DNA from: Thermodesulfobacteriota bacterium
GTDB taxonomy: Bacteria > Desulfobacterota_D > UBA1144 > Nemesobacterales > CSP1-2
Assembly: GCA_035559815.1 (NCBI GenBank)
Contig: DATMAT010000019.1
Location: forward strand, 62,001-126,000
Direction of reading: 5' to 3'
Length of the DNA stretch: 64,000 nucleotides
Part shown: positions 1 through 64,000 of the stretch, piece by piece
How the letters are laid out: each line of letters opens with the position of its first letter
Position numbering within the stretch: position 1 is the stretch's first letter
Translations under genes and position numbers: made by a program
Notes under the pieces: model-generated
Seen by the model: the letters and a program-made list of their open reading frames with translations, nothing else
What the model was told of the DNA's origin: nothing
Databases searched by the model: none

Positions 1-1
1 A

Positions 2-547
2 AATGTATCGGAGCCGAGAAAGGATATAGGGATAAGGACTATTTTCAATTTGCTTGGCCCGATTACCAACCCGGCCGGAGTCAAGCATAAGGTAATGGGG
101 GTTTATTCCGAGGTCTTGGTGACCCCTCTGGCGAAGGTTCTGAGGAATTTGGGATTTGTAAGGGCTATGGTCGTTCACGGGTCTGATTCTTTGGACGAGA
201 TAACGGTAACCGGAAAGACTCATATAGCGGAGCTGAGAGACGGAATGGTAAAAAGCTATCAGTTTGACCCGGCAGATTTGGGATTCAAACGGAGAAAGCT
301 TGAGGAGTTGAAAGGAGGGAGTGCAAAGGAAAACGCCCAGATCGTACTTTCTATTCTCAAGGGTGAGGAACGCGAAGCAAAGAGAGAGGTCTCTGTGCTC
401 AACGCCGCAGCAGCTATTTTGGTAGCGGGCGCCGCTTCCGATATGAAGGGAGCAGTAGCCAGGGCCGAGGAATCCATAGACTCAAGAAATGCCTTAAACA
501 AGCTTAACGACCTAATCAAATTCACGAAAAACTGGACGGATGGTTAA
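2..547 (+). CDS. trpD: Anthranilate phosphoribosyltransferase, 3' part (5' end outside window)
   Basis: C-terminal half of TrpD, which transfers phosphoribose from PRPP to anthranilate in tryptophan synthesis. The frame is open from base 2 and the gene begins before the window. The conserved stretch GIRTIFNLLGPITNPA lies at about 29-73, followed by the family's GSDSLDEI and the C-terminal helical region. It ends 26 bases before trpC, which places both in a trp operon. The TTG at 50 is internal, not a start. The assignment is secure; only the N-terminal residues are missing. Confidence 0.95.
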   Translation, partial: NVSEPRKDIGIRTIFNLLGPITNPAGVKHKVMGVYSEVLVTPLAKVLRNLGFVRAMVVHGSDSLDEITVTGKTHIAELRDGMVKSYQFDPADLGFKRRKLEELKGGSAKENAQIVLSILKGEEREAKREVSVLNAAAAILVAGAASDMKGAVARAEESIDSRNALNKLNDLIKFTKNWTDG

Positions 548-573
548 AAGGACTTTTAAATCGCTTTCCTGAG

Positions 574-1356
574 ATGATTCTTGACAAAATTATTCGGAAC
601 AAGAGAGTTGAGATAGAGAGGGCAAAAAAAGACTTTCCCTTGGGTTTGCTTTCTTCCCGGGTTGAAAAAACTAATCCCCCTAGAGATTTTCTAGAAGCGA
701 TAGCACCGAATGGGGGTGTGAAGATAATTGCCGAGATCAAACGTGCTTCTCCGTCAAGAGGGGTGCTCAGGGAAGATTTTGACCCAATCGAAATTGCCAA
801 AGCGTACAGCAAAGGCGGAGCATCTGCGCTTTCCGTCCTTACCGATAGGGAGTTCTTCAAAGGAGACTTAAATCATCTCCTTGAAGTGAGTAAAACTGTA
901 GAAATGCCTGTCCTAAGAAAGGATTTTCTGGTTGACCCTTATCAGGTCTATGAATCAAGGTTCTACTGTGCAGATGCCCTTCTTCTTATCGCCGCTGTCC
1001 TGGATAAGGAGATGCTCACCGATCTGCTTGAATTAACCCATTCCTTGAATATGAGTGCAATAGTAGAGGTGCATGATGAGGAGGACCTGGAAAAGGCTCT
1101 TCTTTCGCCCAGCAAGATAATAGGAATAAACAACCGTGACCTCAGGACATTCAACGTCAGCCTTGATGTGTCGGTAAGGCTTTCAAGGTTGATCCCGAAA
1201 GAGATGATAGTTATCGCTGAGAGCGGAATAACCTCGGGCGATGACATAAGGAGGCTGAAAGAAGAGGGGATCTGTGTCTTTTTGATTGGTGAAATGTTCA
1301 TGAAGGCTGAATCTCCGGGCAAGGAGCTCGAGAAAATGCTCAAGGAGTTTAGTTAG
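574..1356 (+). CDS. trpC: Indole-3-glycerol phosphate synthase
   Basis: A 260-residue TrpC of normal length, catalysing ring closure of carboxyphenylaminodeoxyribulose phosphate to indole-3-glycerol phosphate. Visible motifs are IAEIKRASPSRG (catalytic Lys, about residue 53), VLRKDFLVDPYQVYE (second catalytic Lys, about 113), GINNRDLRTF (substrate-binding Asn/Arg, about 185) and AESGI near 214. It is a TIM barrel and is not fused to TrpF. The ATG at 574 follows trpD closely without a strong ribosome site, suggesting translational coupling. The next gene is convergent, so trpC probably ends the operon. Confidence 0.96.
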   Translation: MILDKIIRNKRVEIERAKKDFPLGLLSSRVEKTNPPRDFLEAIAPNGGVKIIAEIKRASPSRGVLREDFDPIEIAKAYSKGGASALSVLTDREFFKGDLNHLLEVSKTVEMPVLRKDFLVDPYQVYESRFYCADALLLIAAVLDKEMLTDLLELTHSLNMSAIVEVHDEEDLEKALLSPSKIIGINNRDLRTFNVSLDVSVRLSRLIPKEMIVIAESGITSGDDIRRLKEEGICVFLIGEMFMKAESPGKELEKMLKEFS

Positions 1357-1393
1357 AATGTGCTGGTAGGGGCTCAAAATTTTGAATCCCTAC

Positions 1394-1795
1394 TTATTCG
1401 ATAAAGCCTATATCCCGGAGGATTTTCCCATGGTCAAAGGCAAGCTTGATACCTTTTATCTCCTCCTTTGAAAATGCCTTTACTTCCTTTGTCTCTTCGC
1501 TGGTTTTGATTTCTCCCCCGACCGGTTTACAAAGAAAGCAGACCGAAACAAAGTGTCCACGCGGGTCTCTGTCTGGGGCTGAGTAAACTCCGACGAGCTT
1601 TTCTATTTTTATATCCAGTCCGGTTTCCTCTTTTGCTTCTCTAATTGCTGCTTCCTCGACCGTTTCGCCGTATTCTACTATTCCGCCTGGCAATGCCCAT
1701 TGGTCCTGGTAGGGGTCGAAAACCCTCTTTACCAAAATTATTTTTTTGTCATCGGTAATTATGACCGGGTCTGCAGTCAACGTAATTTTTTTCAT
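1394..1795 (-). CDS. NUDIX hydrolase
   Basis: A 133-residue single-domain NUDIX protein. The Nudix box GX5EX7REUXEEXGU is complete, running from GGIVEYGETVEEAA into REAKEETG at about residues 37-59, so Mg-dependent diphosphate cleavage is expected. The substrate cannot be read from sequence; the small size fits nucleotide or ADP-ribose house-cleaning enzymes. It is convergent with trpC, with 37 bases between the stop codons. Confidence 0.9.
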   Translation of the reverse strand: MKKITLTADPVIITDDKKIILVKRVFDPYQDQWALPGGIVEYGETVEEAAIREAKEETGLDIKIEKLVGVYSAPDRDPRGHFVSVCFLCKPVGGEIKTSEETKEVKAFSKEEIKGIKLAFDHGKILRDIGFIE

Positions 1796-2029
1796 CTTAA
1801 GAGGAACCTTCTATATATAGATTTGAAATTTATTCTAACTTGAATTCAATACACGAGTCTAGCCAAAACTCTCGGTGATTGCTTTGATACACCAAATTAA
1901 CCGGGTAGCAAACGAGTCCGTTCAACCAAGCCCTGTATGTCCTGATGACATTAGTCTTTAGAAATAGGATTGCTTCGGTCGTAGAATTTATACTTTCGAC
2001 TAGCTGGATAGGTTCCGAATAAGTACTTT

Positions 2030-2203
2030 GGCATCCTTCGACCGGGCTCTGGATGAGCGGATGCACGCATCAGCTGCTAATCGGGAATAAAAGACCCGAT
2101 CGTGAAGGGCTAACACCTCAAAAAATTCTATCCTTTCTTTGTGCGGTGAAGCGATCTCTTATTTTGGACAAGTTTGAAGGAACGCATTATTTAAGCGTTC
2201 CTT
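2030..2203. repeat. Intergenic repeat block with a 9-bp fold-back
   Basis: The 1796-2426 gap holds no convincing gene. Bases 2030-2120 resemble the block at 19199-19315 (shared GATGAGCGGATGCA core, then 'gaagg..taacacctc'). Bases 2177-2203 form an inverted repeat, AAGGAACGC / GCGTTCCTT. It is a degenerate copy of the perfect 20-nt palindrome found at 24632 and 35565. Confidence 0.55.
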
Positions 2204-2426
2204 ACATTTAGAGAGCCGTCGTTCGGCTTACCGGCAAACAGTCCAGAGTTGAACAAAGGGTCTACCGGACTGCCTTTGATTTAGAATCCTGAAAGCCCTG
2301 TCCAATGACACTCTTCTGCTGCTTGATGCTTTCGTCAAGGCACTTGATTCGTTGATTATTTTTTCATTGTGATTAGACTATGAAGAAATTTGTACAAAAT
2401 CTTGGCAATTAAAGAGGCAAAAGGAA

Positions 2427-2744
2427 ATGCAGGAGCAGAAAAAGAGAAGAAAAAACCCTACCCTTGCACTTATACTCTCTGCCATATTCCCGGGACTGGG
2501 ACAGGTTTATAACAATCAACTGGCTAAAGGGATAATCCTGATGGCGCTTAACACAATAGTTAATTTTCTCATGTTCGAGCCTCTTCAGAGAATTTTCGAG
2601 GCCGAGGGTAGGATGCCGGATAACCCCACGCTTATCATAGTGACCGGCTACACCATAGCCGGCCTCATACTATGGCTTTACGCCATTATTGATGCCAAAA
2701 AAACAGCAGATAGGATTAACGAGAACGGAGGGATACTGAACTAG
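2427..2744 (+). CDS. Small membrane protein, TM2/DUF5683-like
   Basis: A 105-residue protein with a basic N terminus (QEQKKRRKNP) and two to three hydrophobic segments at about 12-30, 38-50 and 68-86. The motif AIFPGLGQVYNNQLAKG near residues 19-35 is the Pro-Gly-x-Gly-x-x-Tyr signature of TM2/DUF5683-type inner-membrane proteins. The function of these families is unknown. A purine-rich AAAGG precedes the ATG. It stands alone between repeat-rich gaps. Confidence 0.65.
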   Translation: MQEQKKRRKNPTLALILSAIFPGLGQVYNNQLAKGIILMALNTIVNFLMFEPLQRIFEAEGRMPDNPTLIIVTGYTIAGLILWLYAIIDAKKTADRINENGGILN

Positions 2745-2889
2745 TGATAGTAAGAATATGTTCTGATGACAGCAGTAGGTTTTTGACAATCTCTAAGTTT
2801 GGCAGGTGGTATGAAAATTAGCATCCGAATCTTAGAGTCATATTAAAAATGAATGGAACTGATGACCGTAAGCAATTCTATTCTTAATC

Positions 2890-3903
2890 TCACTCCAGTT
2901 TAAGCCTGTCCAATCTCCTTCCCACTTCCCGGATAAGCTCGTTCACTCCTTCTCCGGTTACTGAAGAGATAGGAAATACCTCTATTCCTAAATTGTTGAA
3001 ATAACTTTTTACTCTGTTTAGCTTTTCTCTAGCCTCGGTGATGTCGATTTTATTGGGTGCAATGACCTGAGGTTTATTCCTAAGCTCAGGACTATATGCT
3101 TCCAGTTCTTCATTCATCACCCGAAAGTCTTCTATTGGGTCTCGGTCATTCAGGGGAGACAAATCAAGGACATGAATAAGAATCCTGCTACGCTCTATGT
3201 GTCTCAGGAATTTTATACCCAGACCGGCTCCTTCATGTGCACCTTTTATCAGTCCGGGAATATCTGCCACTACGAACGATTTGTCCTGGTTATAGCTCAC
3301 CACTCCAAGGTTTGGCACCAGCGTGGTGAAAGGATAATCGGCGATTTTAGGGCGTGCCGCCGAAATCCGGGAAATGAGGGTGGATTTGCCCGCATTGGGG
3401 AAGCCAATAATGCCGGCGTCAGCCAGCAGTTTGAGTTCGAGAACTAATGTTTTTTCTTCTCCCTCTTCTCCCGGTTCTGCATATTTGGGAGCTTGGTTAG
3501 TTGAGGTGGCGAATCTTGCGTTCCCTCTTCCGCCACGTCCGCCTTTTGCCACTAGTAGCGTCTGACCATCACTGGTGAGGTCACCTAAAATTTCACCGGT
3601 GTAAAATTCTTTGACAACGGTTCCCACCGGAACCGGGACAAAAAGAGGAGGGGCGCTCTTACCGTGCTGGTCTTTTCCCCTTCCATGTTCTCCGTTTTTG
3701 GCTCGGTAGTGCTGTTTATAGCGATGGTCCAAAAGGGAGGTCATGTTTTGCTTGGCAATAATAATTACGTCCCCGCCGTCTCCGCCATCTCCACCGTTAG
3801 GGCCGCCCCGAGGGACGAATTTTTCTCTTCTGAAGCTGACGCATCCTTTTCCCCCGCGCCCGGACTTTACGTATATTTTTGCTTCGTCGATAAACTTAAC
3901 CAT
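2890..3903 (-). CDS. obgE: GTPase ObgE/CgtA
   Basis: A 338-residue Obg-family GTPase involved in 50S ribosome maturation and stringent-response signalling. The N-terminal Obg fold starts at MVKFIDEAKIYVK and is rich in glycine (GGDGGDGGD). The G domain shows G1 GFPNAGKST, G3 DIPGLIKGAHEG, G4 NKID and G5 SSVTGEG. There is no C-terminal OCT extension. The frame stays open 35 codons upstream of 3903, but that stretch is not family-like, so the ATG at 3903 is chosen. rplU and rpmA, often upstream, are absent. Confidence 0.95.
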   Translation of the reverse strand: MVKFIDEAKIYVKSGRGGKGCVSFRREKFVPRGGPNGGDGGDGGDVIIIAKQNMTSLLDHRYKQHYRAKNGEHGRGKDQHGKSAPPLFVPVPVGTVVKEFYTGEILGDLTSDGQTLLVAKGGRGGRGNARFATSTNQAPKYAEPGEEGEEKTLVLELKLLADAGIIGFPNAGKSTLISRISAARPKIADYPFTTLVPNLGVVSYNQDKSFVVADIPGLIKGAHEGAGLGIKFLRHIERSRILIHVLDLSPLNDRDPIEDFRVMNEELEAYSPELRNKPQVIAPNKIDITEAREKLNRVKSYFNNLGIEVFPISSVTGEGVNELIREVGRRLDRLKLE

Positions 3904-4056
3904 GATGCTTTGATGGGACACAAACACGAGGTTCAAACGGTGCCTGTGACTGGGTTTAATCTTAGCATACTTAAAGTCCAGGCTGAAATTTCGACTGGCC
4001 GTATACAAGGTTTAGTAAAGCGAACACGATGCATTCCGGGTGAATACTCGGTCCTG

Positions 4057-4407
4057 TTATTTTAGCTGGTATTGACCGGCCTTTTCCTGATAGATGCGGT
4101 TTATCTCATCAAATTTTGATACAAATTTGATTCCCATTTTGGTAGGTATGCCGGGCAAGGTATGAGATACCCAGGATATAATGCCTTCTATCAACACAAC
4201 CTCTTCCATCCTGCCGTCGTCGATTGTATTGCCGCCAATATGTATGTGAATCATGATTCTAGACTTGACCGGAAATGCCCTGTGGGATTCGATGGCCATC
4301 CCATTCTTGGAGATGTTTAAGGCATAGCCCGAGGAATTGGGATTTGACAAGCCATACCTAACTCTCTTCCTAAAGGGAACTCTGATCGAAAGCCTGCGAT
4401 TTGCCAT
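4057..4407 (-). CDS. PilZ-domain protein
   Basis: A 116-residue single PilZ domain. The c-di-GMP-binding arginine motif is RVPFRKRVRYG at about residues 9-19 and the second motif is NISKNG near 33-38, matching RxxxR and (D/N)xSxxG. It should bind c-di-GMP and act through partner proteins. It is a clear paralogue of the PilZ protein at 29111-29458 (same RVPFRKRVRYG core, similar end). It lies just upstream of obgE on the same strand. Targets are unknown; the riboswitch-controlled pil region is nearby. Confidence 0.85.
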   Translation of the reverse strand: MANRRLSIRVPFRKRVRYGLSNPNSSGYALNISKNGMAIESHRAFPVKSRIMIHIHIGGNTIDDGRMEEVVLIEGIISWVSHTLPGIPTKMGIKFVSKFDEINRIYQEKAGQYQLK

Positions 4408-4676
4408 TAGACTTATCTCTTTTTATTCTTAATGAGCCTTGCACATTCTATTATAGGTTATTTATAAAGTAGATTTAAGCGGATATAAATTAGACTTCGG
4501 TATGATTTTTGGATAAAAATTAAAGGAATAGTGGGAATTTCTATAACTTTAGTTTGTATCCTCTTCGTTATTAGCACTGTAAGTAACCGTTTGATAGTGT
4601 GTATTACTTGACTTGGAAACGAATAGTTTTGAAAACCATTTGATTTACCTCATATTTGCCGAAGGAGCATACTTAT
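4408..4676. other. Divergent intergenic region, no gene seen
   Basis: An AT-rich gap between the divergent PilZ and permease genes. I see no open frame with a ribosome site and no convincing hairpin. It must hold both promoters, but no pair of boxes stands out. AAGGAG at 4661-4666 is the ribosome site of the next gene. Confidence 0.4.
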
Positions 4677-5744
4677 ATGACTAGAAAACAGATTTTCTCC
4701 TGGTTTTTCTTCGGGATATTCCTTTTTTTAATCTATCTTTTCTACGAGATTCTTAGCCCATTTGCTTTCTCACTTTTCTGGGCGGGGATACTGACCCTGA
4801 TGCTTTATCCTCTTCACGAACGCCTGAATAGGCTACTGAAGAATAGGCCGACGATTTCTTCCATCATCATGACCACCGGAGCTACCTTGGTAATCATAAT
4901 CCCGCTGGGTATCGTTTTTGCGACCCTGGCAGTCGAGGTCTTTGATATTTACCAGGGATTTAAGGATAAGATTGAGTTGATCAAGCTTGGGGCTGTAGCG
5001 GAGAGATTAAAGGAGCTTATTCCCGTAACCATAGTTGAAGAAGTAGAAAAAAGGTTTGATGTGGGAGACTTGGGCATCGAACAGGTTGTATTAAAGGCTG
5101 CGGGAACAGTTAGTAAATATGTTTTTGACCAGGTTCAAGAGGGGGCTAAGAACCTTACCAGCTTGATCATAAGCTTTATAATAATGGTTTTTGCCCTGTT
5201 CTTTTTCTTTCGTGACGGAAGAAGGCTTTACGAAGAGATAAAATATCTAATACCTATGACTGATGAGCAAAAGGAGAGAATATTCGACCGCTTCTACGAT
5301 ATACTGAATGCCGTAATTCTGGGAGTGCTGGCCACCGCCGCCGTACAGGGTATAATAACCGGCCTCATTTTCTGGTTTCTTGGCATCCCATACGCGGTAC
5401 TTGCCGGGGTTCTCACATTCGCATTTTCCATCCTGCCCATTGGAGGTTCGGTATTGGTCTGGCTACCGGTTGGACTGTATCTCCTTTTCGCCGGGGAAGT
5501 TATTAAGGGGATAATTCTTCTTGTCCTTGGAGCCGCTGTAGTAAGCTCTATAGATAATATTCTAAAACCATGGATCATAGGGGGTAGGCTGAAGCTATCG
5601 ACCCTTTTTCTTTTCCTGAGCATTCTGGGCAGTATCAAGGCTTTCGGATTTACCGGCATAATCCTTGGGCCGGTTCTTCTGGTTATCTTTATGAGCTTCC
5701 TAGAAATTTATAAAGCAGAGTACCGGGAACAAAAGTTAGAGTGA
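4677..5744 (+). CDS. AI-2E family transporter (permease)
   Basis: A 355-residue polytopic membrane protein of the AI-2E exporter/YdiK-PerM family. There are hydrophobic helices at both ends and a soluble middle part. The family hallmark is the C-terminal hydrophobic stretch with AVLAGVLTFAFSILPIGG and GFTGIILGPVLL. Members export small molecules or act as Na/H antiporters; the substrate is not predictable. The ATG at 4677 is preferred over an upstream TTG at 4656 because AAGGAG sits 11 bases before it. Confidence 0.88.
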   Translation: MTRKQIFSWFFFGIFLFLIYLFYEILSPFAFSLFWAGILTLMLYPLHERLNRLLKNRPTISSIIMTTGATLVIIIPLGIVFATLAVEVFDIYQGFKDKIELIKLGAVAERLKELIPVTIVEEVEKRFDVGDLGIEQVVLKAAGTVSKYVFDQVQEGAKNLTSLIISFIIMVFALFFFFRDGRRLYEEIKYLIPMTDEQKERIFDRFYDILNAVILGVLATAAVQGIITGLIFWFLGIPYAVLAGVLTFAFSILPIGGSVLVWLPVGLYLLFAGEVIKGIILLVLGAAVVSSIDNILKPWIIGGRLKLSTLFLFLSILGSIKAFGFTGIILGPVLLVIFMSFLEIYKAEYREQKLE

Positions 5745-5812
5745 CCCGGCTCGTCCAGTCGCGTAGGGAACCGGCTATTATCATCCTTTGAACCTACCTC
5801 TCTAATCCAAGG

Positions 5813-6679
5813 TCAAATAGGTTTTTTTGAGGTTTGCTTTTTGCTCAGCGCACGAAGTATGACGCTCAATAATGCCAAGCCCTTGAATCCATCTTCGTCG
5901 CCTTTTAAAGACTGTATGTAGTCGATGTTTTCCTTTATTGATTCGTCTTCCGGAGCTACTTCTTGAGCTATCCTTAGTACCTCCAGTGCTTCGTCGTACC
6001 AACCTTTTTCAACCATGGAGAAGGCTAGGGAGTTATAGGCGGCAACGAAGTCCGGGCATAAGGTTATGATCTCTTTGTATTTGCTCATAGACTCATCAAT
6101 CCACCCCAAATCTAGATAACAATTTCCGATGGAGAGTTGGGCCCACATGTCACCGGGGAAAAGATCAACGTGCTTCTTTAGCTCTTTGAGTGCTTCACTT
6201 GTCCATCCCATGTCGAAATAGCACAGTCCCAGTTGATAATGTATTTCCTCTTTTATATAATCCTGGTCCGAATCCAACAGAGTACAACTTATGAATTCGG
6301 ATATTGCGTCCTCGTAGCATCCTATAGCTCGGTAGGTAAGGGCTAGGTTCCATTTTGCCATGGCGTAATTGGGCTCGATTGTCAGTGCTCTTTCAAAAGC
6401 ATCGAAAGCATCTTTGTGCTGTCCCAATCTAGCAAAGGTTATACCACATTGAGTCCAGATATAAGGGTCCCCTGGGTCGAGTTCGAGAGCCTTGCCGAAA
6501 TAAAAGATGGATGTTTCCAGCTTCCCCATGGCGTCGTAAGTAAGGGCGAATGATAAATAAACATCCGGGTCGTGTGGAGCGATCTTTAAAGCCTTGGTCA
6601 ACTCCCCGAGTGCTTCGTAAAACCTTCCCGTTTCTTTGAAGTTGTCTGCCTTATTAAGAATTCTCTCTAGTCTTCCCAT
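5813..6679 (-). CDS. Tetratricopeptide repeat protein
   Basis: About 288 residues made of some seven TPR units, each with the W/L-G-Y-A-F-P pattern (for example ALGELTKALKIAPHDPDVYL, then FGKALELDPGDPYIW). Such proteins are scaffolds. There is no signal peptide or membrane segment, so it is probably cytoplasmic. GGAG five bases before the ATG at 6679 decides the start over an upstream in-frame TTG at 6700. It is divergent from the riboswitch/pil region, but nothing proves a pilus role. Confidence 0.85.
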   Translation of the reverse strand: MGRLERILNKADNFKETGRFYEALGELTKALKIAPHDPDVYLSFALTYDAMGKLETSIFYFGKALELDPGDPYIWTQCGITFARLGQHKDAFDAFERALTIEPNYAMAKWNLALTYRAIGCYEDAISEFISCTLLDSDQDYIKEEIHYQLGLCYFDMGWTSEALKELKKHVDLFPGDMWAQLSIGNCYLDLGWIDESMSKYKEIITLCPDFVAAYNSLAFSMVEKGWYDEALEVLRIAQEVAPEDESIKENIDYIQSLKGDEDGFKGLALLSVILRALSKKQTSKKPI

Positions 6680-6992
6680 TATTGCTCCGTCCTCTGGCAA
6701 TTTGGCTTAAATCATATTTATTGTGTAGGCAAATGTCAACAAATCAAATAGCCATAAGCTTAAGCTGGTTTTAGGTTCTTATCGTTTAGATGACGAAAAG
6801 GTAACTTGGTCTCAGTGCAAACTCGGGTGAGATCGTATTGCAAAAAGCTTTATGCTTCATCAAGCCTTTCTGTCATCTTAGCGATAGTTTTATAATGAAT
6901 CGACTGAAGGGTGTGACTATGCGAATAAGATTCAGTTTAGTTATGGTGAGCAAGGCTAAATTTAGCCATTCTCCCTAATCAAAGCGGTACAC

Positions 6993-7021
6993 TTGACAAG
7001 GAATTGTTAAAGTAGTATTTT
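6993..7021 (+). promoter_or_regulatory. Sigma-70 promoter for riboswitch transcript
   Basis: TTGACA at 6993-6998, a 17-nt spacer and TATTTT at 7016-7021. Transcription would start near 7028, only a few bases before the riboswitch P1 helix at 7035. That spacing is what an aptamer leader would need. Confidence 0.65.
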
Positions 7022-7034
7022 TGACTTAACTAAG

Positions 7035-7138
7035 ATATCTAACCGACAAGGGCATACTGGTAAAACATACAGGACGCAAAGCCTACGATCTGAGAGTTCT
7101 TAAGAACTTAGGATAGCGGGGTTACCGAAGTTAGATAT
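7035..7138 (+). ncRNA. GEMM-I cyclic dinucleotide riboswitch
   Basis: The aptamer is recognisable from its family-invariant pieces: ACAAGGGCA, then GGACGCAAAGCC, then AGCGGGGTTACCGAAG. P1 closes perfectly: ATATCTAAC (7035-7043) pairs with GTTAGATAT (7130-7138). GEMM-I RNAs sense c-di-GMP, or 3',3'-cGAMP in variants with one changed G. The GGGC block is intact, which favours c-di-GMP by my hand alignment. It lies about 250 bases upstream of pilM. No U-tract terminator is visible after it, so the expression platform is unclear. Confidence 0.88.
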
Positions 7139-7241
7139 GAAGAAAATACCAGAAAACCAGAAAAAACCTTTCCATAGAATTCTAGATATTTCAGTTAATT
7201 GTACAGTACTTAATAAAGTACAATCTCAAATTCATCTAATC

Positions 7242-7270
7242 TTGTCAAGTCTTTCATGGGTTTTTATAAC
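7242..7270 (+). promoter_or_regulatory. Possible second promoter for pilM operon
   Basis: TTGTCA at 7242-7247, a 17-nt spacer and TATAAC at 7265-7270. It would let the pil operon be read without passing through the riboswitch. It is only a sequence match. Confidence 0.4.
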
Positions 7271-7386
7271 GAAGTTAGACTGGATTTTTAAAAGCGACTT
7301 GAGAGAATTTGTTCAATTTTCTAAATTAAGTATTGCAAAAAATTAAAAACGGTGGTTAAATTAGGCTTATAACTAAGGAGGATGGC

Positions 7387-8439
7387 TTGCTTTTCGGGAA
7401 AAAAGAAGCTATTGGCCTGGATATTGGCTCGAGCACTATTAAGCTCGCTGAGCTCAAAGAGACCAAAAAGGGTTATCAATTAAAGAATATTGGTGAAGCC
7501 CTTCTCCCTCCGGAAGCCATAGTAAACAAGGTAATTACCAATCGGGAAGCTGTTTCGGATGTACTTTATACCCTAGTAGAAGACCTGAGAGTAAAAACCA
7601 AAAACGTAGTAATATCTATCTCCGGCCATTCCGTAATCATAAAAAAGGTAAGCCTTCCCAAGATGACTGAGAAGGAGCTACGCGAGGCTATCCCCTGGGA
7701 GTTGGAGCAGTATATACCCCAGAGCATCGAAGACGTTAATTATGACTTCCAGATTCTGCCGGGACAAACGGCCGAAGGCAATATGGATGTGTTAATAGTT
7801 GCCGCCAAGAAAGACATAACTAATGACTATATCGGCGTCGTAAACGATGCAGGGCTAACTCCGGTAGTGGTGGATGTGGATGTATTCGCCCTGGAAAATA
7901 TGTACGAAGCCAATTACCCAGAGTCGTCTGCCGGAATTACGGCGTTGGTTAACATCGGGGCTTCGGTGACAAACATAAATATCTTGCGGAACGGCGTTTC
8001 TGTTTTTACCCGCGACATAACCACGGGTGGAAATCAGTTTACCGAACTAATACAAAAGGAGTTTGACGTTGGATATGATGAAGCCGAAAAAATGAAAAAT
8101 TCTATCGGTCGCAGTGAAACTTCACCCGAACTGGATAGGATATCCCAGGATTTTACCGACTTGATGTGTGGGGAAATTAAGAGGACCCTGGATTTCTTCT
8201 CTACAACTTTGTGGAGAGAGAAGGTAGATAAAATCATGCTTGGAGGGGGCACCTCCAAGATCCCGCGTGTAAGGGAAATACTGGAAGAGATGACCAACTC
8301 CGCAGTAGAGATGATCAACCCGTTCAAGAACATTACTTATAGTTCTTCCGATTTTGACCCTGAGTATATACAGGACATCGCTCCTAAAATGGGTGTTACT
8401 ATAGGACTCGCTCTCCGGAGAATGGGGGATAAGCAATGA
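7387..8439 (+). CDS. pilM: Type IV pilus assembly ATPase PilM
   Basis: A 350-residue actin-like protein of the cytoplasmic face of the type IV pilus alignment complex; it binds the N terminus of PilN. The phosphate-1 loop is AIGLDIGSSTIKLAEL at about residues 9-24, with further actin-fold motifs LVNIGASVTNI and MLGGGTSKIPRV. The TTG at 7387 is used because AAGGAGG lies just upstream and MLFGKKEAIGLDIGSS is the usual PilM N terminus. The ATG at 7382 is out of frame. It is the first gene of pilMNOPQ and overlaps pilN. Confidence 0.94.
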   Translation: MLFGKKEAIGLDIGSSTIKLAELKETKKGYQLKNIGEALLPPEAIVNKVITNREAVSDVLYTLVEDLRVKTKNVVISISGHSVIIKKVSLPKMTEKELREAIPWELEQYIPQSIEDVNYDFQILPGQTAEGNMDVLIVAAKKDITNDYIGVVNDAGLTPVVVDVDVFALENMYEANYPESSAGITALVNIGASVTNINILRNGVSVFTRDITTGGNQFTELIQKEFDVGYDEAEKMKNSIGRSETSPELDRISQDFTDLMCGEIKRTLDFFSTTLWREKVDKIMLGGGTSKIPRVREILEEMTNSAVEMINPFKNITYSSSDFDPEYIQDIAPKMGVTIGLALRRMGDKQ

Positions 8440-9038
8440 TAAAAATTAACCTTCTTCCTGTAGAAGAGAAACGAGAGATAAAGGGGCTAGGCGAATTTGT
8501 AGTCGGGGTATTAGTTCTCCTGGCGGTGGTAATGCTGCTGATAGCTTTAAATTTGATACAGAATAAGAGGATTACTAATGTTAACGACAGAATTGCTGAT
8601 ACCAAGAGGAAGATTCAGAAGCTAGAAGATGTCAAGAAAAAAGTCGAAGAATTCAAGGCAAAGAATCAGGAACTGGAGGGTAGAATCAAGGCAATAGCCA
8701 TACTTGAGGAAAATAGGACCGGGCCGTTGTATGTAATGGATTCGCTTTCTCAGGCTATTCCGGACCGGGCATGGATCGACAAGTTTTCGGAGAAAGGCAG
8801 TGTGGCACAAATGGACGGCATAGCTTGGGATGAACGCACGGTTGCCGATTTTATGAAGAGATTGCAATCCTCTCCTTACTATCAAAACGTCGAACTGAAG
8901 GTGATCAAAGCAAAGGACATACAAAACCTTGCCTTGAAGAATTTTGTCATCGAATCAAAGTTGAATTATTCGGGAAAGGTTGTAAAGGAAGAGCAAAACC
9001 CGGAAGCAAACGGGCTGAGCAAAGAAAAGAGAAAGTAA
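8436..9038 (+). CDS. pilN: Type IV pilus inner-membrane protein PilN
   Basis: A 200-residue bitopic protein. It starts with the conserved INLLP motif (MIKINLLPVEEKR) that docks PilM, then one membrane helix at about 24-44, a coiled coil to about residue 85 and a ferredoxin-like periplasmic domain. The ATG overlaps the pilM stop (ATGA), so translation is coupled. It forms the alignment subcomplex with PilO and PilP. Confidence 0.93.
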   Translation: MIKINLLPVEEKREIKGLGEFVVGVLVLLAVVMLLIALNLIQNKRITNVNDRIADTKRKIQKLEDVKKKVEEFKAKNQELEGRIKAIAILEENRTGPLYVMDSLSQAIPDRAWIDKFSEKGSVAQMDGIAWDERTVADFMKRLQSSPYYQNVELKVIKAKDIQNLALKNFVIESKLNYSGKVVKEEQNPEANGLSKEKRK

Positions 9039-9062
9039 TTTGTCCTAAGGCTTGGCAACAGC

Positions 9063-9725
9063 ATGGATAGAATCGAGAGCATAGTAGAGTACCTGAACCA
9101 AAAATCGCCGAGGGCTAGACTGGGAATCCTTGTAGGAATTATCGTATTTATCTGCCTTTTCTTTTGGTATTTCTTCTGGTCTCCAAAGGCGGAAGAGCTA
9201 GATAGGGCCAGAGCAGAGCTGCAAAGAGAAGAAAAAAAGTTAAATGAATATGAGCAGGTGGCCAGGGAGCTTCCCAAGTTTGAAAAGGAATTTGAGAGGT
9301 TGAATAAAGAGTTCCAGGAATCTGCTCGTAAGCTTCCGGAGGAGAAAGAGATTCCCAGTCTTATAGACAGCGTATACGCCGCCGTTTCCGGTTCTGGTTT
9401 AGAGTCGAATACTTTTGCCCCCAAGGGAGAAGTAAAAAAGGATATATACGCCGAAATTCCTATAGAGATGGAGGTTTATGGGAGCTATTTTGAGCTAGCT
9501 AATTTTTTCGACCGGATCGCTAGGCTGCCCCGGATAGTGAATGTTAGGGACCTCAACCTGAGCCGGGAAGATAAAAAAAGAGGAGGCGGTGACGGTACTG
9601 AGTTAAGTGCCAACTTTACCACTGTCACCTTCCGGTTGCTTCCACCTAGCGCTGCACAGCCGGAAACCGATGCTAAGGGAAAAAAGGGAAGAAGGACGAC
9701 AAAGCCTAAACAAGAAGAGGAATAA
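9063..9725 (+). CDS. pilO: Type IV pilus inner-membrane protein PilO
   Basis: A 220-residue protein with a short cytoplasmic tail, one membrane helix at about 21-40 (LGILVGIIVFICLFFWYFFW), a long charged coiled coil to about 100, and a periplasmic domain with the PilO-typical EIPIEMEVYGSYFELANFFDRI. The C-terminal 25 residues are Lys/Arg-rich. It starts 24 bases after pilN. It heterodimerises with PilN in the pilus alignment complex. Confidence 0.92.
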   Translation: MDRIESIVEYLNQKSPRARLGILVGIIVFICLFFWYFFWSPKAEELDRARAELQREEKKLNEYEQVARELPKFEKEFERLNKEFQESARKLPEEKEIPSLIDSVYAAVSGSGLESNTFAPKGEVKKDIYAEIPIEMEVYGSYFELANFFDRIARLPRIVNVRDLNLSREDKKRGGGDGTELSANFTTVTFRLLPPSAAQPETDAKGKKGRRTTKPKQEEE

Positions 9726-9745
9726 ATAATAAGGAGGATGAGGCT

Positions 9746-10213
9746 ATAAAGGCTCTTATAATCTTCTTACTAATAGTTAACTTGTCCATTCCTCATGTTG
9801 CTGCTCAAGACTCCGGTGAAGCGAACGCTAGTACCCCTACTTCGCCCGAAGAAAAACCGCTCTACACACCCCAGGGGAAACGGGATCCTTTCAGACCTTT
9901 CATAAAGCTCGAGGAAGAGAGAGAAGTTAAGCCACAGGTAAGCCAACTGGTGCCGCCGATAAAGAGATATCCTCTTGAGGAGTTCAGGCTGGTAGGCATT
10001 TTGTGGGCTGGACAACAACCAAAGGCCATGATCGTAGACCCTGAGAAGAATACCTACGTATTAGGAATTGGAGATGAGATAGGAAACAGCCAAGGGCGGA
10101 TTATAGAAGTCAGGGAAAGCGGCATTCTGGTGGAGGAAAAGAGACAGTTGGAAGATGTGTTTGGCCAGAAAAAAATTGAGGTTAAGAAATCTGTCCTGGC
10201 ATTTAGAGAATAG
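9746..10213 (+). CDS. pilP: Type IV pilus lipoprotein-like PilP, unusual start
   Basis: PilP links PilNO to the secretin PilQ. The family core is KRDPFRPF, then YPLEEFRLVGILWAGQQPKAMI and VLGIGDEIG. The frame can be read upstream of the first standard start (TTG at 9782) to give a signal peptide, KALIIFLLIVNLSIPHVAA, beginning after an ATA codon at 9746. AAGGAGG (9731-9737) sits eight bases before that ATA. A nearby ATG (9738) is out of frame and stops after three codons. Either AUA is used, or two bases have been gained between the ATG and the body. Translation from 9782 would lose half the signal peptide. Confidence 0.85.
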   Translation: MKALIIFLLIVNLSIPHVAAQDSGEANASTPTSPEEKPLYTPQGKRDPFRPFIKLEEEREVKPQVSQLVPPIKRYPLEEFRLVGILWAGQQPKAMIVDPEKNTYVLGIGDEIGNSQGRIIEVRESGILVEEKRQLEDVFGQKKIEVKKSVLAFRE

Positions 10214-10263
10214 CAGGGTATGAAAAACTAGAAGGAGCAAAGATTATAAAGGAGGATGGTGGA

Positions 10264-12186
10264 ATGAGATTTCTGTTAATAGCCATATTTTCGGTTGCAT
10301 TATTACTGGCAGCCCCTCTATTAACCATTTCCGCAACAAGCGAACCTCTCCTTCCGGGAGTCGAGGAGGCTAAATCGTCGACACTCCTAGAGCAAAGCGA
10401 CTATAAAGGGTCAGGAAGACCATCCTATGTGGCGCAGGCAGCCGAGCCTGCTGCGCCTCAACAGCCCTCCGGTGTACCTCAGTTCGGTGCGAGTGGTTTA
10501 AACAAGGTCGAAAGTATAGACTTTAACACTCTAGACGGAGCCGGAGTGGTAAGTGTGAAAACTTCTCTTCCCGTACAATATGAAGAACTTCCCAAGGAGG
10601 AAAGGAGATACAGCGTAAAGCTCGTGGACGTATATCTATCGGATGAGCTTCAGGTTTCGAGAGACGTGAAGGATTTTGACAGTCCGGTGGGTTTTGTGTC
10701 TTCCTTCCGGGACCCGGTGAAGGAGAGCGATGTGATAATATCCGTCGAGTTGAAGGAGGATGCGCCGGTACTCCTTCAACAGATAGGCAATTCCATAAAT
10801 ATAAAACTCGGGCAGACGGAAGAGGAGAAGCTTGCCGAGGCTAAAAAAGAGGAAATTCAGGTGGAGGATAAGGGACCGCTATGGGCTTTTGATTTTCGAA
10901 GCGCTACCGTACCGGGCACAAAAAAGGTTTACCGCGGCCAGCTTGTATCCTTTGATTTTAAAGACGCCGATATAAGAGACGTGCTCCGAATTCTCGCCGA
11001 TATCAGCGGCTTCAATATCATTGTTTCAAGCGACGTGAAGGGCACTGTAACGCTCAAGCTTTCGAATGTGCCCTGGGATCAGGCTCTCGATGTGGTACTT
11101 GAGGACGCCGGCCTCGGCGCATTCGTGGAGGGTAATGTGGTAAAGGTTGCCCCTCTCAAGGCGCTTCAGCAGAGGCAGACTGCAATACAAGCGGCGGCTA
11201 AATCAAAAGAACAGTTAGAGCCGCTGACCACCAGACAGGTTTTCGTTAACTACGCCACCGCCGAAGAACTGATCCCCCTGGCCGAGCCGCTACTTAGTGA
11301 TAGGGGTGATATTAAGGTAGATACGCGCACAAACAGCCTGCTAGTTACCGATACCGGGCCCCGGGTTGCACAGATTGAAGAGCTGGTAAAGAGCCTCGAC
11401 ACCAGGACTCCCCAGGTCTTGATAGAATCACGTATTGTCCAGGCGACACTTGATTTCACCCGGGAGCTGGGTGTTCAATGGGGGTTTAATTACAGGGCAT
11501 CTGCGGCAACCGGGAACCCCACCGGGGCATTTTTCCCTTCGAGCATCGGATTAGGCGGAGTTACCCCGGGAAATCCTGGCCCCTTCGGACAGGTAGGGGA
11601 TAATTTCGTTATAGACCTTCCGGCCGCGGTCGGCACCGGGTCGGGCGGGGCGCTGGGAATAGTGCTAGGAAGCATTACCGGGGCTTATGACCTGGACATA
11701 AGGCTTTCCGCACTGGAGAACAGGGGCGACGGAAGGGTGCTTTCATCTCCTAAGGTCTTAACCCTGGACAACCAGCCGGCGCGAATCGAGCAGGGCGTGT
11801 CCATACCATTCCTGAGCGTCTCTGCGGCGGGTACGCAAACCCAGTTTGTAGATGCTACCTTAAGGCTTGAGGTTACTCCTCAGGTAACTAACGACGGCCG
11901 GGTGCTGATGGACATCAGGGTGACGGATAATGCCCCCGATCCTTCCATCACCGGTGCGGATGGTCAACCGGCTATAAGAAGAAACGAGGCAGAAACCCAG
12001 GTCTTGTCGCTCGACGGTGAGACAATAGTAATCGGCGGTATTTTCACCAGGACGACAACAGAGAACCTGAGTGGAATCCCTTGGTTTTCCAGGATCCCGC
12101 TTTTAGGGTTTCTTTTCAGAAACACGCAGAACGTGGACCAGAGAAGGGAGTTATTGGTTTTCATAACACCAAGGATAATCAGATAA
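10264..12186 (+). CDS. pilQ: Type IV pilus secretin PilQ
   Basis: A 640-residue outer-membrane secretin through which the pilus passes. Domains in order: signal peptide (1-24), one AMIN domain (about 85-175), STN/N0 domain (FDFKDADIRDVLRILADISG, about 228-300), a secretin N1 domain (about 315-375) and the C-terminal secretin domain with VLSSPKVLTLDNQPARIEQG, IPLLGFLFR and RRELLVFITPRII. AAAGGAGGATGGTGG precedes the ATG. It follows pilP and shares the operon. Confidence 0.95.
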   Translation: MRFLLIAIFSVALLLAAPLLTISATSEPLLPGVEEAKSSTLLEQSDYKGSGRPSYVAQAAEPAAPQQPSGVPQFGASGLNKVESIDFNTLDGAGVVSVKTSLPVQYEELPKEERRYSVKLVDVYLSDELQVSRDVKDFDSPVGFVSSFRDPVKESDVIISVELKEDAPVLLQQIGNSINIKLGQTEEEKLAEAKKEEIQVEDKGPLWAFDFRSATVPGTKKVYRGQLVSFDFKDADIRDVLRILADISGFNIIVSSDVKGTVTLKLSNVPWDQALDVVLEDAGLGAFVEGNVVKVAPLKALQQRQTAIQAAAKSKEQLEPLTTRQVFVNYATAEELIPLAEPLLSDRGDIKVDTRTNSLLVTDTGPRVAQIEELVKSLDTRTPQVLIESRIVQATLDFTRELGVQWGFNYRASAATGNPTGAFFPSSIGLGGVTPGNPGPFGQVGDNFVIDLPAAVGTGSGGALGIVLGSITGAYDLDIRLSALENRGDGRVLSSPKVLTLDNQPARIEQGVSIPFLSVSAAGTQTQFVDATLRLEVTPQVTNDGRVLMDIRVTDNAPDPSITGADGQPAIRRNEAETQVLSLDGETIVIGGIFTRTTTENLSGIPWFSRIPLLGFLFRNTQNVDQRRELLVFITPRIIR

Positions 12187-12208
12187 AAGGTCAAGGAGGA
12201 TGAAAAAC

Positions 12209-12781
12209 ATGAATAAAACCCGTTTGGGTTTTGCTATATTCCCGGGAATTGTTGTAGTAACTCTTATAGTTGGGATAATCGGACTAAGCTGTGCTGGAGA
12301 CAATCCTCCGGACGCTCCCTTCGGCTCGACTATTACCATTTTGAATCCTCTAGAGGATGTTAGTATTCCACCGAACGCAATCACGCCAGTTGGCCCAATA
12401 CGCACTCTCGTAACCGATCCGGATGGATTTCCGCTCAATGATGTGGTTGTTGAATTCACCCTCTCCTTTGCAACTAGAAACGATATCATAGTGGATACAA
12501 ATGGGGACGGGGTTCCCGATGCCCGTGCCCTCCAGCTTGTTGACCCGGATGCCTGCGGTGGAACGAACTGTTTAAACGTGCCAATCTCTCAGTGGTTTGC
12601 TTTAGGGGCTTTTTGTGACTCTCCTTGTGTAAAACTAACCAACAACAATGGAAGAGCCGACATGGTAATACTGATAAGTAATCCAAATGGGAACCTTATA
12701 ATAGACCCCGCTACTTATCAAGCCTTAATAGAGACGGATGTTGACAGCTTTGAGTTTAGTGTCAATGCCGGTACGGAATGA
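12209..12781 (+). CDS. Secreted lipoprotein-like protein with Ig-like fold
   Basis: About 190 residues. An N-terminal hydrophobic segment ends in GLSCAGD, a lipobox-like site with a less usual residue at -3. The body has ADP- or DPDG-type turns (VTDPDGFPLNDVVVEFTL) typical of bacterial Ig-like group 1 domains, and a DTNGDGVPD calcium-type loop. The ATG at 12209 is preferred because AAGGAGG at 12193 would abut the ATG at 12200. It lies 23 bases after pilQ and before the shared terminator, so it is probably co-transcribed with the pilus genes. Its role is unknown. Confidence 0.7.
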   Translation: MNKTRLGFAIFPGIVVVTLIVGIIGLSCAGDNPPDAPFGSTITILNPLEDVSIPPNAITPVGPIRTLVTDPDGFPLNDVVVEFTLSFATRNDIIVDTNGDGVPDARALQLVDPDACGGTNCLNVPISQWFALGAFCDSPCVKLTNNNGRADMVILISNPNGNLIIDPATYQALIETDVDSFEFSVNAGTE

Positions 12782-12826
12782 GAAAGGGTTATTGTAAATA
12801 ATTTTTAATTGAGGGAGGAATCACCT

Positions 12827-13705
12827 TTGAAAGACGCGAAAATAAAAATCTCGTGTAATTATTTAAAAAGGCGTTTTATATCCCTTTTTGCGCTAACCAT
12901 ATTAGTCGTCAGCGTATTTTTTGCCGGGGTTTCCTGTATAGACGGCGTTGATGGCAATTCTTCTGATGACCCATTCGGCAACAGAATAGTAGTTGTAGCG
13001 GTTAATCCGGATATTCAATCCGGGAATGGGTCGGGCGATAGTGAGATTCAGGTTCTGGTTAATCCGGATACTGTACCGGACGGTTCTACCGTTTTATTTG
13101 AACTCAATAGCCCCAACAGCTTACCTAGCAACCTCAGAGGCTGCATTACCGATGCGGATGGATTTATAACAGGCAGCGAGGCTTTTGCCAATTACCTAGC
13201 CGGAATAAATATTGCCTCCGGAGCCGAGCTAAGCTCTGAGGACCCGCCTATTGCTACTGTAAATATAGGGGCAACCGTAACGCCACCGGGCGAAAATCCA
13301 GGTTCTAATTTTGATACTGTTCTACTAACGCCCGTAGGCTTAATACCCCCGGAGGATACGACAATAGAAGTACCCATAGATGAAATGACCATGTGCGAAT
13401 CTGGCGTATTTTTGTCCTTGGAGTTTGCAGCCGTAGGACTTCCCGAAGGAACAGAAGTGAATTTTACACTCCTTGATTCTGGGTTGGGAACAATCGCTCC
13501 TAATCCAGCTTTTGTGACCGGAGGTTCAGTTGTAACTCAATATACGGTTCCTAATTGTGAAACAGGAACCCAGTCCATCACCGCGACTGCTATTCTTCCA
13601 AACCCATTTGATTTTGACCCGAGCTGTCCCAACGTTCCGGAAGCGGACCGTACAGTCCAGGAAATTATCGTCATTACGCAAACTGCACCCACAGATGGTG
13701 GCTAG
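12827..13705 (+). CDS. Secreted lipoprotein-like protein, paralogue of preceding gene
   Basis: About 292 residues with a basic N terminus, a membrane segment and GVSCIDG at the processing site, much like the preceding gene. The rest is beta-rich Ig-like sequence (DGSTVLFELN, LPEGTEVNFTLLDSGLGTI). The TTG at 12827 is chosen since GGGAGG lies eight bases before it; another in-frame TTG at 12809 lacks one. It ends the pil transcription unit, right before a strong terminator. A surface or pilus-associated role is inference from position only. Confidence 0.65.
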   Translation: MKDAKIKISCNYLKRRFISLFALTILVVSVFFAGVSCIDGVDGNSSDDPFGNRIVVVAVNPDIQSGNGSGDSEIQVLVNPDTVPDGSTVLFELNSPNSLPSNLRGCITDADGFITGSEAFANYLAGINIASGAELSSEDPPIATVNIGATVTPPGENPGSNFDTVLLTPVGLIPPEDTTIEVPIDEMTMCESGVFLSLEFAAVGLPEGTEVNFTLLDSGLGTIAPNPAFVTGGSVVTQYTVPNCETGTQSITATAILPNPFDFDPSCPNVPEADRTVQEIIVITQTAPTDGG

Positions 13706-13751
13706 GTTTGACACCATAGAACCTTTATCCAAATTTCTGAAATTCAAAAAT

Positions 13752-13781
13752 AAAAGTGCGGAGCTTGCCTCCGCACTTTTT
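13752..13781 (+). terminator. Rho-independent terminator of the pil operon
   Basis: An 11-bp stem, AAAGTGCGGAG / CTCCGCACTTT, with a CTTGC loop, running into TTTTT. It lies 46 bases after the last secreted-protein gene and closes the unit that starts near 7030. Confidence 0.9.
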
Positions 13782-13922
13782 ATCTTGTGGTTTTATCTCC
13801 TGTACGACCTTTTTTCTTAGCTTGACTTAACCTCCAACATTTAGTTTAATATTAACTGGGGATTATGCAGGGATCAGAAGAGCATAGTACTTTCCTTACA
13901 ATACGGATGAAGGAGGCTTAAG

Positions 13923-15356
13923 ATGGCGCAAGAATATGGATTTTTGGTTAATGGTAAATGGCTAAAAGGCGAAAAGAAAAGGGAAATAAAAAGCCCTTAC
14001 AACGATGAGGTCGTAGGTGTAATAAACATACCGTCCCAGAAGGAAGGAAAAGAAGCGCTCGACGGGGCGGAGAAGGCATTCGAGAAGTTTAAGAACGCTC
14101 CGAGCTATGAAAGAAGCCAAATACTGAGAAAAATAGTAGATGGAATAGAGAAAAGAAAAGAAGAATTTGCCCGGGCTTTAGTCGAGGAGGGGGGGAAGCC
14201 CCTAAAAACTGCCAGAATGGAAGTAAATCGGGCCATGATGACTTTCACCGTTGCCTCGGAAGAGGCAAACCGGTTCAACAGCGGGGAACTCATTCCCATC
14301 GATATCGTTCCCGGCAATGAGGAGAGAATGGGGATGGTAAAACGATATCCTCTGGGAATTGTCGTGGGAATATCTCCTTTCAATTTCCCGTTAAACCTTG
14401 TTGCTCACAAGGTTGCACCGGCTATTGCCTCGGGCAACGTTATGATTCTTAAGCCTGCTTCCCAAACCCCCCTTTCCGCGCTCAAGCTCGGTGAGGTAGT
14501 TACTGAGGTGGGTCACCTACCAGGCGGACTGAACATTCTTCCCCTTCCCGGCGCTCAAATTGAGCCGGTGATGGCGGATGAGCGTGTAAGAAAGATATCT
14601 TTTACCGGGAGCGATGAGATAGGCTGGGGACTCATGAGTAAGTTTTCTAAGAAAAAAGTAACACTGGAGCTAGGTGGAAACGCCGCATGCATAGTAGATG
14701 AGGACCTGCCGGATATGGACTTTGCGGCAACCAGAAGCGCCTGGGGTGCGTTTTACCAGGCGGGGCAGAGTTGTATCTCGGTCCAGAGGATGTACGTCCA
14801 CGATAAGATATTCGATAAATTCCTAGACAAGTTTCTCACGGCCACAAAGGCCCTTAAGGTCGGAGACCCCATGCTCGAGGATACCGACGTGGGGCCGGTT
14901 ATCGATACCGATTCTGCAGACAGGATAATGAACTGGATTGACGAGGCGTTGAACGCCGGGGCAAAACTCCTTACCGGTGGCCAGAGGGACGGCCGCATAA
15001 TTCAACCGGTGGTCCTAACCAATGTGCCTCCATCCTGTAAGGTAAGCTGTGATGAGGTCTTTGGTCCGGTAGTTCAAATAGAAAGGTATAAGAGCTTTGA
15101 CGAGGTTCTTAACTGGGTGAATGATTCCAGATTCGGACTCCAAGCCGGGCTATTCACCAAGGATATGAAGAAGGCGTTCAAGGCTTACAACGCTCTCAAC
15201 GTAGGCGGAGTGATAATAAACGACGTCCCGAGCTTCCGGGTAGAGAATATGCCTTATGGCGGCGTCAAGGATTCGGGCGTAGGAAGAGAGGGCGTGAAAT
15301 ACGCCATAGAGGAAATGACCGAACTAAAGCTCATGGTGGTCAATCTGAAGAATTGA
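13923..15356 (+). CDS. NAD(P)-dependent aldehyde dehydrogenase
   Basis: A 477-residue ALDH-superfamily enzyme oxidising an aldehyde to an acid. The catalytic Glu is in VTLELGGNAACIV (about residue 254) and the catalytic Cys in FYQAGQSCISVQRM (about 288). Coenzyme-binding motifs are GISPFNFPLNL and ISFTGSDEIGWGL. The QSCISVQR form is seen in lactaldehyde or glyceraldehyde-3-phosphate type enzymes; the substrate is not settled. AAGGAGG precedes the ATG. The next gene is methylmalonyl-CoA mutase, so a link to C3 metabolism is possible. Confidence 0.9.
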   Translation: MAQEYGFLVNGKWLKGEKKREIKSPYNDEVVGVINIPSQKEGKEALDGAEKAFEKFKNAPSYERSQILRKIVDGIEKRKEEFARALVEEGGKPLKTARMEVNRAMMTFTVASEEANRFNSGELIPIDIVPGNEERMGMVKRYPLGIVVGISPFNFPLNLVAHKVAPAIASGNVMILKPASQTPLSALKLGEVVTEVGHLPGGLNILPLPGAQIEPVMADERVRKISFTGSDEIGWGLMSKFSKKKVTLELGGNAACIVDEDLPDMDFAATRSAWGAFYQAGQSCISVQRMYVHDKIFDKFLDKFLTATKALKVGDPMLEDTDVGPVIDTDSADRIMNWIDEALNAGAKLLTGGQRDGRIIQPVVLTNVPPSCKVSCDEVFGPVVQIERYKSFDEVLNWVNDSRFGLQAGLFTKDMKKAFKAYNALNVGGVIINDVPSFRVENMPYGGVKDSGVGREGVKYAIEEMTELKLMVVNLKN

Positions 15357-15496
15357 AGAATACGCAGTGGGGAGTAGGATGGGGGACATATAAATACTAA
15401 TTACCCCCACCTTAATCCTCCCCCACAAGGGGGGAGGAAGTGTGCGTGCTTGGTGTTGTGATTGTTTGTTAAGATGGTATAGACTAGGGAGGCTGA

Positions 15497-17164
15497 ATGT
15501 CATACAGCGAAAAAGAACTAGAAAAGATCAAAGTAGAAAAAGAAAACTGGCAGAAAGAATACAGCCGCCTGCTCAAAAGGGAAGCGGACTTCACCACTGT
15601 TTCCGGCATGGATGTCCCTCCAATCGCCACACCTCTAGAATTAAATGGCTTCGATTACCTGAATGACCTGGGGTTTCCCGGTTCTTATCCATTCACCAGG
15701 GGAATTTACAGCACCATGTACCAGGGAAGGCTCTGGACAATGCGCCAGTTCGCCGGATTTGGCTCGCCAGAGGATACCAATCGCCGGTTCAAATTTCTGC
15801 TGGAACAGGGGCAAACCGGACTCAGCACCGCATTCGATATGCCCACGCTCATGGGCTATGACTGCGACCATCCGAGGGCTAGGGGTGAGGTAGGCAAGGA
15901 GGGGGTTTCCGTTTCCTCCCTTGCGGACATGGAAGTACTCTTCGACGGAATCAGGCTTGACCAAGTAACCACCTCCATGACCATAAACTGCTCGGCAAGC
16001 ATAATACTGGCCATGTACCTGGTCGTGGCGGAGAAACAGGGTATAGGCTGGGATAAGCTCGACGGGACGATTCAGAATGATATGCTCAAGGAGTTCATAG
16101 CCCAGAGAGAATGGATTTGCCCTCCCCGGCCGTCGGTAAAGATAGTGGTTGATATGATTGAGTTTTGTGCCAGGCACGTTCCCAAGTGGCATCCCGTTTC
16201 AATCTCCGGATATCATATTCGCGAGGCGGGCTCTACCGCTGTCCAGGAGCTTGCATTTACGCTTGCCGATGGGATCGGATACGTGCAGGAATGCATCGAG
16301 CGCGGTCTGAATGTAGATGATTTTGCTCCTCAGCTTTCCTTCTTTTTCAACGTGCACAACGATTTTTTAGAAGAGGTAGCAAAGTTCAGAGCGGCCAGGA
16401 GAATGTGGGCTAAGATTATGCGGGAGAGGTTTGGAGCGAAGAATCCGAAAGCGTGGCTCCTAAGGACCCATGCTCAGACGGCGGGTTGTAGCCTCACTGC
16501 CCAGCAGCCTTTTAATAACATAGTAAGAGTAGCCATTCAAGCCTTGGCTGCGGTACTGGGTGGTACCCAATCTCTTCACACAAATTCCATGGATGAAACC
16601 CTAGCACTCCCCACGGAAGAATCGGTAACCGTAGCTCTCAGGACACAACAGATTATCGCCGAGGAAAGCGGTGTGGTAAATTCAATAGACCCGCTTGGCG
16701 GGAGTTACGTAATAGAGGAGCTTACCAACAGAATAGAAAAGGAAGCCTTTGACTATATAAGGAGAATCGATGAGTTAGGCGGCATCATCAAGGCAATAGA
16801 CTTGGGATTTCCCCAAAAAGAGATAGCCGATGCCGCGTATAAATACCAATTGGAATTGGACAGGGGCCAGAAGGTGATCGTGGGAGTAAATAAATACGCA
16901 ACCCAAGAGGAGATTCCGATACCCACTCTTAAGATTGATGAGAAAGTAGATATGAACCAGAAGGAAAGGCTTAAAGAGGTTAAGAGAAAAAGAAATACCG
17001 ATGCGGTTAAAAAACATCTTAAAGAAATTACTGAAGCGGCACGGGGTGGAGAGAATTTGATGCCCTTTATAATCAATGCGGTCAGAGAATATGCGACGGT
17101 GGGTGAAATAAGCGATGTTTTCCGGGAGGTCTACGGCATATATCGTGACCCCGGTTATTTTTAG
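15497..17164 (+). CDS. mcmA1: Methylmalonyl-CoA mutase, catalytic (alpha) subunit
   Basis: A 555-residue TIM-barrel subunit that interconverts (R)-methylmalonyl-CoA and succinyl-CoA. Strong family stretches are [59 protein letters not shown] and [14 protein letters not shown]. It lacks the C-terminal B12 domain, which is the separate gene at 17371. AGGGAGG precedes the ATG. No MeaB GTPase or epimerase gene is nearby. Confidence 0.94.
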
Positions 17165-17199
17165 GTTTGGCCACTAGCTTGCACTTTTAATTTCTAATT

Positions 17200-17336
17200 A
17201 AACCACCACGGCACCAAGGCTCAAAGAAAGTTAATGATTGCTTATGAAGTAAATTAGGGAATCTGAAATTAAAAGTAAGAAGTTTGTTTCTAACTCTAAA
17301 TCCGTTCTTTGTGTCTTAGTGTCTTTGTGGTTAAGA
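17200..17336. repeat. Fold-back dispersed repeat between mutase subunits
   Basis: The left part (AACCACCACGGCACCAAGG) is the approximate reverse complement of the right part (CTTAGTGTCTTTGTGGTTA), with AT-rich sequence between. Repeats of the 'cactaaggcacgaaga' type are common in metagenome-assembled genomes. It separates the two mutase subunits by about 200 bases. Confidence 0.55.
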
Positions 17337-17370
17337 TTGACATCTAGATTTTTAATCTAAGGACAATGTG

Positions 17371-17781
17371 ATGGGAGACGAGACAAGAATAAGAATCCTG
17401 ATAGGAAAGGCCGGGCTTGATGGGCACGATAGGGGAGCTAAGATAGTAGCCAGGGCGTTGAGGGACGCCGGCTTTGAGGTTATATACACCGGGCTTCATC
17501 ACACCCCGGAGATGATAGTCGAGACCGCTATTCAGGAGGATGTGGATGCGGTGGGGATAAGCATTCTATCTGGGGCGCATAATTACCTATTCCCAGAGAT
17601 AATACGACTCCTGGAGGAAAAAGGTGCAGATAATGTAGTGGTTTTTGGCGGTGGAATAATTCCTAAAGACGATGTTCCAGGACTGGTGGAGAAAGGGGTT
17701 AAAGCGATATTTGAGCCGGGTACGCCTACTGGTGAGATAATAAGGTGGGTGAGGGAAAACATAAAACCCAGGAATCCATGA
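17371..17781 (+). CDS. mcmA2: Methylmalonyl-CoA mutase, B12-binding subunit
   Basis: A 136-residue cobalamin-binding Rossmann domain, equal to the C-terminal domain of fused mutases. The DxHxxG motif is [10 protein letters not shown] (about 14-23), followed by SILSGAH and FGGGIIP, the usual B12-tail contacts. It should pair with the catalytic subunit just upstream. The start may be this ATG (AAGGA seven bases before) or the adjoining GTG at 17368. Confidence 0.93.
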
Positions 17782-17921
17782 AGGACCCAAGGATTCGGCC
17801 ACGAATCGACATGAACAAATATGCTCGGAAATAAAGACTCCAAGATACAGGATACACGATGCAAGATGAATGATAGGGAGATCATGAATCGTGTGTCGTG
17901 CATCATGCATGGTGAAATGTC

Positions 17922-18557
17922 ATGAAATGCATATTGTGTGGACAAAGGAAAGCTAAAAGGTATTGTCCGGCAAAGAGAACCTACATTTGTTCTGTGTGCT
18001 GTGGCGAGAAGAGAGGGGTAGAGATAGATTGTCCTCTCGACTGTCCTTATTTTGTCGAGGGGCAAAGTTATCAGCAGACCAAGGTTACGAGGCAAAGGGT
18101 AAAGAAGGAGGGTGTTCAGTCTTACATACGGCGTGCCGAACTCTACAACCGCAATCCGGAGCTCTTTGCCCAGATTGAGATTGTTTTAGTGGATTTCTTT
18201 CGAAGGTACAACATAAAGGATGAGGATTTAACCACTGCGCTCGACCTGGTTATCAAAACCTTAGATACAGAGAAGAAGGGAATATTTTATGAACATAAGG
18301 CAGAGTCGAAGATTGTCAACGAGCTTTCGGGACAACTGTTAGCTGTGATAAGGACCTTTAAGGATAGGGCTGAGGTCGGTCAGGGCAGAATCAGCATAGA
18401 TTACGCTATAGACGTGGTTCAGGAGTTTTTAAAGGAAGTGGAATTTTATAGGGAGATTGAAACCAATCCACAAACCTATTTAATTCACATTTCCCGCTAT
18501 CATCCGGATAAGGCTGTAGAAAGCCGAAGTAGCGGCGGTTTGATCATCACTCCTTAG
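17922..18557 (+). CDS. Cysteine-rich zinc-ribbon protein
   Basis: A 211-residue protein of unknown function. The first 45 residues hold four Cys pairs: CILCG, YCPAKRTYICSVCCG and CPLDCPYF, probably binding one or two zinc ions. The rest is helical and charged. Similar N termini occur in conserved uncharacterised proteins of related bacteria. The ribosome site is weak. Between it and the B12 gene lies an imperfect inverted repeat at about 17838-17912 (GATACACGATGCAAGATGA against ATCGTGTGTCGTGCATCAT). Confidence 0.7.
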   Translation: MKCILCGQRKAKRYCPAKRTYICSVCCGEKRGVEIDCPLDCPYFVEGQSYQQTKVTRQRVKKEGVQSYIRRAELYNRNPELFAQIEIVLVDFFRRYNIKDEDLTTALDLVIKTLDTEKKGIFYEHKAESKIVNELSGQLLAVIRTFKDRAEVGQGRISIDYAIDVVQEFLKEVEFYREIETNPQTYLIHISRYHPDKAVESRSSGGLIITP

Positions 18558-18661
18558 TGAGTCTGGCCATAAAGAGGAATTGCTTGTTTTGAGTTGAGGT
18601 TCAGTCTGGGAAATATTGGAATATAGGTCCGGGCTAAGGCTTTTTTGGAAAGATGCCAAAA

Positions 18662-18841
18662 CTAGGTTTTTTCCCCGCCCGATGAGGCGATGCCGATAAT
18701 TGCAGCGATCACCAAGACCACGGCGGCAACTTTGAAATAAAACTTCCAATCAATAGAAATTCCTAATGAGAGTAAATAGCCGAGGATTGCAAAGAGCAAC
18801 AAACATACGACCACGCTTCCAATCACGTTTGTCTTCAACAT
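18662..18841 (-). CDS. Small two-helix membrane protein (59 aa)
   Basis: MLKTNVIGSVVVCLLLFAIL begins a 59-residue protein with two hydrophobic helices (about 6-27 and 37-53) and the tail SSGGEKT. GGAGG lies seven bases before the ATG on the minus strand, which is the main reason to call it. I do not recognise the family. Confidence 0.6.
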   Translation of the reverse strand: MLKTNVIGSVVVCLLLFAILGYLLSLGISIDWKFYFKVAAVVLVIAAIIGIASSGGEKT

Positions 18842-19438
18842 GCCAGACCCTCCAGCCTGTGTTGTGAGTAAATTTTTTTAACGGCCAAAATTCTATCTGA
18901 AGGTGAAAAGATATACAAGTGGTTGTTTTGAGGAGATAAGTGGACATTTGGCAATCTGGCCATTATAGAGCACTATTTGATTGTAATGGTCAGAATTTGA
19001 GTTTTTGGACAATGTCTGCACAGGTTTTACTCATTGATGCGCTGTCATACCGGGCTCGCATGCAAAAATATTAGGGATATTGAAGTTTAAGGTTACCCAC
19101 CTGTTTCCTTAAGTTAGTTCGATAGAGGCTCTTAATCAAGGCCTGTGGTGAGCCTGTCGAATGTGGTCTAAGGTAGTGCTCAAGAAACCCCATACTTCGA
19201 TTAAACTCAGTATGAGCGGATGCATACATCCGCTGGTAATGAGAAATGAGAAACCGTTCACCCTGAGCCAGGTACCTCGGTTAAACCGGGGGAAGGGTGA
19301 ACACCTCTTTTTTAATACCCTTACGGATTCAGTTTGGCCGACCTTGCGCTGCAAATTTAAATGTGTAAGCTTTAATTAGTCTATAAAACGATGCCCATCC
19401 TAAACTCAGGCTATTTTGGCTAGGCATTTTGCCACATC
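18842..19438. repeat. Intergenic region with dispersed repeat at 19136-19320
   Basis: No gene is supported. Bases 19199-19320 hold a block (TATGAGCGGATGCATACATC, then 'aaccgttcaccctgagccagg' and 'aagggtgaacacctc') related to blocks at 2030-2120 and, in reverse, 32192-32230. Open frames here on both strands are caused by the repeat. Confidence 0.5.
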
Positions 19439-21364
19439 ATGAAAGTCCCCGGCCCAGGCGACATAATAAAACTATTGAAGAAGCCATCCTATAGGCCGAT
19501 GAGGGCCCGGGAAATTGCGAAGCGTCTAAGGGTTCTTAAAGAGCATAGAAAGGTACTAAAGAAGATATTGAGAAAACTGGTTTACCAGGGCACGCTGACC
19601 AGACTGAGGGGCGGTAGATACGTTATATCGGACCAGAAAGGTAGAGACGACACCAAAGAAGTAAAAGAGGAGGTTTCCTCCCCCTTGTCCAGCGCTTCAT
19701 CCATCAAGCCGATCGGAGACGGCAAGATTCTTGGGAAATTCGTCCGTGCCGGAAAAAACGGGATTATCGTGCCCAGGAACGGGAGAATGCCCCGCATGAT
19801 CGTAAAACTCAACGAAGCTAAAGGGGTAAGAAGTGAAAGCCTAGTCTTAGCGGAGATTCCTCGTCTATCCAAGCTAAGCAGGCGCCCGGTTGCCACCATA
19901 CTCAGCGTCCTGGGAAAAGCCGGGAATTTGGACGTGGAGAAGAAGGGACTACTGGTTGAGTACGGGTTGTCCGAGGAGTTTCCTTCTGATGTGATAAGGG
20001 AGTCCGAGGAGGTTCCTTCTCGGGTTGTTGATGGGGATTTGGCTGGCCGGACGGATTTGCGAGGGATATTGACCGTCACGATAGATAACGATACGGCAAA
20101 GGATTTTGACGATGCTGTAGCGATATCTCGGCTCGATTCGGGTTATAAACTCTGGGTTTCTATTGCCGACGTTTCCCATTACGTGAAGCCCGGTAGCGCA
20201 CTGGATAATGAGGCGCTTCAGAGAGGAACGAGCGTATACCTCCCCGATAGCGTGATTCCGATGCTTCCGGAGCGGCTTTCAAATCACATATGCAGCCTCG
20301 TCCCGGACGAGGACCGGCTGACGAAAACGGTAGAGATAGATTTTAACGACCAGGGGGTCATGGTTGATTTTAGGGTTTATAATAGCGTAATTAGGAGCCA
20401 CGCCCGCCTGACCTATACTCAGGTTTCTCAGATGGTCGAGAAAAAAGGAAGGCTCGGCAAGAAGGACAGGGAATTGGTCGAATCCTTAAAGATTATGAAG
20501 GAGCTTTACGAAAAGATAGGAGAAAGGAGCAGGGAGAGAGGGGAAATTGACTTTGACTTACCGGAGCCCGAGCTTATTAGGGACGAGCTGGGAAGGACGA
20601 TAGACGTGATAAAGTCTCAGCGAAACGTCGCGCATGGGATAATCGAGGAATTCATGATTGCTGCGAATAACGCCGTTGCCGAGTACATATATAGTTCCAG
20701 GTATCCCTCTATTTACCGTATCCACGAACCGCCGGATTTTGCATCCATAAAAGACCTCGCCGTAGCTTTGAATAAGCTGGGCTATACCCTTCCTTTGGGC
20801 AGGAGGCTAAAGGCTCGGGATATCCAGCAGGTAGTCTTTGAATCAAAGGGCAAGCCCGAACAGCTCGCTGTTCATACTTTGATTCTTCGCTCTTTAAAGA
20901 GAGCTATATATTCCACTAAGATAGAAGGCCACTTCGGACTTGCATTAGAGCATTACACCCATTTCACCTCTCCCATAAGGCGCTATCCCGACCTAATCAT
21001 TCACAGAATTGTTAATTCCCTCATAAACGAGAGAAGAGTGCCTTATGACCTAGAGTCTTTGGAGTGGATCGCCAATCACTCCTCGATTAAGGAGAGGTTT
21101 GCGGACGAGGTGGAAAGGGAAGCAACAAAGCTGGAAAGGGTTCATATGATGAAATCCCATGTGGGGAAGGAATTTGAGGGATTCGTGATAAGCATACTTC
21201 CGTTCGGCATATTCGTCGAGCTCAAAGAGATTTTTGTCGAAGGATTCGTCCCCAGGGAGGGTATTCGGAGGGGGAAATGGTTTGAGATAGGGCATGAGGT
21301 AAAGGTGAAGGTTGTCGAAGCGGATGTGGAGAGAAGAAGAATAACCCTGGAATTGGTTTCTTAG
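19439..21364 (+). CDS. rnr: Ribonuclease R (RNase II family exoribonuclease)
   Basis: A 641-residue 3'-5' exoribonuclease. Domains: an N-terminal winged helix (about 1-65), OB-fold region, RNB catalytic domain with TIDNDTAKDFDDAVAIS (Mg-binding Asp cluster, about 219-235) and FTSPIRRYPDLIIHR near 510, then a C-terminal S1 domain (GFVISILPFGIFVEL). It is shorter than E. coli RNase R because cold-shock and Lys-rich parts are reduced. No strong ribosome site precedes the ATG. Confidence 0.93.
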   Translation: MKVPGPGDIIKLLKKPSYRPMRAREIAKRLRVLKEHRKVLKKILRKLVYQGTLTRLRGGRYVISDQKGRDDTKEVKEEVSSPLSSASSIKPIGDGKILGKFVRAGKNGIIVPRNGRMPRMIVKLNEAKGVRSESLVLAEIPRLSKLSRRPVATILSVLGKAGNLDVEKKGLLVEYGLSEEFPSDVIRESEEVPSRVVDGDLAGRTDLRGILTVTIDNDTAKDFDDAVAISRLDSGYKLWVSIADVSHYVKPGSALDNEALQRGTSVYLPDSVIPMLPERLSNHICSLVPDEDRLTKTVEIDFNDQGVMVDFRVYNSVIRSHARLTYTQVSQMVEKKGRLGKKDRELVESLKIMKELYEKIGERSRERGEIDFDLPEPELIRDELGRTIDVIKSQRNVAHGIIEEFMIAANNAVAEYIYSSRYPSIYRIHEPPDFASIKDLAVALNKLGYTLPLGRRLKARDIQQVVFESKGKPEQLAVHTLILRSLKRAIYSTKIEGHFGLALEHYTHFTSPIRRYPDLIIHRIVNSLINERRVPYDLESLEWIANHSSIKERFADEVEREATKLERVHMMKSHVGKEFEGFVISILPFGIFVELKEIFVEGFVPREGIRRGKWFEIGHEVKVKVVEADVERRRITLELVS

Positions 21365-21502
21365 ATATTACATTCGTCTGATTTAAAAATTAACCTGTGT
21401 TTTGCTTGAGAGTGAATATTGATTCTCTCTAGGGGCTAACCTGGTGTTCGCCTTTTTTGTTAATTGCAAATGCAGGGGTGCCCATACAATTGTTGTTCTA
21501 TT

Positions 21503-23452
21503 TCAATGTTTAATTGTGGAAAGCCTTTTGCGATAGATTTTCCTTAATCCAATCACTAATGACGGAACCAGAATTATAAACAAAGTTGTTGCCACGCCTA
21601 TGTGATTGCCTTTGGATTTATAAACCAAAGAGCAGCCGCTGTTACCGCCGTCTCCGTCCCCATCTCCATCTTGCCCCCCGTCATCACCTTCGGTAACTGC
21701 TTCCACCGCTTCAAATGCGTCAACCCTTCCAAAACCGAATATGTTATCGAAGCCGGGTTGACCTAGGTCTATTGCCGTGTCTCCTAGGATGTTCAAAACC
21801 TGGCTAGGTGTGTCTGCTTGTCTTACTGACGTTGAGGACTCGGGAGCAATTAAGTTATCTCTGACTTGAGCGGAGGTAAGGCTTCCATTCTTATCCAACA
21901 TAAGAGCTGCGACGCCGGCTACGTGCGGCGCAGCGGCGGAGGTACCAAAAAATGGGTCAAACCCGGGGACGCTGGTGGAAATTCCATCCGGGGCAACTAC
22001 ATCCGGCTTTGGTCTCTCTTCGGATGGGAATGATATAGTAACCGGTCCCTGCGAGCTGTAGGGCTCAATCGTGTTCGGATTACTTATCGGAACAGCCCCG
22101 ACGGCGATAACTCCCGGAACGGCGGGGTGGCCCCAAATGCTATCTTCCGGGACATTAAACTCCTCTGGTATTACCGGCCCGTTGAAAAAGATCTCCAGAG
22201 TCCTCGCCTGGCCGCTGAAGCGGTTTATTACTATGTCCACTTGGGCAAAGGAACTGGAGCTGGTATTTATGATTCCGGCCGATTCTATCGGATTATCATC
22301 TCCATTTTGAACATCGGTCCCCGAATCGACTATTTCTCCGGTGGAAGGATCAAATAAAAAGAGGTCATAATCGTTTGAGGACTGTCCGAAACGGTCGTTC
22401 CACTGAAGAACAAATATAATCGTCCGTCCGGGAGGAATGCTGGCTCGCATTGCTACATCACTTGCCCCACCAGCAGCAAGGCCGAAATTGTGAAGGTTAT
22501 TGTTCTCATCCGCTGGGTCGGTGTCTCGGTACTGGGCCTGATAATGTTGATCGGCGTCGTTCCCGGTGGCAGAGACAAAAACTCTATCTTGGGTTACGGC
22601 ATCTTCAGCCGCCTGGGCTATGCGCCCGTCTGCGAAAAATGGTTCACCCAGAAAACCCAGGTCGTCCACGATCACATCGGAATTAGCGGCGCAGAAATCT
22701 ATGGAATCTATCATTTCCAGGCTGGTATTGGGCCCGGAAAAAAGTAGCTGAGCCCCGGGGGCTATATCGTGTATTATCTCCATCAAGGCTGTACCTTCGT
22801 CTCCGCTTCCGGGAAGCAAAGGGTCGATCTCTATATCATCGGGAAGGTCTCCGGTTGCCTGGGATGAGGCGATGCTATCGACCCCGTCGGATATAACGCA
22901 TACCTTAACACCGGAGCCGTCAAACCCTAGCATACCCCGGACATCGTCTGAGCCCAATATGGCATCCCCCTCGGTGTTAACCGAGCCGGTCCGCGTTTTT
23001 CCATAGTCCGGCGGAGTAACTTTTTCCACGAAATCAAGGCTGACTATTTCTTCCAGCTTATCGAACGGAACCCATGCCTGGGCTACCTTATAATCCTCCC
23101 TTGCTATCTCTAACATCACGCCTAGAGATTTCAACTGGTTTAAATTATCTTCGTTAACTTCCTTGAGGTGGATATAGGTTTGAACGTCCCCCGATTGGTT
23201 GAATTTAACTAAAGGAGTGGATAGTTCCTCCGGTTTGAAATCTTGCACGTTACCTCGAGTAACTCCCATCGCTTTCATCTTTGTCAATACCGATCTTAAC
23301 TGTGAGCTCAGCCTGGAGTCTTCTTTCTCTTCTCTTTTTTCAACGGGTATTTCATATTCCATTACCGAATCGGTTGCTATAGTTTCTTTTGTTGAAAAAG
23401 AACAGAATAAAATTCCAGTTATGATGCATAAGCCAAAAGTAATTTTCCTCAT
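21503..23452 (-). CDS. Secreted S8/S53-like serine protease with C-terminal anchor
   Basis: A 649-residue exported protease. After a signal peptide (1-26) and a propeptide-like region, the catalytic Asp sits in VCVISDGVD (about 186) and the catalytic Ser in FGTSAAAPHVAGVAALM (about 505). SATGND supplies the oxyanion Asn. Where subtilisins have HGT there is DEGTALMEIIHDIAPGA, so the usual His is replaced by Glu, as in sedolisin-like enzymes. The C terminus is Gly/Asp-rich, then SGCSL, one membrane helix and RKIYRKR, a MYXO-CTERM-like sorting signal also found in the gene at 55425-57461. Confidence 0.85.
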   Translation of the reverse strand: MRKITFGLCIITGILFCSFSTKETIATDSVMEYEIPVEKREEKEDSRLSSQLRSVLTKMKAMGVTRGNVQDFKPEELSTPLVKFNQSGDVQTYIHLKEVNEDNLNQLKSLGVMLEIAREDYKVAQAWVPFDKLEEIVSLDFVEKVTPPDYGKTRTGSVNTEGDAILGSDDVRGMLGFDGSGVKVCVISDGVDSIASSQATGDLPDDIEIDPLLPGSGDEGTALMEIIHDIAPGAQLLFSGPNTSLEMIDSIDFCAANSDVIVDDLGFLGEPFFADGRIAQAAEDAVTQDRVFVSATGNDADQHYQAQYRDTDPADENNNLHNFGLAAGGASDVAMRASIPPGRTIIFVLQWNDRFGQSSNDYDLFLFDPSTGEIVDSGTDVQNGDDNPIESAGIINTSSSSFAQVDIVINRFSGQARTLEIFFNGPVIPEEFNVPEDSIWGHPAVPGVIAVGAVPISNPNTIEPYSSQGPVTISFPSEERPKPDVVAPDGISTSVPGFDPFFGTSAAAPHVAGVAALMLDKNGSLTSAQVRDNLIAPESSTSVRQADTPSQVLNILGDTAIDLGQPGFDNIFGFGRVDAFEAVEAVTEGDDGGQDGDGDGDGGNSGCSLVYKSKGNHIGVATTLFIILVPSLVIGLRKIYRKRLSTIKH

Positions 23453-23548
23453 CTTGTTCCTCCACTTACTGGATTTATGGTACTCAACTATAAGTGTTAA
23501 CTCAGAAATTAGTTAAAAATGGCAAAAATCCCTTTTGTAGAAGTTTGC

Positions 23549-24193
23549 TTAAATTGAAGTTCTTATCTCCATAAATTCTTTTATATAGGTATCGGGCTCT
23601 TTTACTTTTTCTAAATCAATTACCGGCGCCACGGCATAAGCTCCTGCTTTGATATATTGGCCGGCTTCGAATGGATTCATTGTGTCAGTAGGAATCAATT
23701 TCGCTCTCGGAAATATATTTTTTAGAAATATAAACCAACTAAGCCCGCCCATTCTCCCACACGGAAAAATGCTCACCGAGTCTGCTCCTAAGTCATTGGT
23801 GTTGAAAACCTCTGTGGGTGTGAGCGCGCCCCCGGCATGAAAGACTTTCTCCTTCCTGCATCTTCGTATTATGCCCTTGTCCGAATGCGGGGAAAAGATA
23901 AACATTGCCCCGGCGTTGATGGCGATTCTTGTCTCTTTCTTTGTAGTAACGAAGAAGACTCCGAAATTTTTTTGTCCTTGCCTCTTCAGCGACTTAAGCG
24001 AGTCCTTAACCCCGGGGATTCGAAAATCTATTCCTACCAGTTTTAACCCTTTTTCTCTGGCATTGTGGCCAACTTCCAGCACCGAATGAAGAGAGTTTCC
24101 GGTAAGTAAGATAATAATCTTCTCCTTTACTATGGACTCCGATACCTGTTTGTAGATTTCCTTGGATGATTCTTCGGTGAATTTTTTGGACAT
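23549..24193 (-). CDS. KDPG/KHG aldolase-fold protein, catalytic Lys missing
   Basis: A 214-residue TIM-barrel protein resembling Eda. Matches are IDFRIPG (aldolase I-T-x-R-x-P), AGAMFIFSP (A-x-F-I-x-S-P), GALTPTEVF and GADSVSIFP. In KDPG aldolase the last motif is FKxFP and its Lys forms the Schiff base. Here that Lys is Ser, so class I aldolase chemistry is unlikely. The protein probably binds a related ligand or has another activity. No Entner-Doudoroff gene is nearby. Confidence 0.65.
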   Translation of the reverse strand: MSKKFTEESSKEIYKQVSESIVKEKIIILLTGNSLHSVLEVGHNAREKGLKLVGIDFRIPGVKDSLKSLKRQGQKNFGVFFVTTKKETRIAINAGAMFIFSPHSDKGIIRRCRKEKVFHAGGALTPTEVFNTNDLGADSVSIFPCGRMGGLSWFIFLKNIFPRAKLIPTDTMNPFEAGQYIKAGAYAVAPVIDLEKVKEPDTYIKEFMEIRTSI

Positions 24194-24204
24194 AGCTCTA
24201 ATGT

Positions 24205-24375
24205 TTAGCCACGGATGAACTCGAATTTACACGAATAGACAAACACCAAAGACCAAACTCCAAATCACAAACAAATTCAAAGTACCAAATATCGAACCTT
24301 TAGCATTTAAACATTGAATATTGTTTGTAATTTGTGATTTAGAATTTTGAATTTCTATTTGATGCATCTTACCTT
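24205..24375. repeat. Dispersed fold-back repeat
   Basis: It begins with TAGCCACGGATGAACTCGAA, a dispersed element. It contains AT-rich text with weak inverted symmetry ('aatcacaaacaaattcaaa' against 'gtttgtaatttgtgattta'). No gene is seen. Confidence 0.45.
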
Positions 24376-24412
24376 GTGCCAATTCGTCGGAAAGTTATGG
24401 CCAGTATTGCTT

Positions 24413-24501
24413 CGGAGGGGGTGGGATTTGAACCCACGAGGGTCCGTAAGGACCCTACCGGTTTTCGAGACCGGCGCCTTCGTCCACTCGGCCACCCCTC
24501 C
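24413..24501 (-). tRNA. serX: tRNA-Ser (CGA)
   Basis: On the minus strand, GGAGGGG pairs with CCCCTCC as the seven-base acceptor. The D arm is GGCCGAGTGG, the anticodon stem CCGGT/ACCGG closes the loop CTCGAAA (anticodon CGA), and a long variable arm GGGTCC/GGACCC marks class II serine tRNA. The T arm contains GGTTCAAATC. The discriminator is G and CCA is not encoded. Confidence 0.95.
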
Positions 24502-24631
24502 ATGATTTTAATAGAGATAAAAAATACCCATTTTTACCGGTCTAATCTATAGTATGGGTTTAAACAGGTACCCCACTAGTATAGCAAATGGATTGATAGG
24601 CCCTATTGTTGCTTTTTCTATATTAATGTAG

Positions 24632-24651
24632 GGAACGCATATATGCGTTCC
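24632..24651. repeat. Perfect 20-nt palindromic repeat
   Basis: GGAACGCATATATGCGTTCC is a perfect palindrome, identical at 35565-35584 and degenerate at 2177-2203. In each case it reads 'tagggaacg..gttcctta' in an intergenic gap. Confidence 0.75.
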
Positions 24652-24744
24652 TTACAACATCGCTATGCCAACATTTTTCGGTGTGTATGCATCATTCGGT
24701 TCTAAAACTTTGGAAAAAACTTTAACTGTGTTAACTTTTTCTCG

Positions 24745-27258
24745 ATGGAAAAGGAGTATTTCTCGCAGAAGGCGCGGGAGAAGATAGAGGAGACCATCAG
24801 GGAATCCTCGGGGAATGAGGTCTTTTTTGTAGGTTCGTTGGATAAAGAAGGCGTTATCGAAGACGTAATGGCGGTAGCTCGCGGTAATGATTATTCGGTG
24901 CCGGCCATTATTCAGTCGGCAAAATCGGGTGAGGTTGTAATACACAATCATCCCTCCGGTAATTTGACCCCTTCAAACGAGGATATACACATGGCCTCGA
25001 TCTTCGGGAACCAAGGCGTCGGCTTCTACATAGTGAATAACGATGCCAACAGCGTTTATGTAGTGGTGGAGCCTTTTGCCAAGCAGGAAATAAAGAAACT
25101 GGAGATCGATAAAATAAAGGGGCTCTTACTCCCCGAAGGCAAGATTGCCGGAGTGATGGGTCCCCAGTATGAGGAGCGGCTGGAGCAGTTGGATATGCTC
25201 GAGGCCGTGGCCTCTTCTTTTAATCAGGATTCGATCTCTCTCATCGAAGCGGGGACCGGAACCGGAAAGACCCTGGCCTATCTGTTGCCTGCGGTTTACT
25301 GGTCTCTTTTCAACGGGGAGAGGGTAATTATCTCCACGAACACCATTAACCTCCAGGAGCAGCTAATCGAGAAAGACATCCCCTTGGTCCGCCGGGGATT
25401 GGAGGAGGAGTTTAAGTATGCGCTGGTCAAGGGTATGGGGAATTACCTCTGTCTTCTCCGGGCGGAAACGGTCACGGACGGACTCTTAGACCTGGCCGAA
25501 GACAACGAGGTGGATACCCTTAGAAGCATCTTGGAGTGGTCTAAAGTCACCCAGGATGGTTCCTTATCGGACCTGAATTTTAGCCCGCCTCAAGAGGTGT
25601 GGGACAAGGTCTCTGCGGAGAGTGAGAGTTGTATGAGGGTGAGGTGTCCCCATTATTCCCGGTGCTTTTTCTATAAAGCCAGAAGAGAGCTGGCTTCATC
25701 CCAGCTACTGGTGGTCAATCACCACCTTCTTTTTTCCGACCTGTCCATAAAAGGGGCCAGCGAAGCCAGCGATTCGGGCATACTTCCGCCCTACCGGAGG
25801 ATCATTTTTGACGAGGCTCATCACATTAGCGACGCGGCAACGTCGCATTTCGGGATGAGGACCACTAAATACGGGATCATAAGGATGCTCCGGCGCTTGA
25901 AGAGAAAAGGGGGTGGCGGGGAGGTCAAGGGACTAATTTACTACACCGCGTCGTTAGCTACCAAGCTCAAAAAATATTACCGAAAGGGGATAATAACCAG
26001 TGTGTTAAGAAGGGTGGATGAGGTGCTCTCCCCGCAGGTCGACCGGGCCGAGGAATATATCAGGGACGCCTTTGATGAGCTCTATTATTTCGCCCAGCGC
26101 ATCAGCGAGGGGAAGGGCGAGTCCGCCGAGGAGATAAACCTGAGGGTCACGGATGAGGTCAGAAACCGGGAGGGTTGGGAAGAGATTGATAAGAAATTTT
26201 CCATACTCAGAATCAAATTAAAGGAGCTTCATGAGGAGATAAAATCGTTTGTCGAAGTGCTTATTGACTATGAGACCGAGACAGACATGGCCAGGATCAT
26301 GATGGAATTCAGGGGCATAGCCAATAAACTCAATTTTTCCGCCGATGTTATTCATTCCTTTCTGGATTCTGGAGATGACGGTTATGTGAGATGGATAGAA
26401 GGAAGAGTGGGCCGAGGAGGGGTCTTGTCCGGACTCGGTCTTTCTCCGCTCGATATCTCTTCTAACCTCAAAGAAAGACTTTACTCGAGGTGTAACACGG
26501 TGGTAATGACCTCAGCTACTATGGCGGTGAGGAAGAGTTTTGATTTTCTTAAGTCCGAGCTTGGGCTCAAGGATGAAGAAAGGGTGGAAGAGTTTATGAT
26601 TCCTTCTCCGTTCAACTATGAAGACCAGGCGCTTGTGGCCATCACCAAGGATTTACCTGAGCCGACCGGGTCGGGATATGCGGACAGAATATCTCCCATA
26701 ATCATAAAAGCGGTGAGGGCATCACAAGGAAACGCTCTTATTCTATTCACCTCCTACTACCTTCTGCAGAGAATCTACGACAAGATTAGGGATGACCTGG
26801 GAGGGCTTGGGATCATATCATTGAAGCAGGGAAGCCTGCCCCGCACTAGGCTTCTTGACCGGTTCCGGACCGAGGACAAGTCCGTTCTCTTCGCCACTGA
26901 CAGTTTCTGGGAGGGGATAGACGTTCCCGGCGAGGCGTTAAGACTGGTGATTATTACCAGACTTCCCTTTAAAGTACCCACCGAGCCGATCATAGAAGCA
27001 AGGGTCGAACACATGGAAAATCAGGGAATAAATTCGTTCCTCGAATATATCGTTCCCACGGCCGTGCTCAAGTTTAAACAGGGCTTCGGCAGGCTGATAA
27101 GGACGCGAACGGATAGGGGAGCGGTTTTGATCCTGGACAGGAGAATAGTCGGTAAGAACTACGGAAGATACTTCCTCGACTCCCTGCCTGAATGCAACAA
27201 GGTAGCCGGGAGCACAGAGGAGGTAATAGGGGAACTAGAGCGGTTCTTCGGTCGTTAA
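24745..27258 (+). CDS. dinG: JAMM-domain / DinG-type helicase fusion
   Basis: An 837-residue protein. Residues about 1-110 form a JAMM/MPN domain like RadC, with Glu at about 32 and the metal motif HNHPSGNLTPSNED (about 72-85). The rest is an XPD/DinG superfamily 2 helicase: Walker A AGTGTGKTLA (about 168), four Fe-S cysteines (C LLRAE, C MRVRC, C FFYK, about 234-310), DEAH box IIFDEAHHISD (about 355) and C-terminal motifs SFWEGIDVPG and QGFGRLIR. It probably unwinds DNA or R-loops; the JAMM part may be a peptidase or structural. Confidence 0.9.
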   Translation: MEKEYFSQKAREKIEETIRESSGNEVFFVGSLDKEGVIEDVMAVARGNDYSVPAIIQSAKSGEVVIHNHPSGNLTPSNEDIHMASIFGNQGVGFYIVNNDANSVYVVVEPFAKQEIKKLEIDKIKGLLLPEGKIAGVMGPQYEERLEQLDMLEAVASSFNQDSISLIEAGTGTGKTLAYLLPAVYWSLFNGERVIISTNTINLQEQLIEKDIPLVRRGLEEEFKYALVKGMGNYLCLLRAETVTDGLLDLAEDNEVDTLRSILEWSKVTQDGSLSDLNFSPPQEVWDKVSAESESCMRVRCPHYSRCFFYKARRELASSQLLVVNHHLLFSDLSIKGASEASDSGILPPYRRIIFDEAHHISDAATSHFGMRTTKYGIIRMLRRLKRKGGGGEVKGLIYYTASLATKLKKYYRKGIITSVLRRVDEVLSPQVDRAEEYIRDAFDELYYFAQRISEGKGESAEEINLRVTDEVRNREGWEEIDKKFSILRIKLKELHEEIKSFVEVLIDYETETDMARIMMEFRGIANKLNFSADVIHSFLDSGDDGYVRWIEGRVGRGGVLSGLGLSPLDISSNLKERLYSRCNTVVMTSATMAVRKSFDFLKSELGLKDEERVEEFMIPSPFNYEDQALVAITKDLPEPTGSGYADRISPIIIKAVRASQGNALILFTSYYLLQRIYDKIRDDLGGLGIISLKQGSLPRTRLLDRFRTEDKSVLFATDSFWEGIDVPGEALRLVIITRLPFKVPTEPIIEARVEHMENQGINSFLEYIVPTAVLKFKQGFGRLIRTRTDRGAVLILDRRIVGKNYGRYFLDSLPECNKVAGSTEEVIGELERFFGR

Positions 27259-27335
27259 TCACCTTTCCTTTAGGCTACTTAATACCCAATATAAGCTAAA
27301 TTGTCACCGATTTTCTCTTTAACTATTAGAGATCG

Positions 27336-27365
27336 TTGACAAACGATTATTAGTGGGGAGATAAT
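27336..27365 (+). promoter_or_regulatory. Candidate promoter of mreB
   Basis: TTGACA at 27336-27341 and GATAAT at 27360-27365, 18 nt apart. The -35 box sits inside an inverted repeat, ATCGTT-GACA-AACGAT. The position, about 140 bases upstream of mreB, suits it. Confidence 0.4.
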
Positions 27366-27507
27366 TCCCCTAAATAAGCTATTTAAAGAATATTCTCATT
27401 GCCTAAGGGTAAGCACCCAATAGTACTTAAACATTTTTCTCAAAAACTAGATTGTTTCATGATTACAGGTGCTCATATAACTCTTAGAGTGGAGAAGGTA
27501 GGGTAAA

Positions 27508-28539
27508 ATGGTCTTCGATTCAATCAGCCGGTTCTTTTCCTATGACTTGGGTATTGATTTGGGGACGGCATACACCTTGGTGTATGCAAAGGGTAAAGGG
27601 ATTGTGGCAAATGAGCCGTCGGTTGTAGCAGTGAAGGGAGAGGAGAAAGAGTCAAGAAGTATAGTTGCAGTGGGCGGCCAGGCAAGGGATATGGTCGGGC
27701 GTACGCCCAGTAAGATCCGGGCCATAAAGCCGATAAAAGACGGGGTAGTGGCGGACTTCGAAGCCGCCAGGATAATGCTTGAATACTTCATTCGGAGAAT
27801 AAATAACAATAGAAAAGGCCTGGTCAGACCAAGGGTGCTATTGTCGGTGCCCATAGAAATTAACGAAATTGAGAAAAAAGCCTTGACCGAGTCGGCGAAA
27901 GCGGCAGGGGCGGGCGAGGTTTATTTAATTGAAGCTATATTGGGAGCGGCAATCGGAGCAGGATTATCGGTCGAGGAACCGGTCGGCAATATGATAGTGG
28001 ATATCGGTGCCGGAAAAACGGAGATTGCCGTGACATCCTTGGGGGCTGTGGTAGTGGCTACATCCTTGGGAACGGGTGGGGAAAGTATGGACCAGGCGAT
28101 AATTCAATACATAAAGCACAAGTATAACCGGGTAATTAGCGAGGGCGCCGCCGAAAGACTGAAGATCAGTTTAGGAACGGTATCCACAAATGGGAATAAC
28201 GGTTTCACCAGGGTAAACCTGAGTGATTTGAGCGGTAGCAATCCCAATTCCATAGATATCCCTTCTGAGGAAATTAATTCAGCACTTAATCCTTCGGTGA
28301 ACTCAATCGTAGCGGCCATAAAACAGACATTCGAAGTAACTCAACCGGAGCTGGTGGCGGACATCATAGACAACGGAATTACACTCACCGGGGGCGGGGC
28401 GTTGCTAGGTGGGCTGGATAAGTCCATTCAGGAGGAAATGGGAATGTTGGTGCGGGTTGCGGAACAACCTATGCTATGTGTCGTGCTCGGCCTGGGGAAA
28501 ACCCTAGATAATTTTCCCCTGCTCAAACAAGTGAGCTAG
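27508..28539 (+). CDS. mreB: Rod shape-determining actin-like protein MreB
   Basis: A 343-residue bacterial actin. Motifs: phosphate-1 GIDLGTAYTLVYAKGKGIV (about 15-33), KPIKDGVVADFEAA, phosphate-2 VDIGAGKTEIAVTSL (about 165-179) and adenosine motif LTGGGALLGGLD near 300. It forms membrane-bound filaments that guide wall synthesis. mreC and mreD do not follow, so this may be a second or stand-alone copy. GAGAAGG lies before the ATG. Confidence 0.93.
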   Translation: MVFDSISRFFSYDLGIDLGTAYTLVYAKGKGIVANEPSVVAVKGEEKESRSIVAVGGQARDMVGRTPSKIRAIKPIKDGVVADFEAARIMLEYFIRRINNNRKGLVRPRVLLSVPIEINEIEKKALTESAKAAGAGEVYLIEAILGAAIGAGLSVEEPVGNMIVDIGAGKTEIAVTSLGAVVVATSLGTGGESMDQAIIQYIKHKYNRVISEGAAERLKISLGTVSTNGNNGFTRVNLSDLSGSNPNSIDIPSEEINSALNPSVNSIVAAIKQTFEVTQPELVADIIDNGITLTGGGALLGGLDKSIQEEMGMLVRVAEQPMLCVVLGLGKTLDNFPLLKQVS

Positions 28540-28950
28540 TGAGTGCAGGCTCTTTAGTTCCAAAATTTCCCTTTCACAACCTTTCTTAGCGTTGATTCGA
28601 GTAAATCTTTGGAGATTCAATCAGTAACACTTCACTGTCGGTAAGGCATCTTGGTGACAAGTAAGAACCGCGGCCTCTATTACCTTGAATCAAGTAGAAA
28701 CACGCCACAGCGAGTTCCTACGGACTAAATGCTTTAAATGCCCTTGGTAAAGGCTAGGCAAATGAGTTAGTTGCAACCCCATACCGGACGGATAGAGGGT
28801 AATTATTGGGATTAATGAATGGGTAGATTGGGCAGCGAATTATATTTTCATAACTTTCCCGCTTTAATACGCATCGTAAAACTGATTGAAAAGAGGTGCC
28901 AAGATAAAGTACAATGAGAATAACAAATTTTGAGGGAAACGAGGTGTTTC
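28540..28950. other. Intergenic region, no known RNA recognised
   Basis: About 410 bases with no supported protein gene and no RNA family I recognise. TTGAAA (28886-28891) and TACAAT (28910-28915) with an 18-nt spacer form a candidate promoter for the small gene at 28951. Confidence 0.35.
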
Positions 28951-29079
28951 ATGGGTAAAGAAAGGGCTTATCTCAAGTATGTAGGCAATAGAAGGTGGAA
29001 AAGACTAAAAAGTTCGAGAGTTTCTCTCGGGAAATCCTTTCTCCTTTACCTCGGAAACAGAAGATGGAGAAGGAAATAA
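28951..29079 (+). CDS. 42-aa basic protein with internal GNRRW repeat
   Basis: A tiny, very basic protein with two matching units: YLKYVGNRRWKR (about 7-18) and LLYLGNRRWRR (about 31-41), separated by a Ser/Gly linker. Codons differ between units, so the protein repeat is older than a recent DNA copy. GAGGGAAACGAGG precedes the ATG and a promoter-like pair lies at 28886-28915. Nucleic-acid or membrane-surface binding is suggested by charge only. The family is not recognised. Confidence 0.55.
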   Translation: MGKERAYLKYVGNRRWKRLKSSRVSLGKSFLLYLGNRRWRRK

Positions 29080-29110
29080 GCAAGATAGGTAATGTTATAA
29101 ATTTACTAAT

Positions 29111-29458
29111 TCAGTTTTTGTATTGAGTTGCTTTAAGCTCATAGAGACGCTTCAATTCATTGTTATTGTTCTCTATTTTTACTCCCATCTTGGGAAGGAC
29201 GCCCGGCAGAATAGGGCTCACCCAGGCAACGACCCCCTCGGTTACAATAACCTCTCCCATAGCAGCTTCCTCCATGCTGGTTTCTTCAACATAAATATAA
29301 AGCACCAGCCTCGTGCCGCGAGGAAAAACCTTATTCCCTTCAATCTTAATACCATTTTCGGAGATGTTGGATACGTACCCTAAGAGTCCGGGGTTGTTTA
29401 TTCCGTATCTAACCCTCTTTCTGAATGGCACCCTTCTCGAACGGCGGCGGTTGTTCAT
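29111..29458 (-). CDS. PilZ-domain protein (second copy)
   Basis: A 115-residue single PilZ domain with RRSRRVPFRKRVRYG (about 5-19) and NISENG (about 32-37) as c-di-GMP-binding motifs. It is closely related to the protein at 4057-4407, including the VAWVSPILPG region. It lies upstream of a free-standing MshEN gene on the same strand, making a c-di-GMP receptor pair. Confidence 0.85.
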   Translation of the reverse strand: MNNRRRSRRVPFRKRVRYGINNPGLLGYVSNISENGIKIEGNKVFPRGTRLVLYIYVEETSMEEAAMGEVIVTEGVVAWVSPILPGVLPKMGVKIENNNNELKRLYELKATQYKN

Positions 29459-29662
29459 GATATCTATTTATCAATGATTCGAAGCTGTTATACCCAAATT
29501 ATATGGCCGTTTTGGGCAAAATGTTATTGGAATGGGATTTAGAGTTATAACCTATAAATATGAAGAAAAAGGATGGCTCATTTACTATTTCATGACAAAT
29601 AAACCGGGCAAGAAATCATGATAGGAAGGCAGTAGCCATATTAACTTAAGTGGCTTAGGAGA

Positions 29663-30118
29663 TTATCTAAGCTCCCACCTTCTATGATAACAATAATTTA
29701 TCAGCCAGCTTAGATTCTCTTCCATGATAAAGACCGGCTCGACATCGTAGCCGGTCATAAATTTTATGCTGTCTATCGTCTCCAGGTTTGAGGGTTCGAC
29801 CATGGCTACGACGAGCTTCTTGTTTGCTCCTTCTGACTTAAGCTTAATCGGTACCGCCTTATACTTCTTTGCAATTTTTTCCGATATTAAGCCTATGGCT
29901 CTTTCGTCTATTATTTCTTTGCCGAGGTCAAAACTTTTGGTGCTATGCTGTTTGCTCAGAAAATCTACCAGTGAATCCATAGAAATATACCCCAACCTGA
30001 CCAGTATCTGGCCAAATTTTCCTCCCTGCTCTTTTTGCAGCTTTAGAGCATGATTTAGCTTTTCTTTATTGATCAAGCCGGCTTCGATAAGTAATTCCCC
30101 CAGAAGCTTTTTACTCAT
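29663..30118 (-). CDS. Free-standing MshEN (GspE/PilB N-terminal) domain protein
   Basis: About 151 residues. It begins LGELLIEAGLINKEKLNHAL and continues with GGKFGQILVRLGYISMDSL, the two tandem 24-residue motifs of MshEN domains that bind c-di-GMP in PilB/MshE ATPases. The rest matches the T2SSE N-terminal region (KKYKAVPIKL, LVVAMVEPSNLETIDSIKFMTGYDVEPV). No ATPase domain is attached. GTG codons at 30136 and 30127 are alternative starts. Confidence 0.82.
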   Translation of the reverse strand: MSKKLLGELLIEAGLINKEKLNHALKLQKEQGGKFGQILVRLGYISMDSLVDFLSKQHSTKSFDLGKEIIDERAIGLISEKIAKKYKAVPIKLKSEGANKKLVVAMVEPSNLETIDSIKFMTGYDVEPVFIMEENLSWLINYCYHRRWELR

Positions 30119-30408
30119 CTTTATCACACATGGCACCTCATCGGAGACTCTAAAATAATTCTATCGAATCTATAATTTGAAATCACATGGTATTTTCGGG
30201 TGATACAGTTCTAGTACTAATGGGTGACCTAATTTCGCCGGTCCATCCGGCGCAACTAAGCAAGAATTTGTGAGCCTTCCGTTTCTCGGAGAGATATAAA
30301 CATATATGGAGAATTGGGGTAACCTTGTTACGTCATACAGTCAAAATATTTCTATCAGCATGCAAAAGATTGGCGGCGCTTTGGTCTTTTTGAAAAAGGG
30401 AAAGACGA

Positions 30409-30624
30409 ATGAATAACCTGGAAATACTTATCTGGGCCGGGATAGCCGCGGCGGTCGGCGTCGTGCTTGGAGCGCTGGTGGTGTTTTCTTTACGCTCAAT
30501 CATCAAGACGGCAATCAAAGAGGCATATTGGGAGCTTCAGGAGGAACTGAAGGCCATGGAGAGAAAGCATTCCAATCCCTCACCGGGAGAAAAGAAGGAG
30601 ACTGGAAGTGACACTCAAAGATAA
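30409..30624 (+). CDS. Small single-helix membrane protein
   Basis: 71 residues: one membrane helix (about 6-29, IWAGIAAAVGVVLGALVVF) and a charged helical C-terminal tail (KEAYWELQEELKAMERKH). It overlaps the next gene by 17 bases in another frame, so the two are probably co-translated. The family is unknown. Confidence 0.55.
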   Translation: MNNLEILIWAGIAAAVGVVLGALVVFSLRSIIKTAIKEAYWELQEELKAMERKHSNPSPGEKKETGSDTQR

Positions 30625-30829
30625 GCTCGTTTGCGCCTTGTTATCCCTTCTGGTCACAGTCGGGCTCACCCTGCTCGGATTCGGCGTGACCATCTTCGGG
30701 TTGATGGAAGGAGAAAAACTAGCTCCGGGGTTGGTTTACTTCTTCGTCTTCGGCTTGGTAATAATCTTTGCATTTTCCTACAACATCATTTATCACTGGA
30801 TGCTCCGGAGAAAGTACGGAGAGGATTGA
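30608..30829 (+). CDS. Small two-helix membrane protein
   Basis: 73 residues with helices at about 8-32 and 42-62, ending YHWMLRRKYGED. The start is a GTG at 30608, with GAAGGAG upstream inside the preceding gene. It partners the 71-residue protein before it. The function is unknown. Confidence 0.55.
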   Translation: MTLKDKLVCALLSLLVTVGLTLLGFGVTIFGLMEGEKLAPGLVYFFVFGLVIIFAFSYNIIYHWMLRRKYGED

Positions 30830-30841
30830 GATGAGTAAACA

Positions 30842-31096
30842 TCATCCTGGTGGTGGGAGCTCGGTCTTCATCACATCTTCCGCCCATTTGACGGCAAGCT
30901 CGTTGAGAACCTCTTCATATTTCCGGGCATACTTCTCACAGGCGATTTTGAATAGCTCCCAATCTTTCCTGGGAAACTGCAATTTTATATTAACCACGTC
31001 TCCTTTATCCTCTTTGAGAGCGGCGCTCTTACTCCTGCCTTTTCTAACGACTTTATCCTTTGCTCCTTTGCGAACTGGTTGTTTCTTCTTTGCCAT
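30842..31096 (-). CDS. Small basic protein with helical C terminus
   Basis: 84 residues. The first 26 are Lys/Arg-rich (MAKKKQPVRKGAKDKVVRKG). Then comes NIKLQFPRKDWELFKIACEKYARKY, which resembles a ribbon-helix-helix strand and helix, so a DNA-binding or antitoxin-like role is possible. GGGGAGG sits eight bases before the ATG, which supports this strand over the long frame opposite. It is convergent with the small membrane genes. Confidence 0.6.
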   Translation of the reverse strand: MAKKKQPVRKGAKDKVVRKGRSKSAALKEDKGDVVNIKLQFPRKDWELFKIACEKYARKYEEVLNELAVKWAEDVMKTELPPPG

Positions 31097-31475
31097 TTTG
31101 ATTACCTCCCCCCTTTTTTAGCCTCGTTTGCAGATCGACGGTTAAGTACGAATTTCGTGCTTTTACAGGGTCAAAAAATACGCTAAATCACTGGTTAATT
31201 TTTTCCCTGCATGTGACCCAAACAAACCTCAGTAATATCACACCCACCTAAAGAATATTCTGCACCAAAGGAATCTAACGTCAATTGACCGGGTTGATGG
31301 AAGCCGGGGGGCCAAGCTTAGAATCATGCGCTTTTTATCGAAAAGCTAAGGTGACTTTGGTATTACCTGCCCGAATCCCGGCTATTTCCAAAAATGGCCA
31401 CGTCCACATCGGGTTTGAGCAATTGGTTAATGTTATAATTTTACTATAAACTCTTATCACGGGAGACCAATTAAT

Positions 31476-31826
31476 ATGCGATATATATACGCGATGTTGT
31501 TAATGGCTATCTTTTCGTTGAGTCTGATATCGACATGGGCAATTGCTCAGGAGGCAAACGCCCCCAACAACGGCTGGAATTATACCGGGCAGATCGTCGT
31601 GATTAACGCCACGGGCTCGATGGTGAATTACTGCGGTATTACTATGGATGAGTACAAAGTCCAAGTTATCAATCCGGAGGGGGGCTTTGGTTTTACCACC
31701 ATGGCTTTTCCCCGGGGTTCGAATCTTAACGCCGGCCTGCAATTCCGGGTCCTTTCCCAAGCTGAGTGTCAAATCGACCCAAGCCGTCTTGTTTTAGAGG
31801 TTGAGCTTATTGAGGATTCGGATTAG
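31476..31826 (+). CDS. Secreted hypothetical protein
   Basis: 116 residues with a clear signal peptide (1-24, cleavage after AIA). The mature part is beta-rich with two Cys (YCG and ECQ) that could form a disulfide. CGGGAGA precedes the ATG. The family is not recognised. Confidence 0.6.
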   Translation: MRYIYAMLLMAIFSLSLISTWAIAQEANAPNNGWNYTGQIVVINATGSMVNYCGITMDEYKVQVINPEGGFGFTTMAFPRGSNLNAGLQFRVLSQAECQIDPSRLVLEVELIEDSD

Positions 31827-32484
31827 CTCGAGCGGATTCGTGTGGAATGTTTTTGTGATTGACCCTTAGAAGAGACCGGACATTTATAAAGCACTGGATA
31901 TCAATAGATAAAACTCTTCCATAACTAATGGCATAGTTCTATGCCTTTCCGTATTTCAATCATCAATTATAACTAAGGTTGGTCATGTCAATTCCGTGGT
32001 TTATACATAAACAAATTTGTCATTGCTGACTATTCCTACTGTCATTTCGAAGGGAGAGATCTTATTGATGAGAGTTTTAAGATTCCTCGCATCCGCTCGG
32101 AATGACATCTTATGTCAGATTCCTCACAAGCTCACTCACATATGTTCGGGACAGGGTCCAGAATGAACGGGCATTTTTATTTCTCTTTACCAGCGGATGT
32201 AAATCCGCTCATACCGAGCCTGGTCGAAGTATGAATTAAGGACGAACGGGATTATCGACAAGCTTACCACTCAGAATGAAGGGGGGACTATTGACTTGGT
32301 CATGGTATTTCAGAATGACACCTTTTATCTGATTGCCTTTTGGAGACTTCGGGTAACGATCTGGAAGGGTTTTATCCAATAGTTTCAGGGTCATAAACCG
32401 AGCCGGGTTGTGCAGTGACCTCAGGATGTTCAACTGCGTATAAAAGTAATGTTCAGGGGGAATTAAAGAAAAAATCAGCGAAAG
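31827..32484. repeat. Repeat-rich intergenic region
   Basis: No gene is supported. Bases 32040-32110 carry 'gtcatttcgaagggagagatctta..gattcctcgcatccgctcggaatgac', an inverted dispersed element. Bases 32192-32232 (CAGCGGATGTAAATCCGCTC) are the reverse-oriented relative of the block at 19209. Confidence 0.5.
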
Positions 32485-32514
32485 TGTCCTCGAAGCGCTT
32501 GTCCATTCGTCGTA
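32485..32514 (+). promoter_or_regulatory. ECF sigma promoter P1 (TGTCCT-17-CGTCGTA)
   Basis: TGTCCT at 32485-32490, exactly 17 nt, then CGTCGTA at 32508-32514. It is one of four matching promoters in 32-44 kb. It drives a 25-residue peptide gene and the ECF sigma gene behind it. Confidence 0.75.
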
Positions 32515-32546
32515 GTAGTGAGACAAAAAATCGTAAGGAGGTAATT

Positions 32547-32624
32547 ATGAGTACAAAGACAACTGTGATGGGGCATAAAATCGTGTCGATAAATGGGTCA
32601 GGAGTCGGCCCGGGTAAGGCTTAG
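32547..32624 (+). CDS. 25-aa peptide upstream of ECF sigma gene
   Basis: MSTKTTVMGHKIVSINGSGV begins a 25-residue peptide. TAAGGAGG six bases before the ATG is a near-perfect ribosome site, stronger than that of the following sigma gene. It is 33 bases from the -10 box of P1, so it is the first translated unit of the mRNA. It ends 19 bases before the sigma ATG. It may be a leader or coupling peptide; sequence alone does not say. Confidence 0.5.
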   Translation: MSTKTTVMGHKIVSINGSGVGPGKA

Positions 32625-32643
32625 CGTTAGGAGTGGATCAACC

Positions 32644-33462
32644 ATGAAATCCCTGGATGTCGCCCAGTTGTCCCGAATGGCCAACGACACCAAAAGCGTT
32701 TTTGAATCCGGCGGTTGTGGCGTCCCGGGTAGTCATGTTTGTGGCTCTGCCACAAGTTCCAGTCTTGGAAGGAATATAGTGAAAAGAGACTCAAGTAACC
32801 TCAGAATATTGAATCATAAAGGTTTGTCTGATGAGGCGCTGGTCAGGAGCTTCGTGGAAACCCAGGATGAAGGGGCTTTTAGTGAGATTGTAGACCGGCA
32901 TGGAGATAGAATCTACAGGCTTGCTCTAAGGATTACCGGCGACCCCGGTGATGCCGAAGATATCATGCAAGAGGTGCTTATCATCCTTTTACAGAAGCTC
33001 GATACATTTCAGGGAGAGGCTAAATTTTCGACCTGGCTTTACCGGGTAGCATTAAATGCCATTTTCATTCACTTAAGGGCCGAGGCGAAATACAAAAATA
33101 ACCTCGGTCTTGAGGATTACGCTCCCTATGGCCAAGACGGGGTGCTTGAGGGTGTTGAAGTAAAGGACTGGAGTGGAAGGCCTGATGAAATACTTCTTAA
33201 TAAAGAAGCCATGGAAATAATAGAAAGTGCGGTCAATGAGCTTCCAGAACCGTATAGAGTAGTTTTTCATTTAAGGGATGTGGAAGGACTTACAAATCAG
33301 GAAGTAGCAAAAATACTGGGGCTTTCTCTCTCCAACGTTAAGTCCAGGATTCACAGGGCAAGGCTTTTTCTGAGAGATAGGCTTTCAGATTACTTTTCTG
33401 CCAATGGAAAAAATAATTTGTATCCCTCTTCCATAAATTTACATCTATTAGTAGGTAGATAG
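32644..33462 (+). CDS. ECF (sigma-70 family) RNA polymerase sigma factor
   Basis: 272 residues. Region 2 spans DRHGDRIYRLALRITGDPGDAEDIMQEV to TWLYRVALNAI (about 95-160). Region 4 spans LPEPYRVVFHLRDVEGLTNQEVAKILGLSLSNVKSRIHRAR (about 205-248). About 60 extra N-terminal residues include a Cys pair (GCGVPGSHVCG). AGGAG lies ten bases before the ATG at 32644; the frame is open further up without a better start. No zinc-finger anti-sigma gene follows. The P1 promoter upstream matches those of three other operons. Confidence 0.9.
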   Translation: MKSLDVAQLSRMANDTKSVFESGGCGVPGSHVCGSATSSSLGRNIVKRDSSNLRILNHKGLSDEALVRSFVETQDEGAFSEIVDRHGDRIYRLALRITGDPGDAEDIMQEVLIILLQKLDTFQGEAKFSTWLYRVALNAIFIHLRAEAKYKNNLGLEDYAPYGQDGVLEGVEVKDWSGRPDEILLNKEAMEIIESAVNELPEPYRVVFHLRDVEGLTNQEVAKILGLSLSNVKSRIHRARLFLRDRLSDYFSANGKNNLYPSSINLHLLVGR

Positions 33463-33491
33463 CTCCAAATAATGAAGGGTAATCATGCCTG

Positions 33492-34127
33492 ATGAGGACA
33501 CAGATGATGAAATTAATAAAGAGGGGAATTTTCCTGTTTCTATTATTACTTAGTTTTCTTTTCTTGATGTTTTCCTCCCAACCGGGGTTGAGTGAGGAAT
33601 TAAATGAAAACTCAAACAAGGGCGGGCTATTTATAGTCGTTCTCCACCCAAAGGTGGTGACAATGGAAAACGGTAATGGTACAGAGACTGTGATTACAAT
33701 AGTCAATTTAGGAAATAAACCTATCTCTTTGGGAAGGGTAGACCCTAAAACCGGTAGAATTGTAGGCGGAGACTACGAATTAAGAGTGTCGGTAGATATA
33801 AGTAACGCACCGTTAAGACATATGGAGATTGGAGGCCTGGTAACGGTAAGTAATGATGCCCCGTTTACCAGCGCTAATCTGATAAGCGGCGTAACCTTCA
33901 TGCCCGGGGCCGGGCTTTGGATGGCAGTAACCGTCTTACCTGGGGAAAGTATAGAAATACCCGAAGAGGGAGACGCAAAGTTCACATTCACACTTTTAGG
34001 CTCGGTTGGAGGCAAAATCAGGCCCCTGATCGAAATGGGGTTTTCGATGCGCTATGAAAAAGGGAAGCAATCCGACGATTCCAGATTTATACAGGCGAGT
34101 GCTAAGCTCGATAATCCAAACATTTAA
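33492..34127 (+). CDS. Secreted hypothetical protein
   Basis: 211 residues with a signal peptide ending near SQPGLSEE (about 30). The body is beta-rich, with a repeat-like alternation of Gly-rich turns (NLGNKPISLGRV, IGGLVTVSNDAP). It follows the ECF sigma gene by 29 bases and may be co-transcribed as its target. The start could also be an ATG at 33504, which has GAGG before it. The family is not recognised. Confidence 0.6.
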   Translation: MRTQMMKLIKRGIFLFLLLLSFLFLMFSSQPGLSEELNENSNKGGLFIVVLHPKVVTMENGNGTETVITIVNLGNKPISLGRVDPKTGRIVGGDYELRVSVDISNAPLRHMEIGGLVTVSNDAPFTSANLISGVTFMPGAGLWMAVTVLPGESIEIPEEGDAKFTFTLLGSVGGKIRPLIEMGFSMRYEKGKQSDDSRFIQASAKLDNPNI

Positions 34128-34280
34128 GTATGGCTCAATTACCGGCAAAGCTCACCAGTCCAGGATATAAAACAATTGCTCAAGGCCGATGATTACACGG
34201 GTCACCGGGAGAATATAATCGTGTTCACCGTTCATCAGCACGAAGAGGCCATGAAGGAAATCGGGTTAACCTACGCTTAA
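34128..34280 (+). pseudogene. Start-less coding remnant
   Basis: A frame with no start but clearly protein-like text: VWLNYRQSSPVQDIKQLLKA, then DDYTGHRENIIVFTVHQHEE and a short tail, stop at 34280. It looks like the C terminus of a lost gene. The family is not recognised. Confidence 0.4.
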
Positions 34281-34358
34281 CATTTGAGCCAGTGAAATAT
34301 GTAATAATATAAAAAGGTCGAGACATCAGAAACCGGATTTAGAAAGGAGGTGATTTAT

Positions 34359-34754
34359 ATGAACAAGGTGGTCCATTTCGAGATTCCGGTCGATGACCTG
34401 GCCCGAGCCAAAAAGTTCTACAGCTCCATTTTTAGCTGGGAGATTGTAGACTGGCCGATGCCCGGAGGCATAATCTATACAGGTGTGAGGACCGTGCCCG
34501 TTGACGAGAAAACGTTCATACCAAAAGAGCCCGGTGCCATTAACGGCGGAATGACCAAACGGAGTAAGGAGGTTCCTGCTCCCATCATTACCGTAAGCGT
34601 CAGTTCGATAGACGAATATGTGAAGAAGGTTGAAGCCGCCGGCGGCAAGGCAGTAATGCCAAAGGGAGAGGTCCCGGATATGGGCTTTTATGCCTATGTT
34701 GTCGACACGGAGGGCAACGTGATCGGTTTATGGGAGGACCTGAAAGAGGCTTAG
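34359..34754 (+). CDS. VOC (glyoxalase/bleomycin resistance) family protein
   Basis: 131 residues with the paired beta-alpha-beta-beta-beta VOC fold: HFEIPVDDLARAKKFYSSIFSWEI at the N terminus and FYAYVVDTEGNVIGLWE at the C terminus, as in lactoylglutathione-lyase-like proteins. GAAAGGAGGTGA is a near-perfect ribosome site for the ATG at 34359. It is one of four VOC genes in the island. The metal site is likely His/Glu but the substrate is unknown. Confidence 0.88.
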   Translation: MNKVVHFEIPVDDLARAKKFYSSIFSWEIVDWPMPGGIIYTGVRTVPVDEKTFIPKEPGAINGGMTKRSKEVPAPIITVSVSSIDEYVKKVEAAGGKAVMPKGEVPDMGFYAYVVDTEGNVIGLWEDLKEA

Positions 34755-34803
34755 GGGAAATATGAGGAATTTTGAAGTGCAACCAAAAAACAATCTAAGC
34801 AAG

Positions 34804-34833
34804 TGTCTTGAAATCTCTTGCCAATTCGTCGTA
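34804..34833 (+). promoter_or_regulatory. ECF sigma promoter P2 (TGTCTT-17-CGTCGTA)
   Basis: TGTCTT at 34804-34809, 17 nt, CGTCGTA at 34827-34833 followed by TTAA. It shares the flanking AAGTGTC and ATTCGTCGTATTAA text with the other three sites and drives the DUF1579 gene. Confidence 0.75.
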
Positions 34834-34868
34834 TTAAAAACAAAACCCATAATAAGGAGGAGACAGTT

Positions 34869-35519
34869 ATGAATCCCAAAAACTTATCCAAGTTGTTTTT
34901 ATTCTTGGTAGTTTGTACCGTCTTCGCTCTTGCTGCAACGGTCGTAACGAGCAAAGCCGGAGAGGAGTCCAAAGAAAAACAGGAATCAGTCAAGCAAAAG
35001 ACATCTCAGCACGACCACGATGCAATGATGGAGAAATGGAAGGAGTACGCAACACCTAATGAAAATCATAAGGTGTTAGGTGCGCTCGTCGGGGACTGGG
35101 ACTACACGGTAAAGTGGTGGATGACTCCCGACGGCGAACCGGAAGTATCCACGGGTACGAGCGAGGTCGAGTGGATAATGGGGGGACGCTTCATTCAATA
35201 CGAGGTAGAGGGAACGTCCATGGGACAGCCGTTTGAGGGCTTGGGGATAACCGGATACGACAACGAGAAAAAACAATATCGGTCGGTATGGATTGACAAT
35301 ATGGGAACAGGGATAATGACAGCGAGCGGAAGCTATGACCCTAACACCAAGACAATCACCGACCAGGGAACCTTTAGTTGCCCGGCAGAGGGAGAGAAAG
35401 CCTTTCGCGCTGTGACTAAAATCGTAGATAATAATAATTTTACCTATGAGTGGTATATGAACGGCCCGGATGGAAAGGAATTTCGCGCCATGGAAATCGT
35501 TTACACGAGAAAGAAGTAA
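34869..35519 (+). CDS. Exported DUF1579 protein
   Basis: 216 residues. A signal peptide (about 1-31, ending TSKAG) is followed by a linker and a lipocalin-like DUF1579 domain: LGALVGDWDYTVKWWMTP, SEVEWIMGGRFIQYEVEGTSMGQPFEGLG and GYDNEKKQYRSVWIDNMGTG. AAGGAGGAGA precedes the ATG. DUF1579 genes commonly sit beside ECF41/42-type and DGPF genes, and here it has its own P2 promoter. The ligand is unknown. Confidence 0.88.
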   Translation: MNPKNLSKLFLFLVVCTVFALAATVVTSKAGEESKEKQESVKQKTSQHDHDAMMEKWKEYATPNENHKVLGALVGDWDYTVKWWMTPDGEPEVSTGTSEVEWIMGGRFIQYEVEGTSMGQPFEGLGITGYDNEKKQYRSVWIDNMGTGIMTASGSYDPNTKTITDQGTFSCPAEGEKAFRAVTKIVDNNNFTYEWYMNGPDGKEFRAMEIVYTRKK

Positions 35520-35564
35520 TCGAAGTGCAGTTGACTCTTATAAAAGTATTTATAGGTACCGTAG

Positions 35565-35584
35565 GGAACGCATATATGCGTTCC
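35565..35584. repeat. Perfect 20-nt palindromic repeat, second copy
   Basis: GGAACGCATATATGCGTTCC, identical to 24632-24651, located between the DUF1579 and DUF899 genes. The context 'gtagggaacg..gttcct' matches as well. Confidence 0.75.
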
Positions 35585-35728
35585 TAACGCGCTTGGATGA
35601 CCGCCAAGCCTGCCCTGAGTTTACCGGCGGAACTAGTATGTTATCTGCCAAAATAGCTATTATTCCCAAGGTGTTAGACTGAATACGCTATAAAAGGACT
35701 TTTAAGGGCGGCCAAGAAATTAAGAATG

Positions 35729-35758
35729 TGTCCTGAAAGCACTTGCTCATTCGTCGTA
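35729..35758 (+). promoter_or_regulatory. ECF sigma promoter P3 (TGTCCT-17-CGTCGTA)
   Basis: TGTCCT at 35729-35734, 17 nt, CGTCGTA at 35752-35758, then TTAATGAAA as in P4. It drives the DUF899 gene and probably the VOC genes after it. Confidence 0.78.
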
Positions 35759-35809
35759 TTAATGAAAGAAATAGAGCCACAGTAATCACGAATTAAAAGG
35801 AGGTTCAAT

Positions 35810-36577
35810 ATGCAAAACCACAAGGTAGTTACCAGAGAAGAGTGGCTTGTGGCTCGCAAGGAGCTGCTCAAGGCAGAGAAGGAGCTCACGCGGCGCAGCG
35901 ACGAGCTGGCGCGCCAGCGGCAGGAGTTGCCGTGGGTTCGGATCGACAAGAAGTATCGATTCGAGACCGACGAGGGGAGCGCCTCGCTGGCGGACCTCTT
36001 CCGAGGACACTCGCAGCTCCTCGTCTACCACTTCATGTTCGGGCCCGACTACGCTGCGGGTTGTCCAGCCTGCTCGGCGATCGCGGATGGCTTCAATGGA
36101 TTCGCGATTCACTTGGCCAACCATGACGTGATGCTTTGGGCGGTGTCGCGCGCGCCGCTGGAGAAGCTACAGGCGTACAAGCGTCGAATGGACTGGACGT
36201 TCCCGTGGGCATCCTCATTCGGCAGCGATTTCAACTTCGATTTCAGTGTCGGTTTTACCGAGGAGCAGCAGCGCAAAGAGGGCATCGAATACAATTATCA
36301 GCGTGAGGAGCCTACCGTCGAGATACCTTCGCGCTCGACACCAGACGGGCCAACGATATTCGCTGCCATGTGTGGAACCGACGTGGGTACCTACACGCGC
36401 GAAAGGCCGGGCATGAGCGCGTTCGTGCTCGAGGACGGTATCGTCTACCACACTTATTCCACATATGCGCGCGGACTGGACGGCCTCTGGGGCATGTACC
36501 AGTGGCTCGACCGTGCCCCCAAGGGGCGCAACGAGACGGGCGTCTGGTGGCGCCGCCACGACGAGTACGAAAAATAA
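35810..36577 (+). CDS. DUF899 thioredoxin-fold protein
   Basis: 255 residues of the DUF899 family: HKVVTREEWLVARKELLKAEK, then ELPWVRIDKKYRFE, LVYHFMFGPDYAAGCPACSAIADGFNG and WASSFGSDFNFDFSV. The CPAC pair (about residue 85) may be redox-active. Family function is unproven. AAGGAGG precedes the ATG. The coding GC is visibly higher than in flanking spacers and in the DUF1579 gene, suggesting acquisition by transfer. The P3 promoter lies upstream. Confidence 0.9.
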   Translation: MQNHKVVTREEWLVARKELLKAEKELTRRSDELARQRQELPWVRIDKKYRFETDEGSASLADLFRGHSQLLVYHFMFGPDYAAGCPACSAIADGFNGFAIHLANHDVMLWAVSRAPLEKLQAYKRRMDWTFPWASSFGSDFNFDFSVGFTEEQQRKEGIEYNYQREEPTVEIPSRSTPDGPTIFAAMCGTDVGTYTRERPGMSAFVLEDGIVYHTYSTYARGLDGLWGMYQWLDRAPKGRNETGVWWRRHDEYEK

Positions 36578-36719
36578 AGAATGAAAGACTTTAGAGGCTT
36601 CCAAGACCTCCAAGGTCTAAAGATGAACCAAGGGGAAAGCATTATAAACAAACAAGCGACAGGCACGGCCATAGTGTCTGTCACCTCATTATTAATTATC
36701 ACACTAAGGAGGTAATGTC

Positions 36720-37199
36720 ATGACGACTCAAATCAAACCCGTTCCCGATGGATACCATGCGGTCACGCCGTGTGTCACGCTGAAGAATTCGCGGGAGGCT
36801 ATTGAGTTCTACAAAAAGGCCTTCGGCGCCAAAGTGCTTATGATATTTCCCACGCCGGACGGCAAGAACACTATGCATGCCACGATACAGATCGGCAACT
36901 CGATCCTCATGCTAGGGGATGAAAGGCCGCCCTGGACCTGTAAGAGCGCCGAGACCCTGGACTCTTCACCGGTCAGTTTCTATGTCTACGTACCGAACGC
37001 GGATGCAGCGTTCAAGCAAGCAGTAGCCGCCGGTGCCTCGGTAATTATGCCGGTGGCGGACATGTTCTGGGGAGACCGCTGCGGCACGCTGAAGGACCCC
37101 TTCGGTTATTCCTGGACCATTGCCACGCATACCAGTGACTTGACTCAGGAGGAGATTCAGGAGGGAGCTAAGTCCTTTTTTGCTAATGCGGGCAAGTAA
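36720..37199 (+). CDS. VOC family protein, PhnB-like
   Basis: 159 residues with the PhnB/glyoxalase pattern: GYHAVTPCVTLKNSREAIEFYKKAFGAK, GNSILMLGDERPP and WGDRCGTLKDPFGYSWTIATH. PhnB-like proteins are dimeric VOC folds of unknown reaction. AAGGAGGTAATGTC precedes the ATG. Probably part of the DUF899 transcription unit. Confidence 0.9.
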   Translation: MTTQIKPVPDGYHAVTPCVTLKNSREAIEFYKKAFGAKVLMIFPTPDGKNTMHATIQIGNSILMLGDERPPWTCKSAETLDSSPVSFYVYVPNADAAFKQAVAAGASVIMPVADMFWGDRCGTLKDPFGYSWTIATHTSDLTQEEIQEGAKSFFANAGK

Positions 37200-37269
37200 T
37201 AAATTCAGCACCGAACTTTCATAAGAAATGCGGGGGGCTTTTACAAAAAAGTAGTTGAAAGGAGATGAC

Positions 37270-37761
37270 ATGCAAAAAATTACCCCATGCTTGTGGTTCG
37301 ATAGTAATGCCGAGGAGGCGGTGAATTTCTATACCTCTATTTTTAAAAACTCCAAGATCGGGAATATAACGCGATATGGAGAGGCAGGATACGAAATCCA
37401 CGGAAAACCGGCGGGAACGGTATTGACCATAGAATTTGAGCTCGATGGGCAGGCGTTCACGGCACTCAACGGCGGCCCGATATTCAAGTTCAATGAGGCC
37501 ATATCATTCCAAGTCAATTGCGAGTCTCAGGAAGAGGTAGATTATTATTGGGAGAAACTTTCGGAAGACGGTGATGAGAAGGCCCAACAATGCGGCTGGC
37601 TTAAGGACAAATATGGCTTGTCATGGCAGGTCGTTCCCACCGTGTTAGTCGAGATGTTGTTAGATAAAGACCCGAAGAAATCGGAAAGAGTCATGAATGC
37701 ATTGTTTCAAATGAAGAAGCTTGACATTGCAAAATTGAAACAAGCATACGAAGAGGGATAG
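37270..37761 (+). CDS. VOC family protein, 3-demethylubiquinone methyltransferase-like fold
   Basis: 163 residues. ITPCLWFDSNAEEAVNFYTSIFKNSKI and CGWLKDKYGLSWQVVPTVLVEML are the hallmarks of the '3-dmu-9_3-mt' VOC subfamily, which despite the name shows no methyltransferase motifs. AAAGGAGATGAC precedes the ATG at 37270. It is followed after 7 bases by DUF1801. Confidence 0.9.
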   Translation: MQKITPCLWFDSNAEEAVNFYTSIFKNSKIGNITRYGEAGYEIHGKPAGTVLTIEFELDGQAFTALNGGPIFKFNEAISFQVNCESQEEVDYYWEKLSEDGDEKAQQCGWLKDKYGLSWQVVPTVLVEMLLDKDPKKSERVMNALFQMKKLDIAKLKQAYEEG

Positions 37762-37768
37762 ACAAGAC

Positions 37769-38131
37769 ATGCCTTCACCCAGAAAACAATACAAAAGCGT
37801 AGATGAATATATCGGGTCTTTTCCTAAAAGCGTCCGGGATGTTTTAGAAAAGCTAAGACGAACGATTCAAAAAGCAGCACCGGAAGCCGAAGAAGTGATT
37901 AGTTATCAGATTCCTACGTACAAATTGAACGGCAGCTTGGTGCACTTCGCAGCATTCAAAAATCATATAGGTTTTTATCCCACTTCATCGGTTATTAAAG
38001 TATTCAAAAATGAATTGTCTCGCTACGAAACGGCCAAAGGATCTGTCAAATTTCCTATGGATAAACCGATTCCGTTTGACTTGGTGAGAAAGATTGTTGA
38101 GTATCGGGTGAAGGAAAATTCGGAAAAATGA
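37769..38131 (+). CDS. DUF1801 (YdhG-like) protein
   Basis: 120 residues: YKSVDEYIGSFPKSVRDVLEKLRRTI, EEVISYQIPTYKLNGSLVHFAAFKNHIGFYP and KGSVKFPMDKPIPFDLVRKIV. This is the DUF1801 fold, related to the Bacillus frataxin-like YdhG. It sits 7 bases after a VOC gene, a pairing often seen in ECF42-type clusters. Confidence 0.88.
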   Translation: MPSPRKQYKSVDEYIGSFPKSVRDVLEKLRRTIQKAAPEAEEVISYQIPTYKLNGSLVHFAAFKNHIGFYPTSSVIKVFKNELSRYETAKGSVKFPMDKPIPFDLVRKIVEYRVKENSEK

Positions 38132-38147
38132 AAGGGGAAATTTCCCG

Positions 38148-38291
38148 ATGCAGATAACCAAAGGGCGAATACGCTATGTAATTGCGACGTTGGCAGTGGT
38201 GGTGATCACGGTTCTGCTAAAATTTAGTCTACAATATAGAGATGCCTGCTCAGGAAGCGTCTCCAAAAAACTAGTAGGGAGGAAATTATGA
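38148..38291 (+). CDS. Possible 47-aa membrane peptide
   Basis: [20 protein letters not shown] begins a 47-residue frame with one hydrophobic helix (about 10-27) and a basic tail. Its stop overlaps the ATG of the next gene (ATGA). AAAGGGGAAA lies upstream. The coding case rests on the coupling and helix alone; it could be chance. Confidence 0.35.
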
Positions 38292-39475
38292 GCAAAGTAA
38301 GAGTTTTGGTGGGTACACGGAAGGGCGCATTCATCCTGACCTCGGACGGCAAGCGTAAAAAGTGGGATGTCGACGGCCCCCATTTTGCCGGCTGGGAGAT
38401 TTACCACATGAAAGGCTCGCCCGTGGACCCGAACCGGATTTACGCATCACAGACCAGCGGTTGGTTCGGGCAGATTATTCAACGCTCCGATGACGGCGGC
38501 AAAACATGGCACCAGCCCGGCACGCCCGCTGGCGAGCCGACTACGACGCCCGAGGGATTTCCTATAGGCGAAAGCAACAAATTCGTATACGACACATCTC
38601 CCGAAAACGGCAAACCCCTCACCACGCACCAGTGGTACGACGGCACGCAGCATCCGTGGGAATTTAAGCGTGTCTGGCATCTGGAACCATCGTTGACCGA
38701 CCCAGACACCGTTTACGCCGGGGTAGAAGATGCCGCTCTATTCCGCACGACAGACGGTGGACAAACTTGGCAAGAACTTCCCGGACTCCGTGGCCACGGC
38801 TCAGGACCGGAATGGGCGCCTGGAGCAGGAGGGATGTGCCTGCATACGATAATCATCGACCCAAGCAATCACAATCGGATGTTCGTTGCCATTTCCGCTG
38901 CGGGTACGTTTCGGACAGATGATGGCGGCGAAACATGGAAGCCCATCAACCGCGGATTGCATTCGCTATACATCCCCAACCCTACTGCCGAGGTCGGCCA
39001 CTGCGTTCACCGCATCGCTATGCATCCATCGCGGCCTGGTGTGCTGTTCATGCAGAAACACTGGGACGTTATGCGCAGCGACGACGCCGGCGAGTCGTGG
39101 CGTGAAGTGAGCGGCAACTTGCCGACCGACTTCGGCTTCCCGATCGATGTGCACGCTCACGAGCCGGACACCATCTACGTCGTCCCTATAAAAAGCGACT
39201 CGGAGCATTTTCCGCCCGATGGGAAGCTCCGGGTCTACCGCAGCCGGGCGGGAGGTAACGAGTGGGAAGCGCTCAAGAAAGGCCTGCCGCAACGAAACTG
39301 TTACGTCAACGTCTTGCGTGATGCTATGGCCGTCGATTCACTCGATTCGTGCGGTGTGTATTTCGGTACCACCGGCGGGCAGGTGTATTGCTCGGCCGAT
39401 GCCGGGGACAGTTGGGCTCCCATTGTCCGGGACTTGCCGGCCGTGTTATCCGTGGAGGTACAGACACTAGCATGA
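38288..39475 (+). CDS. Asp-box (BNR/sialidase-like) beta-propeller protein
   Basis: 395 residues of repeated Asp-box units: [43 protein letters not shown] and [11 protein letters not shown]. Each ends a propeller blade. No signal peptide is present, so it is probably cytoplasmic, unlike true sialidases. Conserved text such as [21 protein letters not shown] recurs in proteins annotated as exo-alpha-sialidase or VPS10-like. GGGAGG precedes the ATG. It overlaps the MoaD-like gene by four bases. Higher GC than the spacers suggests transfer. Confidence 0.85.
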
Positions 39476-39768
39476 TCCGAGTCATACTCCCGTATCACCT
39501 GCGGAGGCTGGCCAACGTCGGCGCCGAGGTCACGATCGAGGTCGAGGGTACGGTCACGCTGCGCTCGGTCCTCGATGCGCTCGAGGCCCGCTATCCGATG
39601 CTTCGCGGGACCGTCCGCGACCACGTCACTAAGCAGCGCCGGCCGTTCCTGCGGTTCTTCGCCTGCGAAGAGGATTGGTCCCATGAGCCACCGGACACCC
39701 CACTACCAGAGACAGTTGCATCCGGGGCAGAGCCCTTTTACATCATAGGGGCCATTGCCGGCGGCTGA
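39472..39768 (+). CDS. MoaD/ThiS-like ubiquitin-fold protein
   Basis: 98 residues with a beta-grasp pattern ([29 protein letters not shown]) and a C terminus ending exactly in GG (IIGAIAGG), as needed for adenylation or thiocarboxylation in MoaD, ThiS and ubiquitin. Its ATG overlaps the propeller gene stop (ATGA), so the two are translated together. No E1-like (MoeB) gene is nearby. A sulfur-carrier or protein-modifier role is inference. Confidence 0.75.
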
Positions 39769-39867
39769 CCCAACTAAATAACACGAATGAAAATATCGTA
39801 ATAAATAAAACAAATTGAATTGGCCAGGCCCCTAATGAATCCAAACTAAACAAAAGGAGTAAATAAA

Positions 39868-40275
39868 ATGGCAACAAAAATTTTTGTGAATTTATCTGTC
39901 AAAAATCTCGATCGGTCTGTCGAATTCTTTACCAAGCTGGGCTTCAAATTCAATCCTCAATTTACCGACGAGAACGCCACTTGTATGATTGTGAGCGAGG
40001 ATATATTCGTAATGTTACTAGTCGAGAAATTTTTCAAAACTTTCACCAAAAAGGAAATCTCGGATGCTACAAAAAGCACCGAGGTAATTCTGGCATTAAC
40101 TGCTAATAGCAGAGAAGAAGTAGATGAGATGATTAACAAGGTGATTAAAGCCGGCGGAATAGAGCCTAGTGAACCGCAGGACCACGGATGGATGTACGGA
40201 CGTAGTTTTCAAGATGTGGATGGACATCTATGGGAAGTTTTTTATATGGACTCAAGTGCAGTCAATCAAGGTTGA
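39868..40275 (+). CDS. VOC family protein
   Basis: 135 residues: KIFVNLSVKNLDRSVEFFTKLGFKFNPQ at the N terminus and MYGRSFQDVDGHLWEVFYMD at the C terminus, typical of glyoxalase-like VOC proteins. The C-terminal Glu and Asp-x-Asp-Gly-His are the usual metal/turn residues. AAAAGGAG precedes the ATG. Codons are AT-richer than those of the propeller gene next door. Confidence 0.9.
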   Translation: MATKIFVNLSVKNLDRSVEFFTKLGFKFNPQFTDENATCMIVSEDIFVMLLVEKFFKTFTKKEISDATKSTEVILALTANSREEVDEMINKVIKAGGIEPSEPQDHGWMYGRSFQDVDGHLWEVFYMDSSAVNQG

Positions 40276-40335
40276 ATTGCTCGAATTTAGAGCGCATAGC
40301 TCAATTAAAATGTGTTATGACAAGGGAGGATCAGA

Positions 40336-40785
40336 ATGATAATAGCAAATATTAAGCGCTTGTCTCAGCCCTTTCCTCAGCCGAGATTTGCGTCGGCAGC
40401 CCTTCTTTTCCTGCGCCTGGTCGCCGGAATTGCGTTTGTTTTTCACGGGTCGGGAAAGATACAGAATCCGTTTGACTGGGTACCGCCCCAGGCTCCTATT
40501 TCCATTCCCTCATTTTTCCAGTTCTTGGCAGCTATCTCCGAGTTCGGCGGGGGGATTGGCTGGATACTCGGGCTATTGACTCCGCTTGCTTCGCTGGGAA
40601 TCGGCTGTACCATGGCGGTGGCTGTCTATTTTCATTCTATAGTAATGGGGGACCCGTTCGTGAATATGACCGGCGGATCATCATACGAGCCGGCCCTGGT
40701 CTTTTTGGGTATTTCCATTCTGTTCCTGGCATTGGGGCCGGGAAGGTTCTCATTAGACCAAAAGATATTTGGTGAGCGCAAGTGA
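40336..40785 (+). CDS. DoxX family membrane protein
   Basis: 149 residues with four membrane helices. The DoxX pattern is clear: LFLRLVAGIAFVFHGSGKIQNPF, EFGGGIGWILGLLTPLASLGIG and ALVFLGISILFLALGPGRFSLD. DoxX proteins accompany thiosulfate:quinone oxidoreductase or thiol-stress systems; this lone copy has no assigned partner. AGGGAGG precedes the ATG. Confidence 0.9.
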   Translation: MIIANIKRLSQPFPQPRFASAALLFLRLVAGIAFVFHGSGKIQNPFDWVPPQAPISIPSFFQFLAAISEFGGGIGWILGLLTPLASLGIGCTMAVAVYFHSIVMGDPFVNMTGGSSYEPALVFLGISILFLALGPGRFSLDQKIFGERK

Positions 40786-40877
40786 TTGTGGGAACGTTTT
40801 ACTTTCTGCCAGCCTGACAAGAAGAATTGAAAGAAATGATCGACCATGATTTACGGACAAACAAAAGGAGAATTAAC

Positions 40878-41237
40878 ATGAAATACGTGGATGGATATGT
40901 ATTACCAGTTCCGAAGAAAAACATACAAGCTTATCGCCGCATAGCACAGAAGGCGGGCAATATTTGGCGGGAGCACGGCGCCCTGGAATACAGGGAGTGT
41001 GTCGGCGATGACCTCAACGTGAAGGGATTGGTGCCCTTCCCGCGCAGGATCAAGCTCAAGCCTGGCGAGACGGTGGTATTTTCGTGGATAGTATTCAAGT
41101 CGCGCGCTCATCGCGATCGCGTCAACGCAAAGGTGATGAAAGACCCGCGACTCGCAGACACTATGGACCCAAAATCAATGCCCTTTGATGTCAAGCGCAT
41201 GCTCTACGGCGGTTTTAAGATACTGGTCGATGCCTGA
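40878..41237 (+). CDS. DUF1428 (YbaA-like) protein
   Basis: 119 residues: YVDGYVLPVPKKNIQAYRRIAQKAGNIWREHGALEYREC, then FSWIVFKSRAHRDRVNAKVMKDPRL and PFDVKRMLYGGFKILVDA. This is the DUF1428 dimeric alpha/beta-barrel fold of unknown function. AAAGGAGAATTAAC precedes the ATG at 40878. It is a common companion of ECF-controlled YCII and VOC genes. Confidence 0.9.
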   Translation: MKYVDGYVLPVPKKNIQAYRRIAQKAGNIWREHGALEYRECVGDDLNVKGLVPFPRRIKLKPGETVVFSWIVFKSRAHRDRVNAKVMKDPRLADTMDPKSMPFDVKRMLYGGFKILVDA

Positions 41238-41327
41238 AAGAAGTATTTCCGTGCACGGACCAATGCGCGTTTCAGCGACTGGATGAATTTCCCTTCACGA
41301 AGTTTAAAACAGTTTTAGAGGTGGTCT

Positions 41328-41729
41328 ATGGAAACTATCTATCTTCTCGACAAAGGAATGCACGGCGTTCTCGATGTATTTGGCCCGACTGTCGAGTTCC
41401 TGACTCCGCCGTCGGAGGCAGATGCGGTTTATTGTGTGATGAAGGGCACCGTTCCGCCAGGCGTCTCGGTGCCGATTCACAGCCATCCCGATGATGAGAG
41501 CTTCTTCATCCTTTCTGGAACAACTCAGATACTGACTCAACAAGGAGACGGCTTCGAATTCGGGGCAAATCAGCTCTGGATAGACCGTGTTCCCGGCCTC
41601 AGCCAAGCTGAAATATGGCTTGAGTTGATCACGAATGACGTTTCAGCGGCTTCAGAACATCTCAAATCGGCTGGCGTGGTACGTTGTGATGAAATCGAGC
41701 CGTTGCCAGAAGGGCTACATGCGTTCTGA
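41328..41729 (+). CDS. Cupin-domain protein
   Basis: 133 residues. One cupin barrel: GTVPPGVSVPIHSHPDDESFFILSGTTQI carries the metal-binding His-x-His...Glu set (about residues 49-60). The second motif is weaker (WIDRVPG). The last 30 residues are an added helix. It is probably metal-dependent; the substrate is unknown. No strong ribosome site is seen apart from TTTTAGAGG. Confidence 0.82.
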   Translation: METIYLLDKGMHGVLDVFGPTVEFLTPPSEADAVYCVMKGTVPPGVSVPIHSHPDDESFFILSGTTQILTQQGDGFEFGANQLWIDRVPGLSQAEIWLELITNDVSAASEHLKSAGVVRCDEIEPLPEGLHAF

Positions 41730-41957
41730 GTATCTAGCCCGGCATCAATCATTCATCTTGTTTGTAATGATGCCGAGTCATGGTAAGCATGAGTGTATCT
41801 AACATTTACAAGGCTGACCACGCCCGACAATGCCATATAAGGGGCACATTTCCCGCTGAACTTCAAATGCGTCCCTGGTGACAAACGATTGCCCTTAAGA
41901 TGCGGATGAAGTAATCAAGCTGTAAACCCACAAACGATACACATAGGAGGTTCGTCA

Positions 41958-42362
41958 ATGAGGAAGACATACAGTGGAAGCTGCCACTGCGGCTCCGTCC
42001 GCTTCGAATGTGAAATAGATTTGGCCCAGGGTACGAGCAAGTGCAACTGCTCGATATGCTCAAAGACTAGGTTCTGGAAAGCCATCGTGAAAGCCGATGC
42101 GTTCCGGCTGCTGCAAGGAGAAGATTTTCTGTCGGATTACCAGTTCGGCAGTAAAATCATACACCACCTCTTCTGCCGCCGCTGCGGTGTCAAGACGTTT
42201 GGGAAGGGTCATCTCGACATACTGGGCGGCGATTTTTATGCAGTAAATGTCGCCTGCCTCGACGATGCCACGGACGAGGATCTGGCTGAAGCCCCGGTCC
42301 GGTACGAAGATGGTAGGAACAATAACTGGGAATCGCCACCTGCCGAGACTCGGCATCTTTGA
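41958..42362 (+). CDS. GFA/CENP-V family zinc protein
   Basis: 134 residues with the GFA zinc scaffold: [12 protein letters not shown] (about 7-18), [12 protein letters not shown] (about 34-45) and [11 protein letters not shown] (about 77-87). The family includes glutathione-dependent formaldehyde-activating enzymes, but most members are uncharacterised. AGGAGGTTCGTC precedes the ATG. A distant second GFA gene lies at 51718. Confidence 0.9.
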
Positions 42363-42473
42363 GACTTGCGGTGGACGACACCCGTCGGGAATTTTCTGTT
42401 GTGCTTAGAGAGAAGTGACCATATTATCCAGTAGTCTTATCTAACTTCTCCGCATGAAACGACTAGTATGAAA

Positions 42474-42585
42474 TTACACACCCCTAAATCCCCTCCTTCG
42501 GCGAGGCTCAGGACAGCTCTCAAGAGGGGACTTGGCAAAAAATCCCCTCTTGAGAGGGGTGACTCGGAGAGTCGGGGTGTGTTAA
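42474..42585. repeat. Fold-back repeat R110, copy 1
   Basis: About 112 bases with palindromic ends: TTACACACCCCTAAATCCCC at the left, GGGGTGTGTTAA at the right, and internal AAATCCCCTCTTGAGAGGGG. A second copy, about 85% identical, lies at 55124-55235. Both contain 'ccttcggc(g/a)aggctcaggaca'. It behaves like a non-coding mobile or fold-back element. Confidence 0.75.
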
Positions 42586-42666
42586 TCTTGATCTCACTTA
42601 CTCTTTTTGTATTCCGATTATTGGTTAAATTAAGAAGTGATTATGAAGTATAACTAGAGGCCAGTC

Positions 42667-43371
42667 GTGGCAATTTGGGTCGGCATGTCAGGATATAACT
42701 ATCCAGAGTGGCGAGGGAGTTTCTACCCCGAGAAATTCCCGACTACCAAAATGCTTTCCTACTATGCCGAGCACTTCTCCACAGTAGAGGTCAATTACAC
42801 CTTTTACCGTATGCCGAACGCTAAGGTGATATCCGGCTGGAATGCCGGAACCCCAGCCGGGTTTGCATTTGCGCTCAAGACACCTAGACGAATCACGCAC
42901 GACGCTCGCCTTAAGGATGTGGATGAACCGCTCCGCAACTTCCTCGACACGGCGCGCACCCTCGGCCCCAAGCTCGGTCCGGTCCTTTTCCAGCTCCCGT
43001 CGTTTTTCAGAAAAGACCTCGACCGGTTAGGAGGCATCCTGGCCCTCTTGCCGACCGGCGTGCGCTCTGCCTTCGAGTTTCGCCACGAGTCGTGGTTCGA
43101 CGGCGACGTCTACGCGCTACTGAGGACCGGTAACTCGGCCCTCTGCATCGCTGACACCGAGAAGGGAACCACTCCCATTGTACTAACCGCCGACTTCGGC
43201 TACTTGAGGCTGCGCGATGAGGGCTACACTAGCGAAGACCTCAAGAAATGGGCAAAAGCTGTGAATGGATTCGGTGGAGGATGGCAGGACACCTTCATCT
43301 ACTTCAAGCATGAGGAGTCCGGCATTGGCCCGGTTCTCGCCCGGGAGTTCCGCGCATTACTAACCGCCTAG
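42667..43371 (+). CDS. DUF72 TIM-barrel protein
   Basis: 234 residues of the DUF72 family: IWVGMSGYNYPEWRGSFYPEKFP, YAEHFSTVEVNYTFYRMP, FALKTPRRITHD, LGPVLFQLP and FEFRHESWFD. It has the fold of an endonuclease IV-like TIM barrel with unknown activity. The start is a GTG at 42667. It sits between a fold-back repeat and the DGPF/ECF42 operon. Confidence 0.92.
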   Translation: MAIWVGMSGYNYPEWRGSFYPEKFPTTKMLSYYAEHFSTVEVNYTFYRMPNAKVISGWNAGTPAGFAFALKTPRRITHDARLKDVDEPLRNFLDTARTLGPKLGPVLFQLPSFFRKDLDRLGGILALLPTGVRSAFEFRHESWFDGDVYALLRTGNSALCIADTEKGTTPIVLTADFGYLRLRDEGYTSEDLKKWAKAVNGFGGGWQDTFIYFKHEESGIGPVLAREFRALLTA

Positions 43372-43497
43372 CCAAGGCCTTCTGGAAAAATAGGGTCGAG
43401 TGTTGAAAGCGGCCCAAGGTATCCGATTGTCCCAAGACTTTAACTCCGTATAATATATAGGAATGTTTAGTAACAGCCCAGAAAAGTTTAACGAAAG

Positions 43498-43527
43498 TGT
43501 CCTGAAATCTCCCCTTCATTCGTCGTA
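43498..43527 (+). promoter_or_regulatory. ECF sigma promoter P4 (TGTCCT-17-CGTCGTA)
   Basis: TGTCCT at 43498-43503, 17 nt, CGTCGTA at 43521-43527, then TTAATGAAA. It drives the YCII/DGPF gene and the ECF42 sigma gene, so the sigma factor may control itself. ECF42 promoters in other bacteria have TGTCGA and CGTC boxes. Confidence 0.8.
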
Positions 43528-43565
43528 TTAATGAAATCAAAAAATCCAAAGTCAGGAGGGCGATA

Positions 43566-43985
43566 ATGAGTACACAAACAAGACCGGAATACATGCTGTT
43601 ATTCCGAGGCACCGATTGGCACAAGGGCCTATCGCCGGAGGAGATCCAGCAGGTGATCACCCAGATGTATGCCTGGTTCGACAGGTTGACCGAGCAGGGC
43701 ATACTCAAGGCGGGGCAGCCACTCGAGAACGAGGGCAAGATTGTCTCGCAGAAAAAGGGCAGCAGCGTGGCGGACGGCCCGTTTGCCGAGTCCAAAGAGG
43801 CTATAGCCGGCTACTTTTTGCTTTACGTAGATAGCCTGGAAGAAGCAGTGGAGATCGCCAAGAATTACCCGGCACTGAACTACGGTGCCACCGTGGAAGT
43901 AAGGCCGGTTGCACCTGAGTGTTCGATGAAGCAGGTACTCGGGCAAAAGGTTGCGGAAGAGGAACTGGCACAGGCCAGTGCGTAA
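43566..43985 (+). CDS. YCII-related DGPF-domain protein
   Basis: 139 residues: EYMLLFRGTDWHKGLSPEEIQQVITQMYAWFDRL, then SVADGPFAESKEAIAGYFLLYVDSLEEAVEIAKNYP and VEVRPV. The DGPF motif (about 75-78) defines the family, whose genes are the standard partners of ECF42 sigma factors. GGAGGGCGATA precedes the ATG. The sigma gene follows within 30 bases under the same P4 promoter. The function in stress or antibiotic tolerance is family knowledge; the reaction is unknown. Confidence 0.92.
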   Translation: MSTQTRPEYMLLFRGTDWHKGLSPEEIQQVITQMYAWFDRLTEQGILKAGQPLENEGKIVSQKKGSSVADGPFAESKEAIAGYFLLYVDSLEEAVEIAKNYPALNYGATVEVRPVAPECSMKQVLGQKVAEEELAQASA

Positions 43986-44012
43986 CGTCTCAAATTTGAG
44001 GTGAGCAAGCAG

Positions 44013-45332
44013 ATGTCTGGCTCCGAACCCACCGGTGGAGCGCAGCCACAGGGTGATATTACCCGTGTGGTGGAGCACCTTTTCCGTCATGAGGCGGGGA
44101 AGATGGTTTCTACCCTGACCAGGTTTTTTGGTGTCGAGCACCTTAAACTAGCTGAAGACGTAGTTCAGGAAGCGCTGGTCAAGGCGCTTCAGACCTGGCC
44201 TTATTACGGTATTCCCCGGAATCCGGCAGCATGGATCACCCAGGTGTCGAAAAATCTGGCGCTCGACGTCATCCGGCGGGAAAAGGTTTTCCGCAACAAA
44301 GAGACTGCTATTGTCCGTTTCATGGAGCAGGGCTTGGCGTCCTCCACAGCCGAGGATTCTGCGCTTTTCGGGGAGCAAATCAGCGACGACAGTTTGTGGA
44401 TGATGTTCATGTGCTGCCATCCTATGCTCCCCCAAGAGGCCCAGGTAGCGCTGGCGCTGAAGACACTTTGCGGGTTCAGCGTCGAGGAAATTGCCAGGGC
44501 GTTCCTCACCTCTGAAGCGGCAATCGCCAAGAGGCTCACACGGGCCAAACAAAAAATCCGCGAGGCGAAAATTCCCTTCGAGTTACCAGCGGGAGAAGAG
44601 CTTACTGAGCGTATGGACGGAGTGCTTCAAACGCTCTACCTCCTTTTCAACGAAGGATACAAGGCTTCGGGCGGTAACAACCTGATAAGGAAGGAACTCT
44701 GTCAGGAAGCAATCCGGCTTGGTGAGTTATTGACATCGCATCCTGCGGGCAATCGGCCCCGTTCTCATGCACTACTGGCGCTAATGCTGCTTAATGGGGC
44801 GCGGTTACCGGCACGGGTGGACACGGACGGAAACATACTTCGCCTGAAAGAGCAGGACCGGTCCTGCTGGGACCAGGCCATGATTGCACGCGGGCTCTAT
44901 CACCTGATGCAATCGACAGAGGGCGATGAAGTGAGCGAGTATCACCTTCAAGCGGGCATCGCCGCCTGCCACTGTGCAGCGAAGGATTACGAATCAACGG
45001 ATTGGCCGCGAATCCTTTCCCTTTATGATCTCTTGATTGATATGGATGATTCTCCCGTGGTTGCGCTAAATCGTGCCGTGGCGGTTGCCAACGTTCACGG
45101 CCCAAGAGCGGGTATCGAGGCGGTGGAGGCGATCAAAAACAGGGAGCAGTTGAAATCATACTACTTGCTTTACACAGTCCTTGGCGAGTTCGAGGCGCTT
45201 CTCAACAACCCGAAGGCGGCTATCGGCTATTTCCGGAAATCCCTGGAATTGGCCACCATTAAATCCGAAAAGAGGTTCCTTTCAAAAAGACTCCGGTCAA
45301 TCGAGGCAACAACAATAAGGTCCGAGCTTTGA
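44013..45332 (+). CDS. ECF42-type sigma factor with C-terminal TPR-like extension
   Basis: About 439 residues. Region 2 (RHEAGKMVSTLTRFFGVEHLKLAEDVVQEALVKAL, WITQVSKNLALDVIRRE) and region 4 (LALKTLCGFSVEEIARAFLTSEAAIAKRLTRAKQKIRE) occupy the first 190 residues. The remaining 240 are the helical SnoaL-less extension typical of ECF42, ending LLYTVLGEFEALLNNPKAAIGYFRKSLELA. In this group the extension replaces an anti-sigma factor. GAGGTGA precedes the ATG; a GTG at 44001 is an alternative. A tail copy lies at 46090. Confidence 0.93.
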   Translation: MSGSEPTGGAQPQGDITRVVEHLFRHEAGKMVSTLTRFFGVEHLKLAEDVVQEALVKALQTWPYYGIPRNPAAWITQVSKNLALDVIRREKVFRNKETAIVRFMEQGLASSTAEDSALFGEQISDDSLWMMFMCCHPMLPQEAQVALALKTLCGFSVEEIARAFLTSEAAIAKRLTRAKQKIREAKIPFELPAGEELTERMDGVLQTLYLLFNEGYKASGGNNLIRKELCQEAIRLGELLTSHPAGNRPRSHALLALMLLNGARLPARVDTDGNILRLKEQDRSCWDQAMIARGLYHLMQSTEGDEVSEYHLQAGIAACHCAAKDYESTDWPRILSLYDLLIDMDDSPVVALNRAVAVANVHGPRAGIEAVEAIKNREQLKSYYLLYTVLGEFEALLNNPKAAIGYFRKSLELATIKSEKRFLSKRLRSIEATTIRSEL

Positions 45333-45372
45333 TTATTAATCTGAGTATGTGTTCAGTGGTTAACCCTGTCAC

Positions 45373-45810
45373 CTAAAGAACATAATCTTCGGGTTTCTTG
45401 TAGGGAATGACATGGGAGATGGCTCGGAAATGCTCGTCATAAGCTACAATTGCATCGCAGCCGGAATTAAAGGCGACAATTGCATGAGGAACGTCGCTAG
45501 GATCTCTTAGCCCGACAAATTTCTCCCCAAGATTCTTCCTTTCTGTTCGGGAAACGAACGGAAGAATGTGCACTGGAGTAGAGAGAACTTTCAGGAGCGC
45601 GTTCTTTCCAAAAGCATAACCTGTCTCCAAGTCAGGTGCATTCTCCAGCGCAAATATATAAAGTTCATGAAGGGCATAGAAGGAAGTTGCAGCCGTGATT
45701 TCACCGGAGATGATCTTAGTGAATAACTTGTCTGTTATTTTAAATCGTTCGATTTCAATGGATTGGGTTAGGGTATAGACGAGCAGAACGGACGTATCTA
45801 AATAGAGCAA
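45373..45810 (-). CDS. PIN-domain toxin (VapC-like)
   Basis: 145 residues with PIN ribonuclease residues: MLYLDTSVLLVYTL (first Asp, about 4), ALHELYIF (Glu, about 49) and DPSDVPHAIVAFNSGCDAIVAYDEHF (acidic cluster, about 102-127). It starts with TTG at 45810, four bases after the antitoxin stop. It should be an endoribonuclease held in check by the upstream gene. It interrupts a duplicated ECF42 segment. Confidence 0.85.
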   Translation of the reverse strand: MLYLDTSVLLVYTLTQSIEIERFKITDKLFTKIISGEITAATSFYALHELYIFALENAPDLETGYAFGKNALLKVLSTPVHILPFVSRTERKNLGEKFVGLRDPSDVPHAIVAFNSGCDAIVAYDEHFRAISHVIPYKKPEDYVL

Positions 45811-45814
45811 TTAA

Positions 45815-45976
45815 CTATCTCTTAGATCCAGCTTTTTTTCTGGCGGGTTTTCTGTGAATTACTTTGATTTCTTCCTCACCGGCCAGGATACGCCTTAGGC
45901 TTTGTTTTCGAGCCCGATGAAGGAGTTTATCAATGGATTTGCCTTGAAGGTACTTGCCAAATTCCTTAAGCTCCAT
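45815..45976 (-). CDS. Antitoxin partner of PIN toxin
   Basis: 53 residues: MELKEFGKYLQGKSIDKLLH, RARKQSLRRILAGEEEIKVI and a basic tail HRKPARKKAGSKR. It lies directly upstream of the toxin, as VapB-type antitoxins do. No clear AbrB or RHH fold is seen. An in-frame ATG at 45982 adds two residues. Confidence 0.6.
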   Translation of the reverse strand: MELKEFGKYLQGKSIDKLLHRARKQSLRRILAGEEEIKVIHRKPARKKAGSKR

Positions 45977-46089
45977 AAACATCAAACCTACATAGAAATT
46001 TTTACGATGTCAAAATTAGAAAAAAACAAGTAGGAGCGGGCAGGGTTTAATGGCAGTGTGTGTGAATTGTTAGAAACAACTAAGACAGT

Positions 46090-46258
46090 CCATTTGCTTT
46101 ACACAGTCCTCGGCGAGTTCGAGGCACTTCTTAACAACCCGAAGGCGGCCATCGGCTATTTTCGGAAATCCTTGGAATTGGCCACCATTAAATCCGAAAA
46201 GAGGTTCCTTTCTAAGAGACTCCAGTCCTTAGAGGTAACAATAGGGTCCGAGCTTTAA
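46090..46258 (+). pseudogene. Truncated copy of ECF42 sigma C terminus
   Basis: Encodes LLYTVLGEFEALLNNPKAAI through [22 protein letters not shown], nearly identical to the last 55 residues of the sigma factor at 44013-45332. DNA identity is roughly 90%, including the GTCCGAGCTT end. No sigma domains precede it. The intact and broken ends flank the toxin-antitoxin pair. Confidence 0.85.
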
Positions 46259-46364
46259 CTTGGGAATTACCTTTGGCTTGTAGGATTGCCACTATATTGT
46301 CATTGCGAACGCAGTGAAGCAATCTCTTCATTTTTGAGTTGTGGAATTTGAGTATGCGTATGCC

Positions 46365-46993
46365 ATTCGGATACTTCCGTTCCAGCGCAAAAGGTAGGTA
46401 GACAGAACCGTATCCCCTAGCCAAGTCTTTCTCATGCAACCGTTTCACTCGCTGTAAGTGTTCCTTAAGTGGAATTGCAAGGCTATTAGGAAGCATAGTC
46501 ACCAGGTCTTCCATACCCTTACCGTCCCGAACAATGATCTGATGTTGGGCAAAATCAATGTCTTTAACCCGCAGCCTCACACATTCCATTAATCTCAAGC
46601 CACTGCCGTAAAGCAACTTCGCCATGAGTTGAGGTATGCCTGATAAGCACCCAATAACATTACCCACCTCTTCCTTTGTCAAGACCGTAGGCAGTAGTTT
46701 TGGTCTTTTGGCGCGGACTGAATCAATCGGGAAGTCCAAATCTTTGTTAAGCACATCGCGATATAAGAGCAATAAGGCGCTAAAAGCCTGGTTTTGAGTA
46801 GACGCTGCGACTTTTCGATTTACGGCGAGATATGTCAGAAAAGCCTCAATCTCTTGAGTGGATGCCGTTTGTTATGGAACAAGATATAACGTCTGATCCA
46901 GGCGACATAACTCTTTTCAGTACGAAAAGAATAGTGCTTGCGTCTTATAGTCTCACGTACTTGATCTAGAAGTTTCTTGGGACGTTGTTCCAT
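46365..46993 (-). pseudogene. intI: Integron integrase, frameshifted and truncated
   Basis: A tyrosine recombinase of the IntI type. The N terminus ([45 protein letters not shown]) is in one frame to about 46860. It then stops and continues in another as [21 protein letters not shown]. The core has [21 protein letters not shown] with catalytic Arg I. After ALERKYPN the sequence turns into unrelated repeat text, so the C-terminal HxxR and Tyr are lost. The enzyme must be inactive. It faces away from the cassettes, the normal integron layout. Confidence 0.9.
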
Positions 46994-47011
46994 AATTTTT
47001 TCTCTTACCTA

Positions 47012-47040
47012 TTGATTTAGACGAACATCTTGAATTATAC
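47012..47040 (+). promoter_or_regulatory. Candidate integron Pc promoter
   Basis: TTGATT at 47012-47017 and TTATAC at 47035-47040 with a 17-nt spacer, pointing into the cassette array. It lies between intI and attI, where Pc promoters occur. Confidence 0.5.
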
Positions 47041-47071
47041 TCCTAAAGAAAGAAAAAAGGTGCAAGGGTTT

Positions 47072-47134
47072 CCGTATAACACCCTATATTGGGGTGATTA
47101 TGCGGAAATAATTCCGTATAATCATAAGTTGGGC
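47072..47134 (+). other. Candidate attI site
   Basis: It ends in GTTGGGC (47128-47134), a perfect GTTRRRY core, with the crossover expected after the G. Upstream are two CCGTATAA repeats (47072, 47113) and an inverted TTATGCGG, plausible integrase-binding repeats. The first cassette starts at 47129. Confidence 0.7.
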
Positions 47135-47167
47135 GGCACACATCACACTTAGACAAGGGGTGCGGCT

Positions 47168-47533
47168 ATGGCTCTGCAAGTTTCATCCTATTCAATAAGT
47201 ATCAGTCCCCCCTGGAACGCTAAAGTCGGTGAACGGGTCTACGTGAGGGTCGATTTCACTGCAACCGTTTTCAACGATGAGCATGAGCAGTCGATTCCCG
47301 TACGCCTAACCGGACTCGTTAGTGACAGTCAGGGGGTTGCAAGCGGCTCAAACTACGATGACAAGACAGCGCACTATGGGTCCACGACGCTCTATACCAG
47401 CGTGCAAGTACCAGCCATATACACCAGTGCTGGCTGGATAACGATTTACGGCCGGATTCAGGTCTACGATGGGAGTCGATGGATCAACATTCTCGATACT
47501 ACCGATTCACAACAGTTCAACGTTGTCGAATAG
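47168..47533 (+). CDS. Integron cassette 1: beta-rich hypothetical protein
   Basis: 121 residues with alternating strands (VSSYSISISPPWNAKVGERVYVRVDFTATVF, WITIYGRIQVYDGSRWINILDT), resembling a small beta-sandwich. There is no signal peptide. It fills cassette 1 (47129-47632). The ribosome site is AAGGGGTGCGGCT. The family is not recognised. Confidence 0.6.
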   Translation: MALQVSSYSISISPPWNAKVGERVYVRVDFTATVFNDEHEQSIPVRLTGLVSDSQGVASGSNYDDKTAHYGSTTLYTSVQVPAIYTSAGWITIYGRIQVYDGSRWINILDTTDSQQFNVVE

Positions 47534-47541
47534 GCTATGCC

Positions 47542-47638
47542 GCCCAACCAGGCACTGGAGCGGACGGCCCACAGCGCAGGCTTTTTCGTCATTCCAGGAT
47601 TGGTTGCTGCGGGCCGCCGCTCAGCATGGTCGTTAGCC
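47542..47638 (+). other. attC site 1
   Basis: R'' GCCCAAC (47542-47548) and R' GTTAGCC (47632-47638), with inner arms GGAGCGGACGGCCC and GGGCCGCCGCTCAG. The extended 5' end GCCGCCCAAC is the exact complement of GTTGGGCGGC at the start of the same cassette. Confidence 0.88.
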
Positions 47639-47655
47639 CGCTTTGGAGAACACAG

Positions 47656-48576
47656 ATGGATCTAAAGGTAAAGGACCGGTTCCTTGGTTGCCTCCTTGGT
47701 CTCGCTGTCGGAGACGCTGTCGGCACCAGTGTCGAGTTTCGTCCTCGGGGAAGCTTCAAGCCGTTGACAGATATGATTGGTGGAGGGCCTTTCGATCTCT
47801 GTCCAGGTCAATGGACCGATGATACTTCGATGGCACTTTGCCTGGCCACCAGTCTGGTCGAATGCCATGGGTTCGACGCACGTGACCAAATGGAACGTTA
47901 TTGCAAATGGGCCGACACTGGCTACCTGAGTAGCACGGGGAGATGTTTCGATATAGGGCATACGGTGGCCTCCGCGTTGCGCCGGTTTCGTCAAACAAGG
48001 GATCCTTATGCTGGTTCAAACGACCCGCATTCGGCCGGCAACGGAAGCATTATGAGGCTGGCGCCGATCCCAATGTTCTTCTTTCCGGATGTGGGTGCAG
48101 CAGAACGGTTTGCGGCGGAGAGCTCCCGAACCACTCATGCGGCGGCCGAGTGCCTTGATGCGTGTCGTTTGCTTGCGCGGATCATTTGTCGCGGGCTCTC
48201 TGGCAAGCCCAAGGATGAGGTTGCGCTGGAGGATAGCAAGACGTTTACGGGTTCGGAGAAGATCGTAGCCATTGCCCGGGGCGCATATCGAGAGAAATCA
48301 AGAGAGGAGATTCGCGGCTCTGGGTATGTGGTAGACAGCCTGGAGGCGGCGATGTGGTGTTTCGTTCACGCCGACAGTTTTGCAGAGGCGATCCTCATGG
48401 CTGCCAACCTGGGTGATGATGCTGACACTACGGCTGCAGTATGTGGGCAAGTCGCTGGGGCATATTATGGCGCTCAACAAATCCCTGCTGCTTGGTTAGA
48501 ACGGCTGGCCTTACAGTCGGAAATCACGGAGTTAGCTGACCAGCTATACAGCGTAAGCAAGGAAGGAACGGGCTAA
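47656..48576 (+). CDS. Integron cassette 2: ADP-ribosylglycohydrolase
   Basis: 306 residues of the ADP-ribosyl-glycohydrolase (DraG-like) family, which removes ADP-ribose from proteins or nucleic acids. Metal and ligand motifs are GLAVGDAVGTSVEF, QWTDDTSMALCLA, GNGSIMRLAP and NLGDDADTTAAVCGQVAGAYYG. The ATG at 47656 follows GGAG by eight bases. The TAA stop lies inside attC2, as is usual for compact cassettes. Coding GC is above that of the core genes. Confidence 0.92.
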   Translation: MDLKVKDRFLGCLLGLAVGDAVGTSVEFRPRGSFKPLTDMIGGGPFDLCPGQWTDDTSMALCLATSLVECHGFDARDQMERYCKWADTGYLSSTGRCFDIGHTVASALRRFRQTRDPYAGSNDPHSAGNGSIMRLAPIPMFFFPDVGAAERFAAESSRTTHAAAECLDACRLLARIICRGLSGKPKDEVALEDSKTFTGSEKIVAIARGAYREKSREEIRGSGYVVDSLEAAMWCFVHADSFAEAILMAANLGDDADTTAAVCGQVAGAYYGAQQIPAAWLERLALQSEITELADQLYSVSKEGTG

Positions 48577-48644
48577 CATCTCGCTGCAGCCGACTGATCC
48601 CTCGCTGCGCTCGGTCGCAGCGGCTGAGCTCGGTGCCGTTAGGC
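48571..48644 (+). other. attC site 2
   Basis: R'' GGCTAAC (48571-48577) and R' GTTAGGC (48638-48644), with inner arms GCTGCAGCC and GGCTGAGC leaving one extra-helical base. The extended 5' end CGGGCTAAC is the exact complement of GTTAGCCCG at the start of cassette 2. Confidence 0.92.
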
Positions 48645-48703
48645 GCAGCACACATTGTTTAGAACTCATAGCATGGAGAACCAGTCTCCTACAAGGAGGA
48701 CAT

Positions 48704-50395
48704 ATGCCTACATCAATCCATGGGCCATTCACGGTCGGAATTGAACATCGCAAGCGGGGGAGGAGAACCGAGGTACGGACAGGCATTCAGGTGCAAGCAG
48801 GCGATACCATCACCACGCAGAGTTCTGGCGAGGTGGATTTTGGTGGCGCCTTTTTCGGTTTGGGTGCCCCGATTTTGGATGCGGATGGTGATAGTTGGCC
48901 CACACCTTCGGATTATCCCGCCCCGTCTCTGCGCAAGAACTCGCTTATTTGCAAGATTGGCAGGGCTTCTACAACCTTCTTTCAGGGGGGTGTCAAACGA
49001 TCGTTTACTGCACCTACAAGCGGCGAGCTGATCTTGGATGTAAATGACAAGGATACCGGTGATAATAGCCGCGGGTGGACGGTATTTGTGATCCACGATA
49101 CGCCATCGCCAGCCCCACCTGGTGGTCCACCACCCTTTATTGCCCGTTCATGGAATTTCCAAACCATCGCTGGCGCCGGTGGCTTTCTAGGTGCCAATGT
49201 TGGTCACATTCCTGCGGCAGTCGTTTTCGGAAACGATGTGCATGTGTTCTACGGCGGTGAGAACTGGAAACTGAATCATATCGTGTTGCGCCACAACTGG
49301 ATCTCGCCCTTCTACACAAAAATCACCGAAGAGGTCTTGGATGGTGATGGTGGGCCAGGCGGGCGCACCACTAATGGAATTGCCTACGTTTTCCAGATCT
49401 CGGCAGTCGTTTTTGCAGGAACCCTACATGTCTTTTACTGTGAGCTCGCCCGGAACATTGTTTTGCGACATGCCTTTTCATCAGATGGCGTTAATTGGAC
49501 GTTTGAAGTGGTCGATGGTCTGGGTGGGCTCTCTGGCAGAATAGATGGTGATTGTGGATTGTTCAACAACCCCATCGTTCACAAGAACAGACTGCATGTA
49601 TTTTATTATGGTCAAACCGACACCGCGCTTGGACCGGGCGATGATGGAAGGGGCGTTAGGACTAGAGACCTTCGTCATGCGGTATTCGATGGCATGGCGT
49701 GGCAGTGTGAAACACTCGACGGTCAGGGTGGACCTAACGGTCGAGTGAATGCCGATGTCGGGTTGTCCATGTGCGCTGGCGTGGATCCCAATGACGTGCT
49801 GCACGTTTTCTATTATGACCAGACCAACACGAATTTGCGTCATGCGCGGGGTGATGGACAAACCTGGCAGTTCGAAATTTTTGATGGTTCAGGAGACCCG
49901 AATCCAGTTGATCCACCAGAGGGTCTAACCCGCGCGAAAGTAGGTCTGTGGCCTACAACTGCCGTCTTTGACAATGCCCTGCACGTCTTCTATCACGACC
50001 TAACCTTCGGTAATGTGCGGCTGGCCAGATTAAAAGACGGAAAGTGGAGTTTTCAAAAACTAGATGGAGGTGGAGGGCCTTCGGGTCGGACTAAAAATAT
50101 CGTGGGCAATGGAGTGATGGCGACTGCCGTCCTGCCTGATCAGTTAAGCCTGTTCTATTACGATTCGACGGCAAGGAATCTCAGACACGCGTGGCAAAAA
50201 AGGGGCTCGAATTGGGTATTTGAGACGCTGGATGGCGAAGGTGGCGGGCAGGGGCGTATTAATGCAGAAGTGGGCGCCGGACAAATTTCTGCGGCTGTCC
50301 AGCGCTTTGTAGGACCAACTGGCACTTGGGATGTGGTCCACCTCTTTTACTTTGATTCGAGCAACAAGGACTTGCGCTATGCATTCATGGTTTGA
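48704..50395 (+). CDS. Integron cassette 3: lectin-like plus propeller-repeat protein
   Basis: 563 residues. The first 135 resemble the LecA/PA-IL galactose lectin fold (GDTITTQSSGEVDFGG, KNSLICKIG, SGELILDVNDKDTGDNSRGW). After a Pro-rich linker, about six repeats follow with the pattern LHVFYYDxTxxNLRHA and WxFExLDGxGGPxGR, as in tachylectin or fucose-lectin propellers. No signal peptide is visible. AAGGAGGACAT precedes the ATG. At 1.9 kb it is a large cassette. Confidence 0.8.
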   Translation: MPTSIHGPFTVGIEHRKRGRRTEVRTGIQVQAGDTITTQSSGEVDFGGAFFGLGAPILDADGDSWPTPSDYPAPSLRKNSLICKIGRASTTFFQGGVKRSFTAPTSGELILDVNDKDTGDNSRGWTVFVIHDTPSPAPPGGPPPFIARSWNFQTIAGAGGFLGANVGHIPAAVVFGNDVHVFYGGENWKLNHIVLRHNWISPFYTKITEEVLDGDGGPGGRTTNGIAYVFQISAVVFAGTLHVFYCELARNIVLRHAFSSDGVNWTFEVVDGLGGLSGRIDGDCGLFNNPIVHKNRLHVFYYGQTDTALGPGDDGRGVRTRDLRHAVFDGMAWQCETLDGQGGPNGRVNADVGLSMCAGVDPNDVLHVFYYDQTNTNLRHARGDGQTWQFEIFDGSGDPNPVDPPEGLTRAKVGLWPTTAVFDNALHVFYHDLTFGNVRLARLKDGKWSFQKLDGGGGPSGRTKNIVGNGVMATAVLPDQLSLFYYDSTARNLRHAWQKRGSNWVFETLDGEGGGQGRINAEVGAGQISAAVQRFVGPTGTWDVVHLFYFDSSNKDLRYAFMV

Positions 50396-50447
50396 CACCA
50401 AGAGAATGGTCAACGACCGTGTGAAAAATCTTGACGGAGCAGGCCGC

Positions 50448-50517
50448 GCCTAACAACAGGTTGCAGCCGACGCCACTCCGCGGCTTCGCGGCGCAGGTAA
50501 AGCGCAAGCCGTTATAC
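50448..50517 (+). other. attC site 3
   Basis: R'' GCCTAAC (50448-50454) and R' GTTATAC (50511-50517). The central hairpin is CCGCGGCTTCGCGG. The extended 5' end GCGCCTAAC is the exact complement of GTTAGGCGC at the start of cassette 3. Confidence 0.92.
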
Positions 50518-50557
50518 GGTCCCAAGCGGGCATACGAGCACATGTCAGGAGAAAGCC

Positions 50558-50821
50558 ATGACCCAGGAACACGAGGACACGCGAGCTGCGTGGGACAAGA
50601 TCGCAGTAGGGTATGACAAGACGAATACCAAGACGCAGCAGTGGCTCGGCAACGAGAGCCTGCGTCGCGACGCTCAGCGCCCCGATCAACATCGGATGGG
50701 GGGCGAAGTGACCAGTCGAAATTGCTCGGACCGGTTGCCACCCGTCGTTGGAATCTCCGTCAGGCCTTGTGACGGGTGTTGGAGCCCGTATAACTCGTGG
50801 CGGTTATTACCGCACTGTTAG
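50558..50821 (+). pseudogene. Integron cassette 4: truncated SAM methyltransferase
   Basis: The first 38 residues (DTRAAWDKIAVGYDKTNTKT, then QQWLGNESLRR) are the N terminus of class I SAM-dependent methyltransferases. The glycine-rich SAM motif that should follow is absent and the text becomes unrelated. AGGAG precedes the ATG. The cassette (50512-50817) is only 306 bases, so the body of the gene has been deleted. Confidence 0.7.
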
Positions 50822-50823
50822 CC
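50788..50823 (+). other. attC site 4, very short
   Basis: R'' GTATAAC (50788-50794), arms GTGGCGG and CCGCAC around a TTATTA loop with one unpaired G, and R' GTTAGCC (50817-50823). The total is only 36 bases. CCGTATAAC is the exact complement of GTTATACGG at the start of cassette 4. Confidence 0.75.
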
Positions 50824-50853
50824 GCCTAAACCTTGTCGAGAAGGAGGATCTGC

Positions 50854-51213
50854 ATGCACTCAACAAGCACCGGTGAGGTGATCCCGTTCGCCTGTGACAT
50901 GTCCACTCTGACACCTGTTGAACGCCAGCGGCACATCGCGACGATCAAGGCTGTCTTCGGAGCTGTACAGGAGATCCGTGAACTGGATGATGGCTATGCC
51001 TTTCGGCTGGCGAGCGAAGAGGGGGTTCTGATGCAGGTAGCTGCTTTTGTGGCAAAAGAGCGGCTGTGCTGTCCGTTCTTCCGTTTCCATATTGAAGTAG
51101 AAGCACATGGAGGGCCGCTGTGGTTGAGCCTGAGGGGGCGAGAGGGCGTCAAGCCCTTCATCAAAGCAGAAATCGGGCAGGCACTGCCGGCGCAGCATGC
51201 GCAGTTTCGTTAA
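50854..51213 (+). CDS. Integron cassette 5: CC-motif hypothetical protein
   Basis: 119 residues: DMSTLTPVERQRHIATIKAVFG, DDGYAFRLASEEGVLMQVAAFVAKERLCCPFFRFHIEVEAHGGPLWLSL and REGVKPFIKAEIG. The ERLCCPFF motif is found in small uncharacterised proteins often near metal-resistance or regulator genes. AAGGAGGATCTGC precedes the ATG at 50854. It starts 37 bases after attC4, so it is the fifth cassette. Its own attC is not clear; GCATATAAC near 51258 may be a worn remnant. Confidence 0.7.
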   Translation: MHSTSTGEVIPFACDMSTLTPVERQRHIATIKAVFGAVQEIRELDDGYAFRLASEEGVLMQVAAFVAKERLCCPFFRFHIEVEAHGGPLWLSLRGREGVKPFIKAEIGQALPAQHAQFR

Positions 51214-51574
51214 CCCAACCGAGCGTATCATAGATGATCCAACCAGAAGAAGCGGCATATAACGAGTTGTTCCAACCAATCCAAAGCAGAAGAAGGATCC
51301 GTTCAACTGCTAAGCGAGAAGGGAGTTGTAGTTGCAGGAGGCACCGGAAATGTGAGTGCCTTCATCGTACGGGTGTTGCTCGGGGCAAAAGGGGACGCAA
51401 GCCTTTTTGTTGAAAAATGCTTTCCACAGGTAGTTTCGCCATTAGGACTAAGTAAGGAAACCTATTTTGTGTTCGTCCTTCGACCTAGCTCAGGACGAAC
51501 GGATGCGGGGCTCATTACTCAGACCAAGGAATGAACAGCGCATTGCAAAATCAGTCCTTTTCCAGTTACCTTTC
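51214..51574. other. Intergenic region after the integron array
   Basis: No supported gene. GCATATAAC near 51258 may be a degenerate attC end. Bases 51470-51500 contain 'gttcgtccttcgacctagctcaggacgaacgg', an inverted dispersed repeat. Confidence 0.4.
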
Positions 51575-51603
51575 TTGACCTGAAATTAGGTCTTTTGTAT
51601 TCT
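51575..51603 (+). promoter_or_regulatory. Promoter Q1 (TTGACC-17-TATTCT) with palindromic spacer
   Basis: TTGACC (51575-51580), 17 nt, TATTCT (51598-51603). The spacer and -35 contain GACCT-GAAATT-AGGTC. It matches promoters at 58584, 59670 and 63619. It serves the GFA gene. Confidence 0.65.
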
Positions 51604-51630
51604 GAGTGCTGATTAGATTGACAAATGATT

Positions 51631-51666
51631 TGCAGTATGACATCCGACATTGGATGTTATACTGCA
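51631..51666. promoter_or_regulatory. 36-bp inverted repeat, possible operator
   Basis: TGCAGTATGACATCC and GGATGTTATACTGCA are 15-base arms with one mismatch around a 6-base loop. A related 36-bp element lies at 54363-54398. Both contain a potential -35 (ATGACA/TTGACA) and -10 (TATACT/TATGCT) only 15 nt apart. Confidence 0.65.
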
Positions 51667-51717
51667 TTTTTGCATAGTCAGGGCTCACGACGAAATCATC
51701 CTACAGGAGAAGGTGAA

Positions 51718-52128
51718 ATGGCGATAAGGGGCAGTTGTCTGTGTGGAGCGGTAAGCTATGAGATCACAGGCTCATTAAGAGCGATTGGTCATTGCCATTG
51801 TTCGATGTGCAGGAAGTCTCACGGAGCGGCATTTGCGACGTGGGCACTCCTCAACAACCCGGACCAGTTCCGATGGGCATCAGGCGTGGAATTTGTCCAG
51901 GAATACGAATCCTCACCTGGAACAAAGAGATGCTTTTGTAAGAATTGCGGTTCCCGGCTTGTTGTCACCAATTCAGGGAAGGTTGGGGAGGTGGCGTTGG
52001 GAACAGCCGATGATGATCCGGGTATGCGACCACGCGAACACATTTTCGTGGGGTCCAAAGCACCCTGGTATGAGATAACGGATTCGCTCCCACAATTTGA
52101 GGAATGGCCCACGGAGACAGAATCCTGA
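51718..52128 (+). CDS. GFA/CENP-V family zinc protein
   Basis: 136 residues: GSCLCGAVSYEI (about 5-16), GHCHCSMCRKSHGAAFATW (about 28-46) and RCFCKNCGSRLV (about 76-87) carry the zinc-binding cysteines of the GFA fold. It belongs to a different branch from the GFA protein at 41958. AGGAGAAGGTGAA precedes the ATG. It lies behind promoter Q1 and the 36-bp inverted repeat. Confidence 0.9.
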   Translation: MAIRGSCLCGAVSYEITGSLRAIGHCHCSMCRKSHGAAFATWALLNNPDQFRWASGVEFVQEYESSPGTKRCFCKNCGSRLVVTNSGKVGEVALGTADDDPGMRPREHIFVGSKAPWYEITDSLPQFEEWPTETES

Positions 52129-52501
52129 TGGCTATGCTCTTCCGGTGTGTTAGGCTTTGATTTAAAGGGCAGGAATCATCACTTTGTTTTTGTTACGGAG
52201 GCAACGTTATGCTAGAGACTGAATATTTTCTTTATTCATGTAGGAATAACCAAATCAAAGTGACAAAAAATATGATTTGTGCCGCTTTTTGTCCATCCTG
52301 AGTTGTTTACTTCCCACTATCTACTTAAGTTTTAACTTTATCATTCTTTATTTAATACTTTAAATATATTCTTTTGTTTACTGTAATCATTGTATTTATC
52401 TACCGCTGAAATTATACAAACGTCAATTACATTCGTTGGGTATTTGATTTGCACGAAAATCCTCCGATTAACACACGAGCTTTTTTAAGAACGGAGGACA
52501 C
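52129..52501. other. AT-rich intergenic region
   Basis: No gene supported. Bases 52300-52430 are strongly AT-rich, with several TATAAT-like and TTTACT-like strings, and probably hold the promoter of the next gene. No hairpin stands out. Confidence 0.4.
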
Positions 52502-53977
52502 ATGAAGTCTTTCATTACCTGCCTGTATACAATAACCTTGTTTACTTTCATTCTCATAGCCGGGTCGACCATTGCCCAGGGCGCGCCAACCATCGCCGGT
52601 TGCCCCATCTTCCCGGCGGATAATGTGTGGAACACGCCTATCGATCATCTGCCGGTCGATACCAATTCATCGGCCTACATTTCCTTTATAGGAGCAAACA
52701 CGGGCCTCCATCCGGATTTCGGCACCGTCTGGGAAGGTGCGCCTATCGGCATTCCTTACAACATCGTCCCGGGAACCCAGCCCAAAGTGGACATTACCTT
52801 CGATTACTCCGACGAGAGCGACCCCGGCCCTTACCCGATTCCTCCTGATGCGGAGATTGAAGGAGGAGACGAATCTTCTGGCGACCGACACGTTCTCGTG
52901 TTGGATGAGGACAATTGCATCTTATACGAGACCTTTTATGCCTGGCCTCAATCTGACGGTAGTTGGTGGGCCGGTTCGGGCGCGGTATATGACCTTCGTT
53001 CCAACGTCCTTAGGCCGAGTGGATGGACCTCGGCTGATGCAGCGGGTTTGCCTATTCTGCCCGGACTCGTTCGGTATGATGAGGTAGCTTCGGGTGAGAT
53101 CACTCATGCGTTAAGATTTACCGTCCAGCATACCCGTAAGGCGTTCGTATGGCCTGCCCGTCATTATGCCTCCAGCCTGACTTCGACAAATTACCCGCCG
53201 ATGGGGCAACGTTTTCGGCTGAAGGCCGGCTTTGATATTTCCGGTTTCTCTCCCGAGGTGCAGGTTATCCTCCGAGCCCTTAAAAAATACGGGATGATCC
53301 TGGCCGATAACGGTAGTAATTGGTATATCTCCGGAGTGCCCGATTCTCGGTGGGATGACGATACGTTGGTAAATGAGCTAAGGCTGGTCAAAGGTTCAGA
53401 TTTTGAGGCTGTGGACGTGAGTTCCCTGATGGTGGACCCGGATTCCGGCCAGATTGACTCCGCCCCTGCGGAATCCGATACTCAGCCGCCTTCTACTCCC
53501 GCCAACCTTGTAGGAACTGCTCTCTCATCCTCCGAGGTTAGCCTCTCCTGGAATCCCTCGTCTGATAACTTGGGCGTGGCCGGATACCGTGTCTATCGGA
53601 ACGGCATTGAAATCGGCACTAAGGCAAACACTTCCTACAAAGATACCGGCCTCTCTCCGGCAACGGCATACCAGTATTCCGTGTCTGCCTATGATGCCGC
53701 AGGAAATGAATCAACCGTTTCAAGCACCGTCTCGGTGATGACCCAACCCCTGCCCAGCACGAAATTCGCTATCGGTAATCGGGTGCGCGTAACCAGGAAG
53801 GCTAACGTGTACGCAAGCCCTTCGATTTCCGCACCTGTGCTGGGAACTAAACTAAAGGGGGCTTGGGGTACAGTGATTGGCGGGTCGTGGTATGCTGATG
53901 GCCGCTGGTGGTGGCAGGTCGATTTCGATAAGGGAGTTGATGGATGGGTGGTTCAGGGGAAGTTGAGGATTCCTTGA
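52502..53977 (+). CDS. Secreted protein with fibronectin III and SH3 domains
   Basis: 491 residues. A signal peptide (1-27) is followed by a 280-residue domain starting CPIFPADNVWNTPIDHLPVD, a conserved secreted domain of unknown role. Next is a fibronectin type III domain (TPANLVGTALSSSEVSLSWNPSSDNLGVAGYRVYRNG, about 327-410) and a C-terminal bacterial SH3 domain (NRVRVTRKANVYASP to DGWVVQGKL). The architecture suggests binding to wall or polysaccharide outside the cell. CGGAGG precedes the ATG. Confidence 0.85.
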   Translation: MKSFITCLYTITLFTFILIAGSTIAQGAPTIAGCPIFPADNVWNTPIDHLPVDTNSSAYISFIGANTGLHPDFGTVWEGAPIGIPYNIVPGTQPKVDITFDYSDESDPGPYPIPPDAEIEGGDESSGDRHVLVLDEDNCILYETFYAWPQSDGSWWAGSGAVYDLRSNVLRPSGWTSADAAGLPILPGLVRYDEVASGEITHALRFTVQHTRKAFVWPARHYASSLTSTNYPPMGQRFRLKAGFDISGFSPEVQVILRALKKYGMILADNGSNWYISGVPDSRWDDDTLVNELRLVKGSDFEAVDVSSLMVDPDSGQIDSAPAESDTQPPSTPANLVGTALSSSEVSLSWNPSSDNLGVAGYRVYRNGIEIGTKANTSYKDTGLSPATAYQYSVSAYDAAGNESTVSSTVSVMTQPLPSTKFAIGNRVRVTRKANVYASPSISAPVLGTKLKGAWGTVIGGSWYADGRWWWQVDFDKGVDGWVVQGKLRIP

Positions 53978-54199
53978 TGCTAGATTTTTTCTTTTTGTAA
54001 ATCTTGAATGTTTGGTTGCATTCTCGTATGCGGCATCTGGTTATCTTTAAATACAGGCAGGTAACTCCTGAGAACGTCTTCGTCTTTAGTTACGTACCTA
54101 AGAACTGACTTCCTATTTTTCAATTGCGGCTTCGCTGTTAGGAAGACAAGAGGTTTCTTCTCCTTGCCACTGGGTTTCTGCTATCATTGTGAGGAGCCC

Positions 54200-54320
54200 T
54201 TCGGCAGGCTCAGGGTAGACTCCGCGACGAAGCAATCTAAAGCAGGAAAAAATAAGAGATTGCTTCGCTCCGCTCGCAATGACATGTTAGAGTGCTTACG
54301 TATGTATTGATACTCTGCGG
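54200..54320. repeat. Dispersed 'ggctcaggg / gcaatgac' repeat block
   Basis: 'cccttcggcaggctcaggg' and 'gattgcttcgctccgctcgcaatgacatgttaga' are copies of an intergenic repeat. The end (GCAATGACATGTTAGA, then TATTGATACTCTGCG) recurs at 63522-63570, in both cases upstream of a DUF1326 gene, so the two loci share ancestry. Confidence 0.6.
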
Positions 54321-54362
54321 CTTGCAGGGTAGTTCATTTAACGGTTTGACCCAAAAATAATT

Positions 54363-54398
54363 TGCAGTTTGACATCCATTCTTAGATATTATGCTGCA
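54363..54398. promoter_or_regulatory. 36-bp inverted repeat, second copy
   Basis: It matches 51631-51666 at 28 of 36 positions (TGCAG, then TGACATCC, then TTAT and CTGCA). The arms are less perfect here. It lies about 60 bases before the broken DUF1326 gene. Confidence 0.55.
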
Positions 54399-54456
54399 TA
54401 TTCACAACCTATTCAGATGCAGTAGAAAATAAGAACTCATTGCAAGGAGGTGTGCT

Positions 54457-54895
54457 GTGAGCACCGTGGATTGGTATATCGAGGGCATCGAGTTTGGAAG
54501 TTGCAACTGCATATATGCCTGCCCCTGCCAGTTTGAAGCTTTGCCCACTCACGGTCGTTGCCGGGGATTCGAGGTGGTCCACATAGAAAAAGGATACTTC
54601 GGCGATGTCGTGCTCGATGGACTCAATGTAGCTATGCTATATGCATGGCCCGGGCCTCTCTTCGAGGGCAGGGGCGAGATACAGGTGATCGTCGACGAAC
54701 GTGCTGACACGCGCCAGCGATAGGCATTGTCTAAAATCCTTCATGGATTGGAAACCGAACGGCATCGAGTTCGAGTTAGCCGAGATAGGGAGCGCCACGA
54801 CGACATGCAAGGGCACGATCCAGCTCGACCTCGAAGACACATACGGCCAGTTCAACCGCCTTCGTCATTCGGGCAAAGGCGTGGTGCATGGTTAG
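54457..54895 (+). pseudogene. DUF1326 protein, broken by stop and frameshift
   Basis: The first 88 residues are intact DUF1326: EFGSCNCIYACPCQFEALPTHGRCRGFEV, then GRGEIQVIVDERADTRQR. The TAG after QR stands where the paralogue at 63700 has Glu (QQREALAKI), and ALSKIL follows in frame, so it is a nonsense change. Further on, coding-like text (MDWKPNGIEFELAEIGSATT) continues in another frame to 54895. A GTG start follows AAGGAGGTGTGCT. Confidence 0.75.
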
Positions 54896-55123
54896 GCCTT
54901 ACAAGTGGAAGACTTATCTGTTTTAATTCCTCTCTGTAACCCTGTCCAGCGACGTCGAAGGGCCTGTTTAGCCCAAGCCTGTCCTGAGCTACGCCGAAGG
55001 GTCAAAGGGCAGAAGATGTGTTCCTTATCTTATAGTACTACTTGCTATATGACCAGTTTATGAAGCTTTTCTTTTAGTTTGGAATTGCATGAGATGATTG
55101 TGCGTCTCTTCATCTTACACATG

Positions 55124-55235
55124 TTACACACCCCTAAATCCCCTCCTTCGGCAAGGCTCAGGACAGGTCTCGAGAGGGGACTTAATTAAAGAATCCCCTC
55201 TAAAGAGGGGTGGCTCGAAGAGCCGGGGTGTGTTA
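55124..55235. repeat. Fold-back repeat R110, copy 2
   Basis: Same element as 42474-42585: TTACACACCCCTAAATCCCC at one end, CCGGGGTGTGTTA at the other, and AATCCCCTCTAAAGAGGGG inside. The differences between copies partly keep the pairing (GGCTCGAAGAGCC here, GACTCGGAGAGTC there). Confidence 0.75.
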
Positions 55236-55424
55236 GTGTAGAAGCGATGTCACAGAGGTGTAGAAAAATATTTCAACAAATATTGTGCTTGGATAGCGAA
55301 CATAAAATAGGTGAACTCGATTTTGAAAAGACCTTTTTATCTATCTTAAGCCCTTGTTTTAACCGTGTGAATCGTTGGTTTCTAATTATTTTGGACAGCG
55401 GTTATGTCTAAAGACGCGCTCCGC

Positions 55425-57461
55425 TCATGACCTGCGGAGTTTCCTTCTGAGAAGGAGAAGCGCAGGGATCATCAAATACACCAGGGCCGATGCCGTGTGC
55501 GAGCCTGTCGAAGCGATAGAGCATCCGCCTCCGCTGCCGGTGCTTTCGGCGTCCAGATGGTCGGGTATGCCGTCCCCGTCCGAGTCTCTTATTACCAGAG
55601 GATAGCCGGTTTCCGGATGGAATATGTCCAGTAACCCGTCGCCGTTTTTGTCCTCGATGCTGTCGGGTAGTCCATCGCCATCCTCGTCAATTCCGCCGTG
55701 CTCCACAAAATCCGAGACGCCGTCGTTGTCGGAATCTATATCAAGGAAATCGGGGATTCCGTCTCCGTCGGTATCAGTACAGGATAGCTCGCTTCCGCCC
55801 TGGTCCGGGTCGTGCAGGTCGTGATGTCCGTCCCCATCTAAATCCACATGGTTATCGGAACGTCCGTCCCTGTCTTCGTCGTTCGTACCTCCACACTCGG
55901 CGTGGTCGGGTATACCGTCGTTATCGGAGTCGAGGTCTAGCCAGTTTAGGATTCCATCTCCGTCTCCGTCCTCGGGGGTACCTACCAGTTCGCGTGCACT
56001 CCGTGCTTCTACGGATAGGGCTGTTGAACTGAAGTTGGATTCTTCAGTGTTTGTCGCGCCGTCGTTATCAGAGTCCGTGTCCTGGCTGTTTTGCACGCTG
56101 TCGCCGTCCGAATCGTTAGGGCAGAAGTTGACGGTGTAGTTGACTGCCTGACCGGCAGTTGCTGTCTGGCAATTGAAAAGCTTTATGGCGTCATCATAGG
56201 GAAAGGCATAGGCCGTGGGGCTTGCGTTGTTGAATATAGCCTGCGTCGGCAGTGCGTTTGCCTGCCACGTCTGGTTGTTGCCGCCTATGCAGGCGCCGTT
56301 ACTGGTCGAGGAGAATCCCGGTGCCCAGGTGGGACACCCGCAACAGTCGTTGCCCGCGTTGGCAGTGAAGCACGAGGCGGCGTTCACGCCGGTGCATCCC
56401 CATAGCTGGCCGTATGTGGTGTTGTCGACCGAAACGTCGCATTCTGCCCCGAGTATGGCATTTGTGGCCGAATCCTCGCAGAAGCCCGAGCTTCCGCAGT
56501 TAAACGTGTAAGGCGGGCCGCATTGCCCGTCCGAGGTGCATGACTGCCTGCAGAATTTCTGGGGCGCAAAGCAGCCCACGTATTTTGATCCTTGGTTCTG
56601 ATTGTTGGTTAACTGGAGGGTCGAGGGGCAAGCTGACTCCGAGACGGCAAGGTCGGTTCCGACCCATGCCGAATTCGGGAGTAAAGACTCGGTAATGCCC
56701 GATGGCGCACATCCATTCGTGTCGGTGCAGCCGGGGCTCCCGCAGAAAAAGGGGTTCACGCAGAGCTTCTGAGCAGGGTCGCATTTCCATTTGTAGCCGA
56801 ACCCGAAGAGCGGATAGCAGTCTGAATCCTGGGTGCAGGTTGACGAATTCTTGCCCGGAAGATTGCCGGTGAAAATGCAGTTTCCGTTGGTGGCGCAGTC
56901 GTAGTCGGAGGGGTCGGGGATTATTTCGACCGGTATGTTGCCGCCGTCCACCATGCTGATGTCGTAGTTATCCAACCCGCCCGCGGCCAGTGTGAACTCG
57001 GCTAGTGTTGCCGGGGGAAGGCCGGTCTCTCCACAGTTGAGCACGAAGTTACCGCTTCCGTCCTGGCAGCCGCCGGTATCGCAGCAGTTGGCGATAACGT
57101 AATTGTTACCGTTCACAGTGATGTTCTGCGGGTCGCAGACGCCGGACGAGTTGAAACTGCAGCCTGTCCGCCCCCAGAACCTGCCTGACCAGTTGTTGGG
57201 CACGGTGACCGTGGCCGTGGCGTTCGCGTCGAGCTCCCAACCGCTGAGTGTACTGATGGTGCCGGGGTTACTGCCGCCGGTTATCGTGCCCGAGCTAACG
57301 CCCGGGAACGCACCTACCCAGATAGTCTCGGAGCAATAGTTGTTGATAGTGATCTGCGCAGTCTGAGCAAATGCCTTTTGGCCGCCTGCGTACATGATTA
57401 AGGCAATGAAAGAAGCCAGGATTACTGCCGAGACTAGCCTGGCGATTTCGGTTAAACGCAT
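55425..57461 (-). CDS. Thaumatin-like protein with thrombospondin type 3 repeats
   Basis: 678 residues. Signal peptide (1-33), then a thaumatin/PR-5-like domain: ITINNYCSETIWVGAFPG, VTVPNNWSGRFWGRTGC and LAEFTLAAGGLDNYDISMVDGGNIPVEI, the thaumatin signature, with many Cys. From about residue 450 come seven or more calcium-binding DxDxDG loops (DSDGDSVQNSQDTDSDNDG and kin) of thrombospondin type 3 type. The end is GGGCSIA, a membrane helix and LLRRKLRRS, a MYXO-CTERM-like anchor as in 21503-23452. A cell-surface protein; the ligand may be a glucan. Confidence 0.85.
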   Translation of the reverse strand: MRLTEIARLVSAVILASFIALIMYAGGQKAFAQTAQITINNYCSETIWVGAFPGVSSGTITGGSNPGTISTLSGWELDANATATVTVPNNWSGRFWGRTGCSFNSSGVCDPQNITVNGNNYVIANCCDTGGCQDGSGNFVLNCGETGLPPATLAEFTLAAGGLDNYDISMVDGGNIPVEIIPDPSDYDCATNGNCIFTGNLPGKNSSTCTQDSDCYPLFGFGYKWKCDPAQKLCVNPFFCGSPGCTDTNGCAPSGITESLLPNSAWVGTDLAVSESACPSTLQLTNNQNQGSKYVGCFAPQKFCRQSCTSDGQCGPPYTFNCGSSGFCEDSATNAILGAECDVSVDNTTYGQLWGCTGVNAASCFTANAGNDCCGCPTWAPGFSSTSNGACIGGNNQTWQANALPTQAIFNNASPTAYAFPYDDAIKLFNCQTATAGQAVNYTVNFCPNDSDGDSVQNSQDTDSDNDGATNTEESNFSSTALSVEARSARELVGTPEDGDGDGILNWLDLDSDNDGIPDHAECGGTNDEDRDGRSDNHVDLDGDGHHDLHDPDQGGSELSCTDTDGDGIPDFLDIDSDNDGVSDFVEHGGIDEDGDGLPDSIEDKNGDGLLDIFHPETGYPLVIRDSDGDGIPDHLDAESTGSGGGCSIASTGSHTASALVYLMIPALLLLRRKLRRS

Positions 57462-57808
57462 GTGAAGACCTCCTTTAAAGCGATATGCTGCCGCAGTAAG
57501 TATCCTTTAATTAAAGTTTTGTATGTAAGGAAAAAACGTATGAAAAATTCTGGAATTTACCACACGAATACCCCTGCGACGGGCTGACTAATAATAATGC
57601 TGATTTGGGTTGGCAGGAAGTGGAGAGGAGAAAATAGGATGTATAACTTTTCTTTGAAGAGCGCCTTCCGCCATTAGCTTGCCACATAGGAAGATAAAGA
57701 ATTTCTTTCTTGAATAACTAGATGAAACAACGACAGGTATTGAGGATGTGATAGAATTAAAGTACAATTCGGACTACGGGGAAAAGGTGGGAAGGAGGAT
57801 GGGATGAG

Positions 57809-58063
57809 ATGTTCCAGCCGAACTGGCAACGCAACAGGCCCATAGAGTTTGTTGCACATTCTCGTTTTAAGTTGCACTGTATGCTGTGTGGGCATAGAGA
57901 AGATTTAATTCAATTCCAGTTGGAAGCTTTTGTTTGCTACCCGGTATGTTTCAATTTTCTATCTCAGATACCATTTACAACTAAGCGACTCGACTATTTT
58001 CCTATTAGGGATTTTTACTGGAATGGGAAGGAAATCATGTCCGCAATCAGTTTAGCGGCTTGA
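57809..58063 (+). CDS. Doubtful 84-aa hypothetical protein
   Basis: MFQPNWQRNRPIEFVAHSRF opens an 84-residue frame with CMLCGH and CYPVC Cys pairs. AAGGAGGATGG lies ten bases upstream, the only positive sign. A protein-like stretch (IKLKVWLRPGIRTEERKKYA) continues in another frame at 58082-58205, so this may be a broken larger gene. The family is unknown. Confidence 0.3.
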   Translation: MFQPNWQRNRPIEFVAHSRFKLHCMLCGHREDLIQFQLEAFVCYPVCFNFLSQIPFTTKRLDYFPIRDFYWNGKEIMSAISLAA

Positions 58064-58209
58064 GCCAGATTTTCTTCCCATTGGCCGCGAGATAAAGCTC
58101 AAGGTCTGGCTTAGACCGGGAATTCGGACTGAAGAAAGAAAAAAGTATGCATTCCATTTCTTTAAGGATGCTTTCCAAGAGTGGCTCTGCCATTGGGAGG
58201 TAGTTTAAT

Positions 58210-58449
58210 ATGTTGCTGGAACAGTGGACGGCTACGCCACATGGGAGGAGACCGGTCTTCGTCCCTGTCCCCGGTGCCGACGCTACGACAGGCGAGGGTG
58301 ATGGAGCCATTTTGTCTGTTGTGTTGAATGCCGGTAAGGGTAACTCATTCTTTCTCATACCCGATGCACATTCATTTACCGAGCTGGCGTGTGCAGAAGT
58401 GCCTCATCACATTCCTTTTGGTTTCCATGGCCAATACCTTACGGATTGA
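58210..58449 (+). pseudogene. Carotenoid oxygenase C-terminal fragment
   Basis: 79 residues ending [20 protein letters not shown], with [26 protein letters not shown] before it. This is the C-terminal blade of carotenoid cleavage dioxygenases (RPE65 family), including the last iron-ligand His in HGQ. The other 400 or so residues and three His ligands are missing. It is a relic. Confidence 0.75.
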
Positions 58450-58583
58450 GGATGATGATAGTATGGAAGGCCGGTTCAGAATTTATCTAGTGTGCTATGC
58501 CTCAACCGGTCGTTCTTGTCTGACACCTACCCTGTTACCGGTTTGTGTTTTGCTGTGAAATTTTTTAAGGCTCTCTACTCTCC

Positions 58584-58612
58584 TTGACCCTAAATCGGGC
58601 TTTTTGTATTCT
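58584..58612 (+). promoter_or_regulatory. Promoter Q2 (TTGACC-17-TATTCT)
   Basis: TTGACC (58584-58589), 17 nt, TATTCT (58607-58612), then GAGTG as in Q1. CCC-TAAATC-GGG lies in the spacer. An imperfect hairpin (AAGCGTAAAATTCC / GGACATTACGCTT) follows at about 58634. It serves the nuclease gene. Confidence 0.65.
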
Positions 58613-58717
58613 GAGTGTCAAACGACGATCTGAAGCGTAAAATTCCTTTCCTGGACATTACGCTTTATTTTTACGGCTGATTGTGCCGAGCTCGTAAGAT
58701 AATGTAAGGTAATTCTA

Positions 58718-59623
58718 GTGGCAGGGGTCAAAAAATTTGACTTTACACCTATCCTTGGCTGGTCTTCATCACGATATGACCTATTCTCGATTTGCAAGAG
58801 AAGGTACTTCTACCAGTACTACACAAAGTACGATCAGGAAGTTCCGACCAGGAGGATCAATCAATTCAGGGAACTAGTGTCGATTCCTCTGGAAATAGGA
58901 GGGGTAGTACACAAGGTAATCGAAGTCCTTCTCACCAGGCTGAAGAGGACTTCAAGGGAAATAGACGAGAAAAAGTTTTTTGATTTCGCCAGGAGAACGG
59001 CTGAGAATCACATTCGGACTAAAAAATTCGAAGAGGTGGCATATGGGGATATGGATCGGGTGGAAGTGGATGTTCTATATCCAAAGGTCAGGGAAAGCCT
59101 GGAAAATCTGCTGGCCAGCGACCGATTTGACTGGCTGGTCAATGAAGCGGTTAGTAACTGCGACCAGTGGATCATCGACCCGCCCGGGTATGGAGAAACC
59201 AGAATCGGGGACTTGAAAGTTTACTGCAAGGTTGATTTTCTATTTCCGATTGGAGATGAATATCACATCATAGACTGGAAAACCGGGAAGTCCGACGCTG
59301 ACAAGCATCGTAAGCAGCTCATCGGGTATTCCACCTGGGCATCATATCATTTCGAGACCGACCCGACAAACGTCAAACCCACAATCGTATACCTTCATCC
59401 CGAGTATCAGGAAGTCCAAGAGACATTCAATGTCTTCGACCTGGAAAACTTTGCTATTCAGGTTCGGGCTGAGACTGAAGAGATGTATGAATACTGCAGG
59501 GATATCGAGCAGAACATACCGCTGGATAAATCAGAATTCCCAATGGTGGACGACCAAAGGATTTGTGCTCATTGCAATTTCCGGGGCGTTTGCTATCCAG
59601 ACCGGTATCCTGCCAATCTCTGA
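58718..59623 (+). CDS. Lone PD-(D/E)XK nuclease, Cas4/RecB-like, with Fe-S cysteines
   Basis: 301 residues. Nuclease residues: His in IGGVVHKVIE (about 69), CKVDFLF (Asp, about 171), HIIDWKTGK (D-x-K, about 183-187) and KQLIGYS (Q-x3-Y). One Cys at SICKRRYFYQYY (about 27) and three in CAHCNFRGVC (about 286-295) form the 4Fe-4S pattern of Cas4 and AddB. It should cut DNA ends. No cas genes or repeats are nearby. The GTG start follows TAAGG. Promoter Q2 lies upstream. Confidence 0.85.
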   Translation: MAGVKKFDFTPILGWSSSRYDLFSICKRRYFYQYYTKYDQEVPTRRINQFRELVSIPLEIGGVVHKVIEVLLTRLKRTSREIDEKKFFDFARRTAENHIRTKKFEEVAYGDMDRVEVDVLYPKVRESLENLLASDRFDWLVNEAVSNCDQWIIDPPGYGETRIGDLKVYCKVDFLFPIGDEYHIIDWKTGKSDADKHRKQLIGYSTWASYHFETDPTNVKPTIVYLHPEYQEVQETFNVFDLENFAIQVRAETEEMYEYCRDIEQNIPLDKSEFPMVDDQRICAHCNFRGVCYPDRYPANL

Positions 59624-59669
59624 GCCCAACAAGTAGAGGCCATTTTAACTGTGGTTTTCGTTCCTTTTA

Positions 59670-59698
59670 TTGACCTCAAATCAGGATTGTTCTATTCT
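59670..59698 (+). promoter_or_regulatory. Promoter Q3 (TTGACC-17-TATTCT)
   Basis: TTGACC (59670-59675), 17 nt, TATTCT (59693-59698). CCT-CAAATC-AGG lies in the spacer. Downstream is the palindrome ACTTGATCAAGT (59710-59721). It serves the GAF-CheB gene. Confidence 0.65.
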
Positions 59699-59821
59699 GT
59701 GTATAGCGACTTGATCAAGTGAAGACTTCCGGTTTCATAACCATGCGCCCGAGCTGCTGGGAGTAGGAGATAGGGTTTTGCTGCCCAGTCGAGCACGTAG
59801 CCACGGTTAGTACCGGCTACT

Positions 59822-61036
59822 GTGAGGTATCAAACTGTGAAAGGCCCTGAACAAAAAACTGTCGGCCATTTTCGTTCCCACCGGTCTGGTCATGTTAGCG
59901 AACAGATTCTTGAAGTTATCAGTCAGCTTTCCTACGCAAGCACACTGCCGGAAGTGACGGAGGTCGTGCGCCGAGCCGTTCGGCAGCTCACTGGAGCAGA
60001 CGGAGCCACGTTCATCCTGCGCGAGGGGAATTTAGTACATTACGTCGACGAAGATGCAATTGGTCCACTGTGGAAGGGGAACCGATTCGACATTCAGGCA
60101 TGCATTTCTGGCTGGTCCATCCTTAACCGAAAGGCAGCGGCGATTGAGGACATCTATTCTGACCCTCGAATACCGGTCGAGGCCTATCGTAGTACATTCG
60201 TCAAGAGCTTGATAATGGTGCCGATCCGCTCCGAAGACCCCATCGGGGCTATCGGCGCATATTGGGCCAAGCGGAGGAAACCCAGCCGGCGGCAGATAGA
60301 AATCCTGCAGTCCCTAGCGGACGCGGCGGCGCTGGCCTTTGCCAACGCCCGACACCTCCAGGGATACGATGGAACTGACGTGCAGGGATTTTCTAAAAGC
60401 ATGTCTGGGGGGTCCGGGTCGCAGCGATCGGATAAAAGCCTCCTCGCTAACGAATCCTTCGATCGGCTGATTCTAATCGGAGCCTCGGCAGGCGGGGTGA
60501 GTACTCTCATGAACCTGCTAGCCCAGCTTCCCTCGGATTTGGCGGCGCCTATTTTCCTGGTGATTCACACCAGTCAAGATGGGGCTTCCGACCTTCAAGT
60601 TGTATTGAACCGGGTTAGCGCATTGCCGGTGAGCTGTGCTCAAGAGGGGGAGCCAATCCGGCCGGGCCGCGTATATTTGCCGCCAGCCGACCATCACCTC
60701 CTGGTCGACCGAGGTTTTGTTCGTGTTTTTAAGGGACCTGAGGAAAATTTCACACGGCCGGCCATAGACCCGCTCTTCCGCACAGCGGCCATACACTACC
60801 GGCATCGAGTGGTCGGGATAATCCTCAGTGGCAATCTCTACGACGGGACGGCGGGCCTGCTCTGTGTGAAAATGCACGGTGGCACCACCATCGTCCAGAA
60901 CCCGGAGGAAACGGTCTTCCCGTATATGTGTCGCACGGCCATGAAATACGTCAATATCGATTATATATTCACGCTGTCTGAGATCGCCCGCTATCTCTCC
61001 CGCCTTGCGTCGTCTCAAATCGTGCGAAGAAGCTAA
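59822..61036 (+). CDS. GAF domain fused to CheB methylesterase
   Basis: 404 residues. A GAF domain (about 28-180: TLPEVTEVVRRAVRQLTGADGATFIL, ISGWSILNRKAAAIEDIYSDPRIP, SLADAAALAFANARHL) is joined to a CheB-type methylesterase domain (about 215-400). Catalytic Ser is in LIGASAGGVSTL, His in LVIHTSQDG and Asp in IILSGNLYDGTAGL. There is no receiver domain, and no CheR is adjacent. The GAF domain may gate the esterase. The start is a GTG. Confidence 0.88.
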   Translation: MRYQTVKGPEQKTVGHFRSHRSGHVSEQILEVISQLSYASTLPEVTEVVRRAVRQLTGADGATFILREGNLVHYVDEDAIGPLWKGNRFDIQACISGWSILNRKAAAIEDIYSDPRIPVEAYRSTFVKSLIMVPIRSEDPIGAIGAYWAKRRKPSRRQIEILQSLADAAALAFANARHLQGYDGTDVQGFSKSMSGGSGSQRSDKSLLANESFDRLILIGASAGGVSTLMNLLAQLPSDLAAPIFLVIHTSQDGASDLQVVLNRVSALPVSCAQEGEPIRPGRVYLPPADHHLLVDRGFVRVFKGPEENFTRPAIDPLFRTAAIHYRHRVVGIILSGNLYDGTAGLLCVKMHGGTTIVQNPEETVFPYMCRTAMKYVNIDYIFTLSEIARYLSRLASSQIVRRS

Positions 61037-61095
61037 TCATGTTCTCGTCGAGGAGACGCCATTTGGAATTCTAAATATTATGTATCAAACACCTT

Positions 61096-61137
61096 TTGAC
61101 ACCACCGACAATTGTCGTTATATTAAAGACATATGTC
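61096..61137 (+). promoter_or_regulatory. Promoter with twin palindromic operators for RES-Xre pair
   Basis: TTGACA (61096-61101), 17 nt, TATATT (61119-61124). GACAATTGTC (61107-61116) sits in the spacer and GACATATGTC (61128-61137) just after the -10. The pair, 21 bases centre to centre, is a likely autorepression site for the antitoxin. Confidence 0.75.
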
Positions 61138-61159
61138 ATAAAGAATTTGGAGGTTGAAC

Positions 61160-61591
61160 ATGGCATTGTCGAAAATTACCGATGTTTTAGGCGGGGAAAA
61201 GGTAGTGGGCAAGCGAATCAGGACCAACATGGACCTTCTGGATTTGTCTATTAAAGGTGTTACTAAAGATGCACTGTTGAACCTGTCTGAAAATTTATCC
61301 CTTTCTATGAAACAAATGGCTCAACTTCTGCCGGTTACGGAACGTACATTACAGAGATATAAGAATAAAGACCATTTTAATCCGTCTGTTTCCGAGCATA
61401 TCATACAGCTTGCAGAGGTGGCGGCTAGGGGTGTGGAGGTCTTCGGGGACAGGGAGAAATTCAAGAAATGGCTAAACCACCCCAGCGTAGCATTGTCCGG
61501 AAAAACCCCGTTAAGCTTGCTTAAGAACCGCTTCGGTGTGCAGTTGATTCTGGATGAGCTCGGGCGCATCGAGCATGGCGTATATGCCTGA
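61160..61591 (+). CDS. Xre/MbcA/ParS-type antitoxin
   Basis: 143 residues. The N-terminal helical DNA-binding part (LSLSMKQMAQLLPVTERTLQRYK, about 47-69) is followed by the MbcA/ParS/DUF2384 toxin-binding domain (AEVAARGVEVFGDREKFKKWLNHPSVALSGKTPLSLLKNRFGVQLILDELGRIEHGVYA). GGAGG six bases before the ATG fixes the start at 61160. It overlaps the RES toxin by one base. Confidence 0.9.
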   Translation: MALSKITDVLGGEKVVGKRIRTNMDLLDLSIKGVTKDALLNLSENLSLSMKQMAQLLPVTERTLQRYKNKDHFNPSVSEHIIQLAEVAARGVEVFGDREKFKKWLNHPSVALSGKTPLSLLKNRFGVQLILDELGRIEHGVYA

Positions 61592-62058
61592 TGCAGCTCT
61601 TTCGTATAGCTAAAACCAAGTACATAAAGGACTTAACCGGGGCAGGTTCACGCACGTACGGAGGCCGCTGGAACCGTAAGGGCGTGGGTTTGATTTACGC
61701 CTCGGAAAGCAGGTCGCTGGCCGCGCTTGAATTTCTAGTGCATGTGCCCGCCTCGATTGCGCCAAGGGATTTAAGTATTGTAACCCTTGATATCCCGCCC
61801 CAGGTGAAACCAAAGAAACTGGATTTAGCTATCCTTCCCCCTAATTGGAGACAAAATCCGCCTCCGGAGGAGCTTGCGACCATCGGTACTGAATGGGCGC
61901 AATCAAATGAGTCCCTTCTTCTTCGAGTGCCTTCGGCTATCATTGAAAACGAATTCAACGTCCTCATAAACCCATCTCATCCGGATTTGAAGTTGATAAA
62001 GCTGTCAAAACCCGAGCCGTTTGTCTTTGATGAGCGTTTGATCAAGAGTAAAGGCTAG
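61591..62058 (+). CDS. RES-domain toxin
   Basis: 155 residues of the RES family, NAD-degrading or ADP-ribosylating toxins. The family's Arg, Glu and Ser lie in TYGGRWNRKG (about 24), LAALEFLVH (about 48) and LRVPSAIIENEFNVLINPSHPD (about 115). The ATG overlaps the antitoxin stop (TGATG). This is the usual Xre-RES order, and the pair looks intact. Confidence 0.92.
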   Translation: MQLFRIAKTKYIKDLTGAGSRTYGGRWNRKGVGLIYASESRSLAALEFLVHVPASIAPRDLSIVTLDIPPQVKPKKLDLAILPPNWRQNPPPEELATIGTEWAQSNESLLLRVPSAIIENEFNVLINPSHPDLKLIKLSKPEPFVFDERLIKSKG

Positions 62059-62179
62059 AACCGGAAGCACGAAATTAGAGCATATTGATATTGGCCAGGT
62101 ATTTAGGTGAAGTATTCAAATATCGATAAGCATTAGAGCAATCTGCACATGAGTCTAGCAGCATCCGTCTATGTATCTC

Positions 62180-62333
62180 TAGGCCGTCGATAATCGTGCT
62201 TCGACTGGGCTCAGCACGAACGGAGTTTAAGAACTCTTCCTCACCGTTTGTCCTAAGGCCAAGCCTGTCTTGATCTGTGCCGAAGATCGAAGGGTGAACG
62301 GTAGGCGTTTGATGTTCGTTTAATCTTAAGAAG
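62180..62333. repeat. Intergenic dispersed repeats
   Basis: 'gtgcttcgactgggctcagcacgaacgg' and 'aaggccaagcctgtcttgatctgtgccgaag' belong to the same repeat group as 2030, 19255 and 51475. No gene is seen. Confidence 0.5.
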
Positions 62334-63095
62334 TTATTCCTCGATTATTGCCACCGGCCTTACCCAGCCTGCGCTTCCGCCCAAAATCTTGATGGGAAAG
62401 CAAGCGACCTTGAAACCGAAGGGTGGGAGTTTGTCTAAGTTGGTCAGTTTTTCAATCTGGCAGTATTCCCTCTCCATCCCGGCAAAATGCGCCCCCCAGA
62501 TTACGCTCCTGTCACCGGTTCTTTTAAACTCCTCTACCATCGCCCAGAAGGGCCTGTCCCATCCGGCAGAGTCTGTCCCCATTACCTTCACTCCGAGATT
62601 GCAAAGCCATAACGTAGATTCCCTTCCCAGCCCCGGAAACTGAGACCAGTATTCCATAGTGCCCCATAGTTTATCAGCTCCGGTCATGACCAGGACAATG
62701 TCGTGGGGTTTGATCCTGTAGGAGATTTTATCCAGGGCTTCTTGAAGATCAGGGATTGTGATGAGTTCTCCGGGCTTCTTATGTCTCATATCTATGACAA
62801 CCCCGTCTCCATAAAACCACTCCACCGGGACTTCGTCTATCGTCCTGGCCTTTTTACCCTCCGATGTCGGGTGGTAATGCCAGGGAGCATCTATGTGGGT
62901 CCCCACGTGGGTGCCGAGGGTAACGTAGTCGTTAGCCCATCCTAAACCATTGGGGAGGTCTTCTCTCTCACACTCAAAACGCTTCATCATGTATTCTGCG
63001 GTGTCTTCATGCTTTTCGTGCATTATTTCCAGCCGCTGGTGCTCCGGGCCCGGAGCCGGTTCGATTCTTATACTGAGGTCGATTATTTTCGGCAT
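62334..63095 (-). CDS. Cyclase family protein (kynurenine formamidase-like fold)
   Basis: 253 residues of the metal-dependent cyclase/KynB superfamily. The signature is VTLGTHVGTHIDAPWHYHPT (HxGTHxDxPxH, about 74-87), with a later active-site His/Glu in GAHFAGMEREYCQIEKL. Members hydrolyse amides or cyclic esters; the substrate is unassigned and no tryptophan-degradation gene is adjacent. The ATG at 63095 (MPKIIDLSIRI) matches family starts; the open frame extends to 63140. Confidence 0.88.
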   Translation of the reverse strand: MPKIIDLSIRIEPAPGPEHQRLEIMHEKHEDTAEYMMKRFECEREDLPNGLGWANDYVTLGTHVGTHIDAPWHYHPTSEGKKARTIDEVPVEWFYGDGVVIDMRHKKPGELITIPDLQEALDKISYRIKPHDIVLVMTGADKLWGTMEYWSQFPGLGRESTLWLCNLGVKVMGTDSAGWDRPFWAMVEEFKRTGDRSVIWGAHFAGMEREYCQIEKLTNLDKLPPFGFKVACFPIKILGGSAGWVRPVAIIEE

Positions 63096-63289
63096 AGACC
63101 TAATTATATTTGAGCTAAGGGTATAATCAACAATGGTCATAGGCTGCTGTGGGATTTGGCGTTTAAATTAAGTTGGCTTAATCTAGGAATTAAGTGGTAT
63201 AGTGGTATATAAGTCACTGGTATCCGGGATGTTAACTTGAGATTTTCCTGTGGCTGGCCATGCCTCAGATCCCACAAAGCAATCACACG

Positions 63290-63545
63290 CAAGGTATCAT
63301 TCCCGCGCAAGCGGGAATCCAGTTTTTTAATTATGGATCCCCGATTAATGCATTCGGGGATGACAGATTAGGGGCTGTCATTCTCGCGGAGCTTGTCCTC
63401 GACCTCGATCTGTGAGCGGGAATCCAACGATCTGTCGTTACCAACCCTGTCCCGAATCCTTCCCCGGTTTAACCTGGGAACCATCGCTTAGGACAGGCTC
63501 TGAGGAATCGAAGGACCCCTCGCAATGACATGTTAGACCGCCGGT
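63290..63545. repeat. Intergenic dispersed repeats upstream of DUF1326
   Basis: CATTCCCGCGCAAGCGGGAATCC is a near-palindromic repeat unit, followed by 'attaatgcattcggggatgacag' and 'gaatcgaaggacccctcgcaatgacatgttag'. The last part matches 54285-54300. Confidence 0.6.
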
Positions 63546-63618
63546 GCAGGTTATTGATACTCTGCGACTTGCCGCTGTGAAGTTTATCTCATTGGATAAA
63601 CAAGGAGATAAATCCCCG

Positions 63619-63647
63619 TTGACTTGATTAAGTCTTTTATGTATTTT
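63619..63647 (+). promoter_or_regulatory. Promoter Q4 (TTGACT-17-TATTTT)
   Basis: TTGACT (63619-63624), 17 nt, TATTTT (63642-63647). GACTT-GATT-AAGTC is a palindrome covering the -35 and spacer. It is the most divergent member of the Q family and serves the DUF1326 gene. Confidence 0.5.
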
Positions 63648-63699
63648 CTGCAATAGTAGGTCGACTTGGAAATTATTACCTGTAGGCAGGAGGTGCAAG

Positions 63700-64000
63700 A
63701 TGGCAAACTGGTGGTGGAAGGCGGATTATTTTGAGACCTGTAACTGCGCTTATGGATGTCCCTGCAATCTGACTATGATTCCAACGGACGGAACGTGCCA
63801 GGCAATTGATGCCTGGCGTATTAAGGAGGGAGCCTTTGATAACGTCAGATTGGATGGACTGGTGATTGCCCTCATTGTACGCTGGCCCAATCCCATCCAC
63901 AAGGGCAACGGCAAGGCGGTTGTCTACATCGACGAGCGTGCCGACCAACAGCAGCGTGAGGCTCTTGCCAAAATCGGCACCGGCCAGGCTGGAGCTGGCG
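63700..64000 (+). CDS. DUF1326 protein (3' end outside window)
   Basis: The first 100 residues of a DUF1326 protein: MANWWWKADYFETCNCAYGC, PCNLTMIPTDGTCQAIDAW and GKAVVYIDERADQQQREALAK. The CNC..CPC cysteines may bind metal. GGCAGGAGGTGCAAG precedes the ATG. It is an intact paralogue of the broken gene at 54457, and the upstream repeats match, pointing to a segmental duplication. The family function is unknown; it often pairs with DUF2182 membrane proteins, which may follow beyond the window. Confidence 0.88.
   Translation, partial: MANWWWKADYFETCNCAYGCPCNLTMIPTDGTCQAIDAWRIKEGAFDNVRLDGLVIALIVRWPNPIHKGNGKAVVYIDERADQQQREALAKIGTGQAGAG

Follow-up and report, generated by a model that had tools for sequence, protein, structure and literature searches.

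Two ECF sigma factor genes lie in the window, the 64,000-nucleotide stretch of a Dadabacteria genome analysed here, and one of the encoded factors, of the ECF42 type, appears to control the gene of the other, ECF-272, through the promoter P1. We put the probability that ECF42, P1 and ECF-272 constitute a working cascade at roughly 0.6, judging from the sequence. On the favoured reading, the ECF42 factor, from the gene at 44013, has the sites P1–P4 as its regulon: P4 would drive the YCII-ECF42 operon and so provide autoregulation, P2 would drive the DUF1579 gene, P3 would drive the DUF899 gene and perhaps also the enzyme genes behind it, and P1 would place the ECF-272 gene, together with the secreted-protein gene that follows it, under ECF42. 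We infer that P1 is used by RNA polymerase carrying ECF42, that ECF-272 is produced from the resulting transcript, and that ECF-272 acts on separate targets. Transcription from P1 would run on into the ECF-272 gene and then into the gene of a 211-aa protein, and since ECF-272 has no anti-sigma factor, it would be controlled by the amount produced.

Four sites of one bipartite motif

In scans of the window and the whole genome, the four sites all fit TGTCYT-N14-ATTCGTCGTA. P1 (32485..32514, + strand) has its −35 element TGTCCT at 32485-32490 and its −10 element CGTC at 32508-32511, followed by a conserved GTA that ends at 32514; the span from TGTC to CGTC (32485-32511) reads TGTCCTCGAAGCGCTTGTCCATTCGTC. 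P2 (34804..34833), P3 (35729..35758) and P4 (43498..43527), all on the + strand, match the same motif, and the corresponding span of P4 (43498-43524) reads TGTCCTGAAATCTCCCCTTCATTCGTC. The description of P1 and P4 in the earlier note as almost the same is borne out, as the two are identical at 16 of 16 core positions, partly an effect of the way the site was found, and at 6 of 14 spacer positions, and the likeness continues into the leader. When up to three mismatches are allowed, the window scan returns P1–P4 only, four matches against 0.06 expected, and at two mismatches or fewer these are the only sites in the whole 3.97 Mb genome, all of them in the 12 kb that precede the ECF42 gene. A position matrix built from 13 other sites, with P1 left out, scores P1 at 31.8 bits (25.8–39.6 for the other 13 sites, leave-one-out), while the best non-member in the window reaches 18.95 bits with the P1-free matrix and sits inside a gene. 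A candidate fifth site at 5969 was rejected because it falls inside a TPR gene.

P2 lies in front of the DUF1579 gene (34869..35519, + strand; PF07617, E 2e-46) and P3 in front of the DUF899 gene (35810..36577, + strand; PF05988), which is followed, up to 43371, by VOC, DUF1801, BNR, DoxX, DUF1428, cupin-like, GFA and DUF72 genes. P4 precedes the operon formed by a YCII (DGPF) gene (43566..43985, + strand; PF03795), the usual partner of ECF42, and the ECF42 gene itself (44013..45332, + strand; GTG 44001 is a possible alternative start).

The ECF42 factor and the motif in other genomes

The product of the gene at 44013 has the sigma2–sigma4–DUF6596 architecture (PF04542, PF08281 and PF20239, the last with E 2.5e-37), that is, the two sigma domains and the C-terminal extension of about 200 residues (DUF6596/TPR) that mark ECF42 factors; a Pfam search for TPR in the protein gave no match at E 0.5. 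As is also characteristic of the group, the YCII/DGPF gene stands directly upstream in the same operon, and the TGTC...CGTC target promoters include that of the factor's own operon, P4. The window ECF42 is 68–77% identical to the ECF42s of three of the genomes searched (G008, G023 and G043) and 51% identical to a second ECF42 copy in its own genome, on contig 71 (L067:11054-12364). This second copy has EgtB/EgtD-like genes in its neighbourhood and a YCII gene downstream of it, and no strict TGTC-27-CGTC site was found within 17 kb of it.

Of 61 genomes (Dadabacteria and outgroups), five have exact matches to the correctly spaced motif, namely G000, G008, G013, G023 and G043, and the strongest ECF42 matches are those of G000, G008, G023 and G043. 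As a spacing control, a spacer longer by one base gave zero exact matches in the same 61 genomes. In the Dadabacteria relatives with a close ECF42, the motif stands at the same fixed spacing in front of YCII-ECF42, SRPBCC, SnoaL and VOC genes; in the draft genome G013 the sites precede SRPBCC and VOC genes, and no DUF6596 match was found there. A scan of GTDB returned 11 exact matches, from Verrucomicrobia, Desulfatitalea, a deltaproteobacterial bin and Dadabacteria, the majority of them before YCII, VOC, SRPBCC or SnoaL genes as assigned by eye from the translations, and none of the 11 was seen directly before another sigma gene. The distance from TGTC to CGTC in P1–P4 is 27 nt, equal to that in all three promoters listed for RpoE10, the ECF42 factor of S. 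meliloti (PMC6180224). Because the motif tracks ECF42 in relatives and has the length of the RpoE10 promoters, P1–P4 are very probably promoters of the ECF42 factor and not of ECF-272.

One of the matches outside the Dadabacteria, in the deltaproteobacterial bin DP_36 (L132:1242-1271, minus strand), is identical to P3 at all 30 bases, spacer included, and precedes YCII and DUF899-like genes. This identity suggests either that the promoter was transferred with the gene block or that the contig was mis-binned.

The P1 leader and the genes behind it

P1 stands 132 nt before ATG 32644 of the ECF-272 gene, the upstream position expected of a promoter in an ECF-to-ECF cascade. In the place taken by the target gene at the other sites, P1 is followed by an ORF of 25 codons, MSTKTTVMGHKIVSINGSGVGPGKA (32547..32624, + strand), which has a Shine-Dalgarno sequence AAGGAGG at the usual distance and ends 19 nt before ATG 32644. 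The P1 leader and the first codons of this ORF align with those of P4-YCII at 39 of 47 bases, a likeness reached in 0 of 1000 shuffles. Since the leader is homologous to that of P4 and the ORF stops at 25 codons, P1 is best read as the front end of a truncated ECF42 target gene, and the ORF is probably the remnant of a former ECF42 target that is now a leader. The promoter, leader and first codons would then derive from an ECF42 target of the P4/YCII kind, with the rest of the gene gone; a translated search of 32560-32780 against the window found no remains of a lost gene. The idea that the 25-aa ORF is a conserved leader peptide was discarded, as it drew chance matches only, one of them isocitrate dehydrogenase-like, and no convincing homologue. 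Scans of 31400-33000 found neither a terminator on the + strand nor a sigma-70-like promoter, and P1 is therefore the only recognisable promoter before ECF-272, with the qualification that such scans are weak evidence.

Downstream, 30 nt after the ECF-272 gene, lies the gene of a 211-aa protein with an N-terminal hydrophobic stretch (33492..34127, + strand), which is probably on the same transcript. The protein has no Pfam match and a single partial homologue in 60 relatives, no H-x3-C-x2-C was found in this ORF, and it is not an anti-sigma factor of known type.

ECF-272 and its family

ECF-272 (32644..33462, + strand) consists of sigma2 and sigma4 domains only (Pfam Sigma70_r2 and r4_2) and is of the SigW/RpoE kind, with SigW as its best PDB match (5wuq, E 1.3e-25) and RpoE close to it (1or7, E 4e-23). 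ATG 32644 is preceded by AGGAG; an alternative start, GTG 32779, is preceded by GGAAGGA and gives a protein of 227 aa, a length like that of most paralogues, and may be the true start. The difference in architecture between the two factors that the earlier note described holds, sigma2 and sigma4 in ECF-272 against sigma2, sigma4 and DUF6596 in ECF42, and the two share 21% identity over 149 residues (BLASTP). The aligned −35 recognition helix likewise separates them: it reads KSRIHR in ECF-272, similar to RSRIFR in RpoE and RSRIHR in SigE, and AKRLTR in ECF42. It is this helix that determines the choice of −35 element, as established for RpoE.

Neither sigma gene is adjoined by an anti-sigma gene, as had been pointed out. 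For ECF42 this absence is unremarkable, being the rule there, but for ECF-272 it is informative, because 17 of 45 ECF-272 homologues have a small zinc-finger (H-x3-C-x2-C) anti-sigma gene directly downstream. In a tree of the family, whose root is unsettled, 16 of these anti-sigma-linked homologues fall into one supported clade of 17 rows, and the window ECF-272 pairs with a paralogue on contig 56, both without the anti-sigma gene. The genome holds five paralogues of ECF-272, and the anti-sigma gene is absent at the window copy and at the two paralogues closest to it, those of contigs 56 and 63.

Upstream of the 44 other ECF-272 homologues, none of them a close orthologue, no P1-like site was found (best score 1.0). 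The motif is thus not a trait of the ECF-272 family, and among these homologues the link between such a site and the sigma gene is seen in this genome only. A bipartite motif search for a family promoter upstream of the 45 homologues yielded nothing convincing in the anti-sigma-linked set and a conserved block in one set of homologues without the anti-sigma gene.

Alternative readings of P1

The earlier note had left two options, that one sigma factor controls the gene of the other or that both recognise one promoter. The former is favoured, in the direction from ECF42 to ECF-272, by a motif that tracks ECF42 and matches the RpoE10 promoters (PMC6180224) and by 44 ECF-272 homologues without the site. 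The latter loses ground with the 21% identity of the factors and their differing −35 helices, and we consider it very unlikely, whether both factors read the same P1–P4 sites or read overlapping promoters, TGTC...CGTC for ECF42 and a SigW-like TGAAA-N-CGTAT in P2–P4 for ECF-272. P2–P4 do contain TGAAA[T/G]-N15-CGTATT, which resembles the SigW consensus, and SigW is the nearest match of ECF-272 in PDB; the additional letters are missing from P1, which would fit an ECF-272 that acts at a step after P1. However, the GAAA element also occurs in sites of unrelated genomes and is missing from several Dadabacteria sites, the spacing in P2–P4 is shorter than the 16–17 of SigW promoters, and the ECF42 site is missing upstream of every other ECF-272 homologue. 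Still less can be said for chance, or another kind of repeat, as the source of the likeness of P1 and P4, which is refuted by the window scan, the genome scan and the matrix score: although a dispersed repeat lies near by (32159-32345, with 72–92% identical copies on several other contigs), it ends 140 bp before P1.

A more serious competitor, though one we regard as unlikely, is that P1 is by origin a genuine ECF42 promoter that has lost its own target and remains by chance before ECF-272, with no meaningful cascade. The match of the P1 leader and first codons to P4-YCII, the halt of the ORF after 25 codons and the lack of the site before all 44 other homologues would each be expected of such a relic, as would the spacer of P1, which deviates from those of the other window sites. 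P1 differs from P2–P4 in the spacer and right after GTA (GAAA to CGAAG and GTATTAA to GTAGTAG), departures that fit decay as well as drift. Against a relic stand the intact core, with all 16 positions kept while the spacer has largely diverged from that of P4, a contrast due in part to how the site was found, as well as the preserved Shine-Dalgarno sequence and start codon and the negative result of a terminator scan from P1 to the sigma gene. The favoured cascade from ECF42 to ECF-272 could also be extended to a rewired two-step circuit, in which a stray ECF42 target promoter captured ECF-272, ECF42 controls a second regulon via the amount of ECF-272, and feed-forward through SigW-like elements overlapping P2–P4 is possible; this larger scheme is speculative and in our view rather improbable.

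Relation to known ECF systems

ECF42 factors have been described in S. venezuelae (Sven_0747, Sven_4377 and Sven_7131), P. putida (ECF-10) and S. meliloti (RpoE10) (PMC6180224, PMC8999054). The window factor resembles them in its sigma2–sigma4 domains with a long C-terminal extension, in the YCII/DGPF gene directly upstream, in the absence of an anti-sigma gene, in its 27-nt TGTC...CGTC promoters and in a small local regulon of VOC/YCII/SRPBCC-like genes (PMC6180224, PMC8999054). The −35 element here, TGTCCT, differs from the TGTCGG of S. meliloti, the −10 element is extended (ATTCGTCGTA), and, unlike in the known ECF42 systems, a second ECF sigma gene lies behind one of the four sites. Cascades of ECF sigma factors are known from C. 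crescentus, where SigT acts on SigU (PMC8103513), and from A. brasilense, where RpoE6 acts on RpoE8 (PMC12826043), and as in these the regulon of one ECF factor here would include another sigma gene. SigU, however, is a paralogue of SigT, whereas the two factors in the window are unrelated in group, with an ECF42-type factor as the upper one. The Dadabacteria family of ECF-272 is like other SigW/RpoE-like ECF factors with ZAS anti-sigma factors in having one clade (16 of 17 rows) with a downstream anti-sigma gene, while the window ECF-272 and its nearest paralogues depart from this pattern.

ECF42 regulons have been described before, and so have ECF cascades (PMC8999054, PMC6180224, PMC8103513, PMC12826043); their combination is a modest variation. 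The literature searched, a body that left out the main S. venezuelae and P. putida ECF42 papers, reports no case of an unrelated ECF gene under the control of an ECF42 factor, and no sigma factor study in Dadabacteria was found there. The analysis identifies an ECF42 promoter and regulon in Dadabacteria, the regulon itself being ordinary for ECF42, and offers a clear example of how a sigma gene that lacks an anti-sigma partner may have come under the promoter of another sigma factor. If true, it would illustrate how sigma cascades start.

Paralogues of ECF-272 elsewhere in the genome

The two nearest paralogues, both anti-sigma-free, have neighbours of their own: the copy on contig 63 (L069) lies directly behind a TetR-like gene, and that on contig 56 (L068) directly before a membrane-fusion-like efflux gene. 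Given these neighbours, the two copies may be under separate transcriptional control. A further paralogue, on contig 1 (L071, about 4080-4953), appears to be split over two reading frames, by a frameshift in the gene or an assembly error.
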